In this document: piece by piece, positions 1 to 64,000 of the stretch
Layout: each line of letters opens with the position of its first letter
How positions within the stretch are numbered: the first letter of the stretch is position 1
Origin: Candidatus Scalindua sp.
Lineage (GTDB): Bacteria; Planctomycetota; Brocadiia; Brocadiales; Scalinduaceae
Length of the DNA: 64,000 nt
Reading direction: 5' to 3'
Assembly (NCBI GenBank): GCA_021776915.1
Contig: JAIQZU010000033.1
Span: 62,001-126,000 of the forward strand
Notes under the pieces: model-generated
The model's database searches: none
What the model was told of the DNA's origin: nothing
What the model saw: the letters and a program-made list of their open reading frames with translations, nothing else
Made by a program: the position numbers and the translations under genes

Positions 1-405
1 AATCAAATTAATATTTCAAAGTGTGAGGTTTCAGAGAGAAGAAAGTATCAAAGAGTTGAGAAGGCAATTATTATAAGATTTCGAATCAGGCCTCAAAAAG
101 GTCAGGCACTGGCGCCTTCTGACTGGGACATGGTAGGTGTAAATGATTTGAGTGCCAGAGGTTTGTTCTTTAATTCCAGCTATAACATAGAAATCGGAAC
201 CGTCCTGGATTTAAGGATTGGTTTCTCCACATCTACAGTTCCTGTTAAGTGTAAGGGAATTGTCACCCGCGTAAAAGAACAGCCGCACACATCTATATTT
301 GGTATCGCAACTGCGTTTACGGAAATAGAAGAACACGAAAAAGAGATGATAGATAGGTTTGTCAATGCAACCTTACACTCATATCCAACGGTACTAAATT
401 ACTAA
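1..405 (+). CDS. PilZ-domain protein, 5' end outside window
   Basis: The frame is open from base 1 with no needed start, so this is the C-terminal part of a gene that begins upstream. The ATG at 130 would cut the domain and is not the likely start. The translation has an arginine-rich ERRKYQR stretch (about residues 12-18 of the visible frame) followed about 35 residues later by NDLSARG, matching the RxxxR and (D/N)xSxxG motifs by which PilZ domains bind cyclic di-GMP. The rest has the alternating hydrophobic pattern of a small beta barrel. Ligand binding and the controlled target are inferred from the family. Whether another domain lies upstream cannot be seen. The next gene is 430 bases away and unrelated. 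Confidence 0.75.
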   Translation, partial: NQINISKCEVSERRKYQRVEKAIIIRFRIRPQKGQALAPSDWDMVGVNDLSARGLFFNSSYNIEIGTVLDLRIGFSTSTVPVKCKGIVTRVKEQPHTSIFGIATAFTEIEEHEKEMIDRFVNATLHSYPTVLNY

Positions 406-835
406 TCATCACACAGAGACCTGCCCAACTGCGTCGTTCGGGCGGGCACAGAGATTCCCCAGACAAAAAGCGCCGAGGACAAGCAATAAGAAAAATGAAT
501 TTAAAAAAACAAACCAAAAGATAATAGTTTTTCCATTTGTCAAGTTAGCCCGACTTTCGCGCAAAAGACTATCCTTCGACTCCGCTCAGGATGACGTCAC
601 GCGGAGTCGAAGTGCTATCAACATTGAAATTCCTATGTACGTAATTATGGCTTCCATCATGGAACCTGTGAGTGGCTGCCTTTCCAACATATCAAGAACC
701 ATATCAAATTCTCTTGCCCATATTGCAATTGTAAAAATATAAAAAATATCATTTTTAAAAGCAATTGTATATTTGTCACATCAAGGTATAATCTTAGCAA
801 CAACTTTATTAAATTATTTTGAGAATTATCTTAAA
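406..835. other. Intergenic region with two kinds of dispersed repeat
   Basis: No gene is supported here. It holds a GC-rich REP-like stretch at 420-448 and a dispersed hairpin repeat at 541-632, both listed separately. The remaining part, 633-835, is AT-rich and presumably carries the promoter for the transhydrogenase genes, but no clear -35/-10 pair was identified. Confidence 0.5.
541..632. repeat. Dispersed hairpin repeat, copy 1
   Basis: This stretch is nearly the same as 27022-27119. It contains inverted arms cttcgactccgc (574-585) and gcggagtcgaag (601-612). Flanks on both sides are also shared, including caagttag on the left and gctatcaacattgaaattc on the right. Relative to the second copy the right arm has lost four bases. 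It is intergenic in both places and looks like a small non-coding interspersed element. Confidence 0.8.
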
Positions 836-1987
836 ATGAAGATAGGTATTCCAAACGAAATCTCTGAGGGGGAAAGGCGTGTGGCCATAGTACCTAAAAT
901 GGTCAAACAGCTTATAAGCGACGGCCAGGAAGTACTCATCGAATCCGGAGCAGGAGAATCTGCGTATTTCTCTGACCTTGAATACGAAGAGGCCGGCGCC
1001 AGTATCGTTAAAGGCACACAACTTCTTTTTTCAGGAGCTGATTTGATAATGAAGATTCAGCCTCCTCAAAGAGATGAAGTTGAGATGATGAAGACAGGCT
1101 CAATTTATATCGGCTTTCTCGCTCCTGTTTTAAACCTGAATATAATACAGCTGATGGTCGAAAAAAATATTACGAGCTTTGCCATGGAGTTTATTCCACG
1201 TATTGCGCGTACTCAAAGTATGGATGCAATCAGTTCCATGGCAAGCATTGCCGGTTATCGGGCAGTCTTAATCGCAGCTCAACAACTTGGAAAATTCTTC
1301 CCGCTTATGATGACAGCGGCAGGAACTATTCCACCGGCAAGTGTTTTAGTAATCGGCGCAGGGGTTGCCGGTTTACAGGCAATTGCCACTGCACGCAGGT
1401 TGGGTGCAAAAGTTGAGGCATTTGATACTCGTCCTGCAGTTAAAGAACAGGTAGAAAGTCTTGGGGCACAGTTCGTAGAGATGGAACTTGTTGCAGACGC
1501 TGAAACAGTTACCGGATATGCAAAGGAGATGACAAACGAATATCTGAAAAAGGAACGCGAAATTATTGGCAGCAGGTTGGCGCAAAACCATGTCGTAATT
1601 ACGACAGCCCAAGTCTTTGGCAAGAAGGCGCCTGTCCTGATAACGGAAGAAATGGTAAAGAGGATGCAAAAAGGTTCAGTCATTATAGATATAGCAGCAG
1701 AGCAGGGAGGTAATTGTGAGCTTACTGAGCCTGGAAAGAACATCAAAAAATATGATGTTACCATTTGCGGCACAGTGAATCTGCCATCAACTCTTCCTGA
1801 AGATGCCAGCAGAATGTATTCCAGAAATATTACACACTTCTTCAGCCATTTATACAAAACAAACGACAGCGCTCCTGATTTTGAAGACCAAATTACTAAA
1901 GACTCGTGTGTCATATACAAGGGTGAAATCGTAAATGAAATTGTAAAAAAGGCTCTTCAGAAGGGAGGAACAAACACACATGATTGA
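836..1987 (+). CDS. pntAA: NAD(P) transhydrogenase subunit alpha part 1
   Basis: This is the soluble NAD(H)-binding domain I of the proton-translocating transhydrogenase, which moves hydride between NADH and NADP+ at the cytoplasmic face. The 383-residue product opens with MKIGIPNEISEGERRVA, typical of the alanine dehydrogenase/PNT N-terminal domain. A Rossmann motif VIGAGVAGLQA lies near residue 175, followed by the acidic strand end EAFDTRP. The frame is open further upstream to a TTG at 773, but the extra 21 residues do not belong to the family, so the ATG at 836 is chosen. The stop overlaps the next gene by 8 bases. The membrane parts are on separate genes, the three-subunit arrangement. 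Confidence 0.93.
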   Translation: MKIGIPNEISEGERRVAIVPKMVKQLISDGQEVLIESGAGESAYFSDLEYEEAGASIVKGTQLLFSGADLIMKIQPPQRDEVEMMKTGSIYIGFLAPVLNLNIIQLMVEKNITSFAMEFIPRIARTQSMDAISSMASIAGYRAVLIAAQQLGKFFPLMMTAAGTIPPASVLVIGAGVAGLQAIATARRLGAKVEAFDTRPAVKEQVESLGAQFVEMELVADAETVTGYAKEMTNEYLKKEREIIGSRLAQNHVVITTAQVFGKKAPVLITEEMVKRMQKGSVIIDIAAEQGGNCELTEPGKNIKKYDVTICGTVNLPSTLPEDASRMYSRNITHFFSHLYKTNDSAPDFEDQITKDSCVIYKGEIVNEIVKKALQKGGTNTHD

Positions 1988-2273
1988 TCCATTACTGGTA
2001 GCGCTCTATATCTTTGTCCTGGCAATTTTTGTCGGATTTGAGACAATCACTAAGGTACCACCTCTTCTGCACACGCCACTTATGTCCGGCACCAATGCAA
2101 TGTCAGGCATAACCCTGGTAGGAGCGTTAATCAGTGCAGGCGCAGGCCACTCAGTGCTCAGTACGTTACTTGGCACACTGGCTGTAGTAATAGCTACCAT
2201 TAACGTTGTAGGAGGGTTTCTGGTTACAGACAGAATGTTGGAGATGTTTAAAAAGAATAAAGGGAAAGGCTAA
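1980..2273 (+). CDS. pntAB: NAD(P) transhydrogenase subunit alpha part 2
   Basis: This 97-residue membrane protein supplies part of the proton channel (domain II) of the transhydrogenase. It has three hydrophobic segments (about residues 4-20, 40-58 and 63-82). It also has the family signature of a short loop rich in T, P and H between segments 1 and 2 (KVPPLLHTPLMSGTNAMSG). Its ATG overlaps the end of pntAA by 8 bases, implying coupled translation. It is 20 bases from pntB. Length and order match three-gene pnt operons. Confidence 0.92.
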   Translation: MIDPLLVALYIFVLAIFVGFETITKVPPLLHTPLMSGTNAMSGITLVGALISAGAGHSVLSTLLGTLAVVIATINVVGGFLVTDRMLEMFKKNKGKG

Positions 2274-2293
2274 AGCGTTCCAGTCATTAAAAC

Positions 2294-3661
2294 ATGAAAA
2301 TAATAATTGCGATTGCATATCTTCTCTCATCCGTATTATTTATCCTGGGCCTAATGAGTCTTTGTTCACCAAAGACTGCGCGCCGCGGCAATCTGTTAGC
2401 TATGATTGCGATGCTCATTGCAATTGTAGCAACACTAATAAATAATGAAATTGTTGATTTCACTTTTATTATCATTGGCCTGATTATCGGCAGTACAATT
2501 GGCGTAACAGCGGCCAGGAAGGTCAGCATGACGGCTATGCCGCAAATGGTAGCGCTCTTTAATGGCCTTGGAGGCGGCTCATCTGCTTTTGTAGCATTAG
2601 CAGAGTACTATCGTTTAACGGGCGGGCTAAAATTCAATGTTAGCATTTCAATGATAATCAGCTTGTTTGTTGGCGCTGTAACGCTTACCGGCAGCCTTAT
2701 AGCATTCGGTAAATTACAGGGGATTATTAAATCGGCTCCAGTAGTTTTCAAGGCTCAACGCTTTCTCAACTTACTAATATTTACGCTGTTTCTGATTGCC
2801 GGAATTATTTTCATAATCAATCCTGCGAACAATGCATACTTACTTGCCATTCTTGCAATAGCTATGATTCTTGGAATTTTGCTTGTCATTCCAATTGGCG
2901 GTGCAGATATGCCGGTAGTCATATCACTACTAAACTCTTGTTCCGGTCTGGCAGCGGCTGCCACAGGTTTTGTGCTCTCCAATAATATCCTCATTATATG
3001 CGGCGCTCTGGTTGGCGCTTCAGGAGTGATACTTACCCGCATTATGTGTAACGCCATGAATCGTTCTATTCCTAATATTATCTTTGGAGCGGTGGGGGCA
3101 ACTTCAAAGAATATCAATAAAGATGATAATCGAAAGGTTATTACATACACTGAAGAAGACGCATCAATGATCCTTGAGATCGCCCAAACGGTTATTGTCA
3201 TTCCGGGTTATGGACTTGCAGTCGCTCAGGCACAATTTGCCTTGCAGGAGCTTGTAAAGACACTAATTGATATGGGTATAAATGTACGCTATGCAATCCA
3301 TCCTGTTGCGGGGCGCATGCCCGGGCACATGAACGTCTTGCTGGCAGAGGCAAATGTATCTTACGACCTTCTTTCCGACCTGGGCGATATTAACAATGAT
3401 TTCCAGAATACAGATGTTGCACTGGTCGTTGGAGCGAATGATGTTGTTAACCCCTCGGCAAGAGCGGATAAAAACAGTCCGCTATATGGCATGCCTATCC
3501 TCAATGCTGACAAAGCAAAGACTGTAATAATATGCAAGAGAAGTTTAAGCCCCGGCTTTTCCGGTGTGGACAACGAACTCTTCTACCAGAAGAAGACAAT
3601 GATGGTTTTTGGCGATGCTAAAGACAGCATCAACAACTTGATTAAGTTGCTTAAAACTTGA
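2294..3661 (+). CDS. pntB: NAD(P) transhydrogenase subunit beta
   Basis: The 455-residue beta subunit joins the rest of the membrane channel to the NADP(H)-binding domain III. Residues 1-260 are hydrophobic with about eight or nine membrane spans. Domain III begins near residue 280 and carries VIVIPGYGLAVAQAQ, the conserved nucleotide-binding loop, then IHPVAGRMPGHMNVLLAEA and a late GFSGVDNELFY motif. All are standard for PntB. The operon links NADPH supply to the proton-motive force. No clear hairpin terminator follows; 3662-3777 is AT-rich. Confidence 0.94.
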   Translation: MKIIIAIAYLLSSVLFILGLMSLCSPKTARRGNLLAMIAMLIAIVATLINNEIVDFTFIIIGLIIGSTIGVTAARKVSMTAMPQMVALFNGLGGGSSAFVALAEYYRLTGGLKFNVSISMIISLFVGAVTLTGSLIAFGKLQGIIKSAPVVFKAQRFLNLLIFTLFLIAGIIFIINPANNAYLLAILAIAMILGILLVIPIGGADMPVVISLLNSCSGLAAAATGFVLSNNILIICGALVGASGVILTRIMCNAMNRSIPNIIFGAVGATSKNINKDDNRKVITYTEEDASMILEIAQTVIVIPGYGLAVAQAQFALQELVKTLIDMGINVRYAIHPVAGRMPGHMNVLLAEANVSYDLLSDLGDINNDFQNTDVALVVGANDVVNPSARADKNSPLYGMPILNADKAKTVIICKRSLSPGFSGVDNELFYQKKTMMVFGDAKDSINNLIKLLKT

Positions 3662-3777
3662 TTTATTTGGGTATTATGTTTCAATTTTATTATACTTAAT
3701 TAAACTTTGCAGGTTTTTATTGGCATATTATTTGCTCATATTGAATCATAGAATTTTATAATTACCAAGGTATAATC

Positions 3778-4602
3778 ATGTCAAATACGAAATCTAAAAC
3801 GAATCTTATTAATGATTGCTATTTGTTGTTTGGCTCTGAAATTTTCAATTCTGCAGATTTCTTAAAAGCCCTCTCTCCTTCAGAACTTAAAACAGCTTAC
3901 AGAAAAAAAGCTTTTGAGACACACCCTGACAGAGCACACTCACTTGGTAAAGATCGTGAGACATTGGATGAACTTTTTAAATATGTGATTACGGCATATG
4001 AAAGGTTATGCTCCGTAGTACATGGAGAGCATAAATATATTTTAAAGGATGAGGCATCAAAGAAAAATAATGTTAGCCGAACCTATCGCCATACTCAAAC
4101 AAAACAAACTAATGCGACAGGTTTTTCTTCTGCTGGTAATGCCAGAAAATCTAAGCGCATACATAAGAGGCAAAAGACCACTTCAGACCATTTTTACAAG
4201 GGTAACGTGCCAAAACGTAAATTATTAATTGGCCAATATTTATATTACTCTGGGCTCGTTTCATGGAGAACCCTTTTTAATGCGATATCATGGCAGAGGA
4301 AACAGCGTCCAATCATCGGGAAGATCGCACTGGATTGGGGAATTCTATCATATGATGCAATACAAAGAATATTGACAGAGCGAAGCGGTAGCGAAAGATT
4401 TGGCGAACATGCCCTTCGCAACGGATTTATAACCTACTTTGAATTTCTATCTATTATAGGAAAGCAAAAGAGCCTTCAGCGACCCATTGGAGAATATTTT
4501 GTAAAAAACGGATTTGTTCGTAGCCAAACCATAGAAGCTATGTCAGTAAAGCTTAAGAAACATAATAGAGAAATGATTAAAAATGACAGTAATTTTTTTT
4601 GA
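3778..4602 (+). CDS. J-domain protein with four C-terminal helical repeats
   Basis: The 274-residue protein has an N-terminal J domain (about residues 25-75) with the HPD tripeptide at 49-51, the site that stimulates DnaK ATPase. A basic linker follows. From about residue 145 there are four copies of a roughly 20-35-residue motif (I/F)G-x5-G(I/L/F)-x7-(I/L), for example IGQYLYYSGLVSW, IGKIALDWGILSY, FGEHALRNGFITY and IGEYFVKNGFVRS. The pattern resembles the helical MshEN-like N-terminal modules of type II/IV secretion ATPases. The small gene at 6120-6380 has two copies of the same motif. The function is unknown; targeting of DnaK to a partner is inferred from the J domain. Confidence 0.7.
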   Translation: MSNTKSKTNLINDCYLLFGSEIFNSADFLKALSPSELKTAYRKKAFETHPDRAHSLGKDRETLDELFKYVITAYERLCSVVHGEHKYILKDEASKKNNVSRTYRHTQTKQTNATGFSSAGNARKSKRIHKRQKTTSDHFYKGNVPKRKLLIGQYLYYSGLVSWRTLFNAISWQRKQRPIIGKIALDWGILSYDAIQRILTERSGSERFGEHALRNGFITYFEFLSIIGKQKSLQRPIGEYFVKNGFVRSQTIEAMSVKLKKHNREMIKNDSNFF

Positions 4603-4939
4603 TACTTACCTGATTATGCACATATTGCAATTCTAGATTGTAAAATAATGCTCATCAGTAACAAAAAATAGTTGCAATAACACATCTGCATATTATAATT
4701 TATTATGTTGATAAGAAGTTATTAGACTATCAATATAAAAGTACCTGCCTACCATCAACATTATGCCATAATCTTACCTATAGGGGCTGTATCTTCAGTC
4801 TGTTCAACACCTTAATAACCCGTAGCCTTCTGTGAATGTTTTTTTTGTATATATATTTTTTTACCAAAGTTTCATCCGCAAAACTGTATAATGTATAATA
4901 TATTAGTAAGTATATTTGTCTCCTGAAAGCGCTAACTTA
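4603..4939. other. AT-rich intergenic region
   Basis: There is no coding frame of note and no convincing hairpin. It includes T-rich runs near 4840-4862 that could be promoter or spacer sequence for the lipoprotein gene. Confidence 0.4.
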
Positions 4940-6064
4940 ATGGTCATGCTCAAACACTGCCATATGCTACGAGTTCATTTTAAAACGTTAATTATTAAAC
5001 GTAAGCTCATATTTTTATTCTTAGCCTTATCCTCATGCAATTACTATCAGGAGTTTTCTCAGCCAGAAATAACAACCAGCCTGGCACAAAAAGAAACACA
5101 CATCAGGACGATTGCAATCCTGCCGTTTAATAACCAGACAGATAATGAGGAAATATCCACAATCCTGAGAGATGCAGTTTTTCGTAACTTAAGTTTAAAA
5201 GGATATGATTTGATAAGGTTAAAACAGATAGATCAAAAGCTGAAGATGGCTTCATATCATACAAATGAAATTAACACTATAGGAAATCACAAACTCGGCA
5301 GGATCCTGGAGGCTGATGCACTAATGCACGGAACTGTCACAAAATGTTCTAAATTGTTTAGTGTTATTTACTCGCGCATAACTATAAGTGCAGAGCTGGA
5401 ATTGGTTGATGCATTTGACTCCAAAACAATATGGAAGGCAAATCATGAAGAGTTAACCCATAGCGGCACTCCGCCCATGTCTCCATTCAGTATTCCAGAG
5501 AAAATAATCGAAAGTTCAATTAATGTGAGAGACAAAGTTATAGTTGATACCGCAGACACACTTGCAAAAAAATTAGTTAAAAATATTCCTGATTGTGAAA
5601 TTTTTGAAGTTTTAACAGCTTACTCTATTGAAATTGAAGATGTTGATAATAGCATAGTTGTACATTATAAGGTACAACCAAACGATACCCTATTCAAGAT
5701 AGCAAGAAAATTTTACGGTCAAGGCTCCAAGTGGAAGATTATAAAGAACGCAAATGTTGACACTCAAAGTACATCGTTGAATATCGGCCATGATTTAGTC
5801 TTACCAGGAGTACCAGTTCTGGTAAACCTGAATGATGCGAAATTGATTGATAAAGAAAATTACACAAAAGCTGTTTATAAAGTAAAGTGGGGAGATTCAC
5901 TATACAATATAGCATCTGACCTATACCATGATGGCAGGAAATGGCCAGTTATTTACGAAGAAAACAAAGACGAAATTGAAGATATGAATGAACTGACTGT
6001 TGGTCAAGTATTGATAATACCTCTTAATTCTTATGCTGACAGTACCAAACGCACACAGAATTGA
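4940..6064 (+). CDS. Lipoprotein with a curli/GNA1162-type domain and two LysM domains
   Basis: A positively charged, hydrophobic leader ends in LALSSC, a lipoprotein signal, so the mature protein probably starts at that Cys and sits on a membrane. Next comes a domain (about residues 50-205 of the protein) opening TIAILPFNNQTDNEEIS and holding a GRILEADALMHGTV stretch, the pattern of CsgG/GNA1162-like outer-membrane lipoproteins. Two LysM modules follow, YKVQPNDTLFKIARKFYG and YKVKWGDSLYNIASDLYH, which bind peptidoglycan. The start is uncertain: ATG at 4940 or 4964, or TTG at 4916. All keep the lipobox. The likely role is an envelope protein tying an outer-membrane component to the wall. Confidence 0.7.
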   Translation: MVMLKHCHMLRVHFKTLIIKRKLIFLFLALSSCNYYQEFSQPEITTSLAQKETHIRTIAILPFNNQTDNEEISTILRDAVFRNLSLKGYDLIRLKQIDQKLKMASYHTNEINTIGNHKLGRILEADALMHGTVTKCSKLFSVIYSRITISAELELVDAFDSKTIWKANHEELTHSGTPPMSPFSIPEKIIESSINVRDKVIVDTADTLAKKLVKNIPDCEIFEVLTAYSIEIEDVDNSIVVHYKVQPNDTLFKIARKFYGQGSKWKIIKNANVDTQSTSLNIGHDLVLPGVPVLVNLNDAKLIDKENYTKAVYKVKWGDSLYNIASDLYHDGRKWPVIYEENKDEIEDMNELTVGQVLIIPLNSYADSTKRTQN

Positions 6065-6119
6065 ATAATATATTAAAAGCACTTTAATAGTTACTATTGC
6101 TATATTTACAATCTTTAGA

Positions 6120-6380
6120 TTATTCCGTCTCTTCTTTCATTCTCTCCAGCTCATTCAAAACCATATTAATCTGTTCATCTGTCATCCAGCCCTTCTCGAA
6201 GAATATTCTCCCTATTAGTCTGTGTGGCCTACTGGAAAGATTATCATCAGCCTGTTCAGATAAAGCTTCTTTGAGTTGGTCTGCAGTTACAAATCCTTTG
6301 TTTACTGCAATCAAACCAAACCGAGTACAGTACTTCTTTGAAATCTCCTTGTCAATATCATTTACCATCTGCCACTTCAT
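6120..6380 (-). CDS. Small protein with two MshEN-like helical motifs
   Basis: The 86-residue soluble protein has two copies of the motif also seen in the J-domain protein at 3778-4602: FGLIAVNKGFVTADQLKEAL and IGRIFFEKGWMTDEQINMVL. Each fits (I/F)G-x5-G-x2-T-x2-Q-(I/L)-x3-L, a helix-turn-helix hairpin found at the N-terminus of GspE/PilB-type ATPases. An alternative ATG five codons in (6368) has a better-placed purine-rich stretch. No partner ATPase is in the window. The function is unknown; a protein-binding adaptor is my inference. Confidence 0.6.
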   Translation of the reverse strand: MKWQMVNDIDKEISKKYCTRFGLIAVNKGFVTADQLKEALSEQADDNLSSRPHRLIGRIFFEKGWMTDEQINMVLNELERMKEETE

Positions 6381-6699
6381 CCTTTTTCAAGAGATAAAAT
6401 AAGAATTGATTCATTATTAACCTGAACATTATTATTACCAAACAATGCGAACAAATGTACTTTATTCGCTGCAATATAAATCTTTGAGATGAGCAAAGTG
6501 CAAGCAAATATTAAAAAAAGTTACTGTATAAAAAGTGAGACCATTATTCTTGATTTTTTTCTCTGTCTGATTTGCCATAAACATCTGACTCTAATCACTT
6601 ACAGGCTTACAAACATAAAACGTTGAGATTCTTTTATATTCAGCATGTTTGAGTGCCACAAATAATATTTTATTGCAGGTTGGATATACTGTGAAATGT
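6381..6699. other. Intergenic region downstream of nuoN
   Basis: This AT-rich stretch lies between the end of the nuo operon and the start of the small gene at 6380. I found no coding frame and no strong terminator hairpin. Confidence 0.4.
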
Positions 6700-8151
6700 T
6701 TAATACAAAAGTGTGGACTTCTGGGCAAGATCAATTAATCTTGCAGGGAATATGCCCAGATGTATTGTTCCCCACAATGTTATAATAAGTGCAAGAATTA
6801 CAAATGGCGATAATGAAAGCGGTGCAAATTCGCGCACAGGCTTCTTCATATACATTACGACAGTTACTCTTAAGTAGTAATAAACTGATATTACGCTATT
6901 TACCACACCAATGATCGCCAGAATGATAAATCCATTTTTAATAGCGGCGCTGAATATATAGAATTTCCCAATAAATCCAACAAATGGCGGTATACCGGCA
7001 AGTGAAAACATAAATATGCACATTGTTACCGCCAACAGAGGATGTTTGAAACCGAGACCGCTGTAGTCTTCAATATTAGCGTTCTCCTTTCCTTTTCTTC
7101 CAAGCACGATTACAACGGCAAACGCCCCCAGATTCATAAAGGTATATGCCAACATATAAAAGAGCAAGCTGGATGATCCAAAATCACCCCCTGCTATAAT
7201 GGCCATTAGCGCATAACCTGCATGCGCTATACTCGAATAGGCCAGCATTCGTTTTATGTTTTTTTGTACGATAGCCACAAGATTACCAACAGTCATTGTA
7301 AGGACAGCCAGCACCCACAATATTATAGACCACTTCTGTTCTACATCAGGTAGAGCAACTAAAAATACCCTTGTGAAAGCCGCAAAGGCGGCGGCCTTTG
7401 GCCCAACAGACATAAATGCAGTAATAGCAGTCGGTGCCCCCTCATAAACATCAGGAGTCCATTTATGAAACGGCACGCATGCCACCTTAAACCCGAAGCC
7501 TATGATAAGTAACGATGTGCCTGTTACAATCATTGGGTTTGATAATGAAGGGTTGTTTGCAAGGAAAGAAGCAATTTCCTTTATGTTCGTGGTGCCAGTC
7601 GTACCATAAAGCATCGCTATACCATAAAGCAGAAAACATGTAGCAAACGCACCAAGCAAGAAATATTTCAATGATGCCTCGTTTGAACGAACGCAATCTC
7701 GCCTGAAACCAGCAAGCACATAGAGCGATATGGACATTATCTCAAGTCCGAGAAAGATAGTCAGCAAGTCAGCCCCGCCTGCCATCAGCATCATGCCCAT
7801 AGTGGCAAATAGTATCAATGTATAGTATTCACCATAATTAATACCTTCTTGTTTTATATAGCTGACTGATAAAAGTATTACGATAGCCGTACTAACCAGG
7901 AAGATAAGATTAAAAAAGACGGAGAAATTATCTACCACAAACATATCACTGAATGAATACACAGTTTTACCCATTTGGGTACAGGCAACCATGGCTGTCA
8001 AAACAACAATAAGAAAACTTATATATCCCAGGCTATCCCTGAATGTCTTTCTAAAGAATACATCTGCCACAAGTATTAACATCGCGGAGATGGTAATAAT
8101 GAGAATGGGAGAAATACTTTTTAAATCAAATGGTGGAATTACAATTTCCAT
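6700..8151 (-). CDS. nuoN: NADH-quinone oxidoreductase subunit N
   Basis: This is an antiporter-like membrane subunit of complex I, one of three proton-pumping modules. The 483-residue protein has about 14 hydrophobic segments. It shows the proton_antipo_M signature ILFATMGMMLMAGGADLLTIFLGLE, with the key glutamate, and PFHKWTPDVYEGAPT, with the conserved lysine. It is the last gene of the operon, 3 bases after nuoM. Confidence 0.95.
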   Translation of the reverse strand: MEIVIPPFDLKSISPILIITISAMLILVADVFFRKTFRDSLGYISFLIVVLTAMVACTQMGKTVYSFSDMFVVDNFSVFFNLIFLVSTAIVILLSVSYIKQEGINYGEYYTLILFATMGMMLMAGGADLLTIFLGLEIMSISLYVLAGFRRDCVRSNEASLKYFLLGAFATCFLLYGIAMLYGTTGTTNIKEIASFLANNPSLSNPMIVTGTSLLIIGFGFKVACVPFHKWTPDVYEGAPTAITAFMSVGPKAAAFAAFTRVFLVALPDVEQKWSIILWVLAVLTMTVGNLVAIVQKNIKRMLAYSSIAHAGYALMAIIAGGDFGSSSLLFYMLAYTFMNLGAFAVVIVLGRKGKENANIEDYSGLGFKHPLLAVTMCIFMFSLAGIPPFVGFIGKFYIFSAAIKNGFIILAIIGVVNSVISVYYYLRVTVVMYMKKPVREFAPLSLSPFVILALIITLWGTIHLGIFPARLIDLAQKSTLLY

Positions 8152-8154
8152 AAA

Positions 8155-9732
8155 TTAATCTACCTCTATCGTATGTTCTGTGCTCTCATCTTCTTTAATA
8201 GCATATGCAGCCTCTTCGTCTTCGATTTTGAGCTTGTTTAGTGTTATTTTATATTTCTCATCTACCTGAGTCAGTAGATGATTTACAGAAACATCCATTC
8301 TGGATATTATAGGTTTTGGATAGATACCAATCCAGAAGACAAGTATCGTGATTGGCAGTAATAATGCCCACTCTCTCATATTTATGTCTTTGAGCTTCTT
8401 ATTTTCGGGATTTGTAAGCTTATTAAACATAACTCGCTGAAACATCCACAGCATGTAACATGCAGAAAGGATTACACCCGTAGTCGCCAGGACCGCATAA
8501 AGTACATTAGTCTTGAATACTCCAACCAATACCAGGAATTCTCCTACAAATCCATTTAATCCGGGTAATCCAATAGAGGATAACGTAATAATAAGAAAGA
8601 AAATTGCAAACATCGGCATTTTTTTTGTTAAACCTCCAAAATCAGCAATTAACCTTGTATGCCTTCTTTCGTATATCATTCCGACAAGTAAGAATAATGC
8701 CCCGGTACTTAAGCCATGATTGATCATCTGCAGGATACTGCCTTCCATTCCCTGGATATTAAAAACAAAGATTCCAAGCATAACAAAACCCAGGTGACTG
8801 ACACTGGAATACGCAACCAGCTTCTTCAGGTCTTCCTGTACCATCGCGACAAGAGCACCATAGATGATTCCCGCAATTGCCAACCATGCAATGAGTGGCA
8901 CAAATTGATGACTTGCGTAAGGAAACAACGGCAGACTGAAGCGCACAAAACCATAAGTACCCATCTTTAACAACACTCCTGCCAGAATAACACTACCGGC
9001 AGTTGGCGCCTCCACATGAGCATCCGGCAACCATGTATGAAATGGAAACATTGGCACCTTGATCGCAAATGCGAAAAAGAAAGCCAAAAAGAGCCAGAAT
9101 TGCGCTCCCATCGGGATGTCGAGATTGTAAATCTTCAGCAAATCAAATGTATATTCACCGGTAGCCTCATAATTCATAAAGTAGATTACAATGATAGCAA
9201 CCAGCATTAATACGCTCCCAGCCATTGTAAATATAAAAAACTTTATAGTAGCATAAATCCTCCTGGGACCTCCCCATACGCCAATTAACAAGTACATTGG
9301 GATCAGCATCAATTCCCAGAACACATAGAACAGAAACAAGTCTAGTGAAATAAATACTCCCAGCATCCCTGTTTCCAATATAAGCATCGCTATCATATAC
9401 TCTTTAATTCTGTCTTTTACGTTCCATGATGCAAGGATACAAATGAGTGTAAGGAAGCTAGTCAGGAGGAAGAGGAAAAGGCTTATACCATCAATTCCCA
9501 CATGATAGCTGATACCAAATTCCTTTATCCATGACACATTCTCTATAAACTGAAATTCAGATGTGTTTAATTTAAATTTGAAGAACAGTGGCAGCGAAAT
9601 TATAAAATCACCTATGGCAATTACAAGAGCAATACGCTTAATTTTCTCCTGATTTTCACCATTTACAAACAGCAGCCATATTGCCCCAAACAATGGCAAG
9701 AACGTAATTATGGTAAGTATCGGTAAATTCAT
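8155..9732 (-). CDS. nuoM: NADH-quinone oxidoreductase subunit M
   Basis: The second antiporter-like proton-pumping subunit, 525 residues with about 14 membrane spans. Characteristic stretches include [29 protein letters not shown] with the conserved glutamate, [16 protein letters not shown], and [14 protein letters not shown]. The C-terminus carries a hydrophilic, acid-rich tail of about 45 residues ([11 protein letters not shown] onward), longer than in many homologues. It starts 28 bases after nuoL. Confidence 0.96.
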
Positions 9733-9760
9733 TATATAAAAATCTTAAAATTAAAAATGT

Positions 9761-11704
9761 TTATAAAAGAACCAGGGAACAAACGATTATGATAACTCCG
9801 CCCAATAATATAGACAATGCATAGTTGCGTACATATCCAGTCTGGAAGAGTTTTAAAACCTCGCCTTTAAGTTCGACAATCCTGGCAATCGCATTTACGA
9901 AACCGTCTATAATCTTCACGTCTACAATCTTCCAGAGAATAAACGATGTTTTCACAGTCGGCTTAACAATAGTTGCATCATATATTTCATCAACATAATA
10001 CTTGTTATATATAATAGTGTATATCAGCTTAAATTTCCCAACTAACTTCGCAGGTAAATCAGGCTGTTTTACGTACATCAGATACGCTAATAATATACCC
10101 GCAACGGCAATACCGGTTGAGATTCCCATCATAGAAAACATCAGACTATTTGACACGTGATGCAAATCTCCACCGTCAATCATACCGTGATGTCCGCCGC
10201 CGATAACCGGCGCAAGAAAACTATTTATTGCGCTAGCCGTCGGAAAGCCAATAAACCCACCAAGGATGGAAAGAAGGGCTAAAACAAGCAACGGAATAAG
10301 TATACTCATTGGAGATTCATGGACATGCTCTTCAACATGTTTTGACATATTTGATTTTCCGTAAAAGGTCATAAATAGCAGCCTGAACATATAAAAAGCC
10401 GTCAACAAGGCCGCAAATGCTCCTAATGCCCATAAGAACAGGCTCCCCTTACTGAAAGCATCTAGCAAGACTTCATCTTTACTGAAGAAACCCGCAAATG
10501 GAGGTATACCCGCAATTGCAAGTGTACCGATCAAAAACGTGGTGTATGTCGTAGGCATATACTTTTTAAGTCCGCCCATTTTTCTCATATCCTGTTCACC
10601 ACCCAGCCCGTGAATTACACTGCCTGAACCCAGGAATAATAAGGCCTTAAAAAACGCATGTGTAACCAGATGGAAAATACCCGTTATATATGCCCCCACA
10701 CCACAGGCAAGAAACATGTAGCCTATCTGGCTGACGGTAGAGTAAGCAAGTACCCTCTTAATATCATTCTGTGCAAGTCCGATTGTTGCAGCAAATAATG
10801 CTGTAACCCCTCCTATTACAGCCACCACCGTTAAAGAAAATGGTGCTAGAGTATACAACACATTACATCTTACAACCATATAAACGCCGGCAGTCACCAT
10901 TGTAGCAGCATGTATGAGTGCACTGACCGGGGTAGGGCCTTCCATTGCATCCGGAAGCCAGGTATAAAGAGGTATTTGTGCAGACTTGCCTACAGCGCCT
11001 ACAAACAATAAGAGAGTAATCATTATCGCTACAAAACTACCCATTTGTAAATGTTCAGGCGCTGCATGAAATACTTCAGTAAAATCTATAGTCTTAAAGG
11101 TGACAAAAATCAACATAATGGCAAGAATAAAGCCGAAGTCACCAACTCGGTTCACTATGAATGCCTTCATACCCGCAGTGGATGCAGATTTCTTCTCAAA
11201 CCAGAAACCAATCAACAAGTATGAGCACAACCCAACACCCTCCCAGCCAATAAACATGAGGAGAAAATTATTAGCCAGGACAAGTAGCAGCATTGAGAAG
11301 GTAAACAAATTCAGGTATGTAAAGTATCTGTAAAACCCGTCATCATCATGCATATATCCTATAGAATACACATGGATTAGGAATCCAACACCCGTTACCA
11401 CCAATATCATCACTACGGAAAGCGGGTCTACCTGTAAACCGGCAATCGCTTCAAATGAGCCGGAACCTATCCATGTAAAATAGTCAATCTCAAACACCCT
11501 GTGCTCAGGATCGAGTTTCAGCAAGTCAATGAATACGAAAAAAGAAAGAATAAACGATATTCCTATCGCTGTACATCCAATTATACCGACTACAAACTTA
11601 CTAAGTTTCTTCCCTAGTAATCCGTTTATTATGGTCCCGGCAAGCGGAAACAATAGTACGTATCCGATTAAATCCAAATATGAGCACCCAAAGAAATATG
11701 GCAT
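9761..11704 (-). CDS. nuoL: NADH-quinone oxidoreductase subunit L
   Basis: The largest antiporter-like subunit of complex I, 647 residues, with the long C-terminal part expected for the lateral helix that couples the three pumps. Motifs include FTYLNLFTFSMLLLVLANN, FIGWEGVGLCSYLLIGFW, PLYTWLPDAMEGPTPVSALIHAATMV and KALLFLGSGSVIH. Each conserved charged residue (Glu in GWEGVG, Lys in SAQIPLY preceded by GKS) is present. It lies 12 bases after nuoK. Confidence 0.96.
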   Translation of the reverse strand: MPYFFGCSYLDLIGYVLLFPLAGTIINGLLGKKLSKFVVGIIGCTAIGISFILSFFVFIDLLKLDPEHRVFEIDYFTWIGSGSFEAIAGLQVDPLSVVMILVVTGVGFLIHVYSIGYMHDDDGFYRYFTYLNLFTFSMLLLVLANNFLLMFIGWEGVGLCSYLLIGFWFEKKSASTAGMKAFIVNRVGDFGFILAIMLIFVTFKTIDFTEVFHAAPEHLQMGSFVAIMITLLLFVGAVGKSAQIPLYTWLPDAMEGPTPVSALIHAATMVTAGVYMVVRCNVLYTLAPFSLTVVAVIGGVTALFAATIGLAQNDIKRVLAYSTVSQIGYMFLACGVGAYITGIFHLVTHAFFKALLFLGSGSVIHGLGGEQDMRKMGGLKKYMPTTYTTFLIGTLAIAGIPPFAGFFSKDEVLLDAFSKGSLFLWALGAFAALLTAFYMFRLLFMTFYGKSNMSKHVEEHVHESPMSILIPLLVLALLSILGGFIGFPTASAINSFLAPVIGGGHHGMIDGGDLHHVSNSLMFSMMGISTGIAVAGILLAYLMYVKQPDLPAKLVGKFKLIYTIIYNKYYVDEIYDATIVKPTVKTSFILWKIVDVKIIDGFVNAIARIVELKGEVLKLFQTGYVRNYALSILLGGVIIIVCSLVLL

Positions 11705-11716
11705 TGTTCTATCCTT

Positions 11717-12019
11717 TTACCACTTCATTAAGTTAATATCATCAACATTGACAGTCGCTTTATTTCTATATATAGCGATTATTATTGCAAGCCCTACTGC
11801 CGCCTCTGCCGCTGCAACCGTCATTATGAAAAATACGAAAATCTGGCCATCCATAGAATTCAGTTGACGAGAAAATGTAACAAACGCAAGGTTTACTGAA
11901 TTCAGCATTAATTCAATACACATAAAAATGACTATGGCATTCCTTCTAATTAAAACGCCTACTGCACCAATTGAAAACAGAACGCCGGACAATATTAAGT
12001 ACCATGTAAATAGAATCAT
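11717..12019 (-). CDS. nuoK: NADH-quinone oxidoreductase subunit K
   Basis: A small membrane subunit of complex I, 100 residues with three spans. It has the conserved sequence [19 protein letters not shown], including the buried glutamate of helix 2, and the [11 protein letters not shown] glutamate of helix 3. Both belong to the proton path. Its start overlaps the nuoJ stop by one base. Confidence 0.96.
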
Positions 12020-12555
12020 TATACCTTTTTATCCTCAATAATTTGTTTTTTAGCTAATACTATTGCACCGATAATGGCCGCAAACAGCAAAATTGAAGCA
12101 ATTTCAAAAGGGAAAACGTATTTAGTAAACAACATTTTACCTACAAGTTGGGTATTCCCGATCTGACTTATACTTTCCGGCGTATACTCACCCTTGGTAC
12201 CCTGGAATACGGTTTTCAATGTTACAATACCAATCATAACAACCAATATAAATCCCAGAATAACGGCTGAAGGTTTTTGAAACAGCAGATTGTCTCTCCC
12301 TGCTTCTACATCTGTTTTGCTTAAATCAAGTAACATTATTACAAAAACAAAAAGTACCATTATAGCACCGGCATATACCATTACCTGTATCGCAGCAATA
12401 AACTGTGCGTGTAACAAAACGTACAATACTGCCAGGGAGACCATTGTTTGAATAAGAAATATTGCACTATATATTGGATTCTTCTGAAAGACTACGCAAA
12501 GAGCACAGACTATCGTTATCAAACCCATTATTATAAATAGTAAACCTTCAAGCAT
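12019..12555 (-). CDS. nuoJ: NADH-quinone oxidoreductase subunit J
   Basis: A membrane subunit of complex I, 178 residues with five hydrophobic segments. The stretch [27 protein letters not shown] is the conserved third helix with its pi-bulge region. The C-terminus ends [20 protein letters not shown], typical for the family. It sits 21 bases after nuoI in the operon. Confidence 0.95.
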
Positions 12556-12576
12556 GTAATGTTATCCTAAAATTAG

Positions 12577-12996
12577 TTATTTTTTCTTCTTTAAAGGAAC
12601 TAATAATTTGTCTTTATTATAAATATGATCTTTAATGTTTTCAGAGGCCAGCTCATAATCCTGCCTTAAGAATATAGCTTCCTCTGGACATACTTCCTCA
12701 CAGTACCCGCAGAAAATACAACGGAGCATGTTTATTTCATAAGTCTTAGCAAAACGTTCTCCATGTGCATTTTCATCACCTTCAAGTTCGATGCATTCTG
12801 CCGGACAAACAGTAGAGCAGAGACCGCATGCCACACATTTCTCTTTTCCATTTTCATCCCTTTGTAGTTCGTGCAAACCCCTGAAACGCGGATATGGCGT
12901 CCATTTTTCGTCAGGATACTGCATCGTCACTACTTTAAATGGATTCAGGTAAGTCTTTAAAGTAAGCGCTAAACCCTGTATTAATGGTTTTATCAT
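12577..12996 (-). CDS. nuoI: NADH-quinone oxidoreductase subunit I
   Basis: A ferredoxin-like subunit of complex I that carries clusters N6a and N6b. The 139-residue product has two binding motifs, CVACGLCSTVCP and CIFCGYCEEVCP. The Cys to Pro spacing is that of two [4Fe-4S] ferredoxin sites. The N-terminal amphipathic segment (residues 1-25) fits its place against the membrane. It is slightly shorter than typical NuoI, about 160 residues. It lies 27 bases after nuoH. Confidence 0.95.
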   Translation of the reverse strand: MIKPLIQGLALTLKTYLNPFKVVTMQYPDEKWTPYPRFRGLHELQRDENGKEKCVACGLCSTVCPAECIELEGDENAHGERFAKTYEINMLRCIFCGYCEEVCPEEAIFLRQDYELASENIKDHIYNKDKLLVPLKKKK

Positions 12997-13023
12997 ACGA
13001 ATGTTCCCTCACAACATGATAAT

Positions 13024-14013
13024 TCACAACATGACCATAACAAGCCCTGTTATTAAAATGTTTGCTAATGCAGCAGGAAGAAGGATTTTCCATCCAAACT
13101 TCATTAGCTGATCATACCTGAATCTGGGATAAGTAGATCTCAGCCATACGAAGAAGAATATGCACAGAGCCATCTTGATCAAGAACCAGACTACAGGCGG
13201 TAAGAATGGACCTCTCCAGCCTCCAAAAAAGAAAGTAACGGCAACCGCCGACACTGTAATAATATTGGCGTACTCGGCCATAAAGAATAATGCAAACTTC
13301 ATACTGCTATACTCTGTATGGAAACCCGCAACTAATTCGGTTTCTGCTTCCGGTAAATCAAACGGGCATCTATTTGTCTCAGCAATAGCGCTTATTGCGT
13401 ATATTAAAAAGCCTAAAGGTTGTAGTATAACAAACCAGCATTTAGCCTGAGAATTGACAATATCTACAAGGCTTAGTGACTCAGAAATCATAATAACACC
13501 TATCAGGGACAGACCCAATGAAAGTTCGTAACTTATCATCTGAGCAGAAGATCTCAAAGCACCAAGCAAAGAATACTTATTATTAGACGACCAGCCCCCC
13601 AGTATGATACCATAGACACCTACCGAAGTAACAGCAAGAATATAGAGTATGCCTATATTAACGTCTGTTATTACCATATCAATGCTTATGCCGGCTATGC
13701 TTATCGTGTTCCCAAAAGGAATAACTGCTATGGAAATCAGCGCGGGAACTGTAGCGATCACCGGAGCAAGGACGAATACAACTTTACTGGCCTGCGAAGG
13801 AATGATATCTTCTTTAAAAATTAATTTAATTCCATCTGCAATAGGCTGAAGCAATCCATGCCATCCTACTCTCATGGGTCCAAGCCTTACCTGCATATGA
13901 GCCATTACTTTCCTTTCCACCCATATAAGATAAGCTATGGTTCCTAACAGGATACCAACTACTATACTTATTTTGATCGCAGAAAGTAACGCATATATAA
14001 TTGCATTTAACAT
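13024..14013 (-). CDS. nuoH: NADH-quinone oxidoreductase subunit H
   Basis: A membrane subunit forming the quinone site with NuoB and NuoD. The protein has 329 residues and eight spans. It shows YLIWVERKVMAHMQVRLGPMRVGWHGLLQPIADGIKL, split here by its conserved loop, then ETNRCPFDLPEAETELVAGF and EYSSMKFALFFMAEY, the acidic quinone-chamber loop. Next comes the C-terminal LRSTYPRFRYDQLMKFGWK. All are canonical. It is 19 bases after the desulforedoxin-like gene. Confidence 0.97.
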   Translation of the reverse strand: MLNAIIYALLSAIKISIVVGILLGTIAYLIWVERKVMAHMQVRLGPMRVGWHGLLQPIADGIKLIFKEDIIPSQASKVVFVLAPVIATVPALISIAVIPFGNTISIAGISIDMVITDVNIGILYILAVTSVGVYGIILGGWSSNNKYSLLGALRSSAQMISYELSLGLSLIGVIMISESLSLVDIVNSQAKCWFVILQPLGFLIYAISAIAETNRCPFDLPEAETELVAGFHTEYSSMKFALFFMAEYANIITVSAVAVTFFFGGWRGPFLPPVVWFLIKMALCIFFFVWLRSTYPRFRYDQLMKFGWKILLPAALANILITGLVMVML

Positions 14014-14032
14014 TTTATATTTTCCCTACAGT

Positions 14033-14314
14033 CTAACTATCACTCTCTCGTTGCATTCTTTGGCCGCAACATTCCAATATACCGGTAGTTTCTTCTACAA
14101 CTCTTATCTTCTGCCCGCATTCCTTGCAAACGTAAATCACACCCACATCCCCTTTTGGTTTTGGATGAACCGATGTCCAAGTCTCCATCATACTCTTCTC
14201 GGCAACCAGCTTCATTTCCTGCCCGCAACAGACAAGTACTCCAAACCCATCTTCAACAACTACTACTTTTTGTCTGCAAATTTCACAAAAATATGTTTTC
14301 CCTGTTTTCTTCAT
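14033..14314 (-). CDS. Tandem desulforedoxin-like iron protein inside the nuo operon
   Basis: The 93-residue protein consists of two copies of a desulforedoxin fold. The first has C10-x2-C13 and C29-C30-G, the second C63-x2-C66 and C82-C83-G. This CxxC...CCG pattern binds one Fe(Cys)4 centre per domain in desulforedoxin and in the N-terminus of desulfoferrodoxin. There is no superoxide-reductase domain. The gene lies between nuoG (2 bases) and nuoH (19 bases) and must be co-transcribed. An electron carrier or assembly role in this complex I is inference. It is not a standard Nuo subunit. Confidence 0.85.
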   Translation of the reverse strand: MKKTGKTYFCEICRQKVVVVEDGFGVLVCCGQEMKLVAEKSMMETWTSVHPKPKGDVGVIYVCKECGQKIRVVEETTGILECCGQRMQRESDS

Positions 14315-14316
14315 CT

Positions 14317-16950
14317 TTATCTTGCCTTAGAAATTTTTACATTTGTATAACCGTTAACACGCAGATTATTAATGGGTGCCCACTCATAATCCTCCGAAAC
14401 AAAGACCGCACCTTCCGGTATCCTGGTCGTTATCTTTGCCTTAAGCTTCATTTTGCCCTGTGCAGACTCAATCTTTACCATATCTCCGTCCGCAATCTTC
14501 GCCTTCTGTGCATTATTTTTATTGATTTCTATTAAACATTCAGAGGCAAGAGAAACAAGAGAACTTGAGTTTCTTGAATAAGTCCCTTGATGCCTTAAGC
14601 TGGAACCTGTTAGCAATATGAAAGGATAATCTTTGTTTCTCTTTAAAGCAGGTGATTTTCTTCCGGAAATCGCAAAACTATACTTTAAGGATTCAAATTT
14701 ATCGTATACCGAAGATACCCAACGGAAACCATCCTTTTCTAAATTGTTATTTTCAATTCCTTCATATATCGGAACACATTTCCCTATTTCATCTCTAATC
14801 AGCTTAGGAGATATATAATAGTACGGATGTCCCATCTTTTTAGCCAGCTCACACACAATCTGCCAGTCAGGCCTGGATTCTCCCACGGGCTCTATTACCT
14901 TGTTTAGCCTCTGTACGGTCATTCCCATATTTGTAAATGTGCCTTCCTTCTCAACATATGTTGAAGCTGGAAAAACAACATCTGCAAGTTGTGCTGTTTC
15001 TGTCAAGAAGTTATCCTGAACAACGACAAAATCGGCTTTCTTAAAAGCCTCCTTTGCCTTCTTGCCGTTTGGATAACTCACAATGGGATTTTCTCCCATG
15101 ACATAGAGGGCTTTGATTTTACCTTTCGAGGCAAGATCAAATACATTATCTGAATCTTCCATAGAGACATCATCTGATAATGTAACACGCCACGAGTCCT
15201 CAATCTTTTTCCTGCTTGTATGATCATTTACACCAAGATAACCGGGTAAAAAGTCTGGGACAACTCCCATATCGTTTACACCTTGTGAATTATTATTAGC
15301 CCTGGAGAACACAAGTGAAACCTTATCAGAACCGCCGGCATTTATCAATACACAAAGATCCATCAAAGCCTTAATCGTATTCTCAGCCGAAGGATCTTCT
15401 TCTATATCCTTACCACAGATAATATAACATTTTCCAGGCTTTGCCAATAAACCGGAAGCACTCTTCAGCGCCTCTTCAGGGATACTTGTTAACTGAGATG
15501 TTTTCTTTATACCAAAATCTGATGACTTTAACAATGAACGCAATTCTTTAAAATTCTCAGTTGTGTCTTCTACCTTTTTCAAATCAAGGAGCTTTGAATC
15601 TACAATGAGTCTTGTCAAGGTCTTAATTAATAATGATTGTGTTCCTATTTTATATTGCAGACGGATATCATTCCTGACAACGCTGTTAAATTCAATGTTT
15701 CTTGCATTCGCAACAATAAGTTTTGCTTTATTTACCCTTATTGCCTTTCTTGCCATGCTACCGATCACCGGATGCGCTTCGGATACGTCTGCTCCCACAA
15801 AAAACAACGTATCTGCCGTTTCTATCTCTTCCACTGACGACGCAGCAATCCCATGCTTAACAGATTCTTTAATCATTCGATTTAACGAAGGAGACTTTAT
15901 ATTAGATATATTGTCTATGTTGTTGGTTTCTAATACCGTCCTGCAGAACTTCTGAAACAGATAATTATCCTCATTAGTACATTTCTCAGAACCGATACCA
16001 CCTATTGCTTTTCCTCCGTGCTCGTTTTTGATTTCAGCGAGTTTCTTTGCTACGTAGTCAAGGGCTTCTTCCCATGTCACCGGACACAGGATACCAATCT
16101 TTCTCATTAAAGGGGTTTTAACCCGTCTGCTTGAATTAATAAACTCGTGTCCAAATTTCCCTTTTACGCACAGATTACCTTCATTTATACCCAAATCATC
16201 ATCCGAGGTTATCCTCATGACCTCATTCTTCTTGGTGTTTACTACAACAGTACAACCGACAGCACAGTAAGTACAAATCGTTGACGTCTTTTTCAGTTCC
16301 CAGGGTCTGGCCCTGAATTTTAGAGTTCTATCCTGCCAGGAACCTGTAGGGCATACAGATACACAACCGCCACAAAAAGTGCAATCCAATGGTTTATCGA
16401 AAGCGGTGCCGATTACTGTCCCAAAGCCCCTGTTCTGATAGTCTATAGCGCCTACACCCTCAATTTCCTTACACACCTTAACACACCTGCCGCAAAGGAT
16501 ACATCTGTTTGTGTTATATTCTAAGAGGGGGTTGTCCCTCTTCATCGGTTCGTCCAATCTTGCAGTCTTGAATCTACCGGCGGACAATTTAAGATCATGC
16601 GTAACATCCTGCAATCCACACTCTCCGGACTTGTCACACGTCGGACAATCAAGAGGGTGGTGTGCCAGCAGATATTCCATAACAGACTTCGTATATTTAT
16701 CCACCTCGGAAGTTTTGGTTTTTACCACCATACCTTCAGATACCGGCTGTGCACAGGAAAATCTATGTCTTGTTCTACCACGTTCAGTTACTTCGACCAT
16801 ACAGAGCCTGCACCCGCCATACTGACTTAATTTAGGATGATAGCACAACCCCGGGATATATATTCCGTTATTCTTCGCCGCCATAAAGATATTAGTACCT
16901 TTAGGAACAGCTACATTTTTGCCATCTATTTTAAGCTTTATATCACTCAT
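14317..16950 (-). CDS. nuoG: NADH-quinone oxidoreductase subunit G
   Basis: The large iron-sulfur subunit of complex I, 877 residues. In order: a [2Fe-2S] domain (C36, C47, C50, C66); an H98/C102-C105-C111 cluster site; two [4Fe-4S] ferredoxin motifs (C150-C153-C156-C160 and C190-C193-C196-C200); and a molybdopterin-oxidoreductase-like domain opening with a further cluster site (C226, C229, C233, C261). The molybdopterin-type domain closely recalls formate dehydrogenase, for example EKCTNEDNYLFQKFCR. The position of the catalytic Cys/Sec appears to be Lys352 (SNIKSPS), so formate oxidation is unlikely. It overlaps nuoF by 4 bases. Confidence 0.93.
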   Translation of the reverse strand: MSDIKLKIDGKNVAVPKGTNIFMAAKNNGIYIPGLCYHPKLSQYGGCRLCMVEVTERGRTRHRFSCAQPVSEGMVVKTKTSEVDKYTKSVMEYLLAHHPLDCPTCDKSGECGLQDVTHDLKLSAGRFKTARLDEPMKRDNPLLEYNTNRCILCGRCVKVCKEIEGVGAIDYQNRGFGTVIGTAFDKPLDCTFCGGCVSVCPTGSWQDRTLKFRARPWELKKTSTICTYCAVGCTVVVNTKKNEVMRITSDDDLGINEGNLCVKGKFGHEFINSSRRVKTPLMRKIGILCPVTWEEALDYVAKKLAEIKNEHGGKAIGGIGSEKCTNEDNYLFQKFCRTVLETNNIDNISNIKSPSLNRMIKESVKHGIAASSVEEIETADTLFFVGADVSEAHPVIGSMARKAIRVNKAKLIVANARNIEFNSVVRNDIRLQYKIGTQSLLIKTLTRLIVDSKLLDLKKVEDTTENFKELRSLLKSSDFGIKKTSQLTSIPEEALKSASGLLAKPGKCYIICGKDIEEDPSAENTIKALMDLCVLINAGGSDKVSLVFSRANNNSQGVNDMGVVPDFLPGYLGVNDHTSRKKIEDSWRVTLSDDVSMEDSDNVFDLASKGKIKALYVMGENPIVSYPNGKKAKEAFKKADFVVVQDNFLTETAQLADVVFPASTYVEKEGTFTNMGMTVQRLNKVIEPVGESRPDWQIVCELAKKMGHPYYYISPKLIRDEIGKCVPIYEGIENNNLEKDGFRWVSSVYDKFESLKYSFAISGRKSPALKRNKDYPFILLTGSSLRHQGTYSRNSSSLVSLASECLIEINKNNAQKAKIADGDMVKIESAQGKMKLKAKITTRIPEGAVFVSEDYEWAPINNLRVNGYTNVKISKAR

Positions 16951-18794
16951 TTTATTGCCATAAAATTACATTTATCATAACACAAATTACACTCTATACA
17001 TTTTTCCTTGTCAATAAATGCCACTTCATCTTTGGATCCGGATATTGCATCAACAGGACAATTTTTGATGCAAAGCGTACATTTTGTACACTTATCCGGG
17101 ATTACCGTATATTTATGAAGCGCAACACAAGATGCCGTTGGACATTCCTTGTCTCGAATGTGCGCTAAATATTCATCTCTAAAATACCTGATAGTTGATA
17201 AGACAGGATTTGGCGCTGATTGACCTAATCCACACAAAGACATTGTATTTATCTCATCACTCATTTTCTCTAATATATCAATGTCTTCTTCCTTGCCTTC
17301 TCCCTGTGTAATCCTGATAAGGATATCAAGCATAAGAGTAGTGCCCACCCTACAAGGCGGACATTTCCCACAGGATTCTTTTGCGCAGAAATCCAGAAAG
17401 AATCTTGCCATATCCACCATGCATGTTGTTTCATCCACCACAACAAGACTTCCTGACCCCATCATAGCTCCAGCCTCCAGCAGTGATTCATAATCTATCG
17501 GAGAGTCAAGATGCGCTTCCGTCAAACAACCACCGGAAGGGCCGCCGATCTGCACAGCCTTGAATTTCTTCTTTTTTGGAATTCCGCCACCCATATCAAA
17601 CACAACCTGTCTGATAGTAGTACCCATTGGAACCTCAATAAGACCCGCCTTCTTTACCTTACCGGTTAATGAAAATATCTTGGTTCCCTTACTTTTTGCG
17701 GTGCCAATTTTAGAGTACCAGGCAGCTCCATTATTTATAATCAGGGGGACATTGGCAAAAGTTTCTACATTATTCAGACATGATGGTTTGTCCCACAAGC
17801 CTGCTTCTACAGATTGAGGAGGCCTAGTTCTCGGCATACCCCGTTTACCCTCTATAGAATATTGCAGCGCAGTAGACTCACCACAAACAAAAGCGCCTGC
17901 CCCCTCTTTTATGTGTATTTTCAGACTATAACCACTCTTCAGTATATTCTTCCCAAGGAAGCCGTGTTTTTCTGCCTGCTCAATAGAGTGTTTTAATCTT
18001 CGAACAGCCAGTGGATACTCAGCACGTACGTATATATAACCGCTTGTAGCCCCAATAGCATAACCGGCAATAATCATACCCTCAAGGACGGCATGCGGAT
18101 CACCCTCTAAAAGGCTCCTATCCATAAATGCACCGGGGTCTCCTTCATCTGCATTACAAAGAATATACTTTTCGTCAGCATCATACTTGGCACAAGAGTC
18201 CCATTTCCATCCAGTCTCAAAACCACCGCCGCCACGACCCCTCAGTCCGGCTTTACTTACTTCATTAATTACATCTTTCGGAGACATGGATGTAAGCACT
18301 TTTTTAAGCGCTGTATATCCATCACCCTCAATATATTCATCGATTCTGTCAGGATCAATTATACCGCAGTTTTTGGTTACAAGCTTAAACTGACTCTTAT
18401 TAACATCCAGATCATCAAAAAATGGCAACCCTTTATATTGTCTGCCACCTTTGCCGTTATGATGCATCTGAGACAAAGCATATTTTTTTACCACCTTTCC
18501 CTGTCCTAAATGCTCCTCAAATATTTGCTGCACTACATCCGGTTTTACTTTTGAGTATGTAACCCTTGTTCTACCAGGAAGAATCACATCTACTAGCACC
18601 TCGTGCGAACACATACCAATACAACCTGTACGGACCAGATCAACCGGCTGTTTCTGCTTTTTTATCTCTTTCTCTATACTTGCCAAAACACCTTTAGCGC
18701 CGGCGCCTAAACCACAGGTTCCCATACCAATCATTATCTTTGGTCTTTTCTGGGCCGTTCTTTTTTTTGCAGTTGATGTCTTTTTCTTCGCCAT
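16947..18794 (-). CDS. nuoF: NADH-quinone oxidoreductase subunit F, long HndC/HydB-like form
   Basis: The NADH-oxidising FMN subunit, 615 residues. After a basic lead, residues 18-95 form a thioredoxin-like ferredoxin domain with C27, C58 and C62. Next is the FMN/NADH domain with GLRGRGGGGFETGWKWD and GAGAFVCGESTALQYSIEG. The N3 cluster site ESCGKCPPCRVGTT plus a later Cys follows. A C-terminal pair of [4Fe-4S] ferredoxin motifs, CTKCTLCIKNCP and CIECNLCYDKC, ends it. The extra domains at both ends are typical of NADP-reducing and bifurcating hydrogenase subunits (HndC, HydB) rather than of the roughly 430-residue E. coli NuoF. The gene lies 2 bases after nuoE. Confidence 0.93.
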   Translation of the reverse strand: MAKKKTSTAKKRTAQKRPKIMIGMGTCGLGAGAKGVLASIEKEIKKQKQPVDLVRTGCIGMCSHEVLVDVILPGRTRVTYSKVKPDVVQQIFEEHLGQGKVVKKYALSQMHHNGKGGRQYKGLPFFDDLDVNKSQFKLVTKNCGIIDPDRIDEYIEGDGYTALKKVLTSMSPKDVINEVSKAGLRGRGGGGFETGWKWDSCAKYDADEKYILCNADEGDPGAFMDRSLLEGDPHAVLEGMIIAGYAIGATSGYIYVRAEYPLAVRRLKHSIEQAEKHGFLGKNILKSGYSLKIHIKEGAGAFVCGESTALQYSIEGKRGMPRTRPPQSVEAGLWDKPSCLNNVETFANVPLIINNGAAWYSKIGTAKSKGTKIFSLTGKVKKAGLIEVPMGTTIRQVVFDMGGGIPKKKKFKAVQIGGPSGGCLTEAHLDSPIDYESLLEAGAMMGSGSLVVVDETTCMVDMARFFLDFCAKESCGKCPPCRVGTTLMLDILIRITQGEGKEEDIDILEKMSDEINTMSLCGLGQSAPNPVLSTIRYFRDEYLAHIRDKECPTASCVALHKYTVIPDKCTKCTLCIKNCPVDAISGSKDEVAFIDKEKCIECNLCYDKCNFMAIK

Positions 18795-18796
18795 AT

Positions 18797-19312
18797 TTAC
18801 TTAGCTCTTCCTTGTTGTCTGGTTCCTTGAATTATATTATCAACATTATCAGGAACAAGATTTCCATGAACATCTTCATCTATCGTAACAATAGGAGCCA
18901 ACGAACATGCTCCCAGGCAGGCCACTTCTTCAAGAGTAAACAACTTGTCCTCGGTTGTAGAACCAACCTTCACATCCAGCTTCTTGGAAAATTCATCTAC
19001 AATTTTTGTAGCGCCCTTAACATGACACGCCGTTCCACAGCATATTTTTACTATATGAACACCTCTTGGCTGCAAATGAAATTGAGCATAAAACGTTGCA
19101 ACACCTATAATTTCGCTGGCACTGATATTCAGCCTTTCAGCGACAAGATTAATGAGAGGCTCTTGTAAATATCCATATTCGTACTGTATCTTTTGCAAAA
19201 CAGGTATTAAGCTCCCATCCATACCCTCATAACTATCAAGTATTTTTTCTGCCATAGATAAATCCAAGGTTTCATTTTGCTTAGGCACAGATTTCTTTTT
19301 TGATTTACTCAT
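18797..19312 (-). CDS. nuoE: NADH-quinone oxidoreductase subunit E
   Basis: The thioredoxin-fold [2Fe-2S] subunit (cluster N1a), 171 residues. The four ligands appear as C-x4-C in ICCGTACHVKGA and C-x3-C in CLGACSLAP. The N-terminal helical bundle contains PVLQKIQYEYGYL, which is conserved. A lysine-rich first 12 residues precede the domain. It pairs with NuoF in the NADH dehydrogenase arm and lies 19 bases after nuoD. Confidence 0.95.
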   Translation of the reverse strand: MSKSKKKSVPKQNETLDLSMAEKILDSYEGMDGSLIPVLQKIQYEYGYLQEPLINLVAERLNISASEIIGVATFYAQFHLQPRGVHIVKICCGTACHVKGATKIVDEFSKKLDVKVGSTTEDKLFTLEEVACLGACSLAPIVTIDEDVHGNLVPDNVDNIIQGTRQQGRAK

Positions 19313-19331
19313 TCTCTTAGTCTCAAAATAC

Positions 19332-20513
19332 TTAACGGTCGATTTCGCCTAAAACGATATCCAGACTCCCAATTACGGCAACTACATCAGCAAGTAAACG
19401 GCCTTCTATCATTTTCTGAAGGCCCTCTAAATTAACAAAGGAAGGCGGCCTGATTTTTATCCTGTAAGGATTCTTTGTTCCATCACTGACAATGTAAAAA
19501 CCCAGTTCACCCTTGGGAGCTTCAACACAGGAATACACTTCACCGGCAGGAGGACAAATACCGTCAGTAATTATTTTAAAATGGTGTATCAGGGATTCCA
19601 TACTCTTCTTAAGGTTTTCTTTCTGAGGCAAAGCCACATCAGGAATATCTGCAATAAATTCACCTTTAGGTATAGTATCCATAGCCTGACGCACAATCTC
19701 ATTACTCTGCCGCATTTCTTCTATTCTAACAATATAGCGGTCGTACACATCACCGTTCTGACCTACGGGAACTATAAAATCCATTTCATCATATGATGAA
19801 TATGGCTCGGATTTTCTCACATCCCACTTTACTCCGGAACCTCTGATACTGGGACCGCTTAATCCATAATTTATTGCATCTTCAGCAGAAATTACTCCAA
19901 CATCTTTTGTCCTCATTAACCATATCTTGTTTTTTGTCAGGAGAGTTTCATAATCCTTTAATCTGGCAGGAAAATCATTAACAAATTCTCTTACCTTTTC
20001 AACAAAACCGTCAGGCAAATCCCTGGCAACTCCTCCTATCCTGACGTACGAAAGGTTCATTCGCGCACCGGCTGTCATTTCAAAAATATCATTAAGAGTT
20101 TCCCTCTCCCGGAAACAATAGAAAAAGACAGTCATCGCGCCTATATCAAGTGCATGAGTTGCAAGCCATAAAAGGTGTGATGATATTCTTGTGAGTTCAC
20201 ACAAAATTATTCTTATATACTGTGATCTTTTTGGCGCTTCTATATCCAACAATTTCTCTACGGCCATGACATAGGCCAGATTATTAGACATAGGCGCCAG
20301 ATAATCCAACCGGTCTGTGAGGGTAATAAACTGGTGATATGTTTTATATTCAGCAAGTTTTTCCACACCACGGTGAAGAAACCCGATGTGAGGCGTAGCT
20401 TTAACTACAGTTTCTCCGTCCAGTTCCAGAATGAGCCTCAAAACACCGTGCGTACTCGGATGCTGAGGACCCATATTGATAGTCATTAGCTGTTGGGTTG
20501 TTGTTGCCGTCAT
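19332..20513 (-). CDS. nuoD: NADH-quinone oxidoreductase subunit D
   Basis: The 49-kDa-type quinone-site subunit, 393 residues, related to the [NiFe] hydrogenase large subunit but without metal ligands. Family signatures are MGPQHPSTHGVLRLILELDGE, split by the conserved HP and STHG residues, then IGFLHRGVEKLAE and a C-terminal region ending in DIVLGEIDR. It is not fused to NuoC, unlike in E. coli. Its start overlaps nuoC by 4 bases. Confidence 0.97.
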   Translation of the reverse strand: MTATTTQQLMTINMGPQHPSTHGVLRLILELDGETVVKATPHIGFLHRGVEKLAEYKTYHQFITLTDRLDYLAPMSNNLAYVMAVEKLLDIEAPKRSQYIRIILCELTRISSHLLWLATHALDIGAMTVFFYCFRERETLNDIFEMTAGARMNLSYVRIGGVARDLPDGFVEKVREFVNDFPARLKDYETLLTKNKIWLMRTKDVGVISAEDAINYGLSGPSIRGSGVKWDVRKSEPYSSYDEMDFIVPVGQNGDVYDRYIVRIEEMRQSNEIVRQAMDTIPKGEFIADIPDVALPQKENLKKSMESLIHHFKIITDGICPPAGEVYSCVEAPKGELGFYIVSDGTKNPYRIKIRPPSFVNLEGLQKMIEGRLLADVVAVIGSLDIVLGEIDR

Positions 20514-21019
20514 TCTTTCCCTTTTCTATAAACTTCCCTGAGAGAATTAGGTTGCCTGCCTTTAAGAGGATAATCTTTTCTCAAAGGATAGCCTTCAAAA
20601 CCTTCCGGTGTTAATATCCTTTCTAAATTTGGATGCCCCTCAAAGATTATACCAAACATATCGTAGGCTTCTCTTTCATGCCAGTCCGCTGTCTTCCAAA
20701 CATTAGTAACTGTATCAATACTTGGATTTGAAGCGGGTATCTCCACCTTAAGCCTTACCCTGTGATTCTGATTTAAGGAATAAAGGTGATAAACCACTTC
20801 AAAAGTATTACTGTCGTCAAGGCGCGATTTGTCTACACCGCATAAATCTGATAGATAGTCAAAATCTGACCCTTTATCATTATAGAGAAATTCAGCAACT
20901 TTCCCAATATAGTCCTTATCTATCGATATCGTTAATTCACCTCGGAAGGTTTTCACCTTTGTTACAGCCTTCGGGAACTTCTCTTTTAACCTTTTTGCTA
21001 TTGCACTCACTTCAGACAT
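20510..21019 (-). CDS. nuoC: NADH-quinone oxidoreductase subunit C
   Basis: The 30-kDa-type subunit of the peripheral arm, 169 residues. The signature WHEREAYDMFGIIFEGHPNL is followed by LTPEGFEGYPLRKDYPL, the standard C-terminal motif. It has no cofactor and helps to hold NuoD and NuoI. The ATG is at 21019, 37 bases after the nuoB stop, one of the longer gaps in this operon. Confidence 0.96.
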   Translation of the reverse strand: MSEVSAIAKRLKEKFPKAVTKVKTFRGELTISIDKDYIGKVAEFLYNDKGSDFDYLSDLCGVDKSRLDDSNTFEVVYHLYSLNQNHRVRLKVEIPASNPSIDTVTNVWKTADWHEREAYDMFGIIFEGHPNLERILTPEGFEGYPLRKDYPLKGRQPNSLREVYRKGKE

Positions 21020-21056
21020 GGTTAAATATTTCCTTCAATTTCATTGTCTGTTTCGC

Positions 21057-21533
21057 TTATTTGTCTAGAACGGATTCTTTGCTAATCTTCTTCTGTATTT
21101 CCATTACTGCATGAATCAGGGCCTCCGGTCGAGGAGGACATCCTGGTAAGTAAACATCAACAGGTATAATCTCATCCACGCCCTGGACTGTAGCATATGT
21201 ATCAAAAATACCTCCGGAAGATGCGCATGCGCCCATTGCAATTACCCATTTCGGCTCAGGCATTTGATCGTAAATCTTTCTTGTCACAGCAGCCATTTTA
21301 TAAGTAACAGTACCGGCAATAATCATCAAGTCCGACTGACGCGGCGAAAACCTGAATACTTCAGCCCCAAATCTGGCAAGATCATATCTGGGAGCTACGC
21401 TTGCCATCATTTCGATAGCACAACATGCCAGACCAAAAGGCATTGGCCAAAGCGCATTTTTTCTTCCCCAGTTTACCACTTTATCAATAGTAGTAGTAAG
21501 TATGGTATCACCAAAAGTCGTCTCTATTCCCAT
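21057..21533 (-). CDS. nuoB: NADH-quinone oxidoreductase subunit B
   Basis: This subunit carries cluster N2, the last electron carrier before quinone. The 158-residue protein has the unusual tandem cysteines in [10 protein letters not shown], then a Cys in GACASSGG and one in [10 protein letters not shown], which together ligate the [4Fe-4S] centre. The PRYDLARFG motif that contacts the quinone chamber is present. It overlaps nuoA by 10 bases. Confidence 0.97.
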
Positions 21534-21880
21534 TCAAAACCACCTCTTTTCCAGATATAAACATAGCAAACAAGCAATATGATTATGAATATTGCCATCT
21601 CAATTAAGCCAAATAGTGCCAACGATTTAAACGCTACTGCCCAGGGATATAAAAACACCACCTCGATATCAAATACAACAAACATCATTGCAATAATATA
21701 AAATTTTATAGAAAACCTCTCTCTGGCAGAACCTATTGGTTCTACACCACACTCGTAAGGAGAAAGCTTTTCGGCGGTTGGTTTATGACGGCCTACAAGG
21801 GCAGAGATTATGATGTTAGAAATGGCAAACCCCATTACTACTAAAAGCAGAATCAGGATTGGAAGGTAACTTATTAGCAT
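21524..21880 (-). CDS. nuoA: NADH-quinone oxidoreductase subunit A
   Basis: A small membrane subunit and first gene of the operon, 118 residues with three spans. The loop between spans 1 and 2 holds [11 protein letters not shown], the conserved ECG motif near the quinone site, and [27 protein letters not shown] follows with its conserved acidic residues. The 184 bases upstream (21881-22064) are very AT-rich and should hold the operon promoter. Confidence 0.96.
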
Positions 21881-22064
21881 ATATATATATAAATATTTAT
21901 GTTAGTTTTTAGTATCTGAGTGTACAACCTCTGTCAAGGATGTGAATTATTATCAAAAATAACAAATTAGTCAACAAAAAATAATTTTTTATGTATCCAT
22001 AAATTTAAGAGTTATAGACAATTTTTCCAGAAATCTATTAGTTTAGACCTTCTCAACCATGAAA

Positions 22065-23105
22065 TCAGCATTCTAAAACTGTCTTTTTAAACACTTCCAG
22101 TGCATAATCAACATCCAATCTATTCAAATCTTTATGCGTGACCATTCTACCATAATCTTTCTCAAGACAGATCACATAAACTCCTTTCCTGCCGACATTC
22201 TCCACAAATTCCCTGCAGCTCAGTTTTGGTAATTCAAATCTGAAACAGACAATGTTCGTTTGTACTGTTTTCGGTTTGATACTAAAACCTTCTATTCCCG
22301 CCAGACCTTTGGCAAGATGTCTCGCATTGTCATGGTCTTCTGATAATCTATCAATCATTTCCTCCAATGAAACTATCCCGCAAGCTGCCAGAATCCCTGT
22401 CTGCCTCATGCCTCCCCCCAGCATTTTTTTTCTGCGCCGTGCTTCTTTTATAAACTCCTTTGTTCCTGCAATGATAGAACCGACAGGAGACGCCAAGCCC
22501 TTAGAGAGACAAAACATTACCGAGTCGCAATTTCTGGTCAACTCAACAACATCCACACCCTGAAATATTGCAGAATTAAATATTCTCGCACCATCTAAAT
22601 GAAGACGCAAACCGTATTTTCTGGCAATCTTATAAATCTCAGATGTTTCTTCAGGAGTAACAACCGTTCCACCCGCCAGGTTGTTTGTATTTTCCAATAC
22701 GATGAGCGAAGTTTTTGGGAAACGTATATCGTCCAGATTAATAAGTGACTCAAGCTCTTCCAAATTCAGATGGCCTGTTTCGTCTGCGTCCAATGTACAT
22801 ATTGTTGTTCCTGTTAACGCAGATGTATTCCCGGCTACCATCGTGTTTATATGCGCTTTTCTGTCGCATATCAAACCATCACCGGGCTTTGTGTGTACCA
22901 TTATTGCGATAAGGTTTCCCATGGTACCACTGGGAACAAACAGGGCATCTTCCTTGTTCAATTTCCCGGCAGCCATTTCTTCCAACCTGTTGGTAGTAGG
23001 ATCTTCACCGAAACCATCATCCCCTACTTCAGCATCTTTCATGACCTGCCGCATCTTTAAAGTAGGCACGGCAACTGTATCACTTCGCAAATCGACAATG
23101 CGCAT
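22065..23105 (-). CDS. ltaE: Low-specificity L-threonine aldolase
   Basis: A PLP enzyme that cleaves threonine or allo-threonine to glycine and acetaldehyde, 346 residues. It opens VDLRSDTVAVPT, has VPSGTMGNLIA for phosphate binding, a stacking histidine in RKAHIN (H85), DGAR (171-174), and the Schiff-base lysine K202 in CLSKGLASPVGS. Its ATG shares one base with the stop of the ParA-like gene (TAATG), so the two are probably translationally coupled although their roles look unrelated. Confidence 0.92.
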   Translation of the reverse strand: MRIVDLRSDTVAVPTLKMRQVMKDAEVGDDGFGEDPTTNRLEEMAAGKLNKEDALFVPSGTMGNLIAIMVHTKPGDGLICDRKAHINTMVAGNTSALTGTTICTLDADETGHLNLEELESLINLDDIRFPKTSLIVLENTNNLAGGTVVTPEETSEIYKIARKYGLRLHLDGARIFNSAIFQGVDVVELTRNCDSVMFCLSKGLASPVGSIIAGTKEFIKEARRRKKMLGGGMRQTGILAACGIVSLEEMIDRLSEDHDNARHLAKGLAGIEGFSIKPKTVQTNIVCFRFELPKLSCREFVENVGRKGVYVICLEKDYGRMVTHKDLNRLDVDYALEVFKKTVLEC

Positions 23106-24277
23106 TATTCTTTTTCGCCATCTCCAAAATGCTGATCGACATCCTTTTTTTCTTCATCAAGTTGGCAGCCGGCTTCTGTTTCAATTTCGTCAAAACGTTG
23201 ATCAACCTTATCTTCTCCATTAACATTTTGCCGATCAACCTCATTTCTTTCATCATCAAATTGACTATCGGCCTCTCTTTTAACTTCTCCAGAATGTTGA
23301 CCAACCTCATCTTCACCATTGAGATTTTGCTGACTGACATCTTCCGTCCCTTCGTCAGCATAGCAACCTGTCCCTGATTTACCTTCTTCAACGCTATCAT
23401 TACACTGTTGATCAATCTCATATTCATCATTGTCACTTTGTTGACCAGCCACTTTGCTTTTCTCATCAAAATTGCGGCCGGTTTCGGCTTCGCCTTCATC
23501 GTAAAGCCGTTCAACCCCTTTTTCACCTTCAATAACTTCTCTGGCCAAATCCATATAATCCTGTGTGCCACGGCTGTCAGGGGCATACCTCGTAATTGGC
23601 TGGTTGGAAATAGGGCATTCTGCGAGTTGCGTACTCTCTCTTATAATAGACTTAAATAACTTGTCATGGAACTTTTCCATAATCTTTTCCACTACCTTGT
23701 TGCTTAAATTTGTCCTTACATCAAACATACACGCAATTATACCTGTAACTTCAAGTGCAGGGTTCAGTGTGTCCTTAACCAGGTTTACAGTATTGATCAA
23801 TGTGACCAGGCCATTCAGTGCCAGTACCTTTGTTTCCAGTGGTATAATAACTTCCTTTACCGCTGATAATGCATTAACGGTAAGCAGTCCAAGTGAAGGG
23901 GGACAATCCAGAATAATGTAATCAAATTGATTTATTAAAGGAGATATGCTTTTTTTAAGTATGGTATCGTTTTCCAATTTGTTTGCCAATGTTCTTTCTA
24001 TTGCAGCCAGTGTCACGTTAGACGGAACAATCCACATATTTTCTATATTTGTTTCATGTAGGATTTCTTTTATAGGTAGGTTATCATGAAACACGTTAAA
24101 CATGGATTTATGCAACTCGTTAATATTTATGCCCATCCATGAGCTTGAGTTGCCCTGAGGATCAAGATCTATTAAAACCACTTTCTTGCCCAGGTCTGCC
24201 AGACAAGCTGCAAGATTTACGGCTGTAGTAGTTTTGCCGACACCACCTTTTTGATTTATTAATGCAATAGTTCGCAT
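23105..24277 (-). CDS. ParA/Soj-like ATPase with a degenerate acidic repeat tail
   Basis: Residues 1-255 are a ParA/MinD-type ATPase with deviant Walker A KGGVGKTT (10-17), LIDLDPQGNSS, and Walker B-like YIILDCPPSLG. The last roughly 130 residues are a low-complexity acidic region of short degenerate units such as EDEVGQHSG, RNEVDRQNV, EDKVDQRFD and KKDVDQHFG. This is not part of the family. No ParB gene or parS-like site was seen next to it. The region may have grown by repeat expansion, as other frames are also open across 23110-23600. A chromosome- or protein-positioning role is inferred from the ATPase only. Confidence 0.85.
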   Translation of the reverse strand: MRTIALINQKGGVGKTTTAVNLAACLADLGKKVVLIDLDPQGNSSSWMGININELHKSMFNVFHDNLPIKEILHETNIENMWIVPSNVTLAAIERTLANKLENDTILKKSISPLINQFDYIILDCPPSLGLLTVNALSAVKEVIIPLETKVLALNGLVTLINTVNLVKDTLNPALEVTGIIACMFDVRTNLSNKVVEKIMEKFHDKLFKSIIRESTQLAECPISNQPITRYAPDSRGTQDYMDLAREVIEGEKGVERLYDEGEAETGRNFDEKSKVAGQQSDNDEYEIDQQCNDSVEEGKSGTGCYADEGTEDVSQQNLNGEDEVGQHSGEVKREADSQFDDERNEVDRQNVNGEDKVDQRFDEIETEAGCQLDEEKKDVDQHFGDGEKE

Positions 24278-24970
24278 CTATTTAATATGTTTCTCCAGAA
24301 CTTCTATATCCTTGCTATTACCAACAACAACCAGAATATCTTTTGCCCTTAATACATAATCGGGAGTCGGCAATTCCTTAATCTCTTTTTCAGTAAGTTC
24401 TCCATTCTTACCAACCTTCTCCTTCACTTTTTTCATAATCATAATCACATTGACACCATATCTGGTTTGAAGGCCGAGTTCTCTAAATGATTTCCCGATA
24501 AAATCTCCCTTTACCTCTATCTCTGCCAGATTATAGTCCGCACCTAAGTCAACATATTCCAAGACTCCGGGTGCAAAAATGCTGTTAGCAACTCGAAGAC
24601 CCATATCTTCTTCAGGATAAACGACTCTAGTCGCTCCTACCTCCTTAAGTATCTGAGCATGCAGCCTGGTCCCTGCCCTGGCAACAATTTCCTTAATCCC
24701 TAAGTTATTCAAAATTTTAGTTGTTAAAATACTCGACTCAACATCTTCTCCTATACTCACAACGGCAACATCAACACCTTCAACGCCACATTCCCTCAAT
24801 GCCCCTTCATCAGTACTATCCAGTTGTACTGCCTCAGCTACAATATCCTTAATCTTTTCAATCAATGCAGGATCCTTATCTACCGCAATGACCTGAGCCC
24901 CTTTGGCCGCCAAGACCTCAGCAACCTTAAAACCAAACCTTCCCAAACCAATTACGACAAACTGTCTCAT
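24278..24970 (-). CDS. trkA: Trk/Ktr potassium uptake regulatory subunit
   Basis: The 230-residue cytoplasmic gating protein belongs with the channel-like subunit encoded just upstream. It has an RCK_N Rossmann domain starting VIGLGRFGFKVAEVLA, with D31 for the ribose (AVDKDP). From about residue 140 an RCK_C domain follows (EIEVKGDFIGKSFREL and KDILVVVGNSKDIEVLEK). A single-copy RCK of this size matches KtrA more than the doubled E. coli TrkA. It starts 128 bases after the trkH-like gene, and 1 base separates its stop from the ParA-like start. Confidence 0.92.
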   Translation of the reverse strand: MRQFVVIGLGRFGFKVAEVLAAKGAQVIAVDKDPALIEKIKDIVAEAVQLDSTDEGALRECGVEGVDVAVVSIGEDVESSILTTKILNNLGIKEIVARAGTRLHAQILKEVGATRVVYPEEDMGLRVANSIFAPGVLEYVDLGADYNLAEIEVKGDFIGKSFRELGLQTRYGVNVIMIMKKVKEKVGKNGELTEKEIKELPTPDYVLRAKDILVVVGNSKDIEVLEKHIK

Positions 24971-25008
24971 ATCATATATTCCTTAAATAATTGACCAATC
25001 TTGTCAAA

Positions 25009-25045
25009 AATTACGATTTTAAAACCCAAATCCCAAATCGTAATT
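25009..25045. repeat. Inverted repeat between the two potassium-transport genes
   Basis: Perfect 11-base arms, aattacgattt (25009-25019) and aaatcgtaatt (25035-25045), flank a 15-base loop rich in aaatccc. It lies in the 128-base gap between the channel gene and the RCK gene. It lacks a T-tract on either strand, so it is more likely an mRNA processing or stabilising hairpin, or an interspersed element, than a terminator. Confidence 0.5.
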
Positions 25046-25098
25046 CGTAAATCTAAAATCCTTATCCAGACATGTTCGGATCAGGGTTTTCATAACAA

Positions 25099-26445
25099 TC
25101 ATCCCACAACTATTCTTTCTTCAGGAAAGCTGATTCTTCTCTCAGCAACCTTTCTTCCAAAAACTAATGCCAAGGCCAAAGGCCCAATTCTACCAACAAA
25201 CATTAATATAGTTACTATAACCTTTCCGATGGCAGTTAAATCGGAACTTAACCCCGTACTGAGGCCAACAGTCCCAAAAGCTGAAAACGCTTCAAATATA
25301 ACGGCCTTAAACGACGCCTCCTCAGTATACAGCAAAATTAAACAAAAAACTAAGATTGTTGATAAAGAGATTGTCGCAATAGAAACGGCTTTCTGCACGG
25401 TTCGCCTGTGAATTGTACGCTCAAATACTTCTACCTCTTCCCTGCCACGAAACATATTGTAAACGACTGCAATAATCACAAAAAAAGTACCGGTCTTAAT
25501 CCCCCCCGCAGTAGAACCGGATGAACCGCCAATAAACATAAAAAGGATAAAATATAAAAACGTGGGGGCTGTGAGGCTACTGATATCAACAGTCGTAAAA
25601 CCTGCCGTTCTGGTTGTAATAGATTGGAAAAAAGAAACAATTACCTTATCCTTGACTGAAAACAGGTCTAATGTATTCTTACACTCAAATGTGTAGAATA
25701 GAATTGCGCCCAATATAATTAAAATGCCCGTCATCGTCAACACTATCTTGGTGTGTACATTTATCTTTCTTTTTTTATCTCTTTTGAAAAGAAGGAAAAA
25801 ATAACCAAGAATATTGGGCATGACTATAAATCCCAACCCGCCTGAAATAATAAGAAGTCCAATCGTAATGTTAACAACTGCATCGCCACTATAATTTATC
25901 AAACTATTACTAAAAAGAGAGAATCCCGCATTGCAGAATGCACTTACGGAATGAAATATAGAATAGAATACATAATCATCGAAAGTTTCGTTTGACCAGT
26001 GGAATGCCAGCACCACCGCTCCAACAGCCTCAATAACAAATGTTGATATGATTATAAAGAGGACTGTTTTCTTTACCTCGCCATACCCTGTGTCAAGCAC
26101 CTCCTTCATTGCAACCTGCTGAGAAATAAGCATCCGTTTCCCAATGGCGATACTGAAGAATGCATACGAAGTCATTATACCCAACCCGCCAAGTTGCATC
26201 AGGATCAGAATAACAACATGTCCAAATCGTGAAAAATAGACTGGTGTATCCTGCACTACCAGGCCTGTAACACAAAGCGCTGATGTTGACGTAAAAAACG
26301 CATCTACCAGTGACGTGCCGTTTCCGTCAACAGTTGCCGCCGGCAGCATGAGCATGAAAGCGCCTATCGTAATAAAAACAAAAAAACTTGTACCAATAGT
26401 TGCTCCCGGCTTTACGGTAAAATTTCCAAATGCTTTCTTAAACAT
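25099..26445 (-). CDS. trkH: Trk/Ktr potassium uptake channel-like membrane subunit
   Basis: The 448-residue membrane protein moves K+ (or K+/Na+) and works with the RCK protein downstream. It has about eight to ten spans in four pore repeats with filter glycines, for example TSALCVTGL, VSAFCNAGFSLF, TRTAGFTTVD and SAFGTVGLSTGLS. The loop SSGSTAGGIKTGTF is the intramembrane gate typical of TrkH/KtrB. The stop of the upstream hpt gene directly abuts its start. Confidence 0.93.
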   Translation of the reverse strand: MFKKAFGNFTVKPGATIGTSFFVFITIGAFMLMLPAATVDGNGTSLVDAFFTSTSALCVTGLVVQDTPVYFSRFGHVVILILMQLGGLGIMTSYAFFSIAIGKRMLISQQVAMKEVLDTGYGEVKKTVLFIIISTFVIEAVGAVVLAFHWSNETFDDYVFYSIFHSVSAFCNAGFSLFSNSLINYSGDAVVNITIGLLIISGGLGFIVMPNILGYFFLLFKRDKKRKINVHTKIVLTMTGILIILGAILFYTFECKNTLDLFSVKDKVIVSFFQSITTRTAGFTTVDISSLTAPTFLYFILFMFIGGSSGSTAGGIKTGTFFVIIAVVYNMFRGREEVEVFERTIHRRTVQKAVSIATISLSTILVFCLILLYTEEASFKAVIFEAFSAFGTVGLSTGLSSDLTAIGKVIVTILMFVGRIGPLALALVFGRKVAERRISFPEERIVVG

Positions 26446-26976
26446 TTATCTGTACTCTCCCAATATAGCGACGTAAGGCAGGTTCCTGTATTTATTGTCA
26501 AAATCAAGACCGTAGCCAACTACAAACTTGTTCTCAATCTCAAAGCAACAATAATCCGGAACTATTTCTGTTTCCCTTCTTGCCGCTTTGTTAAGGAGTA
26601 CACATATTTTGATCGACCGGGGATCATGCCCCTTAATCACCTGTACAATCCGGGAAAGAGTTTTACCGGTATCCAGTATGTCATCCACAATCAGGACATG
26701 TTCGTCCTTTATATTCAGACTGATATTAATTATGTCAACTTCTCCTTTTGGTAAGGTTGAATCTCCTGAATAAGCATTAGCCCTGATAGTATCAATCTTG
26801 ACAGGAAACGGAATTTGCCGGATCAAGTCTGAAAGGAATATGAGACTGCCGTTAAGTACGCCAATTATGGTCAGCCCTTTATGCTCGTAATCTGAGGCAA
26901 GCCTTTGTGCCAGTTCACTAACCTTGTGCTTGATTTCAGCTTCAGTGATTAAGACCTCTCCGATACAATTATTCAT
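26446..26976 (-). CDS. hpt: Hypoxanthine phosphoribosyltransferase
   Basis: A purine-salvage enzyme making IMP or GMP from the base and PRPP, 176 residues. It shows the PRPP-binding signature VLIVDDILDTGKTLS, with its two aspartates, the N-terminal VLNGSLIFLSDLIRQ flap region, and a C-terminal FVVGYGLDFDNKYRNLPYVA, the usual purine-binding end. It is the first gene of the hpt-trkH-trkA-parA-ltaE run. Confidence 0.93.
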   Translation of the reverse strand: MNNCIGEVLITEAEIKHKVSELAQRLASDYEHKGLTIIGVLNGSLIFLSDLIRQIPFPVKIDTIRANAYSGDSTLPKGEVDIINISLNIKDEHVLIVDDILDTGKTLSRIVQVIKGHDPRSIKICVLLNKAARRETEIVPDYCCFEIENKFVVGYGLDFDNKYRNLPYVAILGEYR

Positions 26977-27277
26977 TGATATTTTATTGAATGACTTTCC
27001 TTATTGTATATAACGAATAGACAAGTTAGGTCGCTATCGCGACAAAAGACTATCCTTCGACTCCGCTCAGGATGACGTCACACTGAGCGGAGTCGAAGTG
27101 CTATCAACATTGAAATTCATATACATTAAATTATAGAGCTTTTTGATTTTGGATCAACCGGGTTGTTACTAAAGTAAACTATTTATCCAGTGGGCTTTTA
27201 ACACCCAGGATATTTTTTGATGCAACATGAAGAGAAAGGAAAGAGGACAGGAGCCTACTAATGGGTGACCCCTTTGC
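26977..27277. other. Intergenic region with dispersed repeat copy 2
   Basis: There is no gene. It contains the hairpin repeat at 27022-27119 described separately. The remainder to 27277 shows no clear structure. Confidence 0.5.
27022..27119. repeat. Dispersed hairpin repeat, copy 2
   Basis: This is a near-identical copy of 541-632. Here the arms are a perfect 16-base inverted repeat, cttcgactccgctcag (27055-27070) and ctgagcggagtcgaag (27083-27098), enclosing gatgacgtcaca. The flanks caagttag and gctatcaacattgaaattc are shared with copy 1. Confidence 0.8.
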
Positions 27278-28951
27278 CTACTTTTCTTCTTTTGCAAGAC
27301 TTATATTAGTTTTCAATTTTTTTGTGTAGGGGTGATCATCGCCTAACCTCACCTGAATAACCGATAAGGCTTTTTCGAGATATTCAATTGCCTTGTCGTA
27401 TTCTCCATTTGCATGCAAGGCCGTTCCAAGGTTATTTCCATAAATAGCAACATTTGGATGATTTTCGCCAAAGGTCTTTAAATCTGACTGTAACGCCTTC
27501 TCAAGATATTCAATTGCCTTGTCGTATTCTCCCCTGGCGCTCCAGGCTACTCCAAGGTTGTTCCTGTAAGCAGCAATTTTCGGATGGTTTTCGCCAAAGG
27601 TCTTTAAATCAGATTTCAGCGCCTTCTCATAATATTCAATTGCCTTGTTGTACTCACCCTTTGCCCGCCAGGCTTCCCCCAGGTTGTTCCAACGGGTAGC
27701 AACTTTTGGATGGTCTTTGCCAAAGGTCTTTATGTCAGATTTCAGCGCCTTCTCATAGTACTCAATAGCCTTATCATATTCACCTTTTGCTTTCCATGCT
27801 GCTCCCAGGTTGTTTCGGTAAGTAGCGACATCCGGATGATCTTCACCGAAGGCATTTAAACCAGATTTTAATGCCTTCTCATAATACTCAATCGCCTTGT
27901 CGTATTTTCCTTTTGCGTTCCACGCGGCTCCCAGGTTGTTTCGGTAGGTAGCAACATTCGGATAGTCAGTAGTAAGGGGGCCGATCAGTTCTATAAACCA
28001 TTTCTGTCTCCTTGCCTCTTTCCACATGTCGTAAGGCAATATTTCGTCATTACGTATATGCCTCCATGCCTTTTCCCTTTCTACATTATCCGGATACTCT
28101 TCCAGATTGCTTCTTGCCAGCTTTTCATCACCTTTCAACCAATACCATAGTGCAAGCAATACTTTATCTACATCTCTTAAATCAACTATACGAAAAACCT
28201 CATTCGCCTCCGCTTCCTTCTTTAAGTATAGTAAGTTGACAGCTAAACTTAACCTTGCGGAATCAGTGTTTTCTATCTTCGCGTATTTTTCAGACAACCT
28301 GATCGCATCATCATGTTTGCCCAGTTGAAAGGCAAACCTTGACGCCAGATAATATACTTTACCTTTATTAAATGGGTTAAGGTGATTTTCGATCTTTTGA
28401 AGTATTGGTTCTGTTTCTTCATAAACCAGTTTTAATACCATAGTATCACCTTCTGACAGGTAAAAACCTGACCATGCAACATGCATTGTCAGCCAATACC
28501 GCCTGGGGTCATTGTCGCCAATTCTGGCAATGGCCTCATCGTAATATGACATTGCATCTGTATAATCTCCCAGAGAATGTTGAAGACTGCCAATGTTCTT
28601 GAGTGCAATAAAATTATCAGATGATTCTTTGCTATACCGTAAAGACTCCTGATAAGCATAGATGGCTTTGGTATATTCTCCCATTAATGTGAAAATACCG
28701 CCCTTTTCATTGTAACCCCAGCTATAAGCCTCATTAGTGCTGCAACTGTTAATGTATTCATCAATTAATGCCATAGCTTCTTTCAGTTTGCCGTGAGCTT
28801 TAAGTGAAACAATTGCGGATTCGGGGGTTTCCTTTGCTGCTGATACTTTTTGCTCAAATATCAGGATTAATAAAAAGAAGCCGGAGACTATCAACACACA
28901 AAGGATAATCTGGTTTAAGTTTTTCCGGATTGAGCGTAGACCTGTTTTCAT
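27278..28951 (-). CDS. Exported or membrane-anchored TPR protein
   Basis: The 557-residue protein begins with a basic segment and a hydrophobic stretch (about residues 15-31) that is a signal peptide or anchor ending near VSAAK. Residues 50-290 hold ordinary degenerate TPR units. Residues 330-545 hold five 42-residue kinesin-light-chain-type TPRs, each of the pattern VATYRNNLGAAWxAKGEYDK, then AIEYYEKALKS and a FGEDHP turn. Because the units are so alike, the DNA at about 27335-27964 is a 126-base tandem repeat. It is a protein-protein interaction scaffold of unknown partner. Confidence 0.85.
   Translation of the reverse strand: MKTGLRSIRKNLNQIILCVLIVSGFFLLILIFEQKVSAAKETPESAIVSLKAHGKLKEAMALIDEYINSCSTNEAYSWGYNEKGGIFTLMGEYTKAIYAYQESLRYSKESSDNFIALKNIGSLQHSLGDYTDAMSYYDEAIARIGDNDPRRYWLTMHVAWSGFYLSEGDTMVLKLVYEETEPILQKIENHLNPFNKGKVYYLASRFAFQLGKHDDAIRLSEKYAKIENTDSARLSLAVNLLYLKKEAEANEVFRIVDLRDVDKVLLALWYWLKGDEKLARSNLEEYPDNVEREKAWRHIRNDEILPYDMWKEARRQKWFIELIGPLTTDYPNVATYRNNLGAAWNAKGKYDKAIEYYEKALKSGLNAFGEDHPDVATYRNNLGAAWKAKGEYDKAIEYYEKALKSDIKTFGKDHPKVATRWNNLGEAWRAKGEYNKAIEYYEKALKSDLKTFGENHPKIAAYRNNLGVAWSARGEYDKAIEYLEKALQSDLKTFGENHPNVAIYGNNLGTALHANGEYDKAIEYLEKALSVIQVRLGDDHPYTKKLKTNISLAKEEK
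27335..27964. repeat. 126-bp tandem repeat inside the TPR gene
   Basis: About five consecutive 126-base units encode the 42-residue TPRs. Neighbouring units share long identical stretches such as cttctcataatattcaattg and gccttgtcgtattc (plus strand). This points to recent unit duplication or gene conversion, and copy number may vary between strains. Confidence 0.75.
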
Positions 28952-29431
28952 AATGACAACCTGTTTCTTATCTTATGGATTAGGGAAATTAGAGGCAGGA
29001 CGACAATCTCTTAATAATATTCTTTTGACCAATTTTATCAAAGAATTAAGAAATTGGGAAATTCCTGCCTTTCCGCCAGTTTGTTAGGCAGGTATTCCCC
29101 AATTCCTTAATATTATGATTCCCTGCCCGGCAGCGCCGTTCGGACTGGCAACTCGTTCGGGTTATGGTTTCCCAACATTGATAACTTCTTGTGCTTGAAT
29201 CTTTTCAGACTATGAATGTTATTCTCCTCTGTCCGGAAATTCAAGTTAATTTTGAATTCCTGATGTTTTGAGGATCGGACTCTTCCGTCTCAGCCATAAT
29301 GGCACAGAGGAACACTGAAAAAAGAAGAAATTATGCTAAAGCCCTTTGAGAGTATACCGATAATATAATAGAGCGGCTGTACTTGTCTGGCGGTAATTTG
29401 GGCAGCTTAACTAATCACAAGGAGGGAAATT
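28952..29431. other. Intergenic region with a hairpin and REP-like sequence
   Basis: No gene is supported. It holds an imperfect long hairpin at 29052-29104 and a GC-rich REP-like stretch at 29121-29161. The last part carries the ribosome site aaggaggg just before the zinc-ribbon gene. Confidence 0.5.
29052..29104. repeat. Imperfect 19-base inverted repeat
   Basis: The arms aattgggaaattcctgcct (29052-29070) and aggcaggtattccccaatt (29086-29104) match in 17 of 19 positions around a 15-base loop. It lies between two divergent genes and has no T-tract, so an interspersed element is more likely than a terminator. Confidence 0.6.
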
Positions 29432-29662
29432 ATGCCGACTTACGATTATGAATGTGCGGCGTGTGACCATACATTCGAATTATTTCAGTCAATATCTAAA
29501 AGGCCGATCAGGAAATGTCCCAGATGCGGAAAGCTGAAAGCAAACCGTCTTATTGGTGCGGGCAGTGGCCTTATATTCAAAGGGTCAGGCTTTTACCAGA
29601 CCGATTACAGAAGTGCAGCCTATAAATCACACCAGAAGGCTGAAAGTTCATCTTCATCCTGA
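29432..29662 (+). CDS. FmdB-family zinc-ribbon protein
   Basis: The 76-residue protein starts MPTYDYECAACDHTFELFQ, the hallmark of the FmdB/CxxC_CxxC_SSSS family. It has two CxxC pairs (C8/C11 and the pair in KCPRCG) for one zinc ion, a GSGFYQTDYR motif, and ends in a run of serines. A strong ribosome site, aaggaggg, lies 7 bases before the ATG. The role is undefined; regulatory or metal-related roles have been proposed for the family. Confidence 0.88.
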   Translation: MPTYDYECAACDHTFELFQSISKRPIRKCPRCGKLKANRLIGAGSGLIFKGSGFYQTDYRSAAYKSHQKAESSSSS

Positions 29663-29786
29663 TCCAGTCTTCGCCACATAGGGTTTGATTATTACCAGGG
29701 CAATCCCTTTTATTGGTTGATTGCCTGTAAAGCATTAACTCCGAATCCGTTCTAATCACAAACCAAGGCTTGTCCCGGAATTAATG

Positions 29787-30311
29787 TCACATTCCATAAA
29801 AAACCATGACTATATAAGCTGACAGTGCAGATGTTATTATGAGAGCATAGATTCCAGCAATGACATCGTCAAGCATAATTCCAAGGCCGCCGGGAATGTT
29901 CTTTTCTACATTTTTAATAGGCCATGGTTTCCATATATCAAATATGCGGAAAGCAAGAAATGCTGTTACTACTATGAGGACAATAGAGTAATGGAAAAGA
30001 TTTGGGTCGGCAAGGCTATATAGAAAAGATAAGGGGAGCAGGGCTATCCATTGACCTACTACTTCATCGACTACAATGAATCCGGGATCCTTCTTTTGGA
30101 CACTTTTCTCAACTTTGTTTGATGCCCACGTACCAATGAAAAACAAGGCAACAGTCCCAAAGATTAGACCATAGGGGCCGGAATATGCAGAAATTATATA
30201 TGCAAAAGGAATAGCCGCCAGACTTCCATATGTTCCGGGAGCAATTGGTAGAAGTCCTGAGCCAAACCATGTGGCAATAATCCAGCTAATATAATTATTA
30301 CGCTTTTTCAT
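29787..30311 (-). CDS. pgpA: Phosphatidylglycerophosphatase A
   Basis: A membrane enzyme that dephosphorylates phosphatidylglycerophosphate to phosphatidylglycerol. The 174-residue protein has about four hydrophobic segments and the conserved motifs LPIAPGTYGSLAAIP, FIVVDEVVGQWIAL (acidic metal-binding site), FRIFDIWKPWPI and GGLGIMLDDVIAGIYA. It is monocistronic here and its 3' end faces the FmdB-like gene. Confidence 0.92.
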   Translation of the reverse strand: MKKRNNYISWIIATWFGSGLLPIAPGTYGSLAAIPFAYIISAYSGPYGLIFGTVALFFIGTWASNKVEKSVQKKDPGFIVVDEVVGQWIALLPLSFLYSLADPNLFHYSIVLIVVTAFLAFRIFDIWKPWPIKNVEKNIPGGLGIMLDDVIAGIYALIITSALSAYIVMVFYGM

Positions 30312-30374
30312 TAAATGATAAGAATTAAAGGATTGATTTGTATTTTAAGACTTTTTCTATTAAAGACAGGTATG

Positions 30375-30417
30375 ACGGCCAGCCCGTCCGGCAGGCGGGC
30401 GCTCTGCGGTCTGGGCC
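30375..30417. repeat. GC-rich REP-like sequence
   Basis: This short GC-rich stretch (gcccgtccggcaggcgggc at its core) sits in AT-rich intergenic DNA between pgpA and the HicB-like gene. It belongs to a set of similar elements rich in tgcccg and cgggc at 420-448, 29121-29161, 34746-34777, 40626-40652 and 45463-45519. Confidence 0.5.
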
Positions 30418-30521
30418 AGGAAATTATGATTTATGATTGAAGCTAGATGATACGTATCTATCAAATAAATACTGTATACTAGAAATTTCAGTCTGTCGAA
30501 AGCAATCATTTATTGGTATAT

Positions 30522-30767
30522 TTAAGCAACAACCAATTTGTCTTCATCCTGTATAACTATTTTGGGTTTTTTACTTTTTGGCGGGATTGGAAGACCCTCC
30601 TCTTTCAGCAGCTTTATGTGTTCTTTCATTCCCCATTTTGCCTTGTAAATACAATCCTCAATTGAGTGGCCTATTCCGCTGAATCCTTCCAAATCTGTTG
30701 AATAAAACCCAAAATAATCTGGTTCTTCCGTTGCTTCTATAATCAATGAATACTCTAACTCAATCAT
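30522..30767 (-). CDS. hicB: HicB-like antitoxin
   Basis: The 81-residue protein has the partial RNase-H-like fold of HicB: YSLIIEATEEPDYFGFYSTDLEGFSGIGHSIEDCIYKAKWG, split here by its variable loop, with the usual GxYxxDLxGxxxxGxTxxEA pattern. It has no added DNA-binding tail, so it is the short form. It follows the HicA-like gene by 15 bases, and toxin-first order is usual for hicAB. Confidence 0.8.
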   Translation of the reverse strand: MIELEYSLIIEATEEPDYFGFYSTDLEGFSGIGHSIEDCIYKAKWGMKEHIKLLKEEGLPIPPKSKKPKIVIQDEDKLVVA

Positions 30768-30782
30768 TCAATTTACCTCCTT

Positions 30783-30974
30783 TTAATCCTTTTTTATCCC
30801 TGCTGACTTTAGCATAGCATGACATGTTCCTTTTGGAACTTCCTTTGAACCATGATAATCTACACGAACTAATTTATTCCATCCAATTTTTCCATAATAC
30901 CTGATTGAACCCTTTTCTTTAACAATTCTGAATCCCTCTTTTTCAAGAAGCCTTGCCAGTTCGCTAAATTTCAT
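30783..30974 (-). CDS. hicA: HicA-like mRNA interferase, possibly inactive
   Basis: The 63-residue protein has the double-stranded-RNA-binding-like HicA fold: FSELARLLEKEGFRIVKEKG, then YHGSKEVPKGTCHAMLKSAGI. In active HicA toxins the sequence after the first helix is KGSH, with a catalytic histidine. Here it reads KGSIRYY, with Ile at residue 24. A histidine is present only later (H41). Either this is a divergent subgroup or the toxin is inactive. It lies upstream of the antitoxin gene. Confidence 0.78.
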   Translation of the reverse strand: MKFSELARLLEKEGFRIVKEKGSIRYYGKIGWNKLVRVDYHGSKEVPKGTCHAMLKSAGIKKD

Positions 30975-31086
30975 TAATTCTACAGTGTTTGATTTTTACA
31001 TAAAAAACAATATTGCTACTGCAACACTTCAATATTATAAAAGAGTGGGGTTGTTTTGCAAGACAAAAGGCATTGGACACGGATAT

Positions 31087-31220
31087 ACTCACCCTCCAGG
31101 CAAATCGGCGGACCGGGACAACCTCTGAGCCTGTTAATTCACGCCTGTCGCCTGTGGACGACCCTGCGGGTAGCTCACTGATCCGACTCAGTCGAGAGGC
31201 GGACGTGACCGCCTGTCGAA
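31087..31220. other. GC-rich interval with three consecutive hairpins
   Basis: This stretch is visibly much richer in GC than its surroundings. It holds hairpins accc/gggt (31161-31171), actga/tcagt (31177-31192) and an imperfect 10-base stem cgagaggcgg/ccgcctgtcg (31193-31218). A reading frame crosses it on each strand, but neither product resembles a protein family or has a ribosome site. It lies 40 bases after the stop of the 3D-domain gene. It may be a structured RNA, a 3' end or an inserted repeat. Confidence 0.4.
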
Positions 31221-31258
31221 AGAATAACAAATGCACAAAGGACAATAGAGCGCTTTGG

Positions 31259-31681
31259 TTATAACCGGCTTCTCACCAGCTTGACCACCAGCTTCTGTCT
31301 TCCAAATTCCAATGCTTCCCTGTGACTGGGAAACCAGAGGTCAATGTGTTTACCCTTTATGGCCCCGCCTACATCATCAGCCCTGAAGGTGGTTTTGGGG
31401 AAACCTTCAATCCTTAACCTGGTGCCCAGCTTTATAAGCCTTCTGTCTACGGCGACAGTCCCCCATACTGCCTTTCTGCCTGATGCCGTGATACCATACC
31501 ACTTGCTCGATGGGTCTTTATCACAGCATTTTTTACATGAACAGTATGCTGTAGCAGTAAAGACCTCTGCATGCAGCATTCTTGCAAAGAGCACGTTCAA
31601 TAGTGATATAATTATTACTAAGATAAAAGATAATACACTCTTTCGGACGCGTTTAAAAACATTCGACTTGCTAATCTTCAT
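31259..31681 (-). CDS. Exported 3D-domain protein
   Basis: The protein has one N-terminal hydrophobic segment (about residues 13-32), a signal peptide or anchor, followed by a 3D domain: FTATAYCSCKKCC, TASGRKAVWGTVAVDRRLIKLGTRLRIEGF, then ADDVGGAIKGKHIDLWFPSH with the three aspartates that name the domain. It resembles the catalytic part of lytic transglycosylases such as MltA and YabE, so peptidoglycan cleavage is likely. Of two ATGs, 31681 is preferred because aggtga lies 6 bases upstream. Confidence 0.85.
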   Translation of the reverse strand: MKISKSNVFKRVRKSVLSFILVIIISLLNVLFARMLHAEVFTATAYCSCKKCCDKDPSSKWYGITASGRKAVWGTVAVDRRLIKLGTRLRIEGFPKTTFRADDVGGAIKGKHIDLWFPSHREALEFGRQKLVVKLVRSRL

Positions 31682-32178
31682 TACCATTCACCTCTCTGGC
31701 CTTTCTGCCTCCACACGGGACCTGAAATTAAACTAATTAAAATTACCTCAAACGCATTCAAACAACTCACTTTTTAAGCTGAGACGGTATTATGCATAAC
31801 CGCACCCCCAAAAGATGTCCTACTGATATTTTTTTCAATAAACCGCAAAATCCACAGAAAAAGGCTGAGTTTAGAGACAAGAATGGAGGGAACTGAGAAA
31901 CGGAGAGAAGCAAGATGCCAGCGGCAGGATTGAATATTGAAGATTGAGGCAAGAGCTATTCAAAAGTTAAGCCTCTATCCAACTCCTTTTGTTTTAGCAT
32001 GTTACGCAAATGCTCTCAAAGATCATAATTTGTGCCTTTCGTATTTTGTAAAATTTTGTAAAATAAATAGTTTGATAGGAAATAAATAAAGAATAGAATA
32101 TGCAAATTGCAATTTAGTAAATTAAAACTATATCAGACTTTTTCATTGAATTTTCAAATTCAAGATTAGGAGGTATTC
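31682..32178. other. Intergenic region upstream of bacterioferritin
   Basis: I see no supported gene. The segment 32030-32160 is strongly AT-rich and should carry the bacterioferritin promoter. No confident Fur-type operator was recognised. The ribosome site aggaggt stands just before the ATG at 32179. Confidence 0.45.
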
Positions 32179-32688
32179 ATGTACGAAAAAAGTATAGTAC
32201 CACTGAACAAAGCTGTGGCTGATGAATTAAGTGGAGTACATCAGTATATGTATTTCCATTTTCATTGTAGTGATCAAGGATTTGATCTTCTGGCCAATCT
32301 ATTCAAAAAAACAGCGATCGAAGAGATGCTGCATATTGAGCGCCTTGCGGAAAGGATTCTATTTCTTAAAGGTGATGTAGAGATACATGCATCTGCTGAG
32401 ACAGAAAAAATTCACGATGTTGCAGACATGCTGAAACTGGCAATATCAATGGAAGAGCAAAGTACTAAAGACTATAATGAGATGGCAATAGAATGCGGTT
32501 CATATGCCGACTCTGCTTCCAGGAAGCTTCTCGAGGAACTTGTCATGGATGAAGAACGTCATTTCAGTCAGTTTGACACAGAATTGGACAACTTGAAGAA
32601 ATTTGGTGAGCAGTATCTGGCTTTACAATCTATTGAGAGAAGTAAAGTACTATCAACGCAAACCGGAGCGAATCCGACAAATCTATAA
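32179..32688 (+). CDS. bfr: Bacterioferritin-like protein
   Basis: A four-helix ferritin-like protein of 169 residues, probably storing iron or protecting against peroxide. Di-iron ligands fit E16 (ADELSGVHQYMYF), E49 and H52 (EEMLHIERLAERI), a helix-C glutamate in SMEEQSTKDYNEM, and E/H of MDEERHFSQFD. M50 lies at the position of the haem-binding methionine of E. coli Bfr, so haem is possible. The C-terminal 20 residues form an extra tail. It is preceded by aggaggt and followed 52 bases later by cysK. Confidence 0.88.
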   Translation: MYEKSIVPLNKAVADELSGVHQYMYFHFHCSDQGFDLLANLFKKTAIEEMLHIERLAERILFLKGDVEIHASAETEKIHDVADMLKLAISMEEQSTKDYNEMAIECGSYADSASRKLLEELVMDEERHFSQFDTELDNLKKFGEQYLALQSIERSKVLSTQTGANPTNL

Positions 32689-32740
32689 AGACTAAGTTTT
32701 TGCTTAGAAAACGGATAATTAATTTTCTCAGGAGGAAAAA

Positions 32741-33670
32741 ATGCCTATTTATGATGACATTCTAGCAACAATCGGAAGAACACCGGTTGTAAGAATAAAT
32801 AAGATAGCTGACGAGGGATGCGCAAATATTTTTGCAAAACTTGAAATGTTTAACCCTGCCGGCAGTGTAAAAGACCGTATCGGCCTGGCAATGATACTGG
32901 ATGCGGAAAAGAAGGGTTTGCTGAAACCGGGAGATACAATAGTAGAACCTACATCCGGTAACACAGGGATTGCATTAGTAATGGTAGCCACCGTCAGAGG
33001 ATACAAGACCGTGTTTACAATGCCGGAGACTATGAGTCTTGAAAGGCGCGCCCTTCTCAGATATTTTGGAGCCGAGATTGTCCTGACCGAAGGTCCAAAA
33101 GGTATGAAAGGCGCTGTTGAAAAGGCAAAAGAGCTTGTTAAAGAAAAAGGTTATTTTCAACCCCAGCAATTTGATAACCCGGCCAATACGCAAATTCATC
33201 GTGAAACAACCGGCCCTGAAATAGTTGAGGATTTCAAGGGGAAAGAGTTACACTATTTTGTAGTAGGTGTTGGAACCGGCGGTACTATAAGCGGAGCCGG
33301 TGAGGTGCTGAAGAAACATTTTAAAGACATAAAAAATATATCTGTGGAGCCGAAAGAGTCTCCGGTCTTGTCCGGAGGCGGTCCGGGGCCCCATAAAATC
33401 CAGGGAATCGGGGCAGGGTTCGTGCCCGGTATTTACAATAAGGACGTTGTTGATGAAGTGAAACAGGTTTCCGGTGATGAAGCATTCAGCATGGCAAGAC
33501 GCCTTGCAAAAGATGAAGGTATCTTCTGCGGTATTTCTTCCGGTGCAAATATGCATGTAGCGTTACAGATTGCCAGAGATGCAGGTCCAGACAAAAATGT
33601 CCTGGTAGTACTACCAGACACCGGAGAGCGTTACATATCTACTGATTTATTTAAGGGTATTGAAAAGTGA
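32741..33670 (+). CDS. cysK: Cysteine synthase A
   Basis: A PLP enzyme that makes cysteine from O-acetylserine and sulfide, 309 residues. Motifs are FNPAGSVKDRIG with Schiff-base K44, TSGNTGIALVMVA, and VGVGTGGTISGAGEVLK for phosphate binding. The late GISSGAN is also conserved. A strong ribosome site, aggagg, precedes the ATG by 6 bases. The serine acetyltransferase gene overlaps or directly follows, so the whole pathway from serine is in one operon. Confidence 0.96.
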   Translation: MPIYDDILATIGRTPVVRINKIADEGCANIFAKLEMFNPAGSVKDRIGLAMILDAEKKGLLKPGDTIVEPTSGNTGIALVMVATVRGYKTVFTMPETMSLERRALLRYFGAEIVLTEGPKGMKGAVEKAKELVKEKGYFQPQQFDNPANTQIHRETTGPEIVEDFKGKELHYFVVGVGTGGTISGAGEVLKKHFKDIKNISVEPKESPVLSGGGPGPHKIQGIGAGFVPGIYNKDVVDEVKQVSGDEAFSMARRLAKDEGIFCGISSGANMHVALQIARDAGPDKNVLVVLPDTGERYISTDLFKGIEK

Positions 33671-34643
33671 CAAAATGAATAATCCTATAAACAGCAAGGA
33701 AAACGAGTCCCGTCTGAGCCATATTACAACAGCGATTAGAGAATCTTACGAAAAGCACGGCGGCATAAAACATCTGGAAGAACCCTGCCTCCCATCAAAA
33801 AAAGAGGTTGGGAAGCTGGTAAAATTATTATCGACAATCATGTTCCCCGGTTTTTACGAGGAAGCAACCAGCAACAAAAACCATCTTGAGGGATATCTTC
33901 TGGCCCAATGTTCCAGCGCTCTGGAATGCTTGTCAGATTTAATACAAAAGAGTTTAAGACACGAATGTATTGAAGGTATTGACTGTACACGTACAGAGGG
34001 AGAGTGCTGGGACCGCGCTGTTGAAATTTCATATCTTTTACTTGAAAACATCCCTGAAATCAGAGAAGTAGTAAACCTGGACATCAAGGCCGCATATGAC
34101 GGAGACCCTGCTGCAAATAGTTATTATGAGGTAATACTGAGCTATCCATCCGTCCGGGCAATATTAGTTTATCGTCTGGCACATTTACTGGAATTGCAAA
34201 AGGTACCTTTTATACCCAGAATGATGAGTGAATTCATTCATGAAAAGACCGGTATAGACATTCACCCCGGAGCAGAAATAGGGCCGGGGTTTTTTATTGA
34301 CCATGGAACCGGCGTGGTAATTGGATGCACATCTGTACTTGGTAAAAATGTAAAATTCTACCAGCATGTCACCCTTGGAGCCCTTAGTTTGTCTAATGTC
34401 GAGAAAATCAGGAAAGCAAAAAGAAAGAGGCACCCTACAGTAGAGGATGATGTTACCATTTATGCGGGATCTACAATCCTTGGAGGAAACACGGTTATTC
34501 AAAAAGGCTCTGTGATAGGAGGGAATGTCTGGTTGACACGATCGGTTCCGCCGTATACGACAGTAACGTTTGATTCACCTTACCTCATATTTACACATAA
34601 AGACAAGAAGGTTGAGAAATATGCAATAGACTATCAGATTTGA
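33660..34643 (+). CDS. cysE: Serine O-acetyltransferase
   Basis: It supplies O-acetylserine for CysK. The N-terminal helical domain (residues 1-190) includes DIKAAYDGDPAANSYYEVILSYPS. The left-handed beta-helix begins about residue 210: IDIHPGAEIGPGFFIDHGTGVVIG, then FYQHVTLGA with the catalytic His and VEDDVTIYAGSTILGG. It is the long form (about 325 residues) also seen in SAT of many anaerobes. The start is either TTG 33660, overlapping cysK, or ATG 33675, 5 bases after the cysK stop. Neither has a strong ribosome site. Confidence 0.93.
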   Translation: MKSDKMNNPINSKENESRLSHITTAIRESYEKHGGIKHLEEPCLPSKKEVGKLVKLLSTIMFPGFYEEATSNKNHLEGYLLAQCSSALECLSDLIQKSLRHECIEGIDCTRTEGECWDRAVEISYLLLENIPEIREVVNLDIKAAYDGDPAANSYYEVILSYPSVRAILVYRLAHLLELQKVPFIPRMMSEFIHEKTGIDIHPGAEIGPGFFIDHGTGVVIGCTSVLGKNVKFYQHVTLGALSLSNVEKIRKAKRKRHPTVEDDVTIYAGSTILGGNTVIQKGSVIGGNVWLTRSVPPYTTVTFDSPYLIFTHKDKKVEKYAIDYQI

Positions 34644-34692
34644 AATTTCAGTTCCGATGTGAATGAGTGCGAAAACAGCAGGATTAATAATG

Positions 34693-34726
34693 TTAGCAGG
34701 GGCTTAAGATTTTAAACCCCTGCTAA
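34693..34726 (+). terminator. Hairpin after cysE, possible terminator
   Basis: Perfect 10-base arms ttagcagggg (34693-34702) and cccctgctaa (34717-34726) with a 14-base loop lie 50 bases after the cysE stop. No T-tract follows, so it may stop transcription weakly or stabilise the 3' end. It lies between convergent genes. Confidence 0.55.
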
Positions 34727-34729
34727 ACG

Positions 34730-34860
34730 AAATGTAATTCATACCTTCCCGCCCGGCCATGCCATTCTGACGGGTAGTTTTGAGTTGCCCCACAGCAAAA
34801 GATCAAAGTAGGGGCGAACGGCGGTTCGCCCCTACCATAAAGATTTAAAATGGAAATCCC
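34730..34860. repeat. Dispersed hairpin element, copy 1, with a nested REP-like insertion
   Basis: It matches 54077-54182 from aaatgtaa(t/c)tcat through a perfect 12-base hairpin, gtaggggcgaac (34808-34819) and gttcgcccctac (34824-34835), to the tail ttaaaatg(g)aaa. Relative to the other copy it carries an extra GC-rich stretch at 34746-34777, similar to the REP-like sequences elsewhere. Confidence 0.75.
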
Positions 34861-34867
34861 CCTTTTA

Positions 34868-36067
34868 TTATGTATTCCTGCTTCCCTTGCCTGAGTGTGG
34901 GCGAAACGATCTCTTTCCACTGCGTTGTTTTCGTTTTTTATGTGTGCTGTTTTCTTTAAGTGGATCTTCTCCAATCCAGCAAGGAGTAATCTTTTTTTTG
35001 TGAATAAGATCGCGAAGGTTTGGGATGTCATTTTTAGTTACAAAGGTAAAAGCCTTTCCCTTTCTTCCCATGCGTCCGGTACGCCCGGTACGATGCGTAT
35101 ACTGCTCATTACCTCTGGGATAATTCCAATTAACCACATGCGAAACATGTGAAAAATCAAGCCCCCTTCCGGCAACATCACTGGCAATGAGATAGCGTAT
35201 CTTTGCCTGCTTGAATCGCCTGAAGAGCGAAGAACGTTTCTCCTGGCTTAGCCCCGCATGTATAAACTCAATATTATTAAAATCTTTCCGAATGTCGTGA
35301 AACAGCTTGTCGACCATATGACGGGCATTACAAAAAATTAACATCTGTTCAACTTCTTCCCCCTTAAGATACTTGATGAGTTCTGTCTGTTTGTTTTTCG
35401 GGTGAAGATAGGCAAAATAATGTTCAATACTTTCCGGCGCCGCTCTCTCTGTAATAAGAGAAATATGCTGCGGATCATGCAGACAGTCGTGAGCAAGGGT
35501 TTTAATATCATCAGGCATCGTAGCGGAGAAAAGAAGTGTCTGATGTTTATGCAGGATACATGACAGGATAAATTCAATATCTTCGAGGAATCCTACCTTT
35601 AAGAGTTCATCCGCCTCATCAAGGATAGCACATTTTACATGAGAAAAAGAGACTACCCCGCTGTACAAATAATCAAGTAGTCTACCCGGAGTTGCGACCA
35701 GTATATGTACTCCATGTTTAAGCTGTGCGATCTCTATTTCTTTATCAAAACCACCGTACACCGCAAAAGAAACCACGTTAGTCCGTGCCGTTATTTTATG
35801 AATCTCAGCTACATACTGAATGCACAATTCACGTGTTGGAACAATCACAAGCCCCTGAATAGCGTTAAGCGCAGGATCAACTTTCTGAATAAGCGGGATC
35901 GCACAGGCAGCCGTCTTTCCCGACCCTGTCTCAGCCAGGGCACAAAGATCATGTCCTCCTGAAATGATCGGATAGGTCATCTCCTGAACTGGCGTCATTT
36001 CATCATACCCCATCTTATCAAGTGTTTTGAGAATGTTTGAAGGAATGTCGAGTTCACTGAATTTCAT
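34868..36067 (-). CDS. DEAD-box ATP-dependent RNA helicase
   Basis: The 399-residue RNA helicase has all core motifs: Q motif with phenylalanine upstream (FSELDIPSNILKTL), AETGSGKTAA (I), PTRELCIQ (Ia), TPGRLLDY (Ib), DEAD (II), SAT (III), HAGLSQEKRSSLFRRFK (IV), ASDVAGRGLDF (V) and HRTGRTGRMGR (VI). A basic tail of about 30 residues (KKRKQRSGKRSFRPHSGKG) would bind RNA. It resembles RhlE/CshA types that unwind structured mRNA or assist ribosome assembly. It is monocistronic. Confidence 0.93.
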   Translation of the reverse strand: MKFSELDIPSNILKTLDKMGYDEMTPVQEMTYPIISGGHDLCALAETGSGKTAACAIPLIQKVDPALNAIQGLVIVPTRELCIQYVAEIHKITARTNVVSFAVYGGFDKEIEIAQLKHGVHILVATPGRLLDYLYSGVVSFSHVKCAILDEADELLKVGFLEDIEFILSCILHKHQTLLFSATMPDDIKTLAHDCLHDPQHISLITERAAPESIEHYFAYLHPKNKQTELIKYLKGEEVEQMLIFCNARHMVDKLFHDIRKDFNNIEFIHAGLSQEKRSSLFRRFKQAKIRYLIASDVAGRGLDFSHVSHVVNWNYPRGNEQYTHRTGRTGRMGRKGKAFTFVTKNDIPNLRDLIHKKKITPCWIGEDPLKENSTHKKRKQRSGKRSFRPHSGKGSRNT

Positions 36068-36123
36068 GTATTCTTTATATCTCTCTTTCCATGGTTATAA
36101 AAGCCATTAAAACTTGTAACTAC

Positions 36124-36816
36124 TTATGGTTTTGAGTCCTTGTGGACCCAATTCCAATCCTCGTCCATGTAAGACCAGGTTTTGTGTCCCCCCGGCCAGT
36201 AGTACCAACCACCAATAGCTAAAAAATCCTCCCATTCGCCAACATATTTATTGCCGTTAGCAAATGTATAAGTCCCCTGCCCGTCACACACACCTTCTTT
36301 CCATCCTCCTTCGTATTTGCCACCATCTATCAGGGTATGAGTCCCCTGTCCGTTTCTTTGCCCATCTTTCCATTCACCCGTATATGTACCAAGGTCAGGA
36401 ATGTACAAGGTTCCCTGTCCATTCCTCATATCATTTTCCCATTCACCTTCGTATTTCAAACCATTTGCAAACGTATCCGCTCCATTTCCATGTCTCTTAT
36501 TGTCTTTCCATTCACCCGTATAATTGCCCCCGTCTGAATACGTGTAAGTCCCCTGCCCATCTCTTACTCCATACTTAAATTCACCTACATATTTAGTCCC
36601 GTCAGGAAAGGTCATAGCCCCTTTACCGTTCACACAATCACCTTCCGTGCATTCCCCGTCTTTTCTTTCTTCTCCTTTATTTACCTCTCCAGGCTCAGCC
36701 CCGAATGTATTTGGTGTAGTAATACATAAACTCAGCACAAAAACAGCTAATAAAACAACGTATAATCTTCTATGTGCACCGCTCACTGATTTCTTTCTCA
36801 AAATACGCCTCCTCAA
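36124..36816 (-). CDS. Exported MORN-repeat protein
   Basis: The 230-residue protein has an N-terminal signal (hydrophobic residues about 18-35, ending near TFGAEPG). About six or seven 23-residue MORN repeats follow, of the form YxGEWKDGxRNGQGTxTxxDGxK, for example YVGEFKYGVRDGQGTYTY and YTGEWKDNKRHGNGADTF. The C-terminal 25 residues are rich in Trp and Tyr. MORN proteins bind lipids or act as scaffolds in eukaryotes; the bacterial role is unknown. It probably acts in the periplasm or at the surface. Confidence 0.85.
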   Translation of the reverse strand: MRRRILRKKSVSGAHRRLYVVLLAVFVLSLCITTPNTFGAEPGEVNKGEERKDGECTEGDCVNGKGAMTFPDGTKYVGEFKYGVRDGQGTYTYSDGGNYTGEWKDNKRHGNGADTFANGLKYEGEWENDMRNGQGTLYIPDLGTYTGEWKDGQRNGQGTHTLIDGGKYEGGWKEGVCDGQGTYTFANGNKYVGEWEDFLAIGGWYYWPGGHKTWSYMDEDWNWVHKDSKP

Positions 36817-36960
36817 ATTATGTGTTCATCCACAGCAAAAACAACAATTAGGTTTCGAATATAAATATCTTTAACTTAATACTAATCAATTAGCTACTCA
36901 TGTCAATATGAAATGAAAGAAGCAAACCGCCTGGAATGTCTACTATTAACTTATGTCCGG

Positions 36961-37857
36961 TTAGTTCGTAGAATCGTGCCCTTGTTGATGCTTTAGCCAG
37001 AACCCCTCTGCCATTCCGCCGATTGCCCCCATTACAAGTTCCTCTACGGCAAGAGCAGGGCGTTCTTCCTCAGCTTGCCGGCCTTGATTCAACTCTTCAA
37101 GGAAATAATTCTCATTTACATGCAAGATGTGCTTATTTTCTTTCATGAAACCGGTAACGATGTTTCCTATTGACTCCATAAACTTTCCTTTATTGTTCAG
37201 GTCGTCTAAAGACGTACACTCTTTTGTAAATTTTTGTACACTGTTATTAAGAAGATCCCCGATCATTTCCGTAAAAGTTTGATATGTTTTCTTCTCTTCT
37301 CCCATTGTAACAGTAAACTTTCTTCCTTCTGCCGGGAAAGCAACTTTATTAAATACCTGAACCAGTAAATCACCAATATCTATTTCAAGTCCTGCCTCTT
37401 CTATTTTATTTCTAACAAGCTTAAGGACCGTCTTAGTTATGTCAGGTGGAAGGATTTCTTTCAGCCGATGCTTAATGTTTTGCATGTGTTCAGGCAAAAG
37501 GTCATCGATAGACTTGCCGGAGTCCTCAGCATGGTCTGATGAAAGCCTGGCTGCAAGCCCAAGAGTCTGCTGTGCTATAGAAAATCCAATCCTATAGAGT
37601 GTAGCGTGATTTTTTGAATATTTTTTGTTGAGGTATTCATAAACCATCACAGCCATGTGTTTTGAATCAAGGCTTTTGTCTCCTTCAGGGTCATAATCGT
37701 CAAATACCTTCAGTAGTTCATCACAACAATCATACTCTTCACGAATTTGTTTTGTGGTTAGCTCCCCGTGAATACCATACCACATTAAATAGTTTGTCCC
37801 CACATTAGTGGACAATTCTAATATTTTTTGTAAGTCTGAATCGCTGATGTCTTTCAT
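36961..37857 (-). CDS. Protein of unknown function, mainly helical
   Basis: A soluble protein of about 298 residues without recognised family motifs. It is rich in charged residues and predicted helix. Visible features are DPEGDKSLDSKHMAVMVYEYL, a two-part core around RIGFSIAQQTLGLAARL, and a central KEILPPDITKTVLKLV. A TTG at 37884 would add nine residues, but the ATG at 37857 follows a purine-rich gaaagat stretch and is preferred. It lies 81 bases downstream of the radical SAM gene on the same strand, and they could share a transcript. Confidence 0.6.
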   Translation of the reverse strand: MKDISDSDLQKILELSTNVGTNYLMWYGIHGELTTKQIREEYDCCDELLKVFDDYDPEGDKSLDSKHMAVMVYEYLNKKYSKNHATLYRIGFSIAQQTLGLAARLSSDHAEDSGKSIDDLLPEHMQNIKHRLKEILPPDITKTVLKLVRNKIEEAGLEIDIGDLLVQVFNKVAFPAEGRKFTVTMGEEKKTYQTFTEMIGDLLNNSVQKFTKECTSLDDLNNKGKFMESIGNIVTGFMKENKHILHVNENYFLEELNQGRQAEEERPALAVEELVMGAIGGMAEGFWLKHQQGHDSTN

Positions 37858-37938
37858 TTTTTTATCTTTCTTTTGTACGTGCAAAAATCACAAAGGCAAA
37901 ATTACTATTTTGATCAGGTACCTGCATAATTCCGTTTC

Positions 37939-38988
37939 TCATATTAAAGCATCTTTTACTCCATTCCAAACCTCAGGTGTTTCCATACAGAGTGACATCT
38001 TAACATCTCTGGTTATCTCTCTGATCGCCTTCCCTATCTCTCTGTATACTTCAACCCTGATTGGCCTGAAGTAACGGTATTTCCCATCAATGCACGGTAC
38101 AAATTCACCTGACAAGAGATTTGTCTTTGAATTTCTATCTCTTATTACCCTGACTAGAGACGGAAGATACCTGAAACCGCCAAGGCTTACAAACCTGATC
38201 TTCGTAATATCTAATCTATCAAAAAGCATCTCTATCATGGTTTTATAATTGTTAAGCCAGTCTTCACACAATATTATGGGGTCCAGGCATATTCCGACAT
38301 TATAACCTGCCCTTTGCACCGCTTCTGCCGCCCTTACACGTTCCTCCAACGACGGTGTCTTGTGCTCATAAGCATCAATAATCAGTTGAGGGCTGAATGT
38401 CCATGAAATCACAATGTTGTTTGTCCCAGGTATAGTCAACAGGTTCTCTATAGTAGTGGTTTTTGTCCTGAGCTCCAGTCTTGAATCTGGATATTCTGAA
38501 AACAGAGGAATGAGCCTGCAGGACAGGCCGGTAAGATCATCGAAAGCCAGGGCATCACACAGCTCACCGGCATGAAATACTGTTTTCTTATCACCGGCGG
38601 CCAGTAAAACATCTTTTATTGCAGTCAGGATTTCATCATGATTTATAAATACAGTGGGTACGGCATTATCAAAGTAACTCTGAAGAAAACAATACTCACA
38701 GTCAAGATTGCAATTATTCCCATGGGTGATAAAATATTCCGTGTTCCCAACTATACCTTCTCTGCACCTGAATTGCTTAACAAACCCACCCTTTTTTCTG
38801 GCAATTGCCAGGCACTCTTTACTTTTTTTAAAAATATCATCAGTTGTGCTCCCCTCTATCGCGATGCTCCTGTAGTCATCTATATACTCTACAATCACGT
38901 CCGGCAGTTTATTAATTATCTGTTTTGTAACGGATGAATTAACAACTTCTTTTTCTATGAATATCTTCTTTGGCTGATATTTAGTCAA
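37939..38988 (-). CDS. Spore photoproduct lyase-like radical SAM protein
   Basis: The 349-residue protein has the radical SAM cluster motif C93-x3-C97-x2-C100 (NNCNLDCEYCFLQSYF), followed by the SPL-type VFINHDEIL. Further SPL features are FHAGELCDALAFDDLTGL, ELRTKTTTIENLL, VISWTFSPQ and GYNVGICLDPIILCEDW. True SPL repairs spore photoproduct in Firmicutes, but homologues occur in non-spore-formers with unproven roles. DNA repair is therefore a family-based guess. The HyuB gene lies 40 bases upstream on the same strand. Confidence 0.85.
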   Translation of the reverse strand: MTKYQPKKIFIEKEVVNSSVTKQIINKLPDVIVEYIDDYRSIAIEGSTTDDIFKKSKECLAIARKKGGFVKQFRCREGIVGNTEYFITHGNNCNLDCEYCFLQSYFDNAVPTVFINHDEILTAIKDVLLAAGDKKTVFHAGELCDALAFDDLTGLSCRLIPLFSEYPDSRLELRTKTTTIENLLTIPGTNNIVISWTFSPQLIIDAYEHKTPSLEERVRAAEAVQRAGYNVGICLDPIILCEDWLNNYKTMIEMLFDRLDITKIRFVSLGGFRYLPSLVRVIRDRNSKTNLLSGEFVPCIDGKYRYFRPIRVEVYREIGKAIREITRDVKMSLCMETPEVWNGVKDALI

Positions 38989-39028
38989 ACGTTAGCTCAC
39001 TTTAAACTTTAGTCACTTCAAAACTTCT

Positions 39029-40588
39029 TTACCTGCCATACCCTCCGCCACCTGGAGTGCATATACTTATGACATCTCCCTTTTTGACATTAACAGTCGC
39101 CTTAGATGGCAGATTATGTTTTTTCCCATTTGAGATTAATATGTTTTGGCCCGCCTGACCTTTTTTGCCACTCCTCAAACCATAAGGCGCAAATATCCTT
39201 CTGTCTGAAAGTATACTTACGGAAGCAGTATCCAGGAATTCGAAATCTCTGATTATGCCGTGACCTCCCCTGAACTTTCCAGTACCACCTGATTGTGAAC
39301 GAACGTGATATCGCTTTATTCTGAAAGGATAGTTATGCTCTATAGTTTCAACAGGGGTATTCAGGGTATTTGTCATATGAGTGTGAATGGCATCAAGACC
39401 GTTACTATCTGGCCGTGCACCCATGCCGCCTGCAATCGTCTCATAATATGTAAAATTCCGCCCTCTCGACTTATCATATCCTCCAATAGCAATATTATTC
39501 ATCGTCCCACTGCTTGCCGCCGGAATCCTGTCCGGTATTGCTTTAGACAGCGCCCCAAAAACTACATCAACAATTCTTTGGGAGGTCTCAACATTACCAC
39601 CGGATACGGCAGCCGGCATTTTTGCATTTACAACAGTACCCTCCGGCGCATTTATGCTGATAGCTCTCATACAACCCGAATTTGCCGGAATATCGTAATT
39701 AATCAAACATCGGAACGCATAAAATATACAAGACACCGTAACGGCATAGACTGCATTCACACAACCCTTAACCTGCTTACTGCTACCTGAGAAATCAACA
39801 CGTGCTCTGCTGCCTTTTATATTTGTGCAGGCCTTAATCCTGACAGGCTTCTCTGTAATACCATCATCGTCAAGGAAATCACTAAATGAGTACACGCCAT
39901 CAGGTATTTTTCTGATTACTGCCCTCATAATCCTGTCCGAATAGTCTTGAAGTTCAGCCGAGTATTTTATCACCTCACTCTTCCCATACTTATCACACAA
40001 TTCCAACAATCTTTGTTTGCCAATCGTATTTGCAGAAATCTGAGCAACTATGTCCCACTCACGCTCCTCTGGTGTTCTGACATTTGACGTTATTATACTC
40101 ATAATATCTTTATTTATGATACCTGCCTGCGCTATCTTTACCGGTGGAATCCTGACTCCTTCCTGATATATCTCTGTTGCATTGCTCATGGAACCAGGGG
40201 ACACTCCTCCTACGTCTGAATGGTGAGCTCTATTTGCAACATAAAAAACAGGGATTTTGCTGCTCTTGTAAAAGAAAGGCGTCACAACAGTAATATCCGG
40301 CAGGTGAGTACCTCCCTGAAATGGATCATTCAATATCACAGTATCACCATCACTCATCTCCACTGCATTTATAGCTTCTTTTACTGATAGTGACATAGAT
40401 GCAAGATGCACCGGGAGATGTTCGGCCTGGGCAACCATTTCGCCCCTGCCATCAAACAATGCACATGAAAAATCCCTTCTCTCCTTTATATTTGTGGAAA
40501 GGGAAGATTTACATAATACCACACCCATTTCCTCGCATATTGAAGAAAACAGGTTATTGAATATCTCTAAGCTGATGGGATTAAACAT
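39029..40588 (-). CDS. hyuB: Hydantoinase B/oxoprolinase-family protein
   Basis: The protein of about 519 residues matches the HyuB half of ATP-dependent hydantoinase/5-oxoprolinase: ERRDFSCALFDGRGEMVAQAEHLPVHL, split by its conserved core, NDPFQGGTHLPDITVVTPFF, NRAHHSDVGG, ETIAGGMGARPDSNG and a C-terminal TPGGGGYGR. The start is placed at the ATG at 40588 (MFNPISLEIF), as upstream residues are not conserved. Normally HyuA, the ATPase-like half, is adjacent. None is seen here, so the substrate is unknown. Confidence 0.88.
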   Translation of the reverse strand: MFNPISLEIFNNLFSSICEEMGVVLCKSSLSTNIKERRDFSCALFDGRGEMVAQAEHLPVHLASMSLSVKEAINAVEMSDGDTVILNDPFQGGTHLPDITVVTPFFYKSSKIPVFYVANRAHHSDVGGVSPGSMSNATEIYQEGVRIPPVKIAQAGIINKDIMSIITSNVRTPEEREWDIVAQISANTIGKQRLLELCDKYGKSEVIKYSAELQDYSDRIMRAVIRKIPDGVYSFSDFLDDDGITEKPVRIKACTNIKGSRARVDFSGSSKQVKGCVNAVYAVTVSCIFYAFRCLINYDIPANSGCMRAISINAPEGTVVNAKMPAAVSGGNVETSQRIVDVVFGALSKAIPDRIPAASSGTMNNIAIGGYDKSRGRNFTYYETIAGGMGARPDSNGLDAIHTHMTNTLNTPVETIEHNYPFRIKRYHVRSQSGGTGKFRGGHGIIRDFEFLDTASVSILSDRRIFAPYGLRSGKKGQAGQNILISNGKKHNLPSKATVNVKKGDVISICTPGGGGYGR

Positions 40589-41035
40589 TGTATAATTTTG
40601 AACGAAAACGTGATTAATTGGTAACTGCCTGCCCGACAAGTCTTTTGGCGGGAATAGCTTTGTCTTTCAATCATACCAGTATTTCCAGTGAAATCAATTT
40701 GGAATTTCGAATCTACTTTTCCTCTCAGTAACATTTATATGAAATATGGAGTGCATCGACCGTGTCGATGCCTGCCACAGCAAATCTGCATTTGGCAATA
40801 AACTACAGTGACACGGTCACTGCACTCCAAAAGAAACCGAAGTTAACCCGTCCAACGATATTGAAAGCGCTTCCGTCACAGCCTGTGCAAAAATTAAGAT
40901 AAAAGTTGAATTATTTGCTAGACTATGATTAAATAATTTAAGTAAAAATACTCAATAAGCAAAAAAATGCTATGTCAAATTGAGAACTTAACTTACTCTG
41001 AAATTATATATGAATCATTTTAAGGAGAAAAATCC
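40589..41035. other. Intergenic region with an inverted repeat
   Basis: There is no gene. It has a GC-rich REP-like sequence (40626-40652) and the long inverted repeat at 40748-40828. The ribosome site aaggag precedes the cyclophilin ATG at 41036. Confidence 0.5.
40748..40828. repeat. 19-base inverted repeat with 43-base spacer
   Basis: The arms ggagtgcatcgaccgtgtc (40748-40766) and gacacggtcactgcactcc (40810-40828) match in 17 of 19 positions. It lies between two divergently transcribed genes. It might be the ends of a small inserted element (about 81 bases) or an RNA stem. Confidence 0.65.
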
Positions 41036-41629
41036 ATGATTGCACAGTACATCAGTAAGATAGTCACCCCCATCGTTGTTTTTGTTCTGTTCAGCCTTAT
41101 CTGCTTACAACTGAATTCTGCATACGCCAATCCAAAGGTATTAATGGAGACATCAAAGGGTGACATAACCATTGAATTGTACGAGAAAGAAGCACCAAAA
41201 ACTGTTAAAAACTTTTTGTCATATGTATCTGAAGGTTTTTACAATAACCTGGTTTTCCATAGGGTTATAAAGAACTTTATGATCCAGGGCGGCGGCATGG
41301 ATTCCGAGATGAGACAAAAAGACCCCAAAGCCCCCATTAAAAACGAAGCAAGAAGAGGGCTAAACAACAATAGAGGTACACTAGCCATGGCGCGAACAAA
41401 TGTTATTAATAGCGCCACTGCCCAGTTCTTTATAAATGTGGTTAATAATGATTTTCTGAATCACACAGACAAGACTTCAAGAGGTTTTGGTTATGCTGTA
41501 TTTGGAAAAGTTATCAAGGGAATGGATGTGGTTGATTCAATTGCAAAAGTAAAAACCGGCACATATAACGGCTTCCAGGATGTACCAAAAGAACCCGTAA
41601 TTATTAAAAATGTGAGTATAGTAGAGTAA
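41036..41629 (+). CDS. ppiA: Exported cyclophilin-type peptidyl-prolyl isomerase
   Basis: The 197-residue protein has a signal peptide (hydrophobic residues about 12-27, predicted cut after SAYA). The mature part is a cyclophilin: [20 protein letters not shown], with the catalytic Arg in FHRVI, then GTLAMART and [13 protein letters not shown] and [19 protein letters not shown]. It catalyses proline isomerisation during folding of exported proteins. A clear ribosome site, aaggag, precedes the ATG, and a strong terminator follows at 41738-41773. Confidence 0.93.
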
Positions 41630-41737
41630 GCCTGGTTAACAGGTTTTTGTATTCAATCCAGGGAATTCCTAAATCCCTGAATCTCTAAATTATTTTTAAT
41701 TATGTTGCGGCTATGCCGCACTATGTAATTCCACAAA

Positions 41738-41773
41738 AAAACCCCAATATCCTGTTAAGAATATTGGGGTTTT
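41738..41773. terminator. Bidirectional rho-independent terminator
   Basis: A perfect 13-base stem, aaaaccccaatat (41738-41750) and atattggggtttt (41761-41773), with a 10-base loop. A-rich and T-rich ends flank it on both strands. It lies between the convergent cyclophilin and cold-shock genes and can serve both. Confidence 0.9.
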
Positions 41774-41821
41774 AGATTAGAGTTTTACCAGAAATTTAAG
41801 CAACAATTCCTTCAAAGATCT

Positions 41822-42022
41822 TTATATTTTCTTGACCTGTTCAGCTTTGTCACCTTTGTCACCTTTTACAATTTCAAACTCAACATTGTCTCCTTCTTCA
41901 AGAGTCCTGAATCCGTCACTCTCGATAGCAGTGTGGTGCACAAAAATGTCTTCTCCTCCCTCAACGGAAATAAAACCAAATCCCTTCTTGTCATTAAACC
42001 ACTTGACTGTTCCTGTTGGCAT
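41822..42022 (-). CDS. cspA: Cold-shock-domain protein
   Basis: The 66-residue OB-fold protein binds single-stranded RNA/DNA through the RNP motifs KGFGFIS and DIFVHH. It starts [17 protein letters not shown]. The frame is open 24 codons further upstream, but the ATG at 42022 has the ribosome site aggagga 8 bases before it and matches the family. The leader has a terminator-like hairpin (42061-42091), so control by attenuation is possible. Confidence 0.95.
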
Positions 42023-42060
42023 ACTACACTTCCTCCTTCTTCTACACAAAAATATAATAT

Positions 42061-42091
42061 AAAAAAAGCCACAAGGTTGTAACCTTGTAGC
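42061..42091 (-). promoter_or_regulatory. Terminator-like hairpin in the cold-shock gene leader
   Basis: On the minus strand a stem formed by 42091-42081 and 42078-42068 is followed at once by seven T (42067-42061). One pair is a U-G wobble on the minus strand but a C-A mismatch on the plus strand, so the fold favours minus-strand RNA. It ends 38 bases before the cspA ATG. It may be an attenuator, or a terminator for readthrough from upstream. Confidence 0.6.
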
Positions 42092-42568
42092 CATAATATT
42101 ACAACATACTTATAATACTATATTACAAACTCAACCTTACTGCTTTAAAGCGAGATTTATATCAAATATTAAATATTAAAGCAAGGGGAAAAAATATTAA
42201 TTATTACTGGTTTTAAATGTCAGATTTCTGTTATGGTTATTTTGACTAAATTGTTGAATAGTTAATCAACCACTCATGATTCATTCAGCTAATGCACCAG
42301 AATTATGCTATCGAATATCAGGAGCATAAATGTCCCAACCGTAACTGTAACGTTGAATTAACAGGACTTGTGAAGCATTAACTGCAGAACACCAGGCTAC
42401 AGTAAATTATACAATCCAGGTGGCATGTTTGTTGCTTCCACAAATAATTAGAAAAAAATATTCTTTCTGCTAAAGGCGTCCATGTATTTGACGATAATAA
42501 CAGTAGAAAGATTCTCTGATTTAGTTAGTTTATGATTGTTTAAACTAAAAGAACCAATAAGGTTTTTA

Positions 42569-42685
42569 AAAAAAAAGGCTCTTGATCGTTCGTAGCCAGT
42601 ATGGCTTCACAACCTAATCACATATCAATAAATAAATTGGTAGGTTGAAGTATACTGCACGGCGCATTAAAAGAGCCTTTTTTTT
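42569..42685. ncRNA. Candidate structured RNA closed by a 15-bp stem with T-tract
   Basis: A perfect 15-base pair of arms, 42569-42583 (eight A then ggctctt) and 42671-42685 (aagagcc then eight T), encloses 87 bases. The interior holds two further stems: agcca/tggct (42594-42606) and caaccta/taggttg (42610-42616 and 42641-42647). This gives a three-way-junction-like fold that ends in a U-run when read on the plus strand. The near-palindromic ends also allow the reverse. No homologue is recognised; it may be a small RNA or an unusual terminator. Confidence 0.4.
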
Positions 42686-42801
42686 ATGCATATCTAAGGA
42701 CTTTTCTGCCCAACCACCTGCCAGGAGAGGTTTCCACTACTGAAAACCCAACTAAGATTAGAACAAAACGGGTATCTTGAGAAAGGTGATATGATTTGAA
42801 T

Positions 42802-42822
42802 GAGAGAGAGAGAGAGAGAGAG
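42802..42822. repeat. GA dinucleotide microsatellite
   Basis: An uninterrupted run of ten and a half GA units lies 12 bases beyond the stop codon of the gene at 42835-43260. Its length could vary by slippage, but it is outside the coding sequence. Confidence 0.9.
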
Positions 42823-42834
42823 TTGATTACATTA

Positions 42835-43260
42835 TCACAAATTCTTTTTCAGATTTCCGGAACTATCTTCTAACTGTTCTTCCATTTTCCACTCTTTTGC
42901 CTTTATCAATGCCAATCTCATATTTTCAAAGATTTCGGTTGCCTGCTCCAAATCTATATCTCCCCTACTCACCTTATAACATAGACCAATTCTTATAGCG
43001 TGTAAGGAATGTATCTGAAGGTCGGCAGGGTGTTTTGAAACTAATAGTTCCCATTCTGTATTAGCTTCCGGGTCGTCGCAATAATTCCTCTCTTCAAGGT
43101 TTACTAAGCCCACCCATGCCGGTATCTGCTCAAAATCAGGCTTGAATGGTACAGCCATGCATACCTTTTCGTTAGGGCTTATAACCAGATCGCCGGAAGG
43201 ACAAAATGATAACAGGCCTGTTAATGTCAAAATAAATATTTTTCTCATCATACAATCCAT
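42835..43260 (-). CDS. Small exported protein of unknown function
   Basis: The 141-residue protein begins with a short signal-like segment (KIFILTLTGLLSFCPSG) and has no recognised domain after it. Features are AWVGLVNLEERNYCDDPEANTEWELL, split by its acidic patch, and a helical, charged C-terminus. Internal ATGs at 43251 and 43248 are equally possible starts. The Cys in LLSFC could be a weak lipobox, but the spacing is poor. No neighbour suggests a role. Confidence 0.55.
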   Translation of the reverse strand: MDCMMRKIFILTLTGLLSFCPSGDLVISPNEKVCMAVPFKPDFEQIPAWVGLVNLEERNYCDDPEANTEWELLVSKHPADLQIHSLHAIRIGLCYKVSRGDIDLEQATEIFENMRLALIKAKEWKMEEQLEDSSGNLKKNL

Positions 43261-43792
43261 TTAAAAAAATAATGTCGAATTTATACGTAACGTATATGAT
43301 CAAGTAATAATTATTGACTTAATTGTAATATTACTACTTAGAATATCGGCAGGTTTATTCAAATATTTAACAGTATTTCAGCATATTCTGCTTGAAGTTG
43401 TTATTGAGATGATCGTATGGAGAATATTTAAGGACACAATAACAATGGAAAAAGCAGTAGTGATGTTTTTGTATTTACAGCTGAATCGTTCTCTGGCTGA
43501 TAAGATTCTGGAACATCACTGCAAAGCTTAGAAATGCAAAAACCCCACTACATCAGTAATTGTTGTTAAGATAATACTTGATGACTGAGCGGGATATGCT
43601 CCAGGCTTTTTCATCAGCCATGTTCTTTGAGATCTGCAGTATGAGTTGGTGAGATCATTTTTTTATCTGGCAGGATGTATGGCATTAACTGATGTTACAA
43701 TTGGAGTTTTTGCGAATGAAAAAGTTTTAAATTATATCTTTCTTTGATTCTCTTGATTTAAAGCCGATTTTCTTTACTCAAATCCATTTTAA
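43261..43792. other. Intergenic region with repeat C, copy 1
   Basis: No gene is supported. At 43425-43471 it holds a 47-base sequence repeated at 48166-48212 (44 of 47 bases alike). The rest shows nothing clear. Confidence 0.5.
43425..43471. repeat. Repeat C, copy 1
   Basis: This 47-base stretch starts tatttaaggacacaataaca and is nearly identical to 48166-48212 in the same orientation, with three mismatches. The two copies bracket the block of two GH130 genes and one GT4 gene. Confidence 0.8.
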
Positions 43793-45247
43793 TTATATTG
43801 ATTGCATTTCATGTACCAGTTCCTTTGTGTTCACAATGGCAATGCTGGATTTATAATCACTCATGGCATATGGAACGACCAATGAGTCATTATGCTGCAT
43901 GACGCCACAGGTATAGAGAGCATTGGGAACATATCCCTCTCTTTCTTCTTCGTTTGGGGCCAGGAAAGGTTCTTTCAAGCGGCCAATGACGTGAAATGGA
44001 TCTTTTAGATCAAGCAAGATCGCGCCTATGCAATACTGCCGCATAACTCCAACGCCGTGAGTCAAAAGAATCCATCCTTCAGGGGTCTCAACAGGAGACC
44101 CACAATTACCAATTTGAACCATTTCCCATGGTTTCGAAGGTTTATAAAGAAGTTCAGCTTTTCCCCAGAAGTTTATATTATCTGAAGTCATGATATAGAG
44201 GTTTTCATTATCTTGCCGTGATATCATCATGTACAGGCCTCCAATCTTTCGTGGGAAGAGAGCCATGCCCTTATTCTGTACCGCCGCTCCATTCAGGGTG
44301 ATAGATTCGAAGTTAATAAAATTTGGCGTCTTCAAAAGCTGTGGCATGAATTTGTTACCACTATAAGCCGTATAGGTGGCATAATACATCATACTGCCAT
44401 CTTCGTCAAAAAACTGTACAAACCGCGCATCCTCAATACCCTTTGACTCGGCATGAGAAAAAGGAAATAATACTCGTTCACTTATATGACTATTTGGATC
44501 ATAGTCCATTGCATAATTCGTTTCTGCCAGAGATATTATATCATCAAAGGCTTCTATGGTTCTGGAAGAGGCCAGGTTAATATCACATAATTCGTCAATA
44601 ACTTCTTTCAATCTAAATATGTCAAATTCCAAATCAAGTTTATGCATAACCAGGTCCGAAACATACTCGTCACACCCTATTTCCGTCAATTTCTTCCTGA
44701 AAATGATTTTGTTATATTTTTTATTTGGGGCATGTTTACCCGTACCAACGAATCGACTGACAGGATTGATAGTGACCTCATTATCTTTATCAATAATACC
44801 GGTTCTGAAGGCAATTGAGGAAATGTGACCTTCGCCTACAGCTCTAAAACTCATAATAAAATGCGTGGATCCCTCGGGAATATTGTTCTGATCATCATGT
44901 GGAACTATGGAAGGATTAAAAAAAGCAGCCGATTCTATGGAATACTCGTTCGAGAAAAAAGCTCCAAACAGCTGTTTGCGTTCTTCAGGGACCTGGATTT
45001 CGTTGTCCAGCGCCTTTGTTGCATTTTCATAGTTATGAAGCAATACCTGCTTGAACTTTTTATGCCGGTGCTGAAAGCCTTTCATGACAACTTCCAGCTG
45101 CTCATTTACCTGCTGATCTGTCAGGGTAAGGATTCTATTAAAAATCTGTTGCATCCGGTTTTTATCTCCCGGTATAAAGCTTTTGAGAATTACCCGGGTG
45201 GGATCAGGCGCTATACTGATCTTTGTTCTTTCAACTGCAATAGGCAT
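43793..45247 (-). CDS. GH130-family protein with N-terminal helical domain
   Basis: GH130 enzymes cleave mannosides, mostly by phosphorolysis giving alpha-mannose 1-phosphate. The first 110 residues are helical and absent from short GH130 proteins. The five-bladed propeller carries FIMSFRAVGEGHISS, GIEDARFVQFFDEDG with the family's catalytic Asp, YYATYTAYSG, LFPRKIGGLYMMISRQDNEN and LLTHGVGVMRQYCIG. The ATG at 45247 is chosen because aaggaga lies 7 bases upstream. The gene at 52532-53989 is a paralogue of the same layout. The exact mannoside is unknown. Confidence 0.88.
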   Translation of the reverse strand: MPIAVERTKISIAPDPTRVILKSFIPGDKNRMQQIFNRILTLTDQQVNEQLEVVMKGFQHRHKKFKQVLLHNYENATKALDNEIQVPEERKQLFGAFFSNEYSIESAAFFNPSIVPHDDQNNIPEGSTHFIMSFRAVGEGHISSIAFRTGIIDKDNEVTINPVSRFVGTGKHAPNKKYNKIIFRKKLTEIGCDEYVSDLVMHKLDLEFDIFRLKEVIDELCDINLASSRTIEAFDDIISLAETNYAMDYDPNSHISERVLFPFSHAESKGIEDARFVQFFDEDGSMMYYATYTAYSGNKFMPQLLKTPNFINFESITLNGAAVQNKGMALFPRKIGGLYMMISRQDNENLYIMTSDNINFWGKAELLYKPSKPWEMVQIGNCGSPVETPEGWILLTHGVGVMRQYCIGAILLDLKDPFHVIGRLKEPFLAPNEEEREGYVPNALYTCGVMQHNDSLVVPYAMSDYKSSIAIVNTKELVHEMQSI

Positions 45248-45462
45248 CTGTTCTCCTTGAATATTTATGTTGTCGATTCTGAGAATACGCAATCATATAA
45301 AGTCACCTTGTAAAATCAACTATTTTCTTAGATTGTAAAGTATATTATATACCCAAAAAATCATAAAATATTTTAAATATTTTCTCAGTAGTGTCAGGTT
45401 AGGTTTTTGCATGTAACACGTAGACCAATCCTTTAGGTTTGCTTTCGTACATTAAGCGCAAG

Positions 45463-45519
45463 GCTGCCCGCCTGCCCGCCCGGCAATCCGTTCGGACGGG
45501 TACCTATTCGGGCAGGAAC
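45463..45519. repeat. GC-rich REP-like sequence, longest example
   Basis: It is a dense arrangement of tgcccg and its complement cgggca, with gcctgcccgcccggc and ttcggacgggta and ttcgggcaggaac in order. It is imperfectly palindromic and lies in otherwise AT-rich spacer DNA. Confidence 0.6.
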
Positions 45520-45563
45520 TCACGCCATAGGCGAATCTGCCTCCGGCACGACCTCGCCCTACG

Positions 45564-45608
45564 TATCTTCCGACAGATATCACATAAATAACCTGATATC
45601 TGCGAATC
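45564..45608. repeat. Repeat A, copy 1
   Basis: This 45-base sequence centred on cataaataacctg matches 48288-48332 in 39 of 45 positions, same orientation. In this copy it is followed 29 bases later by repeat B. Confidence 0.7.
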
Positions 45609-45637
45609 AATCTGTTATTGAGATAAGAGTTTTAAAT

Positions 45638-45678
45638 AAATACATTACATTAACAAACCGGGAAATATTAACGATAAT
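45638..45678. repeat. Repeat B, copy 1
   Basis: A 41-base sequence starting aaatacattacatt and ending taacgataat, matched by 52372-52412 in 34 of 41 positions, same orientation. Confidence 0.65.
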
Positions 45679-45867
45679 ATTGGTAAATGCAGAGAATTGA
45701 TGGAATGCTGATGTTTCAAATGTTTTCTGAAATGCATGCATTTCCAACATTCAAAAATATACCAGCATCAATAATGAGATTGTAGACTTTGTCGACGTGT
45801 CAAAGAGACCAGGGATATATTTCTGACATATCAAAAACTTTGATTAGCTGAAAAAAATCTTCTTAAG

Positions 45868-46980
45868 TTATAAAGAAGCCCCGGTCTCTGGGTCCTGGCC
45901 ATAGTTTTTGCATAATGTTGCTAATATATCCTCATGTGTTATCCCTATATTCATCACTGAATCACAACCTCCGTAATAAATTAGGATTGTGCCATTATCT
46001 TTACGAATAGCCCCGCAGGTAAATACCACATTTGGAACATGAACATAATCAGAATCCTTTACCCTGCAATCTGCCTTAGATGGGAATAAGATAGGTAAAT
46101 TAGAAACTTTTACTCTTGTAGGATCACCCAAATCATGCAATGCTACACTAAGTACATATGGATTACCATCCATAGTAGCACGGACACCATGAAATATACT
46201 GAGCCACCCATATTTGGTCTTTATTGGAGGCGCCCCAGGTCCTATCTTATCAGAAAGTGCACTTGGCCCTCCACCTGTCTTAATAATCGGTTTTTTCAGC
46301 AAATTCCATGAATTTAATTTCCAATCTTTCGTGAAACCTATCATTATCTGTGTATTTGCCCCTCCTATATTGCTTTCATTATTTAATCGAAATAATCCAA
46401 TATAACTATCATTTATCTTCTCAGGAAAGATCACCCCATTTCTCATATTTCTATTGAAGAGAGGACCATATCGAGTGAATGTTCTGAAGTCCTTTGTGGT
46501 TGCTAATGATACACGTACTCTGTCTTTTATACGGGCATGATATGCGCTGTAAGTAATAAGATAATTGTTGCCTAGTTTGATTATTCGTGGATCCTCAACT
46601 CCTCCTTTTTCATTCTCAATAATTATTTTTTCATTAACTCCTTCTGCAAAAGAATCTTTTTCAGAACATGGAAGCATAGCAGGATAAGATTCAACTTTCC
46701 ACCCGGTAAAACCATTCCTGCTTTTGGCTAAACCCAATATAGATACACCATTACGTAGATGGGATCGAAAAAGCATTAGTGTCTTACCATCATGTTCTAT
46801 AATCCCTGCATTATGCACAGTCTTTACCTGAAATTCAGGAGCAGTCCATACCTTATTGATGTCATGAGATGTGAGAATCGGGTTATCAGGAAACCTATAA
46901 ACCGGATTATTTAAATCTACAACTGCTTTTTTACCATTAGGTATATCAATCTCGCAGGTCACTAAATCATACTTTTTCAT
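45868..46980 (-). CDS. GH130-family glycoside phosphorylase, short form
   Basis: The 370-residue protein is a single GH130 propeller. It has PEFQVKTVHNAGIIEHDGK, FRSHLRNGVSILGLAKS, GGVEDPRIIKLGNNYLITYSAY with the catalytic Asp of VEDPR, GAPPIKTKYGWLSIFHGV and a late ILIYYGGCDSVMNIG. This layout is like known beta-mannoside or mannosylglucose phosphorylases, so release of mannose 1-phosphate is likely. It lies 9 bases after the GT4 gene and shares its transcript. Confidence 0.9.
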   Translation of the reverse strand: MKKYDLVTCEIDIPNGKKAVVDLNNPVYRFPDNPILTSHDINKVWTAPEFQVKTVHNAGIIEHDGKTLMLFRSHLRNGVSILGLAKSRNGFTGWKVESYPAMLPCSEKDSFAEGVNEKIIIENEKGGVEDPRIIKLGNNYLITYSAYHARIKDRVRVSLATTKDFRTFTRYGPLFNRNMRNGVIFPEKINDSYIGLFRLNNESNIGGANTQIMIGFTKDWKLNSWNLLKKPIIKTGGGPSALSDKIGPGAPPIKTKYGWLSIFHGVRATMDGNPYVLSVALHDLGDPTRVKVSNLPILFPSKADCRVKDSDYVHVPNVVFTCGAIRKDNGTILIYYGGCDSVMNIGITHEDILATLCKNYGQDPETGASL

Positions 46981-46989
46981 TTTTCTCTT

Positions 46990-48015
46990 CTATTGCTTTA
47001 AAGACAGTATCTTATTATAAACTTTTACATAATCCTCTACCATCTTTTCGACATCAAAATGTGTTTCAACCCTTTTTCTGCAATCCATCCTATTGATCTT
47101 GCCAATTTTCTTAATACACGCAACAGCTTCCTTAACATTATTTACGATAAATCCTGTTTTGTTATTTTCTATGACTTCTTTTATTGAACCAAGATCAAAA
47201 CCGATAACTGGAGTTCCGCACGCCATGGCCTCTGGCATGACCAATCCAAATCGTTCAGGTCTCATCACTGGATGAAGAAGCGCTAAAGCATTGCCTAATA
47301 GTTCATCTTTATCAGTAGGTCCAACAGGACCGATAAACTTAATTTGATCATCATCGATATATGGCTCAATCTTTTCTTTATAATAATTCTTCTCTTGTAT
47401 AATGCCTGCAATAATCAGCTTTTTATTTGATTTTTGTGCAATTTTTATTGCTTCATATGTCCCTTTCTCATAACATATCCTCCCGAGGAACACAAGATTA
47501 TCTCCACCGATAGGATTGTATCTGAACTCATCTACATTGATACCGTTGTGCACCGTAGCAACATAATTAAGTTTTTCATACCTGTCAGAATCACTAATAG
47601 AAACATAATGGGTGTTATCATTGTATTTCTCATATACCGGATAAATGTCAGGAGAGGAAAATCCATGTATAGTTGTCACGACTGGTGTTTTTACAAGTTT
47701 AGAATATGTCAATGCAGGAAAATCGAAATGATTGTGGATTATGTCAAATTCATCTGCTCTTTCAAACACTTCTGATATATGTAAGAGTTTCCACACATCG
47801 GCATTAATGCTTTTGTCTTCTTCATATCCTTTTGGACATATTGCATGATGTTTTGCTTTGGTTATACTATCCTTTGTTGCAAATAAGGTCACATCGTGCC
47901 CTCTCTTGACCAATCCTTCAGTTATATTGCTTGCAACAAGCTCCCAGGGTCCGTAATTTTTTGGCGGAGTTCTCCATGCAATCGGAGCAAGCATTGCAAT
48001 CTTTATTTTTTTCAT
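46990..48015 (-). CDS. GT4-family glycosyltransferase
   Basis: The 341-residue cytoplasmic retaining glycosyltransferase has a GT-B fold. The N-terminal domain has IAWRTPPKNYGPWELVASN and the G-rich acceptor loop. The C-terminal domain has LVFLGRICYEKGTYEAIKIA and RPERFGLVMPEAMACGTPVIG, the E-x7-E sugar-nucleotide motif. A short GT4 of this kind next to GH130 suggests mannosyl transfer, but the donor cannot be read from sequence. It is the first gene of a two-gene unit with the GH130 gene at 45868-46980. Confidence 0.88.
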   Translation of the reverse strand: MKKIKIAMLAPIAWRTPPKNYGPWELVASNITEGLVKRGHDVTLFATKDSITKAKHHAICPKGYEEDKSINADVWKLLHISEVFERADEFDIIHNHFDFPALTYSKLVKTPVVTTIHGFSSPDIYPVYEKYNDNTHYVSISDSDRYEKLNYVATVHNGINVDEFRYNPIGGDNLVFLGRICYEKGTYEAIKIAQKSNKKLIIAGIIQEKNYYKEKIEPYIDDDQIKFIGPVGPTDKDELLGNALALLHPVMRPERFGLVMPEAMACGTPVIGFDLGSIKEVIENNKTGFIVNNVKEAVACIKKIGKINRMDCRKRVETHFDVEKMVEDYVKVYNKILSLKQ

Positions 48016-48165
48016 TTAACAACACCTGAATTGAACATTTTATATTACCTTTTATTTGTGAGTTACCTGACGCTGGAATAGTGCTATGGGATAGTGCTAT
48101 GATATATTACATTAAGATTACTATCAGTTTTTGTCAATCCCAAACCATTTGTATGCTTTACATAT

Positions 48166-48212
48166 TATTTAAGGACACAATAACACTGGAAAAATCAGTA
48201 GTTATGTTTTTG
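48166..48212. repeat. Repeat C, copy 2
   Basis: It matches 43425-43471 in 44 of 47 bases, same orientation. Confidence 0.8.
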
Positions 48213-48287
48213 CACAATTCAGAATACAGTAAAATTGTGTGGTCATTATAACAGTGGATATTATAATATGGGGGAACTTTATGATAC

Positions 48288-48332
48288 TATCTTCGGAAAG
48301 ATATCTCATAAATAACCTGTTATTTGCAAATC
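48288..48332. repeat. Repeat A, copy 2
   Basis: It matches 45564-45608 in 39 of 45 bases. Its right end runs into the GH130 fragment. Confidence 0.7.
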
Positions 48333-48375
48333 GTCATTATGATATCGAAAAGATATTCCTTGAAAGTAATGAAAG
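48323..48375 (+). pseudogene. Fragment of a GH130 gene
   Basis: These 53 bases match 52703-52755 inside the GH130 gene at 52532-53989, with only two mismatches. In the GH130 frame they would encode FANRHYDIEKIFLESNE-like sequence, the end of the helical N-terminal domain. The fragment stops at the ATG (48369) that begins the SIS gene and is out of frame with it. Confidence 0.8.
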
Positions 48376-49403
48376 ATTATTTACTTATTAAAGACATGAT
48401 GGCAACAGTAGAATACATCAGGGCGCTCGATCCCGACAAGATCATCGCTTTCCTTCCCAGCATAAAAAAAGATAACCTATTTTTTACAGGCGAAGGATCT
48501 TCCCGGATCTTCCCTGCCCATAACGCCATCTATAACTTATTAAAGAGTCGTTCCGGGATAACAGCCATCACCGAAAGCGCAACGCAGGCGCTGGAATATG
48601 ATCTGAATGATTATACTGTAATCGCCGCCTCAAACTCCGGAAGGACAAAAGAAGTGGTCAGGTTACTGCAGCATCTCAAGGCCTTAAACCACAATAATAT
48701 AATAGCCCTGACGACCGATAACAGATCGCCCATCGCTACCCTGGCCGATGCCGCATATCAGCTATCCTGTGGGCCGGAAGGCGCCGTGTCGGCCACCAAA
48801 TCGGTGATGGAACAAGCGCTGTTTTATGATATTTTATTGAGAAAACTGACAGGTCAACCTCTGCCTGACCTTACCAGACTGGCTGATTTACTAAAGCGGG
48901 TCCTTGAAATAAAAATACCACCAGATATTATTGAACAAGCTGCCCGGGCAGAGACGCACTATTTTGCAGGCCGAAACAATGGCGTGGCAGAAGAACTGAC
49001 GCTCAAAGCCAATGAGATCACGAGAAAAAAATCAGGCTTTCTTGAAGGAACCTATGCTGTTCACGGTATAGAGGAAGTGATGACTAAGAATGATTTTCTC
49101 CTGATTATCGAACCTTTTCCTCAGGAAGAGGAAAAATTCAATGACGTATTCAGCAAAGTAATCGGCCTGCCGATCATAGCCATTGCCGGCAGAAAAACGT
49201 CTTTTACAACGATTAAGATTCCGGAAGATAACGATTTCAGTAGCTATTTACAACTGGCCGCCGGGTGGAATTTATTGCTTAACATCGGCCTGAAAAATAA
49301 AGTTGACATAGATCAGCCACAACGGGCAAGAAAAATTGGCAATGTATATACGGAAACAACAGATAATAAAAAATGCGGCAGTCATCGTCGCCCATCCGGA
49401 TGA
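48369..49403 (+). CDS. SIS-domain sugar-phosphate isomerase/deaminase
   Basis: A protein of about 344 residues with two SIS domains like AgaS, FrlB and the isomerase half of GlmS. The first has FFTGEGSSRIFPAHNA and VIAASNSGRTKEVVRLL, the sugar-phosphate-binding serines. GPEGAVSATKSVMEQAL and KSGFLEGTYAVHGIEEVM follow. It probably handles an amino-sugar phosphate. Codons before 48369 come from a GH130 fragment, so the ATG at 48369 (or 48396) is the likely start. It is richer in GC than the genes outside 48.37-52.31 kb. Its end overlaps the next gene by 62 bases. Confidence 0.82.
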   Translation: MKDYLLIKDMMATVEYIRALDPDKIIAFLPSIKKDNLFFTGEGSSRIFPAHNAIYNLLKSRSGITAITESATQALEYDLNDYTVIAASNSGRTKEVVRLLQHLKALNHNNIIALTTDNRSPIATLADAAYQLSCGPEGAVSATKSVMEQALFYDILLRKLTGQPLPDLTRLADLLKRVLEIKIPPDIIEQAARAETHYFAGRNNGVAEELTLKANEITRKKSGFLEGTYAVHGIEEVMTKNDFLLIIEPFPQEEEKFNDVFSKVIGLPIIAIAGRKTSFTTIKIPEDNDFSSYLQLAAGWNLLLNIGLKNKVDIDQPQRARKIGNVYTETTDNKKCGSHRRPSG

Positions 49404-49992
49404 TGAAACGCTCTGGGCAGGCGGCACAATTTTGATGAATCCTGCGTTTAAGTGGCAGATCATCACCCTTTGCCGCGGCGATGATCCTGATCGCGCTCCA
49501 AAATTTAATGAGGCGCTTAAAGTTTTACATGCTGAAGGGAAAATGGGAGGACTCGAAGATGGTCCAGAGCAAAAACCGCTGAAACCACAAGAAATCAAAA
49601 AGACTATTTTTTCGCTTTTACCTCACCTGGAATATGACATCATTATCACTCATAATCTGAAAGGTGAATATACCAGACACCGCAGACACGAAGAGATTGG
49701 GCGGGAGGTCCTCGGTCTCTGGAAAAAAAGGAAATTACTTGCCAGGGAATTATGGCTCTTTGCCTATGAAGATGGCGGCGGAGAATATCTGCCCCGTCCA
49801 AGGCCAGATGCTGATCTGGCGACAAAGTTACCAAAAAATATCTGGCAGCAGAAACTGCGGATCATTACAGGAATTTATGATTTTTCCGGTCATAGTTTTG
49901 AGGCCAGAACAACACCTGCCACAGAGGCTTTTTACCGTTTTACCGATCATGAAATTATTGAAAAACAAATTGACAGGAGGTTTTTGACATGA
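49342..49992 (+). CDS. PIG-L/LmbE-family N-deacetylase
   Basis: The 216-residue zinc hydrolase removes N-acetyl groups from glucosamine-type glycans (PIG-L, MshB, BshB family). It has AHPDDETLWAGG, with the metal ligands His and Asp, near residue 20, and THNLKGEYTRHRRHEEIG, holding the third ligand and catalytic histidine. The ATG at 49342 is preferred over a TTG two codons earlier. It overlaps the SIS gene by 62 bases and the GT4 gene by 4 bases (ATGA), so the three are tightly coupled. Confidence 0.85.
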   Translation: MYIRKQQIIKNAAVIVAHPDDETLWAGGTILMNPAFKWQIITLCRGDDPDRAPKFNEALKVLHAEGKMGGLEDGPEQKPLKPQEIKKTIFSLLPHLEYDIIITHNLKGEYTRHRRHEEIGREVLGLWKKRKLLARELWLFAYEDGGGEYLPRPRPDADLATKLPKNIWQQKLRIITGIYDFSGHSFEARTTPATEAFYRFTDHEIIEKQIDRRFLT

Positions 49993-51131
49993 AGGTATTA
50001 GTCTTATATGATTATCCGGCTTCACCGGGAGGCCTTGCGACTCAAGGGGAGTTATTATATCGCGGTCTTAAAGAGGCAGGCGTCGATGTCTATCCCGTCA
50101 ATTTTGAATCGGCACAGGAAAAGGAATGGTACTACCGCTGGTTTAAACCTGATATCGTCGTCGGCATCGGCTACTGGGGGCATACTCCCCACCTTGTACT
50201 TCATCCCCAGCAATACGGTGCGCAGGCAGTCCCCTGGCTGGTGGCAGATGGTTACATTGCCAATTATCAGGAAATTTTAAATGATCTGCCGCTCATCCTG
50301 GTCACCTCAAGCTGGGTCAAAGAGGTCTATATCCGTGACGGTATCAAGGGTGATAATATCGAAGTCTTGCCTGTCGGCTGCGATACCGATGCTTTTCGTC
50401 CCGTCGACAAAAGTGATCCCAAAGTAGCTGTGGTCCGCGAAGCGCTGGGGATCAAGTCCGATGAAACGATGATTTTGACCGTTGGCGGTGACGCCGCATC
50501 TAAAGGCGCTCACGAAGTAATGCAGGCGCTGGCAATCAATAATATCAAAGCCCCCCCCTGGCGATATGTCTGTAAAGTCTGGCCTCAGGAAAGAACGCAA
50601 CTGCAAAATCTGGCCGATTTGAAATTGGCAGAACAACTGGGTATCGATAAAAATATTATTTACACAATGAACAGGGTTTCTCGAAATTTTATGCCTTATT
50701 TAATAAATGCCTGCGATATCTACGCAGCCCCTTCACGGTTAGAAGGTTTTGGCATGCCCCAGATTGAGGCGGGCGCTTGCGCTAAACCGGTTATCGGCAT
50801 CAGAGCAATGGCCATGCTCGATACCCTGATCCACGGCAAAACGGCCTTGTTGGCAGAGGTTGCCCAGGAAATCCTGCTAAAAGAAACGACCCTCGGTGCG
50901 GAATCGGGTTATGCAGAAAGACACCGCTATGTTTTTGATAAACCAAGAACCGTTGATTATCGCGCCAGCGTGTATGACATTGCCAATTATCTGATGGATC
51001 TCATGGAGAAACCTGAGTTGCGTCTCAAGTTGGGTCAGGCCGCCCGTCAACATGTCGTCGAAAATTATGATTATCGAATAGTCACCAAACGCTTTGTAGA
51101 AATAATCAAAAACAGGTTTGGCCTCTCATAG
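49989..51131 (+). CDS. GT4-family glycosyltransferase in the cassette
   Basis: The 380-residue GT-B enzyme has an N-terminal acceptor domain with YDYPASPGGLATQGELLYRG. A C-terminal donor domain has ILTVGGDAASKGAHEVMQAL and RLEGFGMPQIEAGACAKPVIG, the E-x7-E motif. The ribosome site aggagg lies 6 bases before the ATG, which overlaps the deacetylase stop. A GT4 next to a PIG-L deacetylase recalls bacillithiol and mycothiol synthesis (BshA/BshB), where GlcNAc is transferred and then deacetylated. The acceptor is unknown. It has 58% GC in some 60-base stretches. Confidence 0.87.
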   Translation: MKVLVLYDYPASPGGLATQGELLYRGLKEAGVDVYPVNFESAQEKEWYYRWFKPDIVVGIGYWGHTPHLVLHPQQYGAQAVPWLVADGYIANYQEILNDLPLILVTSSWVKEVYIRDGIKGDNIEVLPVGCDTDAFRPVDKSDPKVAVVREALGIKSDETMILTVGGDAASKGAHEVMQALAINNIKAPPWRYVCKVWPQERTQLQNLADLKLAEQLGIDKNIIYTMNRVSRNFMPYLINACDIYAAPSRLEGFGMPQIEAGACAKPVIGIRAMAMLDTLIHGKTALLAEVAQEILLKETTLGAESGYAERHRYVFDKPRTVDYRASVYDIANYLMDLMEKPELRLKLGQAARQHVVENYDYRIVTKRFVEIIKNRFGLS

Positions 51132-51144
51132 AAAGGCAGTGAAG

Positions 51145-52314
51145 ATGACTACACAAATTGAAGCCGCTAAAAAAGCAGCCCTGGAAGTATTATTACATAA
51201 TGCCAGAGGCCCCTTTGATGATCTCCCCCGCACCGCCGGCTGGGGATATCCGGAACCTTATACCAGAGATCTGATGATCGCCGGTCTCGGCATTCTGGTC
51301 TCCTGTAATAAAAAGCTGATAGAGTCACTGGATAACGTTCTAAAAACCATGGTTAGAAATCAAAGTCCTTTAGGACATATCCCTTCGCTGGTCCATGATC
51401 CCGAAGACAGAGGCGCCAGTGATACGACACCCTTGTTTTTATTGACTGCCGCTATCTATCAAAAAGTTAGAGGCCAGAAGAAATACCTTCAAAAAGCGAT
51501 CAAAAAGGCGCTGACATGGATGGAGTATCAATCTCCAGCTAATAGAACGCTTGTCGCCCAGATGCCGACCACTGACTGGCGTGATGAGCAGTGGGTAATG
51601 GGGTTTGGTCTTTATGTAAACACGCTGGTCTATAGTTATCTCTCTCTTTTGAATCAGCAGGCAAAGGCTGACAATTTTAAAAAAAACATGAATCTGCCGG
51701 TTACCGATGAACACAGTAAGAACAAGCCAGATCTGGAAGGCTTTAGACTTAATGATAAACCCTATCTGGCGCTCTGGACATATAAGATATATAACAGTGA
51801 CCGCTTTGATCTTTTTGGCAACAGCCTGGCCATCCTGAGCGGAATTGTTTCAGAAGATCAGGCCGGAAAAATTATTAACTGGCTGGAAAAAGAGTGTAAG
51901 GCGATGCAGACAAGAAAGCAGTTAGCCATATTATTGCCACCAAATTTATTGCCCTATATCGAACCTCAAGATCCTGACTGGCGCAAGCGCTATGCTGATT
52001 TTAATAAGCCTGGTGAATACCACAATGGCGGTATCTGGCCCTTTATTTGCGGTTTCTATATTGCCGCTTTAGTCGCGGCTAAGAAAATTTCCCTTGCCGA
52101 AAAAAAACTTGCACTTTTGACAGAATTGGTCATACCGGCGCGTCAGAAAAAGGTGAGCCATGGTTTTAATGAATGGTTCAAAGCTCAGGATGGGACCCCG
52201 CAAGGGAATGACTGGCAAACCTGGTCTGCGTCCATGTATTTATATGCCGCAGAGTGTGTCGACCGGGAAAGAACCCCTTTTTTTGAAGAGATCCGTCAAG
52301 TGAAAGAGAAATAA
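51145..52314 (+). CDS. Alpha/alpha-barrel glycoside hydrolase, GH100-like
   Basis: A protein of about 389 residues with the repeated helix pattern of six-hairpin glycosidases. Conserved-looking stretches are GYPEPYTRDLMIAGLG, ASDTTPLFLLTAAIYQK, TTDWRDEQWVMGFGLYVN, EYHNGGIWPFICGFYIAAL and GNDWQTWSASMYLYAAE. These resemble neutral/alkaline invertases (GH100) and amylo-alpha-1,6-glucosidase-like enzymes. There is no signal peptide, so it acts in the cytoplasm. The ATG at 51145 follows aaaggcagtgaag and is 13 bases after the GT4 stop. The substrate is uncertain. Confidence 0.75.
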   Translation: MTTQIEAAKKAALEVLLHNARGPFDDLPRTAGWGYPEPYTRDLMIAGLGILVSCNKKLIESLDNVLKTMVRNQSPLGHIPSLVHDPEDRGASDTTPLFLLTAAIYQKVRGQKKYLQKAIKKALTWMEYQSPANRTLVAQMPTTDWRDEQWVMGFGLYVNTLVYSYLSLLNQQAKADNFKKNMNLPVTDEHSKNKPDLEGFRLNDKPYLALWTYKIYNSDRFDLFGNSLAILSGIVSEDQAGKIINWLEKECKAMQTRKQLAILLPPNLLPYIEPQDPDWRKRYADFNKPGEYHNGGIWPFICGFYIAALVAAKKISLAEKKLALLTELVIPARQKKVSHGFNEWFKAQDGTPQGNDWQTWSASMYLYAAECVDRERTPFFEEIRQVKEK

Positions 52315-52371
52315 CCCTGAAGTAACAAGGGCAAAGATGGAAAATTTGCAATTTGATGTTTTATGGCAACG

Positions 52372-52412
52372 AAATACATTACATTGACAAGCGTGGAGAC
52401 ACTAACGATAAT
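52372..52412. repeat. Repeat B, copy 2
   Basis: It matches 45638-45678 in 34 of 41 bases, same orientation. It lies between the cassette and the GH130 gene that follows. Confidence 0.65.
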
Positions 52413-52531
52413 GGCAGCAGTTTCCATGATCCAATATTGTAAAATGGGCTTGTACGAACAATTTGGGTATAATAGACGGTAATTATTCCCACAATACGCA
52501 ATCTTGCAGAAAAAGGAGGCATGTTCATTTA

Positions 52532-53989
52532 ATGAAGTTGATAGTTACTAAAAAGCGCGAAACTTTTAAGTGTGATCCTACGCGAGTTATCGCGAGGTTT
52601 TACAAGCCAGGAAGCGAAGAGCGTGTCAGAAATATCTTTAAAAGAGTGTTGGGCCTTTCAAAAGAAAAATGTAAAACTATCCTGACCGACGTGCTGACTG
52701 ATTTTGCAAATCGTCATTATGATATCGAAAGGATATTCCTTGAAAGTTATGAAAAGATAAAGATGAGGCCCCCGGGGTATGACCAACTGTCGAAAGAACA
52801 GATGTTGTTATTAGGGGCATATTTCACAAATGAATATTCCATTGAATCTACCGCATTGTTTAATCCTTCGATGGTGCCTCATCCTGACCAAAGCAATCTT
52901 TCTCCCGGATCACAAAGATTCATCTTGAGCTTTCGGGCCGTCGGGGAAGGGCACATTTCTTCTATCGTATTCCGTAGCGGCGTCATAGATGCAAAAAACA
53001 ATTTGATAATGGATTCAGTAAGCCCTTATGCAGTAAGACCTTCTTTTGAATCATATCCTGAATATGACAGGCAAGCTGTTGTAATACAAATAAGAAAAAT
53101 TGTTGAAAAAATTGAAGAAGATATGGTAGGCATTAATCAAATTACATTTCCGGAAAAATCAGAAAATATTGCGGAAAAAATTAATAAAACTCAGATAATC
53201 GTAGATAATCTTGGGCGAGAAACGCGGGAAATGATGAAATGGTTGGCAAAGTCAGATTATGAAATAACTTTTGATGATAGTACCGCAATCTCTGAACGTG
53301 TGATTTTTCCGGTTGTCAGTCACGAAAAGAACGGTATCGAAGACGCCAGGTTTGTGCGTTTCACGGATGATAATGGAAATGTCAGATATTTTGCCACTTA
53401 TACGGCATATTGCGGGCATGGCATTTTACCAATATTACTGGAAACGAAGGATTTCCTGAAATTTAAAATGTGCGCATTGAACGGCAGAGGCGCTCTTAAC
53501 AAGGGTATGGCCTTGTTTCCAAGAAAGGTAAATGGCCGTTACATGATGATTTCCAGACAGGATGGAGAAAATATGTATACCATGCAATCGGACAATGTCC
53601 ATTCCTGGGATGAAAGGAAACAACTTGATTCCCCTCAATATAGCTGGGAGTTTTTTCAGATAGGAACTTGTGGTTCTCCAATTGAGACCGAAAAAGGCTG
53701 GCTGCTCTTGACACATGGTGTGGGCCCCATGAGGACATATTGCATTGGTATAGAATTATTGGATATAAATGATCCTGCGAAAGTTATCGCAAAGCTGGAA
53801 GAACCTTTGATCATCCCCCGTGAATCCGAACGTGAAGGATACGTCCCTAACGTTGTATATTCATGTGGAGGCATGTTACACGGTGAAACATTAGTTATTC
53901 CATATGGCGTATCCGATACATCATCCAGGATTGCAACGGTAGAGCTTGCGCCACTGTTTGAATGTCTACTGTCCTCAAAAATAAATTAA
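52532..53989 (+). CDS. GH130-family protein with N-terminal helical domain, paralogue 2
   Basis: This protein of about 485 residues is a close paralogue of the one at 43793-45247, with the same helical first 110 residues (FKCDPTRVIARFYKPG). The GH130 propeller has FILSFRAVGEGHISS, GIEDARFVRFTDDNG with the catalytic Asp, YFATYTAYCGHG, LFPRKVNGRYMMISRQDGEN and LLTHGVGPMRTYCIG. It lacks a signal peptide. The ATG at 52532 has aaaggagg 13 bases upstream; an upstream ATG at 52463 would add residues unlike the paralogue. A piece of this gene is copied at 48323-48375. Confidence 0.88.
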   Translation: MKLIVTKKRETFKCDPTRVIARFYKPGSEERVRNIFKRVLGLSKEKCKTILTDVLTDFANRHYDIERIFLESYEKIKMRPPGYDQLSKEQMLLLGAYFTNEYSIESTALFNPSMVPHPDQSNLSPGSQRFILSFRAVGEGHISSIVFRSGVIDAKNNLIMDSVSPYAVRPSFESYPEYDRQAVVIQIRKIVEKIEEDMVGINQITFPEKSENIAEKINKTQIIVDNLGRETREMMKWLAKSDYEITFDDSTAISERVIFPVVSHEKNGIEDARFVRFTDDNGNVRYFATYTAYCGHGILPILLETKDFLKFKMCALNGRGALNKGMALFPRKVNGRYMMISRQDGENMYTMQSDNVHSWDERKQLDSPQYSWEFFQIGTCGSPIETEKGWLLLTHGVGPMRTYCIGIELLDINDPAKVIAKLEEPLIIPRESEREGYVPNVVYSCGGMLHGETLVIPYGVSDTSSRIATVELAPLFECLLSSKIN

Positions 53990-54304
53990 AAACAGGAACC
54001 ACAGATTACCCCGATGAAATAAAAGAAAACAAGATTTCATGGGGCAGGCGCAGATTTCACTGATTACATTAAATAAAATGTAACTCATTCCTTTAGTTTT
54101 GAGTCGATCAACAGTAAAAGGCTAAAGTAGGGGCGAACTGCCGTTCGTCCCCTACCACAAAAGCTTAAAATGAAAATTCCTATAAAAACAAGTTATCCCT
54201 GTGGTCGATCGAGTTGGTGTGCCTGAATAAAGAAACACTTAAAATAAGACATAATCATTATAAAGAAACTGCCTGTGTAATCCGAAAACAGAAAGGAGTA
54301 ATGT
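53990..54304. other. Intergenic region with dispersed hairpin element copy 2
   Basis: There is no gene. It holds the hairpin element at 54077-54182. A ribosome site, aaaggag, lies just before the GT4 fusion gene at 54305. Confidence 0.5.
54077..54182. repeat. Dispersed hairpin element, copy 2
   Basis: The counterpart of 34730-34860. The hairpin arms are gtaggggcgaac (54127-54138) and gttcgtcccctac (54143-54155), pairing with one extra base. The flanking sequences agttttgagt and ttaaaatgaaa are shared. This copy lacks the GC-rich insertion of copy 1. Confidence 0.75.
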
Positions 54305-56566
54305 ATGCGCATAGATAATATCAGTAATGTGGCTTTCCTGGGTAACTATTTGCCAAGGAAGTGCGGTATCGCAACCTTTACAACGGACCTGAGTGAGGCC
54401 GTTTCCAGTGTGTCATCTCAGTTGGGTGTTTCTGTTATCGCAATGACAAATACACCGGAAACATACAATTATCCCAAACAGGTCAGTTTTGAGATTCGGC
54501 AACATAATATTGACGATTACAAAAGAGCGGCAGATTATATAAATTCAAGCAATGTTGACATTTTGTGTTTACAGCATGAGTTCGGGATATTTGGCGGCGT
54601 CTGGGGAGACTATTTGCTCACATTTATGAAATCAATCAATGTGCCGATAGTAACAACACTTCATACAGTCCTTGAAAAAGACATAGGGCAGGAAAAAGTC
54701 TTCAGAGAGATATGTGATCTTAGCGACAGAATTGTAGTTATGAGCCAAAGGGCAATGAAGATGCTTGGCAGATATAATATACCTGATAATAAGAAGATCT
54801 TTATACACCACGGCGTGCCCGATCTGCCATTTGTTGATCCGAACTTTTATAAAGACAAATTCAAGGCCATGGGTAAGAAGGTCATATTGTCTTTCGGTCT
54901 GATCGGACCCGATAAGGGCATTGAATATATGTTGGAGGCCATGCCGAAGATCATCAAAAAACATTGTGATGTTATATATATTGTTCTTGGCAGTATTCAT
55001 CCTGAAATCTTTAAAACCAAGGGCGAAGAATATTACTTATATTTACAGCGGCTTGTTGACAAGCTTAAACTAAATAAATATGTCTTTTTTCACAAGAAGT
55101 TTGTCGAGCTGGAAGAGCTGTGTGAATATCTTTCAGCAGCCGACATTTATGTCACACCATATATTAAAAAAGAACAAATCGTTTCCGGAACTCTGGCTTA
55201 TGCGGTTGGTACTGGTAAAGCCGTGGTATCAACACCGTACTGGTATGCACAAGAACTATTGGCTGGCAACCGCGGGATGCTAGCTAAATTCAAGGACCCT
55301 TCTTCACTGGCACAAGCCATCAACAAGCTACTGGATGATCCAATAGTGCTTCATACAACCAGAATAAATGCCTACCAGTACGGGAGAGATATGACCTGGA
55401 GTAATGTCGCAATTAATTATATTGACGCTTTTAATGGTACCATTAGTTCGATAGAGGAAGGCAAGGTTGTGTATGGAAGGGTTGAACGTCCAATTCGCCT
55501 GACTAGTCTACCTGAAGTGAATTTAAACCATTTGAGAAATCTGTCCAGTCATTATGGGATAGTACAACACACAAAATATACGGTACCCAATTATAAACAT
55601 GGATATGCACTTGACGACAACGCCAGAGCCTTGATCCTGGCAACTCAATACTTTAAGCTCTTTCAGGACCGGAAAATACTGTTACTGCTTGACAAATACC
55701 TGGCGTTTGTCCTTAATGCGCAGGAGGAGTCGGGACGTTTCCATAACTTTTTTGATATGGGGTTGAACCCAACAGATGAAAACGACTCCACCTTCAATTC
55801 ACGCGATGACTGGCACGGACGCGCTTTATGGGCTTTGGGTTATGTGATTGCATTTGCCCCTGATCATTATTCGGGAATTGCAAAGGAGTATTTTGATAAG
55901 GCCATCGCGCAAAGAGTAGAGAGTATACGGGGAGCTGCATTTGCAATACTAGGAGCATTCTATTATTTGAAAAGATACGGCGGAGCACGTGATGTGCTGT
56001 CTGTTCTTGAATCCTATTGCAACCGGCTTGTTACTGAATATGAGAGACACCAGGATGGTAAATGGCAATGGTTTGAGGATATCCTGGCATATGCGAACGG
56101 GGTATTGCCTACCGCTTTATTCAAAGGTTATACGGTAGTAAAGAAGAAGAAGTACTTTGATACAGCCATGGCAACGATGAATTTTCTGCTGGATAATTGT
56201 ATAAGAAATGACACCCTGTCCCTCATCGGAAATCACCGATGGTATAAAAAAAACAACGTAAGATCGCGCTTCGATCAACAACCCATTGATGCTTTCTGGA
56301 TGATCAAAGTTTGTAAGGCCGCCTATCTGGTGACCAAAGATGAAAAAAATCTTAAACCTATGAAAATATCATTCGAGTGGTTCCTGGGGGCTAATGATGG
56401 CAACCTGAATTTGTACGATTTTGTTACAGGGGGCTGTTATGATGGGTTAGCCAGGACCGGCGTAAACCTGAATCAGGGAGCAGAAAGTACGATATGTTTC
56501 CTTCTTTCCCTGTTGAGTATGAAAGAGATATCTGTAGTTCAGGAAAATCCGGAGAAAGAAATATGA
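54305..56566 (+). CDS. GT4 glycosyltransferase fused to an alpha/alpha-barrel domain
   Basis: The 753-residue protein has two parts. Residues 1-385 are a GT-B glycosyltransferase with LPRKCGIATFTTDLSEAVS, FGIFGGVWGDYLLTFM, HHGVPDLPF, ILSFGLIGPDKGIEYMLEA and TPYIKKEQIVSGTLAYAVGTGKAVV. Residues 410-745 are an all-helical barrel with GYALDDNARALILA, FNSRDDWHGRALWALGYV, WQWFEDILAYANGVLPTAL and RFDQQPIDAFWMI, like six-hairpin glycosidases or epimerases. Fusion suggests that the same glycan is made and trimmed or modified. Such fusions beside GH130 genes fit mannoside metabolism. The start has aaaggag 7 bases upstream. Confidence 0.85.
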   Translation: MRIDNISNVAFLGNYLPRKCGIATFTTDLSEAVSSVSSQLGVSVIAMTNTPETYNYPKQVSFEIRQHNIDDYKRAADYINSSNVDILCLQHEFGIFGGVWGDYLLTFMKSINVPIVTTLHTVLEKDIGQEKVFREICDLSDRIVVMSQRAMKMLGRYNIPDNKKIFIHHGVPDLPFVDPNFYKDKFKAMGKKVILSFGLIGPDKGIEYMLEAMPKIIKKHCDVIYIVLGSIHPEIFKTKGEEYYLYLQRLVDKLKLNKYVFFHKKFVELEELCEYLSAADIYVTPYIKKEQIVSGTLAYAVGTGKAVVSTPYWYAQELLAGNRGMLAKFKDPSSLAQAINKLLDDPIVLHTTRINAYQYGRDMTWSNVAINYIDAFNGTISSIEEGKVVYGRVERPIRLTSLPEVNLNHLRNLSSHYGIVQHTKYTVPNYKHGYALDDNARALILATQYFKLFQDRKILLLLDKYLAFVLNAQEESGRFHNFFDMGLNPTDENDSTFNSRDDWHGRALWALGYVIAFAPDHYSGIAKEYFDKAIAQRVESIRGAAFAILGAFYYLKRYGGARDVLSVLESYCNRLVTEYERHQDGKWQWFEDILAYANGVLPTALFKGYTVVKKKKYFDTAMATMNFLLDNCIRNDTLSLIGNHRWYKKNNVRSRFDQQPIDAFWMIKVCKAAYLVTKDEKNLKPMKISFEWFLGANDGNLNLYDFVTGGCYDGLARTGVNLNQGAESTICFLLSLLSMKEISVVQENPEKEI

Positions 56567-56786
56567 TATAATCCATGTAAAATGTGCGGTTGGATTGAGC
56601 AAGACAACAATATAAGAATATACTACGGATGTGCGGATTCGTGTATTGCCACGGCGTCAGCAAGTAAGACATCTCTCCTTGCCTGGTTACGCAACCACAA
56701 TTCTCTTGTTACGTAGGAAGAAATAATGCGGCACATCTGTCCAGTCATCATAACAAATAACGCCACTTATATCTCCACATGCCTTA

Positions 56787-57980
56787 CTATACCGGCGTAA
56801 ACGTATCGATAATTTGTGTGCTTTTGCGAGCATGTATCTCATAACTTCCGGCTGATGCCGGGACCATAAGCATTTCTCCACCGGGTATGGCATTTGGGAT
56901 GTTATATCCTTTATCTTTTATGAACAGAGTGGCATCCCCCTCTAATACTACCAGATTATGAAAACTCGCAGGTGATTGTTGGTACTCTGAGTCTTTTTTA
57001 AATGTTATCCGATGGACTTCAAGTCCCTTGTCCTCAAACTTTCCCGGCAAACGCTCAACCAGTATGTAATCAGTTTCATCTATAACTTCAGGGTAAGTTT
57101 CTTCCGCCATCTCAGGAAGCATCTCACTCACCCTGTCTATTTCCAACATCTTTATAGCTCCTTGCCGTGGGTATGCCGGAAACGCATATCTTACGGGATA
57201 TGTTGTCCCGTCTTCGAGCGATTGTGTCGGTCCGGAAATCTGAGGTTCCACGACTTCTACGCCGGGACCAAGTGCGTGTAATGTTCCGGAAGGGATAGGA
57301 ATAACATCTCCTATTTTAACATATTGCCTGTTGTAGAAGACATCAAGCCCTTTCCTGGCAGCATTTAACTTTTTCAGAGCTCCTGCTATTTCTGAAGATC
57401 CGGGTTTACTCTGGACAACTTCCTGAGATGCAAGTTCAACATCCTTTTTATCATCCAGCAATTTCGCATATCCGCTATCTATCATTATTTCAATAACATT
57501 GTTCAATGCGTCCCCATATATTATGAGTGCTTTTTTATAATATTCTGTCACAGCTTCACCATATAAATCAACAGACTTTCGGGAAAAGCCTGCAATTATC
57601 CAGGGCTTTCCACCGGCAATCTCTTTATCCGTTCCAGTGATTATCCAGAGTTCGTTTTTATTATCATGAAACTGCACAGATAATCTGCTTTCAGGAGTCA
57701 ATATTTTCACAAGTGGAAGTCGCGTGCCGAATCTGGCAACTACTTTTTCGCCAAGGAATTTTGCAGGATCGTTTTCAATAATCTTGTATAATGAAAAAGC
57801 GTCATTACCTACAACAGCAGTTGAACTCTTTTCGCCTTCCTCTGCGCCGTACCAATACTCACCAATGCCGTTCACACCCCATACCTTTGGTTCTTTATAC
57901 GGTCTCACATAAACAGGGCAGCCATTGAACACAGCATTTAAAATCCTGGTAAAACATGCGTTATCGGTATCAGGTTTCAC
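56787..57980 (-). CDS. manA: Mannose-6-phosphate isomerase, class I-like
   Basis: It converts mannose 6-phosphate and fructose 6-phosphate. The 397-residue cupin enzyme has LSVQFHDNKNELWIITGTDKE, the Gln/His/Glu metal-ligand region, IPIPSGTLHALGPGVEVVEPQI with the second His, and TYPVRYAFPAYPRQG with the catalytic Arg region. It overlaps the upstream phosphomannomutase gene by 4 bases. Together they connect mannose 1-phosphate from the GH130 enzymes to glycolysis. Confidence 0.85.
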   Translation of the reverse strand: MKPDTDNACFTRILNAVFNGCPVYVRPYKEPKVWGVNGIGEYWYGAEEGEKSSTAVVGNDAFSLYKIIENDPAKFLGEKVVARFGTRLPLVKILTPESRLSVQFHDNKNELWIITGTDKEIAGGKPWIIAGFSRKSVDLYGEAVTEYYKKALIIYGDALNNVIEIMIDSGYAKLLDDKKDVELASQEVVQSKPGSSEIAGALKKLNAARKGLDVFYNRQYVKIGDVIPIPSGTLHALGPGVEVVEPQISGPTQSLEDGTTYPVRYAFPAYPRQGAIKMLEIDRVSEMLPEMAEETYPEVIDETDYILVERLPGKFEDKGLEVHRITFKKDSEYQQSPASFHNLVVLEGDATLFIKDKGYNIPNAIPGGEMLMVPASAGSYEIHARKSTQIIDTFTPV

Positions 57981-59659
57981 TCTCTACCCTCTTTACTAAT
58001 AAGGTCTCTGATAATATCCGGTATGATTTCAATTATTTTGCCTACTATCCGGTTTGCCGCCTCCTGGATATCAGATGTTGCATATATCCTGAATTCCGGT
58101 GCATTTCCTGAGGGTCTTAGATGAGCGACATCGTTATCGGAGAATACTATACGGATACCGTCTATATAGTTTATTGAGACTATATCGGTAAATCCTCTTT
58201 CATTTGTAAAATAATTGCAAAGCTTTTCCTTAATCCAAATCAGATTATGGACTGATTCGGTACTGCAATCTACACCATTTGTCTTTATACCTTCTTCTGT
58301 AAAATCAACCTGAGAAATATCAGAGCTTGCCGGAGACAACATCTTAATAATGGTTTTACCCATTTCTGCTGTATAAATTTCACAACCAGGTGTTTTATTG
58401 TCAATGACATCAGCATGGGTGTATCTTTTAGGAAGTCTTGATGTAATAAGTTCTGAAACCGTCATATTGTCCTTAACGGCTAAAAGCAATACAGATATTA
58501 GCGGCAATACTGCATCCCTGGTCGGAAGAGGTCTCAGGAAGCTGTCATCTATGGCCCAATCACTCCCAATAAGAAAGCCTCCATTGCATTCCCAGCCGGC
58601 TACTTTTGAACTCGGATTTCTCTTAATTTCGCAGTTCATCGCATCAATTATATATGGTGAACCTATCCTGGTCTGCATCACCTTGATCCCTCTTTCCTCG
58701 AGAGAACTGACAACGGCATCGTTAGCGCTTATGGGAATAGAAACAAAGTCTGGATTTAAAAACATGGAGACAAGCGCACCAAGTTTGTCCCCTGGCAGAA
58801 ACCTGCCGTTTTCATCCGCAAGAAGAGGTCTGTCCGAATCTCCGTCAGTCGTTATAATAGCAAATGGTTTGTGTTCCCTGGAAGCCTTCTGTAAAAGTGA
58901 GGTGGTATCAATTGACACCTTTTCAGTGTCAACAGGTATAAACTTATCGCTTCTTTCAATTGGGACAATGTCTGCCCCCAGAGCCTCAAATATTTCCTGA
59001 ACGATATCCCTCCCTACAGCAGAATGCTGATACAAGACTATCTTTTTGTGTGAAAGAGGCTTGTCCTTAAAGACTTCAAGATATCTGTTAACATACATAT
59101 TTATTGAATCAGTCTCAAATTCTGCCTCCGGAAGATTGTATATTTCATTTAACATACCGTTCTCATCAAATAAGGATTCCTGCAGTGGTTTTTCATATTC
59201 TGATATCCTTGCACGTTCTACATTCCTGAGGATATCTGCCTCATCATTCTTTAATACTTCTCCGTGTTTTTTAGTAAACTTTACACCGTTCCTGTCATCA
59301 GGGATATGGCTCCCTGTAACCATAATGCCGGGTACGCATTTACACATAGCATAATAGGCAAGTGTTGGAGTCGGTACTCTCCCACAGAAAAGCGCTATAT
59401 AACCTGAGTGTTTTATTGCAAGTGATACTGCCGTCATTATTCTGGGAGTGCTCGAACGCAGATCACCTCCCAGGGCTATATCCTTATCAGAGGCATTGAG
59501 TTCACCTCTTTCTTCCAAAAACAAGATAAAGCCTCTGGTGTTTATATAACACTCCATATCTGTCATTGCTGTGACTTTATCTCTTAACCCACTGGTTCCG
59601 AACTCTAATGACTTAAACTTATCCCTTTTGTCCTGGAAGTTGCCTGGCTTGGTTGTCAC
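57977..59659 (-). CDS. Phosphomannomutase/phosphoglucomutase family protein
   Basis: It interconverts hexose 1-phosphate and 6-phosphate through a phosphoserine. The 560-residue alpha-D-phosphohexomutase has the start GTSGLRDKVTAM, the active-site loop MVTGSHIPDDRNGVKF with S117, the Mg2+ loop TDGDSDRP (D272, D274, D276), a sugar loop GWECNGGFLIGSDW and the phosphate loop RPSGNAPEFRIY. It is coupled by a 4-base overlap to manA, which suggests mannose as the substrate. It is about 100 residues longer than E. coli ManB. Confidence 0.88.
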   Translation of the reverse strand: MTTKPGNFQDKRDKFKSLEFGTSGLRDKVTAMTDMECYINTRGFILFLEERGELNASDKDIALGGDLRSSTPRIMTAVSLAIKHSGYIALFCGRVPTPTLAYYAMCKCVPGIMVTGSHIPDDRNGVKFTKKHGEVLKNDEADILRNVERARISEYEKPLQESLFDENGMLNEIYNLPEAEFETDSINMYVNRYLEVFKDKPLSHKKIVLYQHSAVGRDIVQEIFEALGADIVPIERSDKFIPVDTEKVSIDTTSLLQKASREHKPFAIITTDGDSDRPLLADENGRFLPGDKLGALVSMFLNPDFVSIPISANDAVVSSLEERGIKVMQTRIGSPYIIDAMNCEIKRNPSSKVAGWECNGGFLIGSDWAIDDSFLRPLPTRDAVLPLISVLLLAVKDNMTVSELITSRLPKRYTHADVIDNKTPGCEIYTAEMGKTIIKMLSPASSDISQVDFTEEGIKTNGVDCSTESVHNLIWIKEKLCNYFTNERGFTDIVSINYIDGIRIVFSDNDVAHLRPSGNAPEFRIYATSDIQEAANRIVGKIIEIIPDIIRDLISKEGRE

Positions 59660-59735
59660 GTTTTACACCCTCTTTCTAATGCTTCCGTTATCGCCTTCCG
59701 AAACTCCTCAATGGCGCTCTTAATTCATAACTACT

Positions 59736-60323
59736 TTAATTCAAGGGGATACTGTATGAAATTGCGCCCAGCAAGTCTCCAAACTTTTTGTCCGGATGAC
59801 AGGTTATACATCCTTTCATAACCGCACGTACACTGGTAGCCGCCCTTAGAAAGTCCTTACCATCTATTTTCTCAGCCTTTTCATAGTATGATTCTCCGGA
59901 AACCATTGCCTTAATTGCGTCTCTTTCAAATTCATCCCTGGGATTATTGTCAGGGTTAAAAGGTGTTCCTGTTGCATCCAGTAATCTCGCCTTGTGCCAG
60001 CCCTTCTTACTCATTGACTCGAAAACCCTTTTGGCTAAAGTGGCCGCAGGCAGTACAGATGGATCGTCCACATATTCAGCAGTGATAAGGACAATGAATG
60101 TTTTATACAAATCATCCAGCATCTGTACTTTTTTTCTTGCATCACCTAAATTATCAGCCTGGGATGCATTATATAAATCTCCAGGCGCCAGTCGTGGCGC
60201 TTTAGGATGATCCGGAAAGACTGGAAAGTTATTCTTTAAAAATTCATCCGCGGTTGCCGTGAGATTCGTAAAAAGAAGAACTATTATTATTACTGCAACC
60301 AACTTTTTAATTCTTTCTGACAC
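59736..60323 (-). CDS. Exported DUF3365/Tll0287-like haem protein, copy 2
   Basis: The protein (about 195 residues) has an N-terminal signal (KKLVAVIIIVLLFTN, ending near TATA) and a domain ending GCITCHPDKKFGDLLGAISY, with one CxxCH c-type haem site. The pattern ATGTPFNPDNNPRDEFERDA and the SYYEKAE stretch match the Tll0287-like (DUF3365) sensor domain, but no kinase or other output domain is attached. The GTG at 60323 is preferred because cggagg lies 5 bases upstream. An ATG at 60377 would overlap the previous stop (TAATG). Confidence 0.82.
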   Translation of the reverse strand: MSERIKKLVAVIIIVLLFTNLTATADEFLKNNFPVFPDHPKAPRLAPGDLYNASQADNLGDARKKVQMLDDLYKTFIVLITAEYVDDPSVLPAATLAKRVFESMSKKGWHKARLLDATGTPFNPDNNPRDEFERDAIKAMVSGESYYEKAEKIDGKDFLRAATSVRAVMKGCITCHPDKKFGDLLGAISYSIPLN

Positions 60324-60376
60324 AGCTTCCTCCGTTTTATATGACATATTCAAAAAATAAAATGAACACCAGTTCA

Positions 60377-60937
60377 TTACTCAATAAACCTCTCCAGAGG
60401 GATGGTATATGAAATAGCGCCCAGCAAGTCTCCGAGTTTTTTATCATGATGACAAATAGTACAACCTTCCGCAACCACACTTACGCTTGTAGCTGCCATT
60501 AAATAGTATTCACCTTCCTTCTTTTCAACCCTTTCATAATAGGATCTCCCATTAACTATTTTTTCTAGCGCATCTCTTTCAAATTTGTTTTTGGGGATGT
60601 TATCCGGATTATTTGGTGTGCCGGTCGCATCAATTAGTCTCGCCTTAAACCATCCTTTTCTATCCATTTTAAAAAAGACTTTTTTGAATAAAGTAGCGGC
60701 GGAAAACATAGTCGGGTCTTTCACATATTCCTCTGCAATAAGTACAATAAATGCCTTATTCATATCATCAAGCATCTTTACCGTCTGTCCCGCCCTATGC
60801 ACTGCCTTATCTAATGAAATTTCGTCAGGACGTATAAATTGATTTCCCTGCAAATATTCTTCCGCCATTACCGCTAAACTCGTGAAGTATAACGTTACTA
60901 AAAATATCATAAACCACCCTGCAACCTTTTTTGCCAT
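60377..60937 (-). CDS. Exported DUF3365/Tll0287-like haem protein, copy 1
   Basis: The 186-residue paralogue of the next gene has a signal peptide (hydrophobic residues about 7-22, cut near AVMA) and one CxxCH motif in GCTICHHDKKLGDLLGAISY. The shared core includes ATGTPNNPDNIPKNKFERDALE and YLMAATSVSVVAEGC. The haem would be attached in the periplasm or equivalent space. The tandem arrangement implies a duplication and possibly joint function as a redox or gas sensor, or as electron carriers. Confidence 0.85.
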   Translation of the reverse strand: MAKKVAGWFMIFLVTLYFTSLAVMAEEYLQGNQFIRPDEISLDKAVHRAGQTVKMLDDMNKAFIVLIAEEYVKDPTMFSAATLFKKVFFKMDRKGWFKARLIDATGTPNNPDNIPKNKFERDALEKIVNGRSYYERVEKKEGEYYLMAATSVSVVAEGCTICHHDKKLGDLLGAISYTIPLERFIE

Positions 60938-61385
60938 AAGTATCCCCCTCCATGTCTAAAAGGATAAAAGAAAGTATCATTTTCTTTTCTATTAGTCTTA
61001 AGTGCTTTATAATATATCATATACACTCTTTTCACAACCACTTCTTTCTAAAATAAAATAGCATGAATATACCTATAGCCACTACTACATGTTCAAGTGA
61101 ATTGTAACTAATTCCTATTGGCAGTTATTATGAAAAAGAGCGTTTGCCTTGTAATATGAAATATTTGAGACATTGTTTGAAACAAAGGTATTGATTGAAA
61201 GATAGTTTAAGGAGTATAATAGAGTTTACTCACATAGCTCGTCTGGATACTTGTAAACTGCCCCAGAGACGGTGGAATCAATACCGTCAGTTTTCACTAC
61301 GTTCCAACAGGCTGTATTAAACCAAACTCTAACTTTAAATGTGGTACAAATAACGGGAGCAAGTCAAAATTAAATATGAAATTGT
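60938..61385. other. Intergenic region between divergent genes
   Basis: No coding frame is supported. A small hairpin, gacggt/accgtc (61268-61288), is followed by agtttt. The remainder is AT-rich and should hold promoters for the two divergent units. Confidence 0.4.
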
Positions 61386-62399
61386 ATGTACGGCATATTA
61401 GAACGCGGGAATATGATGAAAAGTAACCTGTCACACAATATTGCTCCTGTTAAAGTCAGCTATTCTTTCATTAAGATAATGACGGGTTCGGACTTATCGC
61501 TAAAACGGCTGCCCATTATGTCGGCTAAAAGCGCAAAACCAGGGCCTGTTGTCTGGCTCACTGCATGCGGCCATGGTGATGAGGTATGCGGCATAGTTAT
61601 TGTTCAGGAAATATTTAAAAACATCCGTAAAAGACTTTTACGAGGGACAATTTGTGCGTTTCCACTTATGAATCCCATAGGGTTTGAGACCGCTTCACGC
61701 AACATTACGGTGAGCAGAGAGGACCTTAACAGGTCTTTTCCAGGTAATCTTACCGGCACTCTGGGAGAAAGGTTGGCAAATCGCATCTTTAGCACAATAA
61801 TGGACACATCTCCCAACCTTGTAATAGACCTCCATAACGACTGGACAAAGTCTATTCCATACACGTTAATAGACCATAATCCCGGGCATTCTCATAAAAC
61901 AGCATATGATAAAACAAAAATATTTGCCAGACACTCCGGCTTTGTCTCTATAGTGGATACAGAAAAACTGACTAATACCCTTTCTTATAATCTTCTTTTG
62001 AACGATATTCCTGCTTTGACGTTCGAACTATGTGAACCTTACCTTATTAACGAAAAGAATGTTAAATATGGGTTAGACTCTATCTCGAATATTCTGTCAC
62101 ATCTTGGTATGATAAAACCGTTGACAGAGCGCTTTGGTTACCCGGCGCCAGTTGCTTACAGAGCGGGAAAGCTGCTCAGATACACAGATAAACCATACAG
62201 TTCCAAGAGCGGTATCATCAGGTTCATAGCGAAACCGGGAGAAGAGATCAAAAGAGGTCAGCCATTTGCAAAGATTGTAAATGCCTTTGGGAAACATCAG
62301 GAAACGATTGTGGCGGATAATGATGCTATTGTTCTAGGCCATTCTGATTCATCTGTTGTTTTCCCCGGTATGCCGATAATGGCATTCGGCATAATCTGA
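61386..62399 (+). CDS. Succinylglutamate desuccinylase/aspartoacylase-family protein
   Basis: The 337-residue zinc carboxypeptidase-like enzyme has GHGDEVCG, the HxxE zinc motif, MNPIGFE and SREDLNRSFPG, the substrate-binding Arg region, and IDLHNDW with the third zinc ligand. A beta-barrel C-terminal part (SGIIRFIAKPGEEIKRGQPFAKI) completes the AstE/AspA fold. It would remove an acyl group or cleave an amide on an amino acid. ATGs at 61413 and 61416 are alternative starts. It converges on the ATP-grasp fusion gene with only 6 bases between stops. Confidence 0.87.
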   Translation: MYGILERGNMMKSNLSHNIAPVKVSYSFIKIMTGSDLSLKRLPIMSAKSAKPGPVVWLTACGHGDEVCGIVIVQEIFKNIRKRLLRGTICAFPLMNPIGFETASRNITVSREDLNRSFPGNLTGTLGERLANRIFSTIMDTSPNLVIDLHNDWTKSIPYTLIDHNPGHSHKTAYDKTKIFARHSGFVSIVDTEKLTNTLSYNLLLNDIPALTFELCEPYLINEKNVKYGLDSISNILSHLGMIKPLTERFGYPAPVAYRAGKLLRYTDKPYSSKSGIIRFIAKPGEEIKRGQPFAKIVNAFGKHQETIVADNDAIVLGHSDSSVVFPGMPIMAFGII

Positions 62400-62405
62400 A
62401 AAGGA

Positions 62406-64000
62406 TTATGTATTTTTTTTCGCTTTACTATACCTCTCCTCACATGCTCTCAAGATATTTTCTAACATTTCAGCGTACGAAAGTCCCGCGAATTTAGCCA
62501 TCTTTGCCAGGTGGCCATCCCAACACCAGCCCGGGTTCGGATTTGCTTCAAGCAGTCTTGGTGTCCCATTTGCATCCAATCGCCAGTCAAACCTCGCATA
62601 ATCACGGCATTCAAGTCTTTCAAAAAGTTTAATACAGCTTGCAACCAGGAACCTCTCTGTTTCTTCAGGCAGTTCCGCGGGAACAGAGTCTATCTTGCCA
62701 TAAGGAGATTCCGGTTTCCATTTGGCCTCATAACCGCAGATTTTTGGCAGATCAGGAGGCAACGTCGAATAGTCTTCCTTAATGATCGGAAGCGCTAAAT
62801 ATGATTCGGGAGGATTGCCGATAATGCCTACGCTTATGTCTTCTCCTTCAAGAAACTCTTCTACAATAATGGGTTTGTCGTATCCCATATTCTTACGCAC
62901 ATGTAAAAGAGCGTTTTCCAGTCCTTCTAAATTATTGCACACGCTAAATTGATTGATCCCAAAGCTGGAATCTCCGAAATTCGGCTTTACAATTACCGGG
63001 AAGTCTATCTGCAATTCAATAAAATTCGTGTCTTCAGGATTAATAAGGAAGGCGCGTGGAACTGGGATTCCCATCTCTTTGGCAATCCCTCTGACAAGTG
63101 ATTTATCGTAACAATACGCAAGGCATTGAGGAGTTCCTCCCGTATATTTAAGATTGAGGATTTCCAGCAATGAAGGAACGTGCAGCTCTTTTGTGGCGTC
63201 ATTGTTGAAACCTTCGTCACAAAGATTGAAGACAAAATCAAATTTGTTTATATTCTTACTGAGATCATTAATCAGTGTATCATGTTTGTCGAAGTATACA
63301 AAATTATATTCCTTTAATTCTGCTAACATCTTTTTCAATTCATTGATTGTGAAAAAGTCATCTTCATCAAAGCTCCCGCTGGGTTTTACTCTGTCAAGTT
63401 TTCGGTGATCACCCATTGCCACGGCAATTGTCTTCGTGACTGCTTGCCGCTTCTTTACAGGAGTCCATTCTTTCTTGACCACAGCGGTAATGATAATCCG
63501 CCTTTCCATCATTCCCAGGTCCTGTTTTCTTTGCGAATCAGTAGACAATTCAGCATGGAAATCTATGTCTACAAATCCTGACCTTTTCAGCAGATCACTT
63601 GCGCTTTCTTTGGTGTAAAGCCTTTCCGCATAGAATTGATCCGCTATTACGCCTTTTCTTACATTGCTAATCACTTCTCTCGATATTAATCTTTCACCAT
63701 CTGCCGATAGAGAACGCTCCCTGCACACAAAATAGTTCTTATTAATCCATTCCCAGCTCCGGGGCTGAAAGTTGTCTTTCATATAGCAACCGTCTGTAAT
63801 ATCTATAAGCAATTTACCGGATGGTTTCAGAACCCGCATCACCTCTCGGAGAATGGCTATATCATCCTCAATGGTTTCAAAATAACCAAAACTATTGCCG
63901 GCTATAAGCACATAATCGAACTTATCGGGAAGAAATGGCATTTTTCTGGCATCTCCTTCTTTGAAGGTAACGTTAAATCCTTCTTTTCGATTGATTGATC
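62406..64000 (-). CDS. SAM methyltransferase fused to a D-Ala-D-Ala-ligase-like ATP-grasp enzyme, 5' end outside window
   Basis: The frame stays open to the window end, and codons before the ATG at 63941 (NVTFKEGDARK) continue the methyltransferase fold, so the gene begins beyond 64000. The visible N-terminal part (about 180 residues) has KFDYVLIAGNSFGYF and LREVMRVLKPSGKLLIDI, class I methyltransferase. From about residue 185 an ATP-grasp ligase follows: FVFNLCDEGFNNDA, KYTGGTPQCLAYCYDKSLVR, PVIVKPNFGDSSFGI, VEEFLEGEDISVGIIG and LLEANPNPGW. It probably joins amino acids or amides and methylates a related substrate. The product is unknown. Confidence 0.85.
   Translation of the reverse strand, partial: SINRKEGFNVTFKEGDARKMPFLPDKFDYVLIAGNSFGYFETIEDDIAILREVMRVLKPSGKLLIDITDGCYMKDNFQPRSWEWINKNYFVCRERSLSADGERLISREVISNVRKGVIADQFYAERLYTKESASDLLKRSGFVDIDFHAELSTDSQRKQDLGMMERRIIITAVVKKEWTPVKKRQAVTKTIAVAMGDHRKLDRVKPSGSFDEDDFFTINELKKMLAELKEYNFVYFDKHDTLINDLSKNINKFDFVFNLCDEGFNNDATKELHVPSLLEILNLKYTGGTPQCLAYCYDKSLVRGIAKEMGIPVPRAFLINPEDTNFIELQIDFPVIVKPNFGDSSFGINQFSVCNNLEGLENALLHVRKNMGYDKPIIVEEFLEGEDISVGIIGNPPESYLALPIIKEDYSTLPPDLPKICGYEAKWKPESPYGKIDSVPAELPEETERFLVASCIKLFERLECRDYARFDWRLDANGTPRLLEANPNPGWCWDGHLAKMAKFAGLSYAEMLENILRACEERYSKAKKNT

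Follow-up and report, generated by a model that had tools for sequence, protein, structure and literature searches.

The window, a stretch of 64,000 nucleotides from the genome (G000) of a Candidatus Scalindua MAG, an anammox bacterium, contains the genes and features listed in Table 1. Four genes, from an SIS-domain gene to a GH100/GDE-like hydrolase, form a cassette in front of a resident gene, GH130_B, which is also found in G006, G008 and G010. G008, a close relative within the genus (locus L033), corresponds to Scalindua sp. OFTM180, and G010 is a further Scalindua MAG (locus L036); the G006 locus is L035 (C286). The G000, G008 and G010 lineages are about 88-94% identical at the locus. 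The G006 contig begins within the cassette; the left join can be read in the other three genomes. When L035 is compared with window positions 43741-48145, GH130_A and GH130_C are convergent in G006, whereas both lie on the minus strand in the window; this difference is a local inversion or rearrangement.

Table 1. Features at the Scalindua locus, in window coordinates
Feature	Position	Strand	Evidence or remark
GH130_A	43793-45292	-	
Empty-site-like fossil: ParB 3' end and GH130_B leader, without patch or cassette	45564-45678	+	
GH130_C	45868-46980	-	
GT4 (left of the cassette)	46990-48015	-	
Sequence whose counterpart in G008 and G010 separates the ParB-like gene from the divergent GH130_A gene	48208-48268	+	
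ParB-like gene relic, last 15 codons and stop	48268-48315	+	MGELYDTIFGKISHK and stop
Patch, out-of-frame copy from GH130_B	48323-48374	+	2 mismatches vs 52703-52754
SIS-domain sugar-phosphate isomerase/deaminase-like gene, first of the cassette	48369-49403	+	Pfam PF01380, 7e-14
PIG-L family de-N-acetylase	49348-49992	+	PF02585, 1e-8
GT4-type glycosyltransferase of the cassette	49989-51131	+	PF00534, 1e-19
GH100/GDE-like glycoside hydrolase, last of the cassette	51145-52314	+	PF12899, 2e-12
GH130_B, resident, right of the cassette	52532-53989	+	PF04041, 2.5e-31
Donor segment within GH130_B	52703-52754	+	encodes about FANRHYDIERIFLESYE
753-aa glycosyltransferase gene	after GH130_B		

The cassette differs from its surroundings in base composition, its GC content being mostly 42-51% and that of the flanks 31-44%. 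The PIG-L, GT4 and GH100-like genes recur in the same order in the distant planctomycetes G405, G311 and G133, at 35-71% identity, and in two of these three genomes SIS lies elsewhere. Because the order recurs while SIS is separate in two, the Scalindua set consists of that operon with SIS placed in front, and the four-gene cassette was apparently acquired by Scalindua. A Pfam search of the cassette genes returned SIS, PIG-L, GT4 and GH100-like domains only, and no integrase or transposase. SIS and PIG-L overlap at 49336-49403, and the SIS frame of G008 ends about 10 codons sooner.

Directly in front of SIS lies a short copy of GH130_B. Comparison of the window with itself gives 50 of 52 identical bases, ungapped, with an E value of 5e-17. 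The first-pass annotation had reported this copy, and it is real; over the 53 bases for which that annotation counted two mismatches, there are three (50/53 identical). Among 300 53-mers drawn at random from the window, identity to the best match elsewhere averaged 29/53 and reached at most 47/53. As had also been seen, the GH130 reading frame in the patch differs from that of SIS. The match does not end at the SIS start codon, as had been thought: it takes in the ATG (48369-48371) and the second codon, AAA (48372-48374). Since it lies inside a protein that aligns across relatives, the GH130 copy is the donor, and the intergenic copy is the derived one. A promoter scan of 48020-48420 found five sites against a mean of 3.6 in shuffled sequence, with no excess in or near the patch.

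A homologous patch occupies the same position in G008 and G010, each with substitutions of its own. This indicates that the patch predates the divergence of these lineages and is a genuine DNA scar passed on by descent. Its original right end is uncertain, since in G008 and G010 the match to GH130 runs only as far as ...GATATTCCT (GACATTACT in G010) and is followed by GCTTATTAT and then the ATG. Only in the window does the patch continue through TTGAAAGTAATGAAA.

On its left, the patch is bordered by the remains of a ParB-like gene, whose stop lies 7 bases away. This gene is intact in G010 (L036 12255-12875) and G008 (L033 13271-13894), encoding 206-207 aa with only a weak ParBc_2 match (E 0.04), and in both genomes its 3' end stands directly before the patch. 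In the window the gene has been deleted except for its end, and about 7 bases (TAATATG) are common to both ends of the deletion. The sequence in front of the relic is shared with the relatives as well: 48208-48268 is 91.8% identical to L033 14229-14169, and 48208-48270 is 95.2% identical to L036 13211-13149. A second short local copy occurs nearby, where 48166-48212, upstream of the minus-strand GT4 gene, matches 43425-43471, located 3' of GH130_A, at 94% over 47 bases.

The arrangement before the arrival of the cassette may be preserved in a fossil elsewhere in the window. There, 45564-45608 corresponds to the 3' end of the ParB-like gene in G010 (93%) and G008 (91%), 45635-45678 matches the GH130_B leaders of G008 (91%) and G006 (92%), and only about 26 bases separate the two. 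The match to the GH130 leader of the window genome itself is only 83%. The fossil is best read as a stray copy of the gap as it was before the cassette arrived. Neither patch nor cassette is present in it, and this would put the patch precisely where the cassette joins on the left. The first-pass annotation had taken the patch to mark that join, and the shift in base composition agrees. An intact, never-filled ParB-GH130_B gap was found in none of the genomes, so the empty site is represented by this one short copy. Beside the fossil, 45330-45560 contains repeat elements, partly G+C-rich, of which there are dozens of copies in the genome and the genus.

In G010 the end of the ParB-like gene is followed by the patch, by ATGAAAGATTATTTACTTATTAAAGACATGGTGG, the start of SIS, and then directly by the GH130_B leader; both broken ends share an ATGGCAA-AGT-like sequence. 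SIS homologues from Planctomycetota, Spirochaetes and Bacteroidales align, in nearly all cases, from query residue 2-6, which indicates that the sequence is that of SIS from about the fourth codon onwards. Given that the patch and the first SIS codons are retained, G010 once carried the cassette and later lost it. The GH130_B of G010 is closest to that of G006 (92.6%), whereas the gene for its 753-aa glycosyltransferase shares 96% identity with the G008 counterpart; the ancestry of G010 is mosaic over a few kb.

The beginning of SIS in Scalindua differs from that of its family. In 19 of 23 homologues (L110 and L056, the same gene, being counted once) the start lies 10 residues before a conserved F/Y, with ATG in 18 and GTG in one; the distance is 9 residues in three homologues and 7 in one. 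In Scalindua it is 3. The usual N-terminus reads M-N-x-x-E-x-[KR]-Y-x-K-F/Y. In G008 an in-frame stop occurs 10 codons upstream of the ATG with no ATG, GTG or TTG in between, so that this ATG is likely to be the start there; the window has an additional in-frame ATG at 48342, which also falls within the patch.

Two readings of this ATG can be made. Either ATG-AAA-GA came from GH130 (the donor in G010 reads TTATGAAAGA) and about ten native codons were lost, or the ATG is an internal codon of SIS and the patch was lengthened in the window genome only. The latter draws on the presence of GCTTATTAT in place of TTGAAAGT in G008 and G010, and if one extra residue is allowed in the alignment (Y-M-K-D-Y vs Y-x-K-F), the ATG would fall inside the native gene. 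Under both readings the 5' end of the Scalindua SIS is shortened, its native start gone. The suggestion in the first-pass annotation that the join lent SIS its start region thus stands in part: the 5' end has changed and the ATG lies in the patch, but ATG-AAA may come from GH130 or belong to an internal methionine of SIS. SIS is under purifying selection, with a dN/dS of 0.16 against G008, similar to its neighbours. It is possible, and we propose it tentatively, that SIS now takes its leader, its working start codon and the codon after it from an out-of-frame piece of GH130. A random intragenomic patch would then have replaced the native translation start of the first gene of an acquired operon, and purifying selection would have maintained it in more than one species.

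Several other explanations of the patch can be considered. Repeats can mislead assemblers, and the window comes from a MAG assembly. However, G008 has the same join and G010 both the patch and the SIS start, each with its own substitutions; these independent assemblies refute an artefact, to which we assign virtually no probability. Relatives whose uninterrupted SIS N-terminus already contained the patch would have spoken against the first-pass annotation, but the family at large has a different N-terminus, and G008 has the patch only because it shares the same event. The first-pass annotation had the cassette inserted beside or into a duplicate of the GH130 gene, of which the patch would be a decayed leftover, with an intact GH130 on the right and a piece of one on the left. 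The match, however, extends over only about 52 bases, and no further GH130 5' sequence was seen to the left of the patch. Since the end of the ParB-like gene adjoins it there, in G008 and G010 as well, the patch does not derive from a second GH130 gene; this origin is contradicted and very unlikely. The two copies also form 52-base direct repeats about 4.4 kb apart that flank the cassette, as would the att-like ends or the target duplication of a mobile element. Yet the right copy lies within GH130_B, about 390 bases past the last cassette gene, the cassette encodes neither integrase nor transposase, and the loss of the cassette in G010 used other points. Such an element is ruled out by where the right copy lies and by the genes that the cassette carries, and we regard it as extremely improbable.

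A more serious alternative, though still an unlikely one, is that the patch arose as a separate short substitution, earlier or later, that struck the SIS leader by chance through intragenomic single strand annealing at microhomologies, and that it was refreshed or lengthened in the window by conversion from GH130_B. The extension through TTGAAAGTAATGAAA in the window alone, against GCTTATTAT in G008 and G010, speaks for it. CAAAA, common to the patch and the donor of G010 where the others have CGAAA, would likewise fit an exchange between copies. On the other hand, in all three readable lineages the patch coincides exactly with the cassette edge, for which a single event at the join is simpler.

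Overall, we consider it reasonably likely that a foreign gene set entered the ParB-GH130_B gap with GH130_B filler at its left join and lost the SIS start in the process. The ancestor of these Scalindua lineages would have taken up SIS, PIG-L, GT4 and GH100-like genes between the ParB-like gene and GH130_B. Some 40-55 bases at the left join would have been copied from GH130_B, which in the empty site lay about 360 bases further downstream; short identities, resembling TGCAAATC on the left and TTATGAAAGA on the right, probably guided the copying. Candidate identities can be seen on the left between TGCGAATC of the fossil site and TGCAAATC of the patch, and on the right in ATGAAAGA, common to SIS and the GH130_B of G010, with the true ends of the patch uncertain on either side. 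Patch and cassette may have arrived in one event, by microhomology-guided illegitimate recombination, template switching or short single-strand integration. SIS would have lost its own first codons in the join and stayed functional, with translation now beginning at an ATG that lies within the patch or on its border. Ku was found in none of 17 genomes of the family by a search that did find it in one control genome. This disfavours classical bacterial NHEJ, and filler from Ku-dependent end joining was therefore rejected.

A comparable process is short-patch double illegitimate recombination (SPDIR), reportedly described by Harms et al. in 2016. In SPDIR, tens of bases are copied from elsewhere in the same genome, with microhomology joins on both sides. 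The Scalindua patch is likewise a short segment from the same genome; unlike SPDIR, it borders a larger acquired cassette, overlaps a start codon and stems from a natural, undated event. Templated insertions and microhomology-mediated template switching are reviewed for end joining in, for example, PMC12426944. There too the filler at a join derives from sequence close by, but Scalindua is a bacterial lineage in which no Ku was detected. In Acinetobacter, according to work cited in PMC8116780, illegitimate recombination integrates foreign DNA, which is also joined without long homology; the Scalindua join differs in its intragenomic filler and in showing no sign of transformation. Copying from nearby DNA under the guidance of microhomology, of the kind seen in templated insertions or SPDIR, best accounts for the patch.

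The locus thus offers a natural, readable case of how a chromosome can accommodate a foreign operon in the absence of long homology, with filler taken from next door, an original start lost, a new start in the filler and, in one relative, a later loss. It also places a planctomycete-type PIG-L, GT4 and GH100-like sugar operon, with SIS in front, in Scalindua. Its importance is modest, and general concepts are unchanged. A search for literature naming both Scalindua and GH130 returned a single paper, on actinobacteria. Elsewhere in the window, 27365-27967 contains internal repeats of 75-79% identity, offset by about 126 bases.
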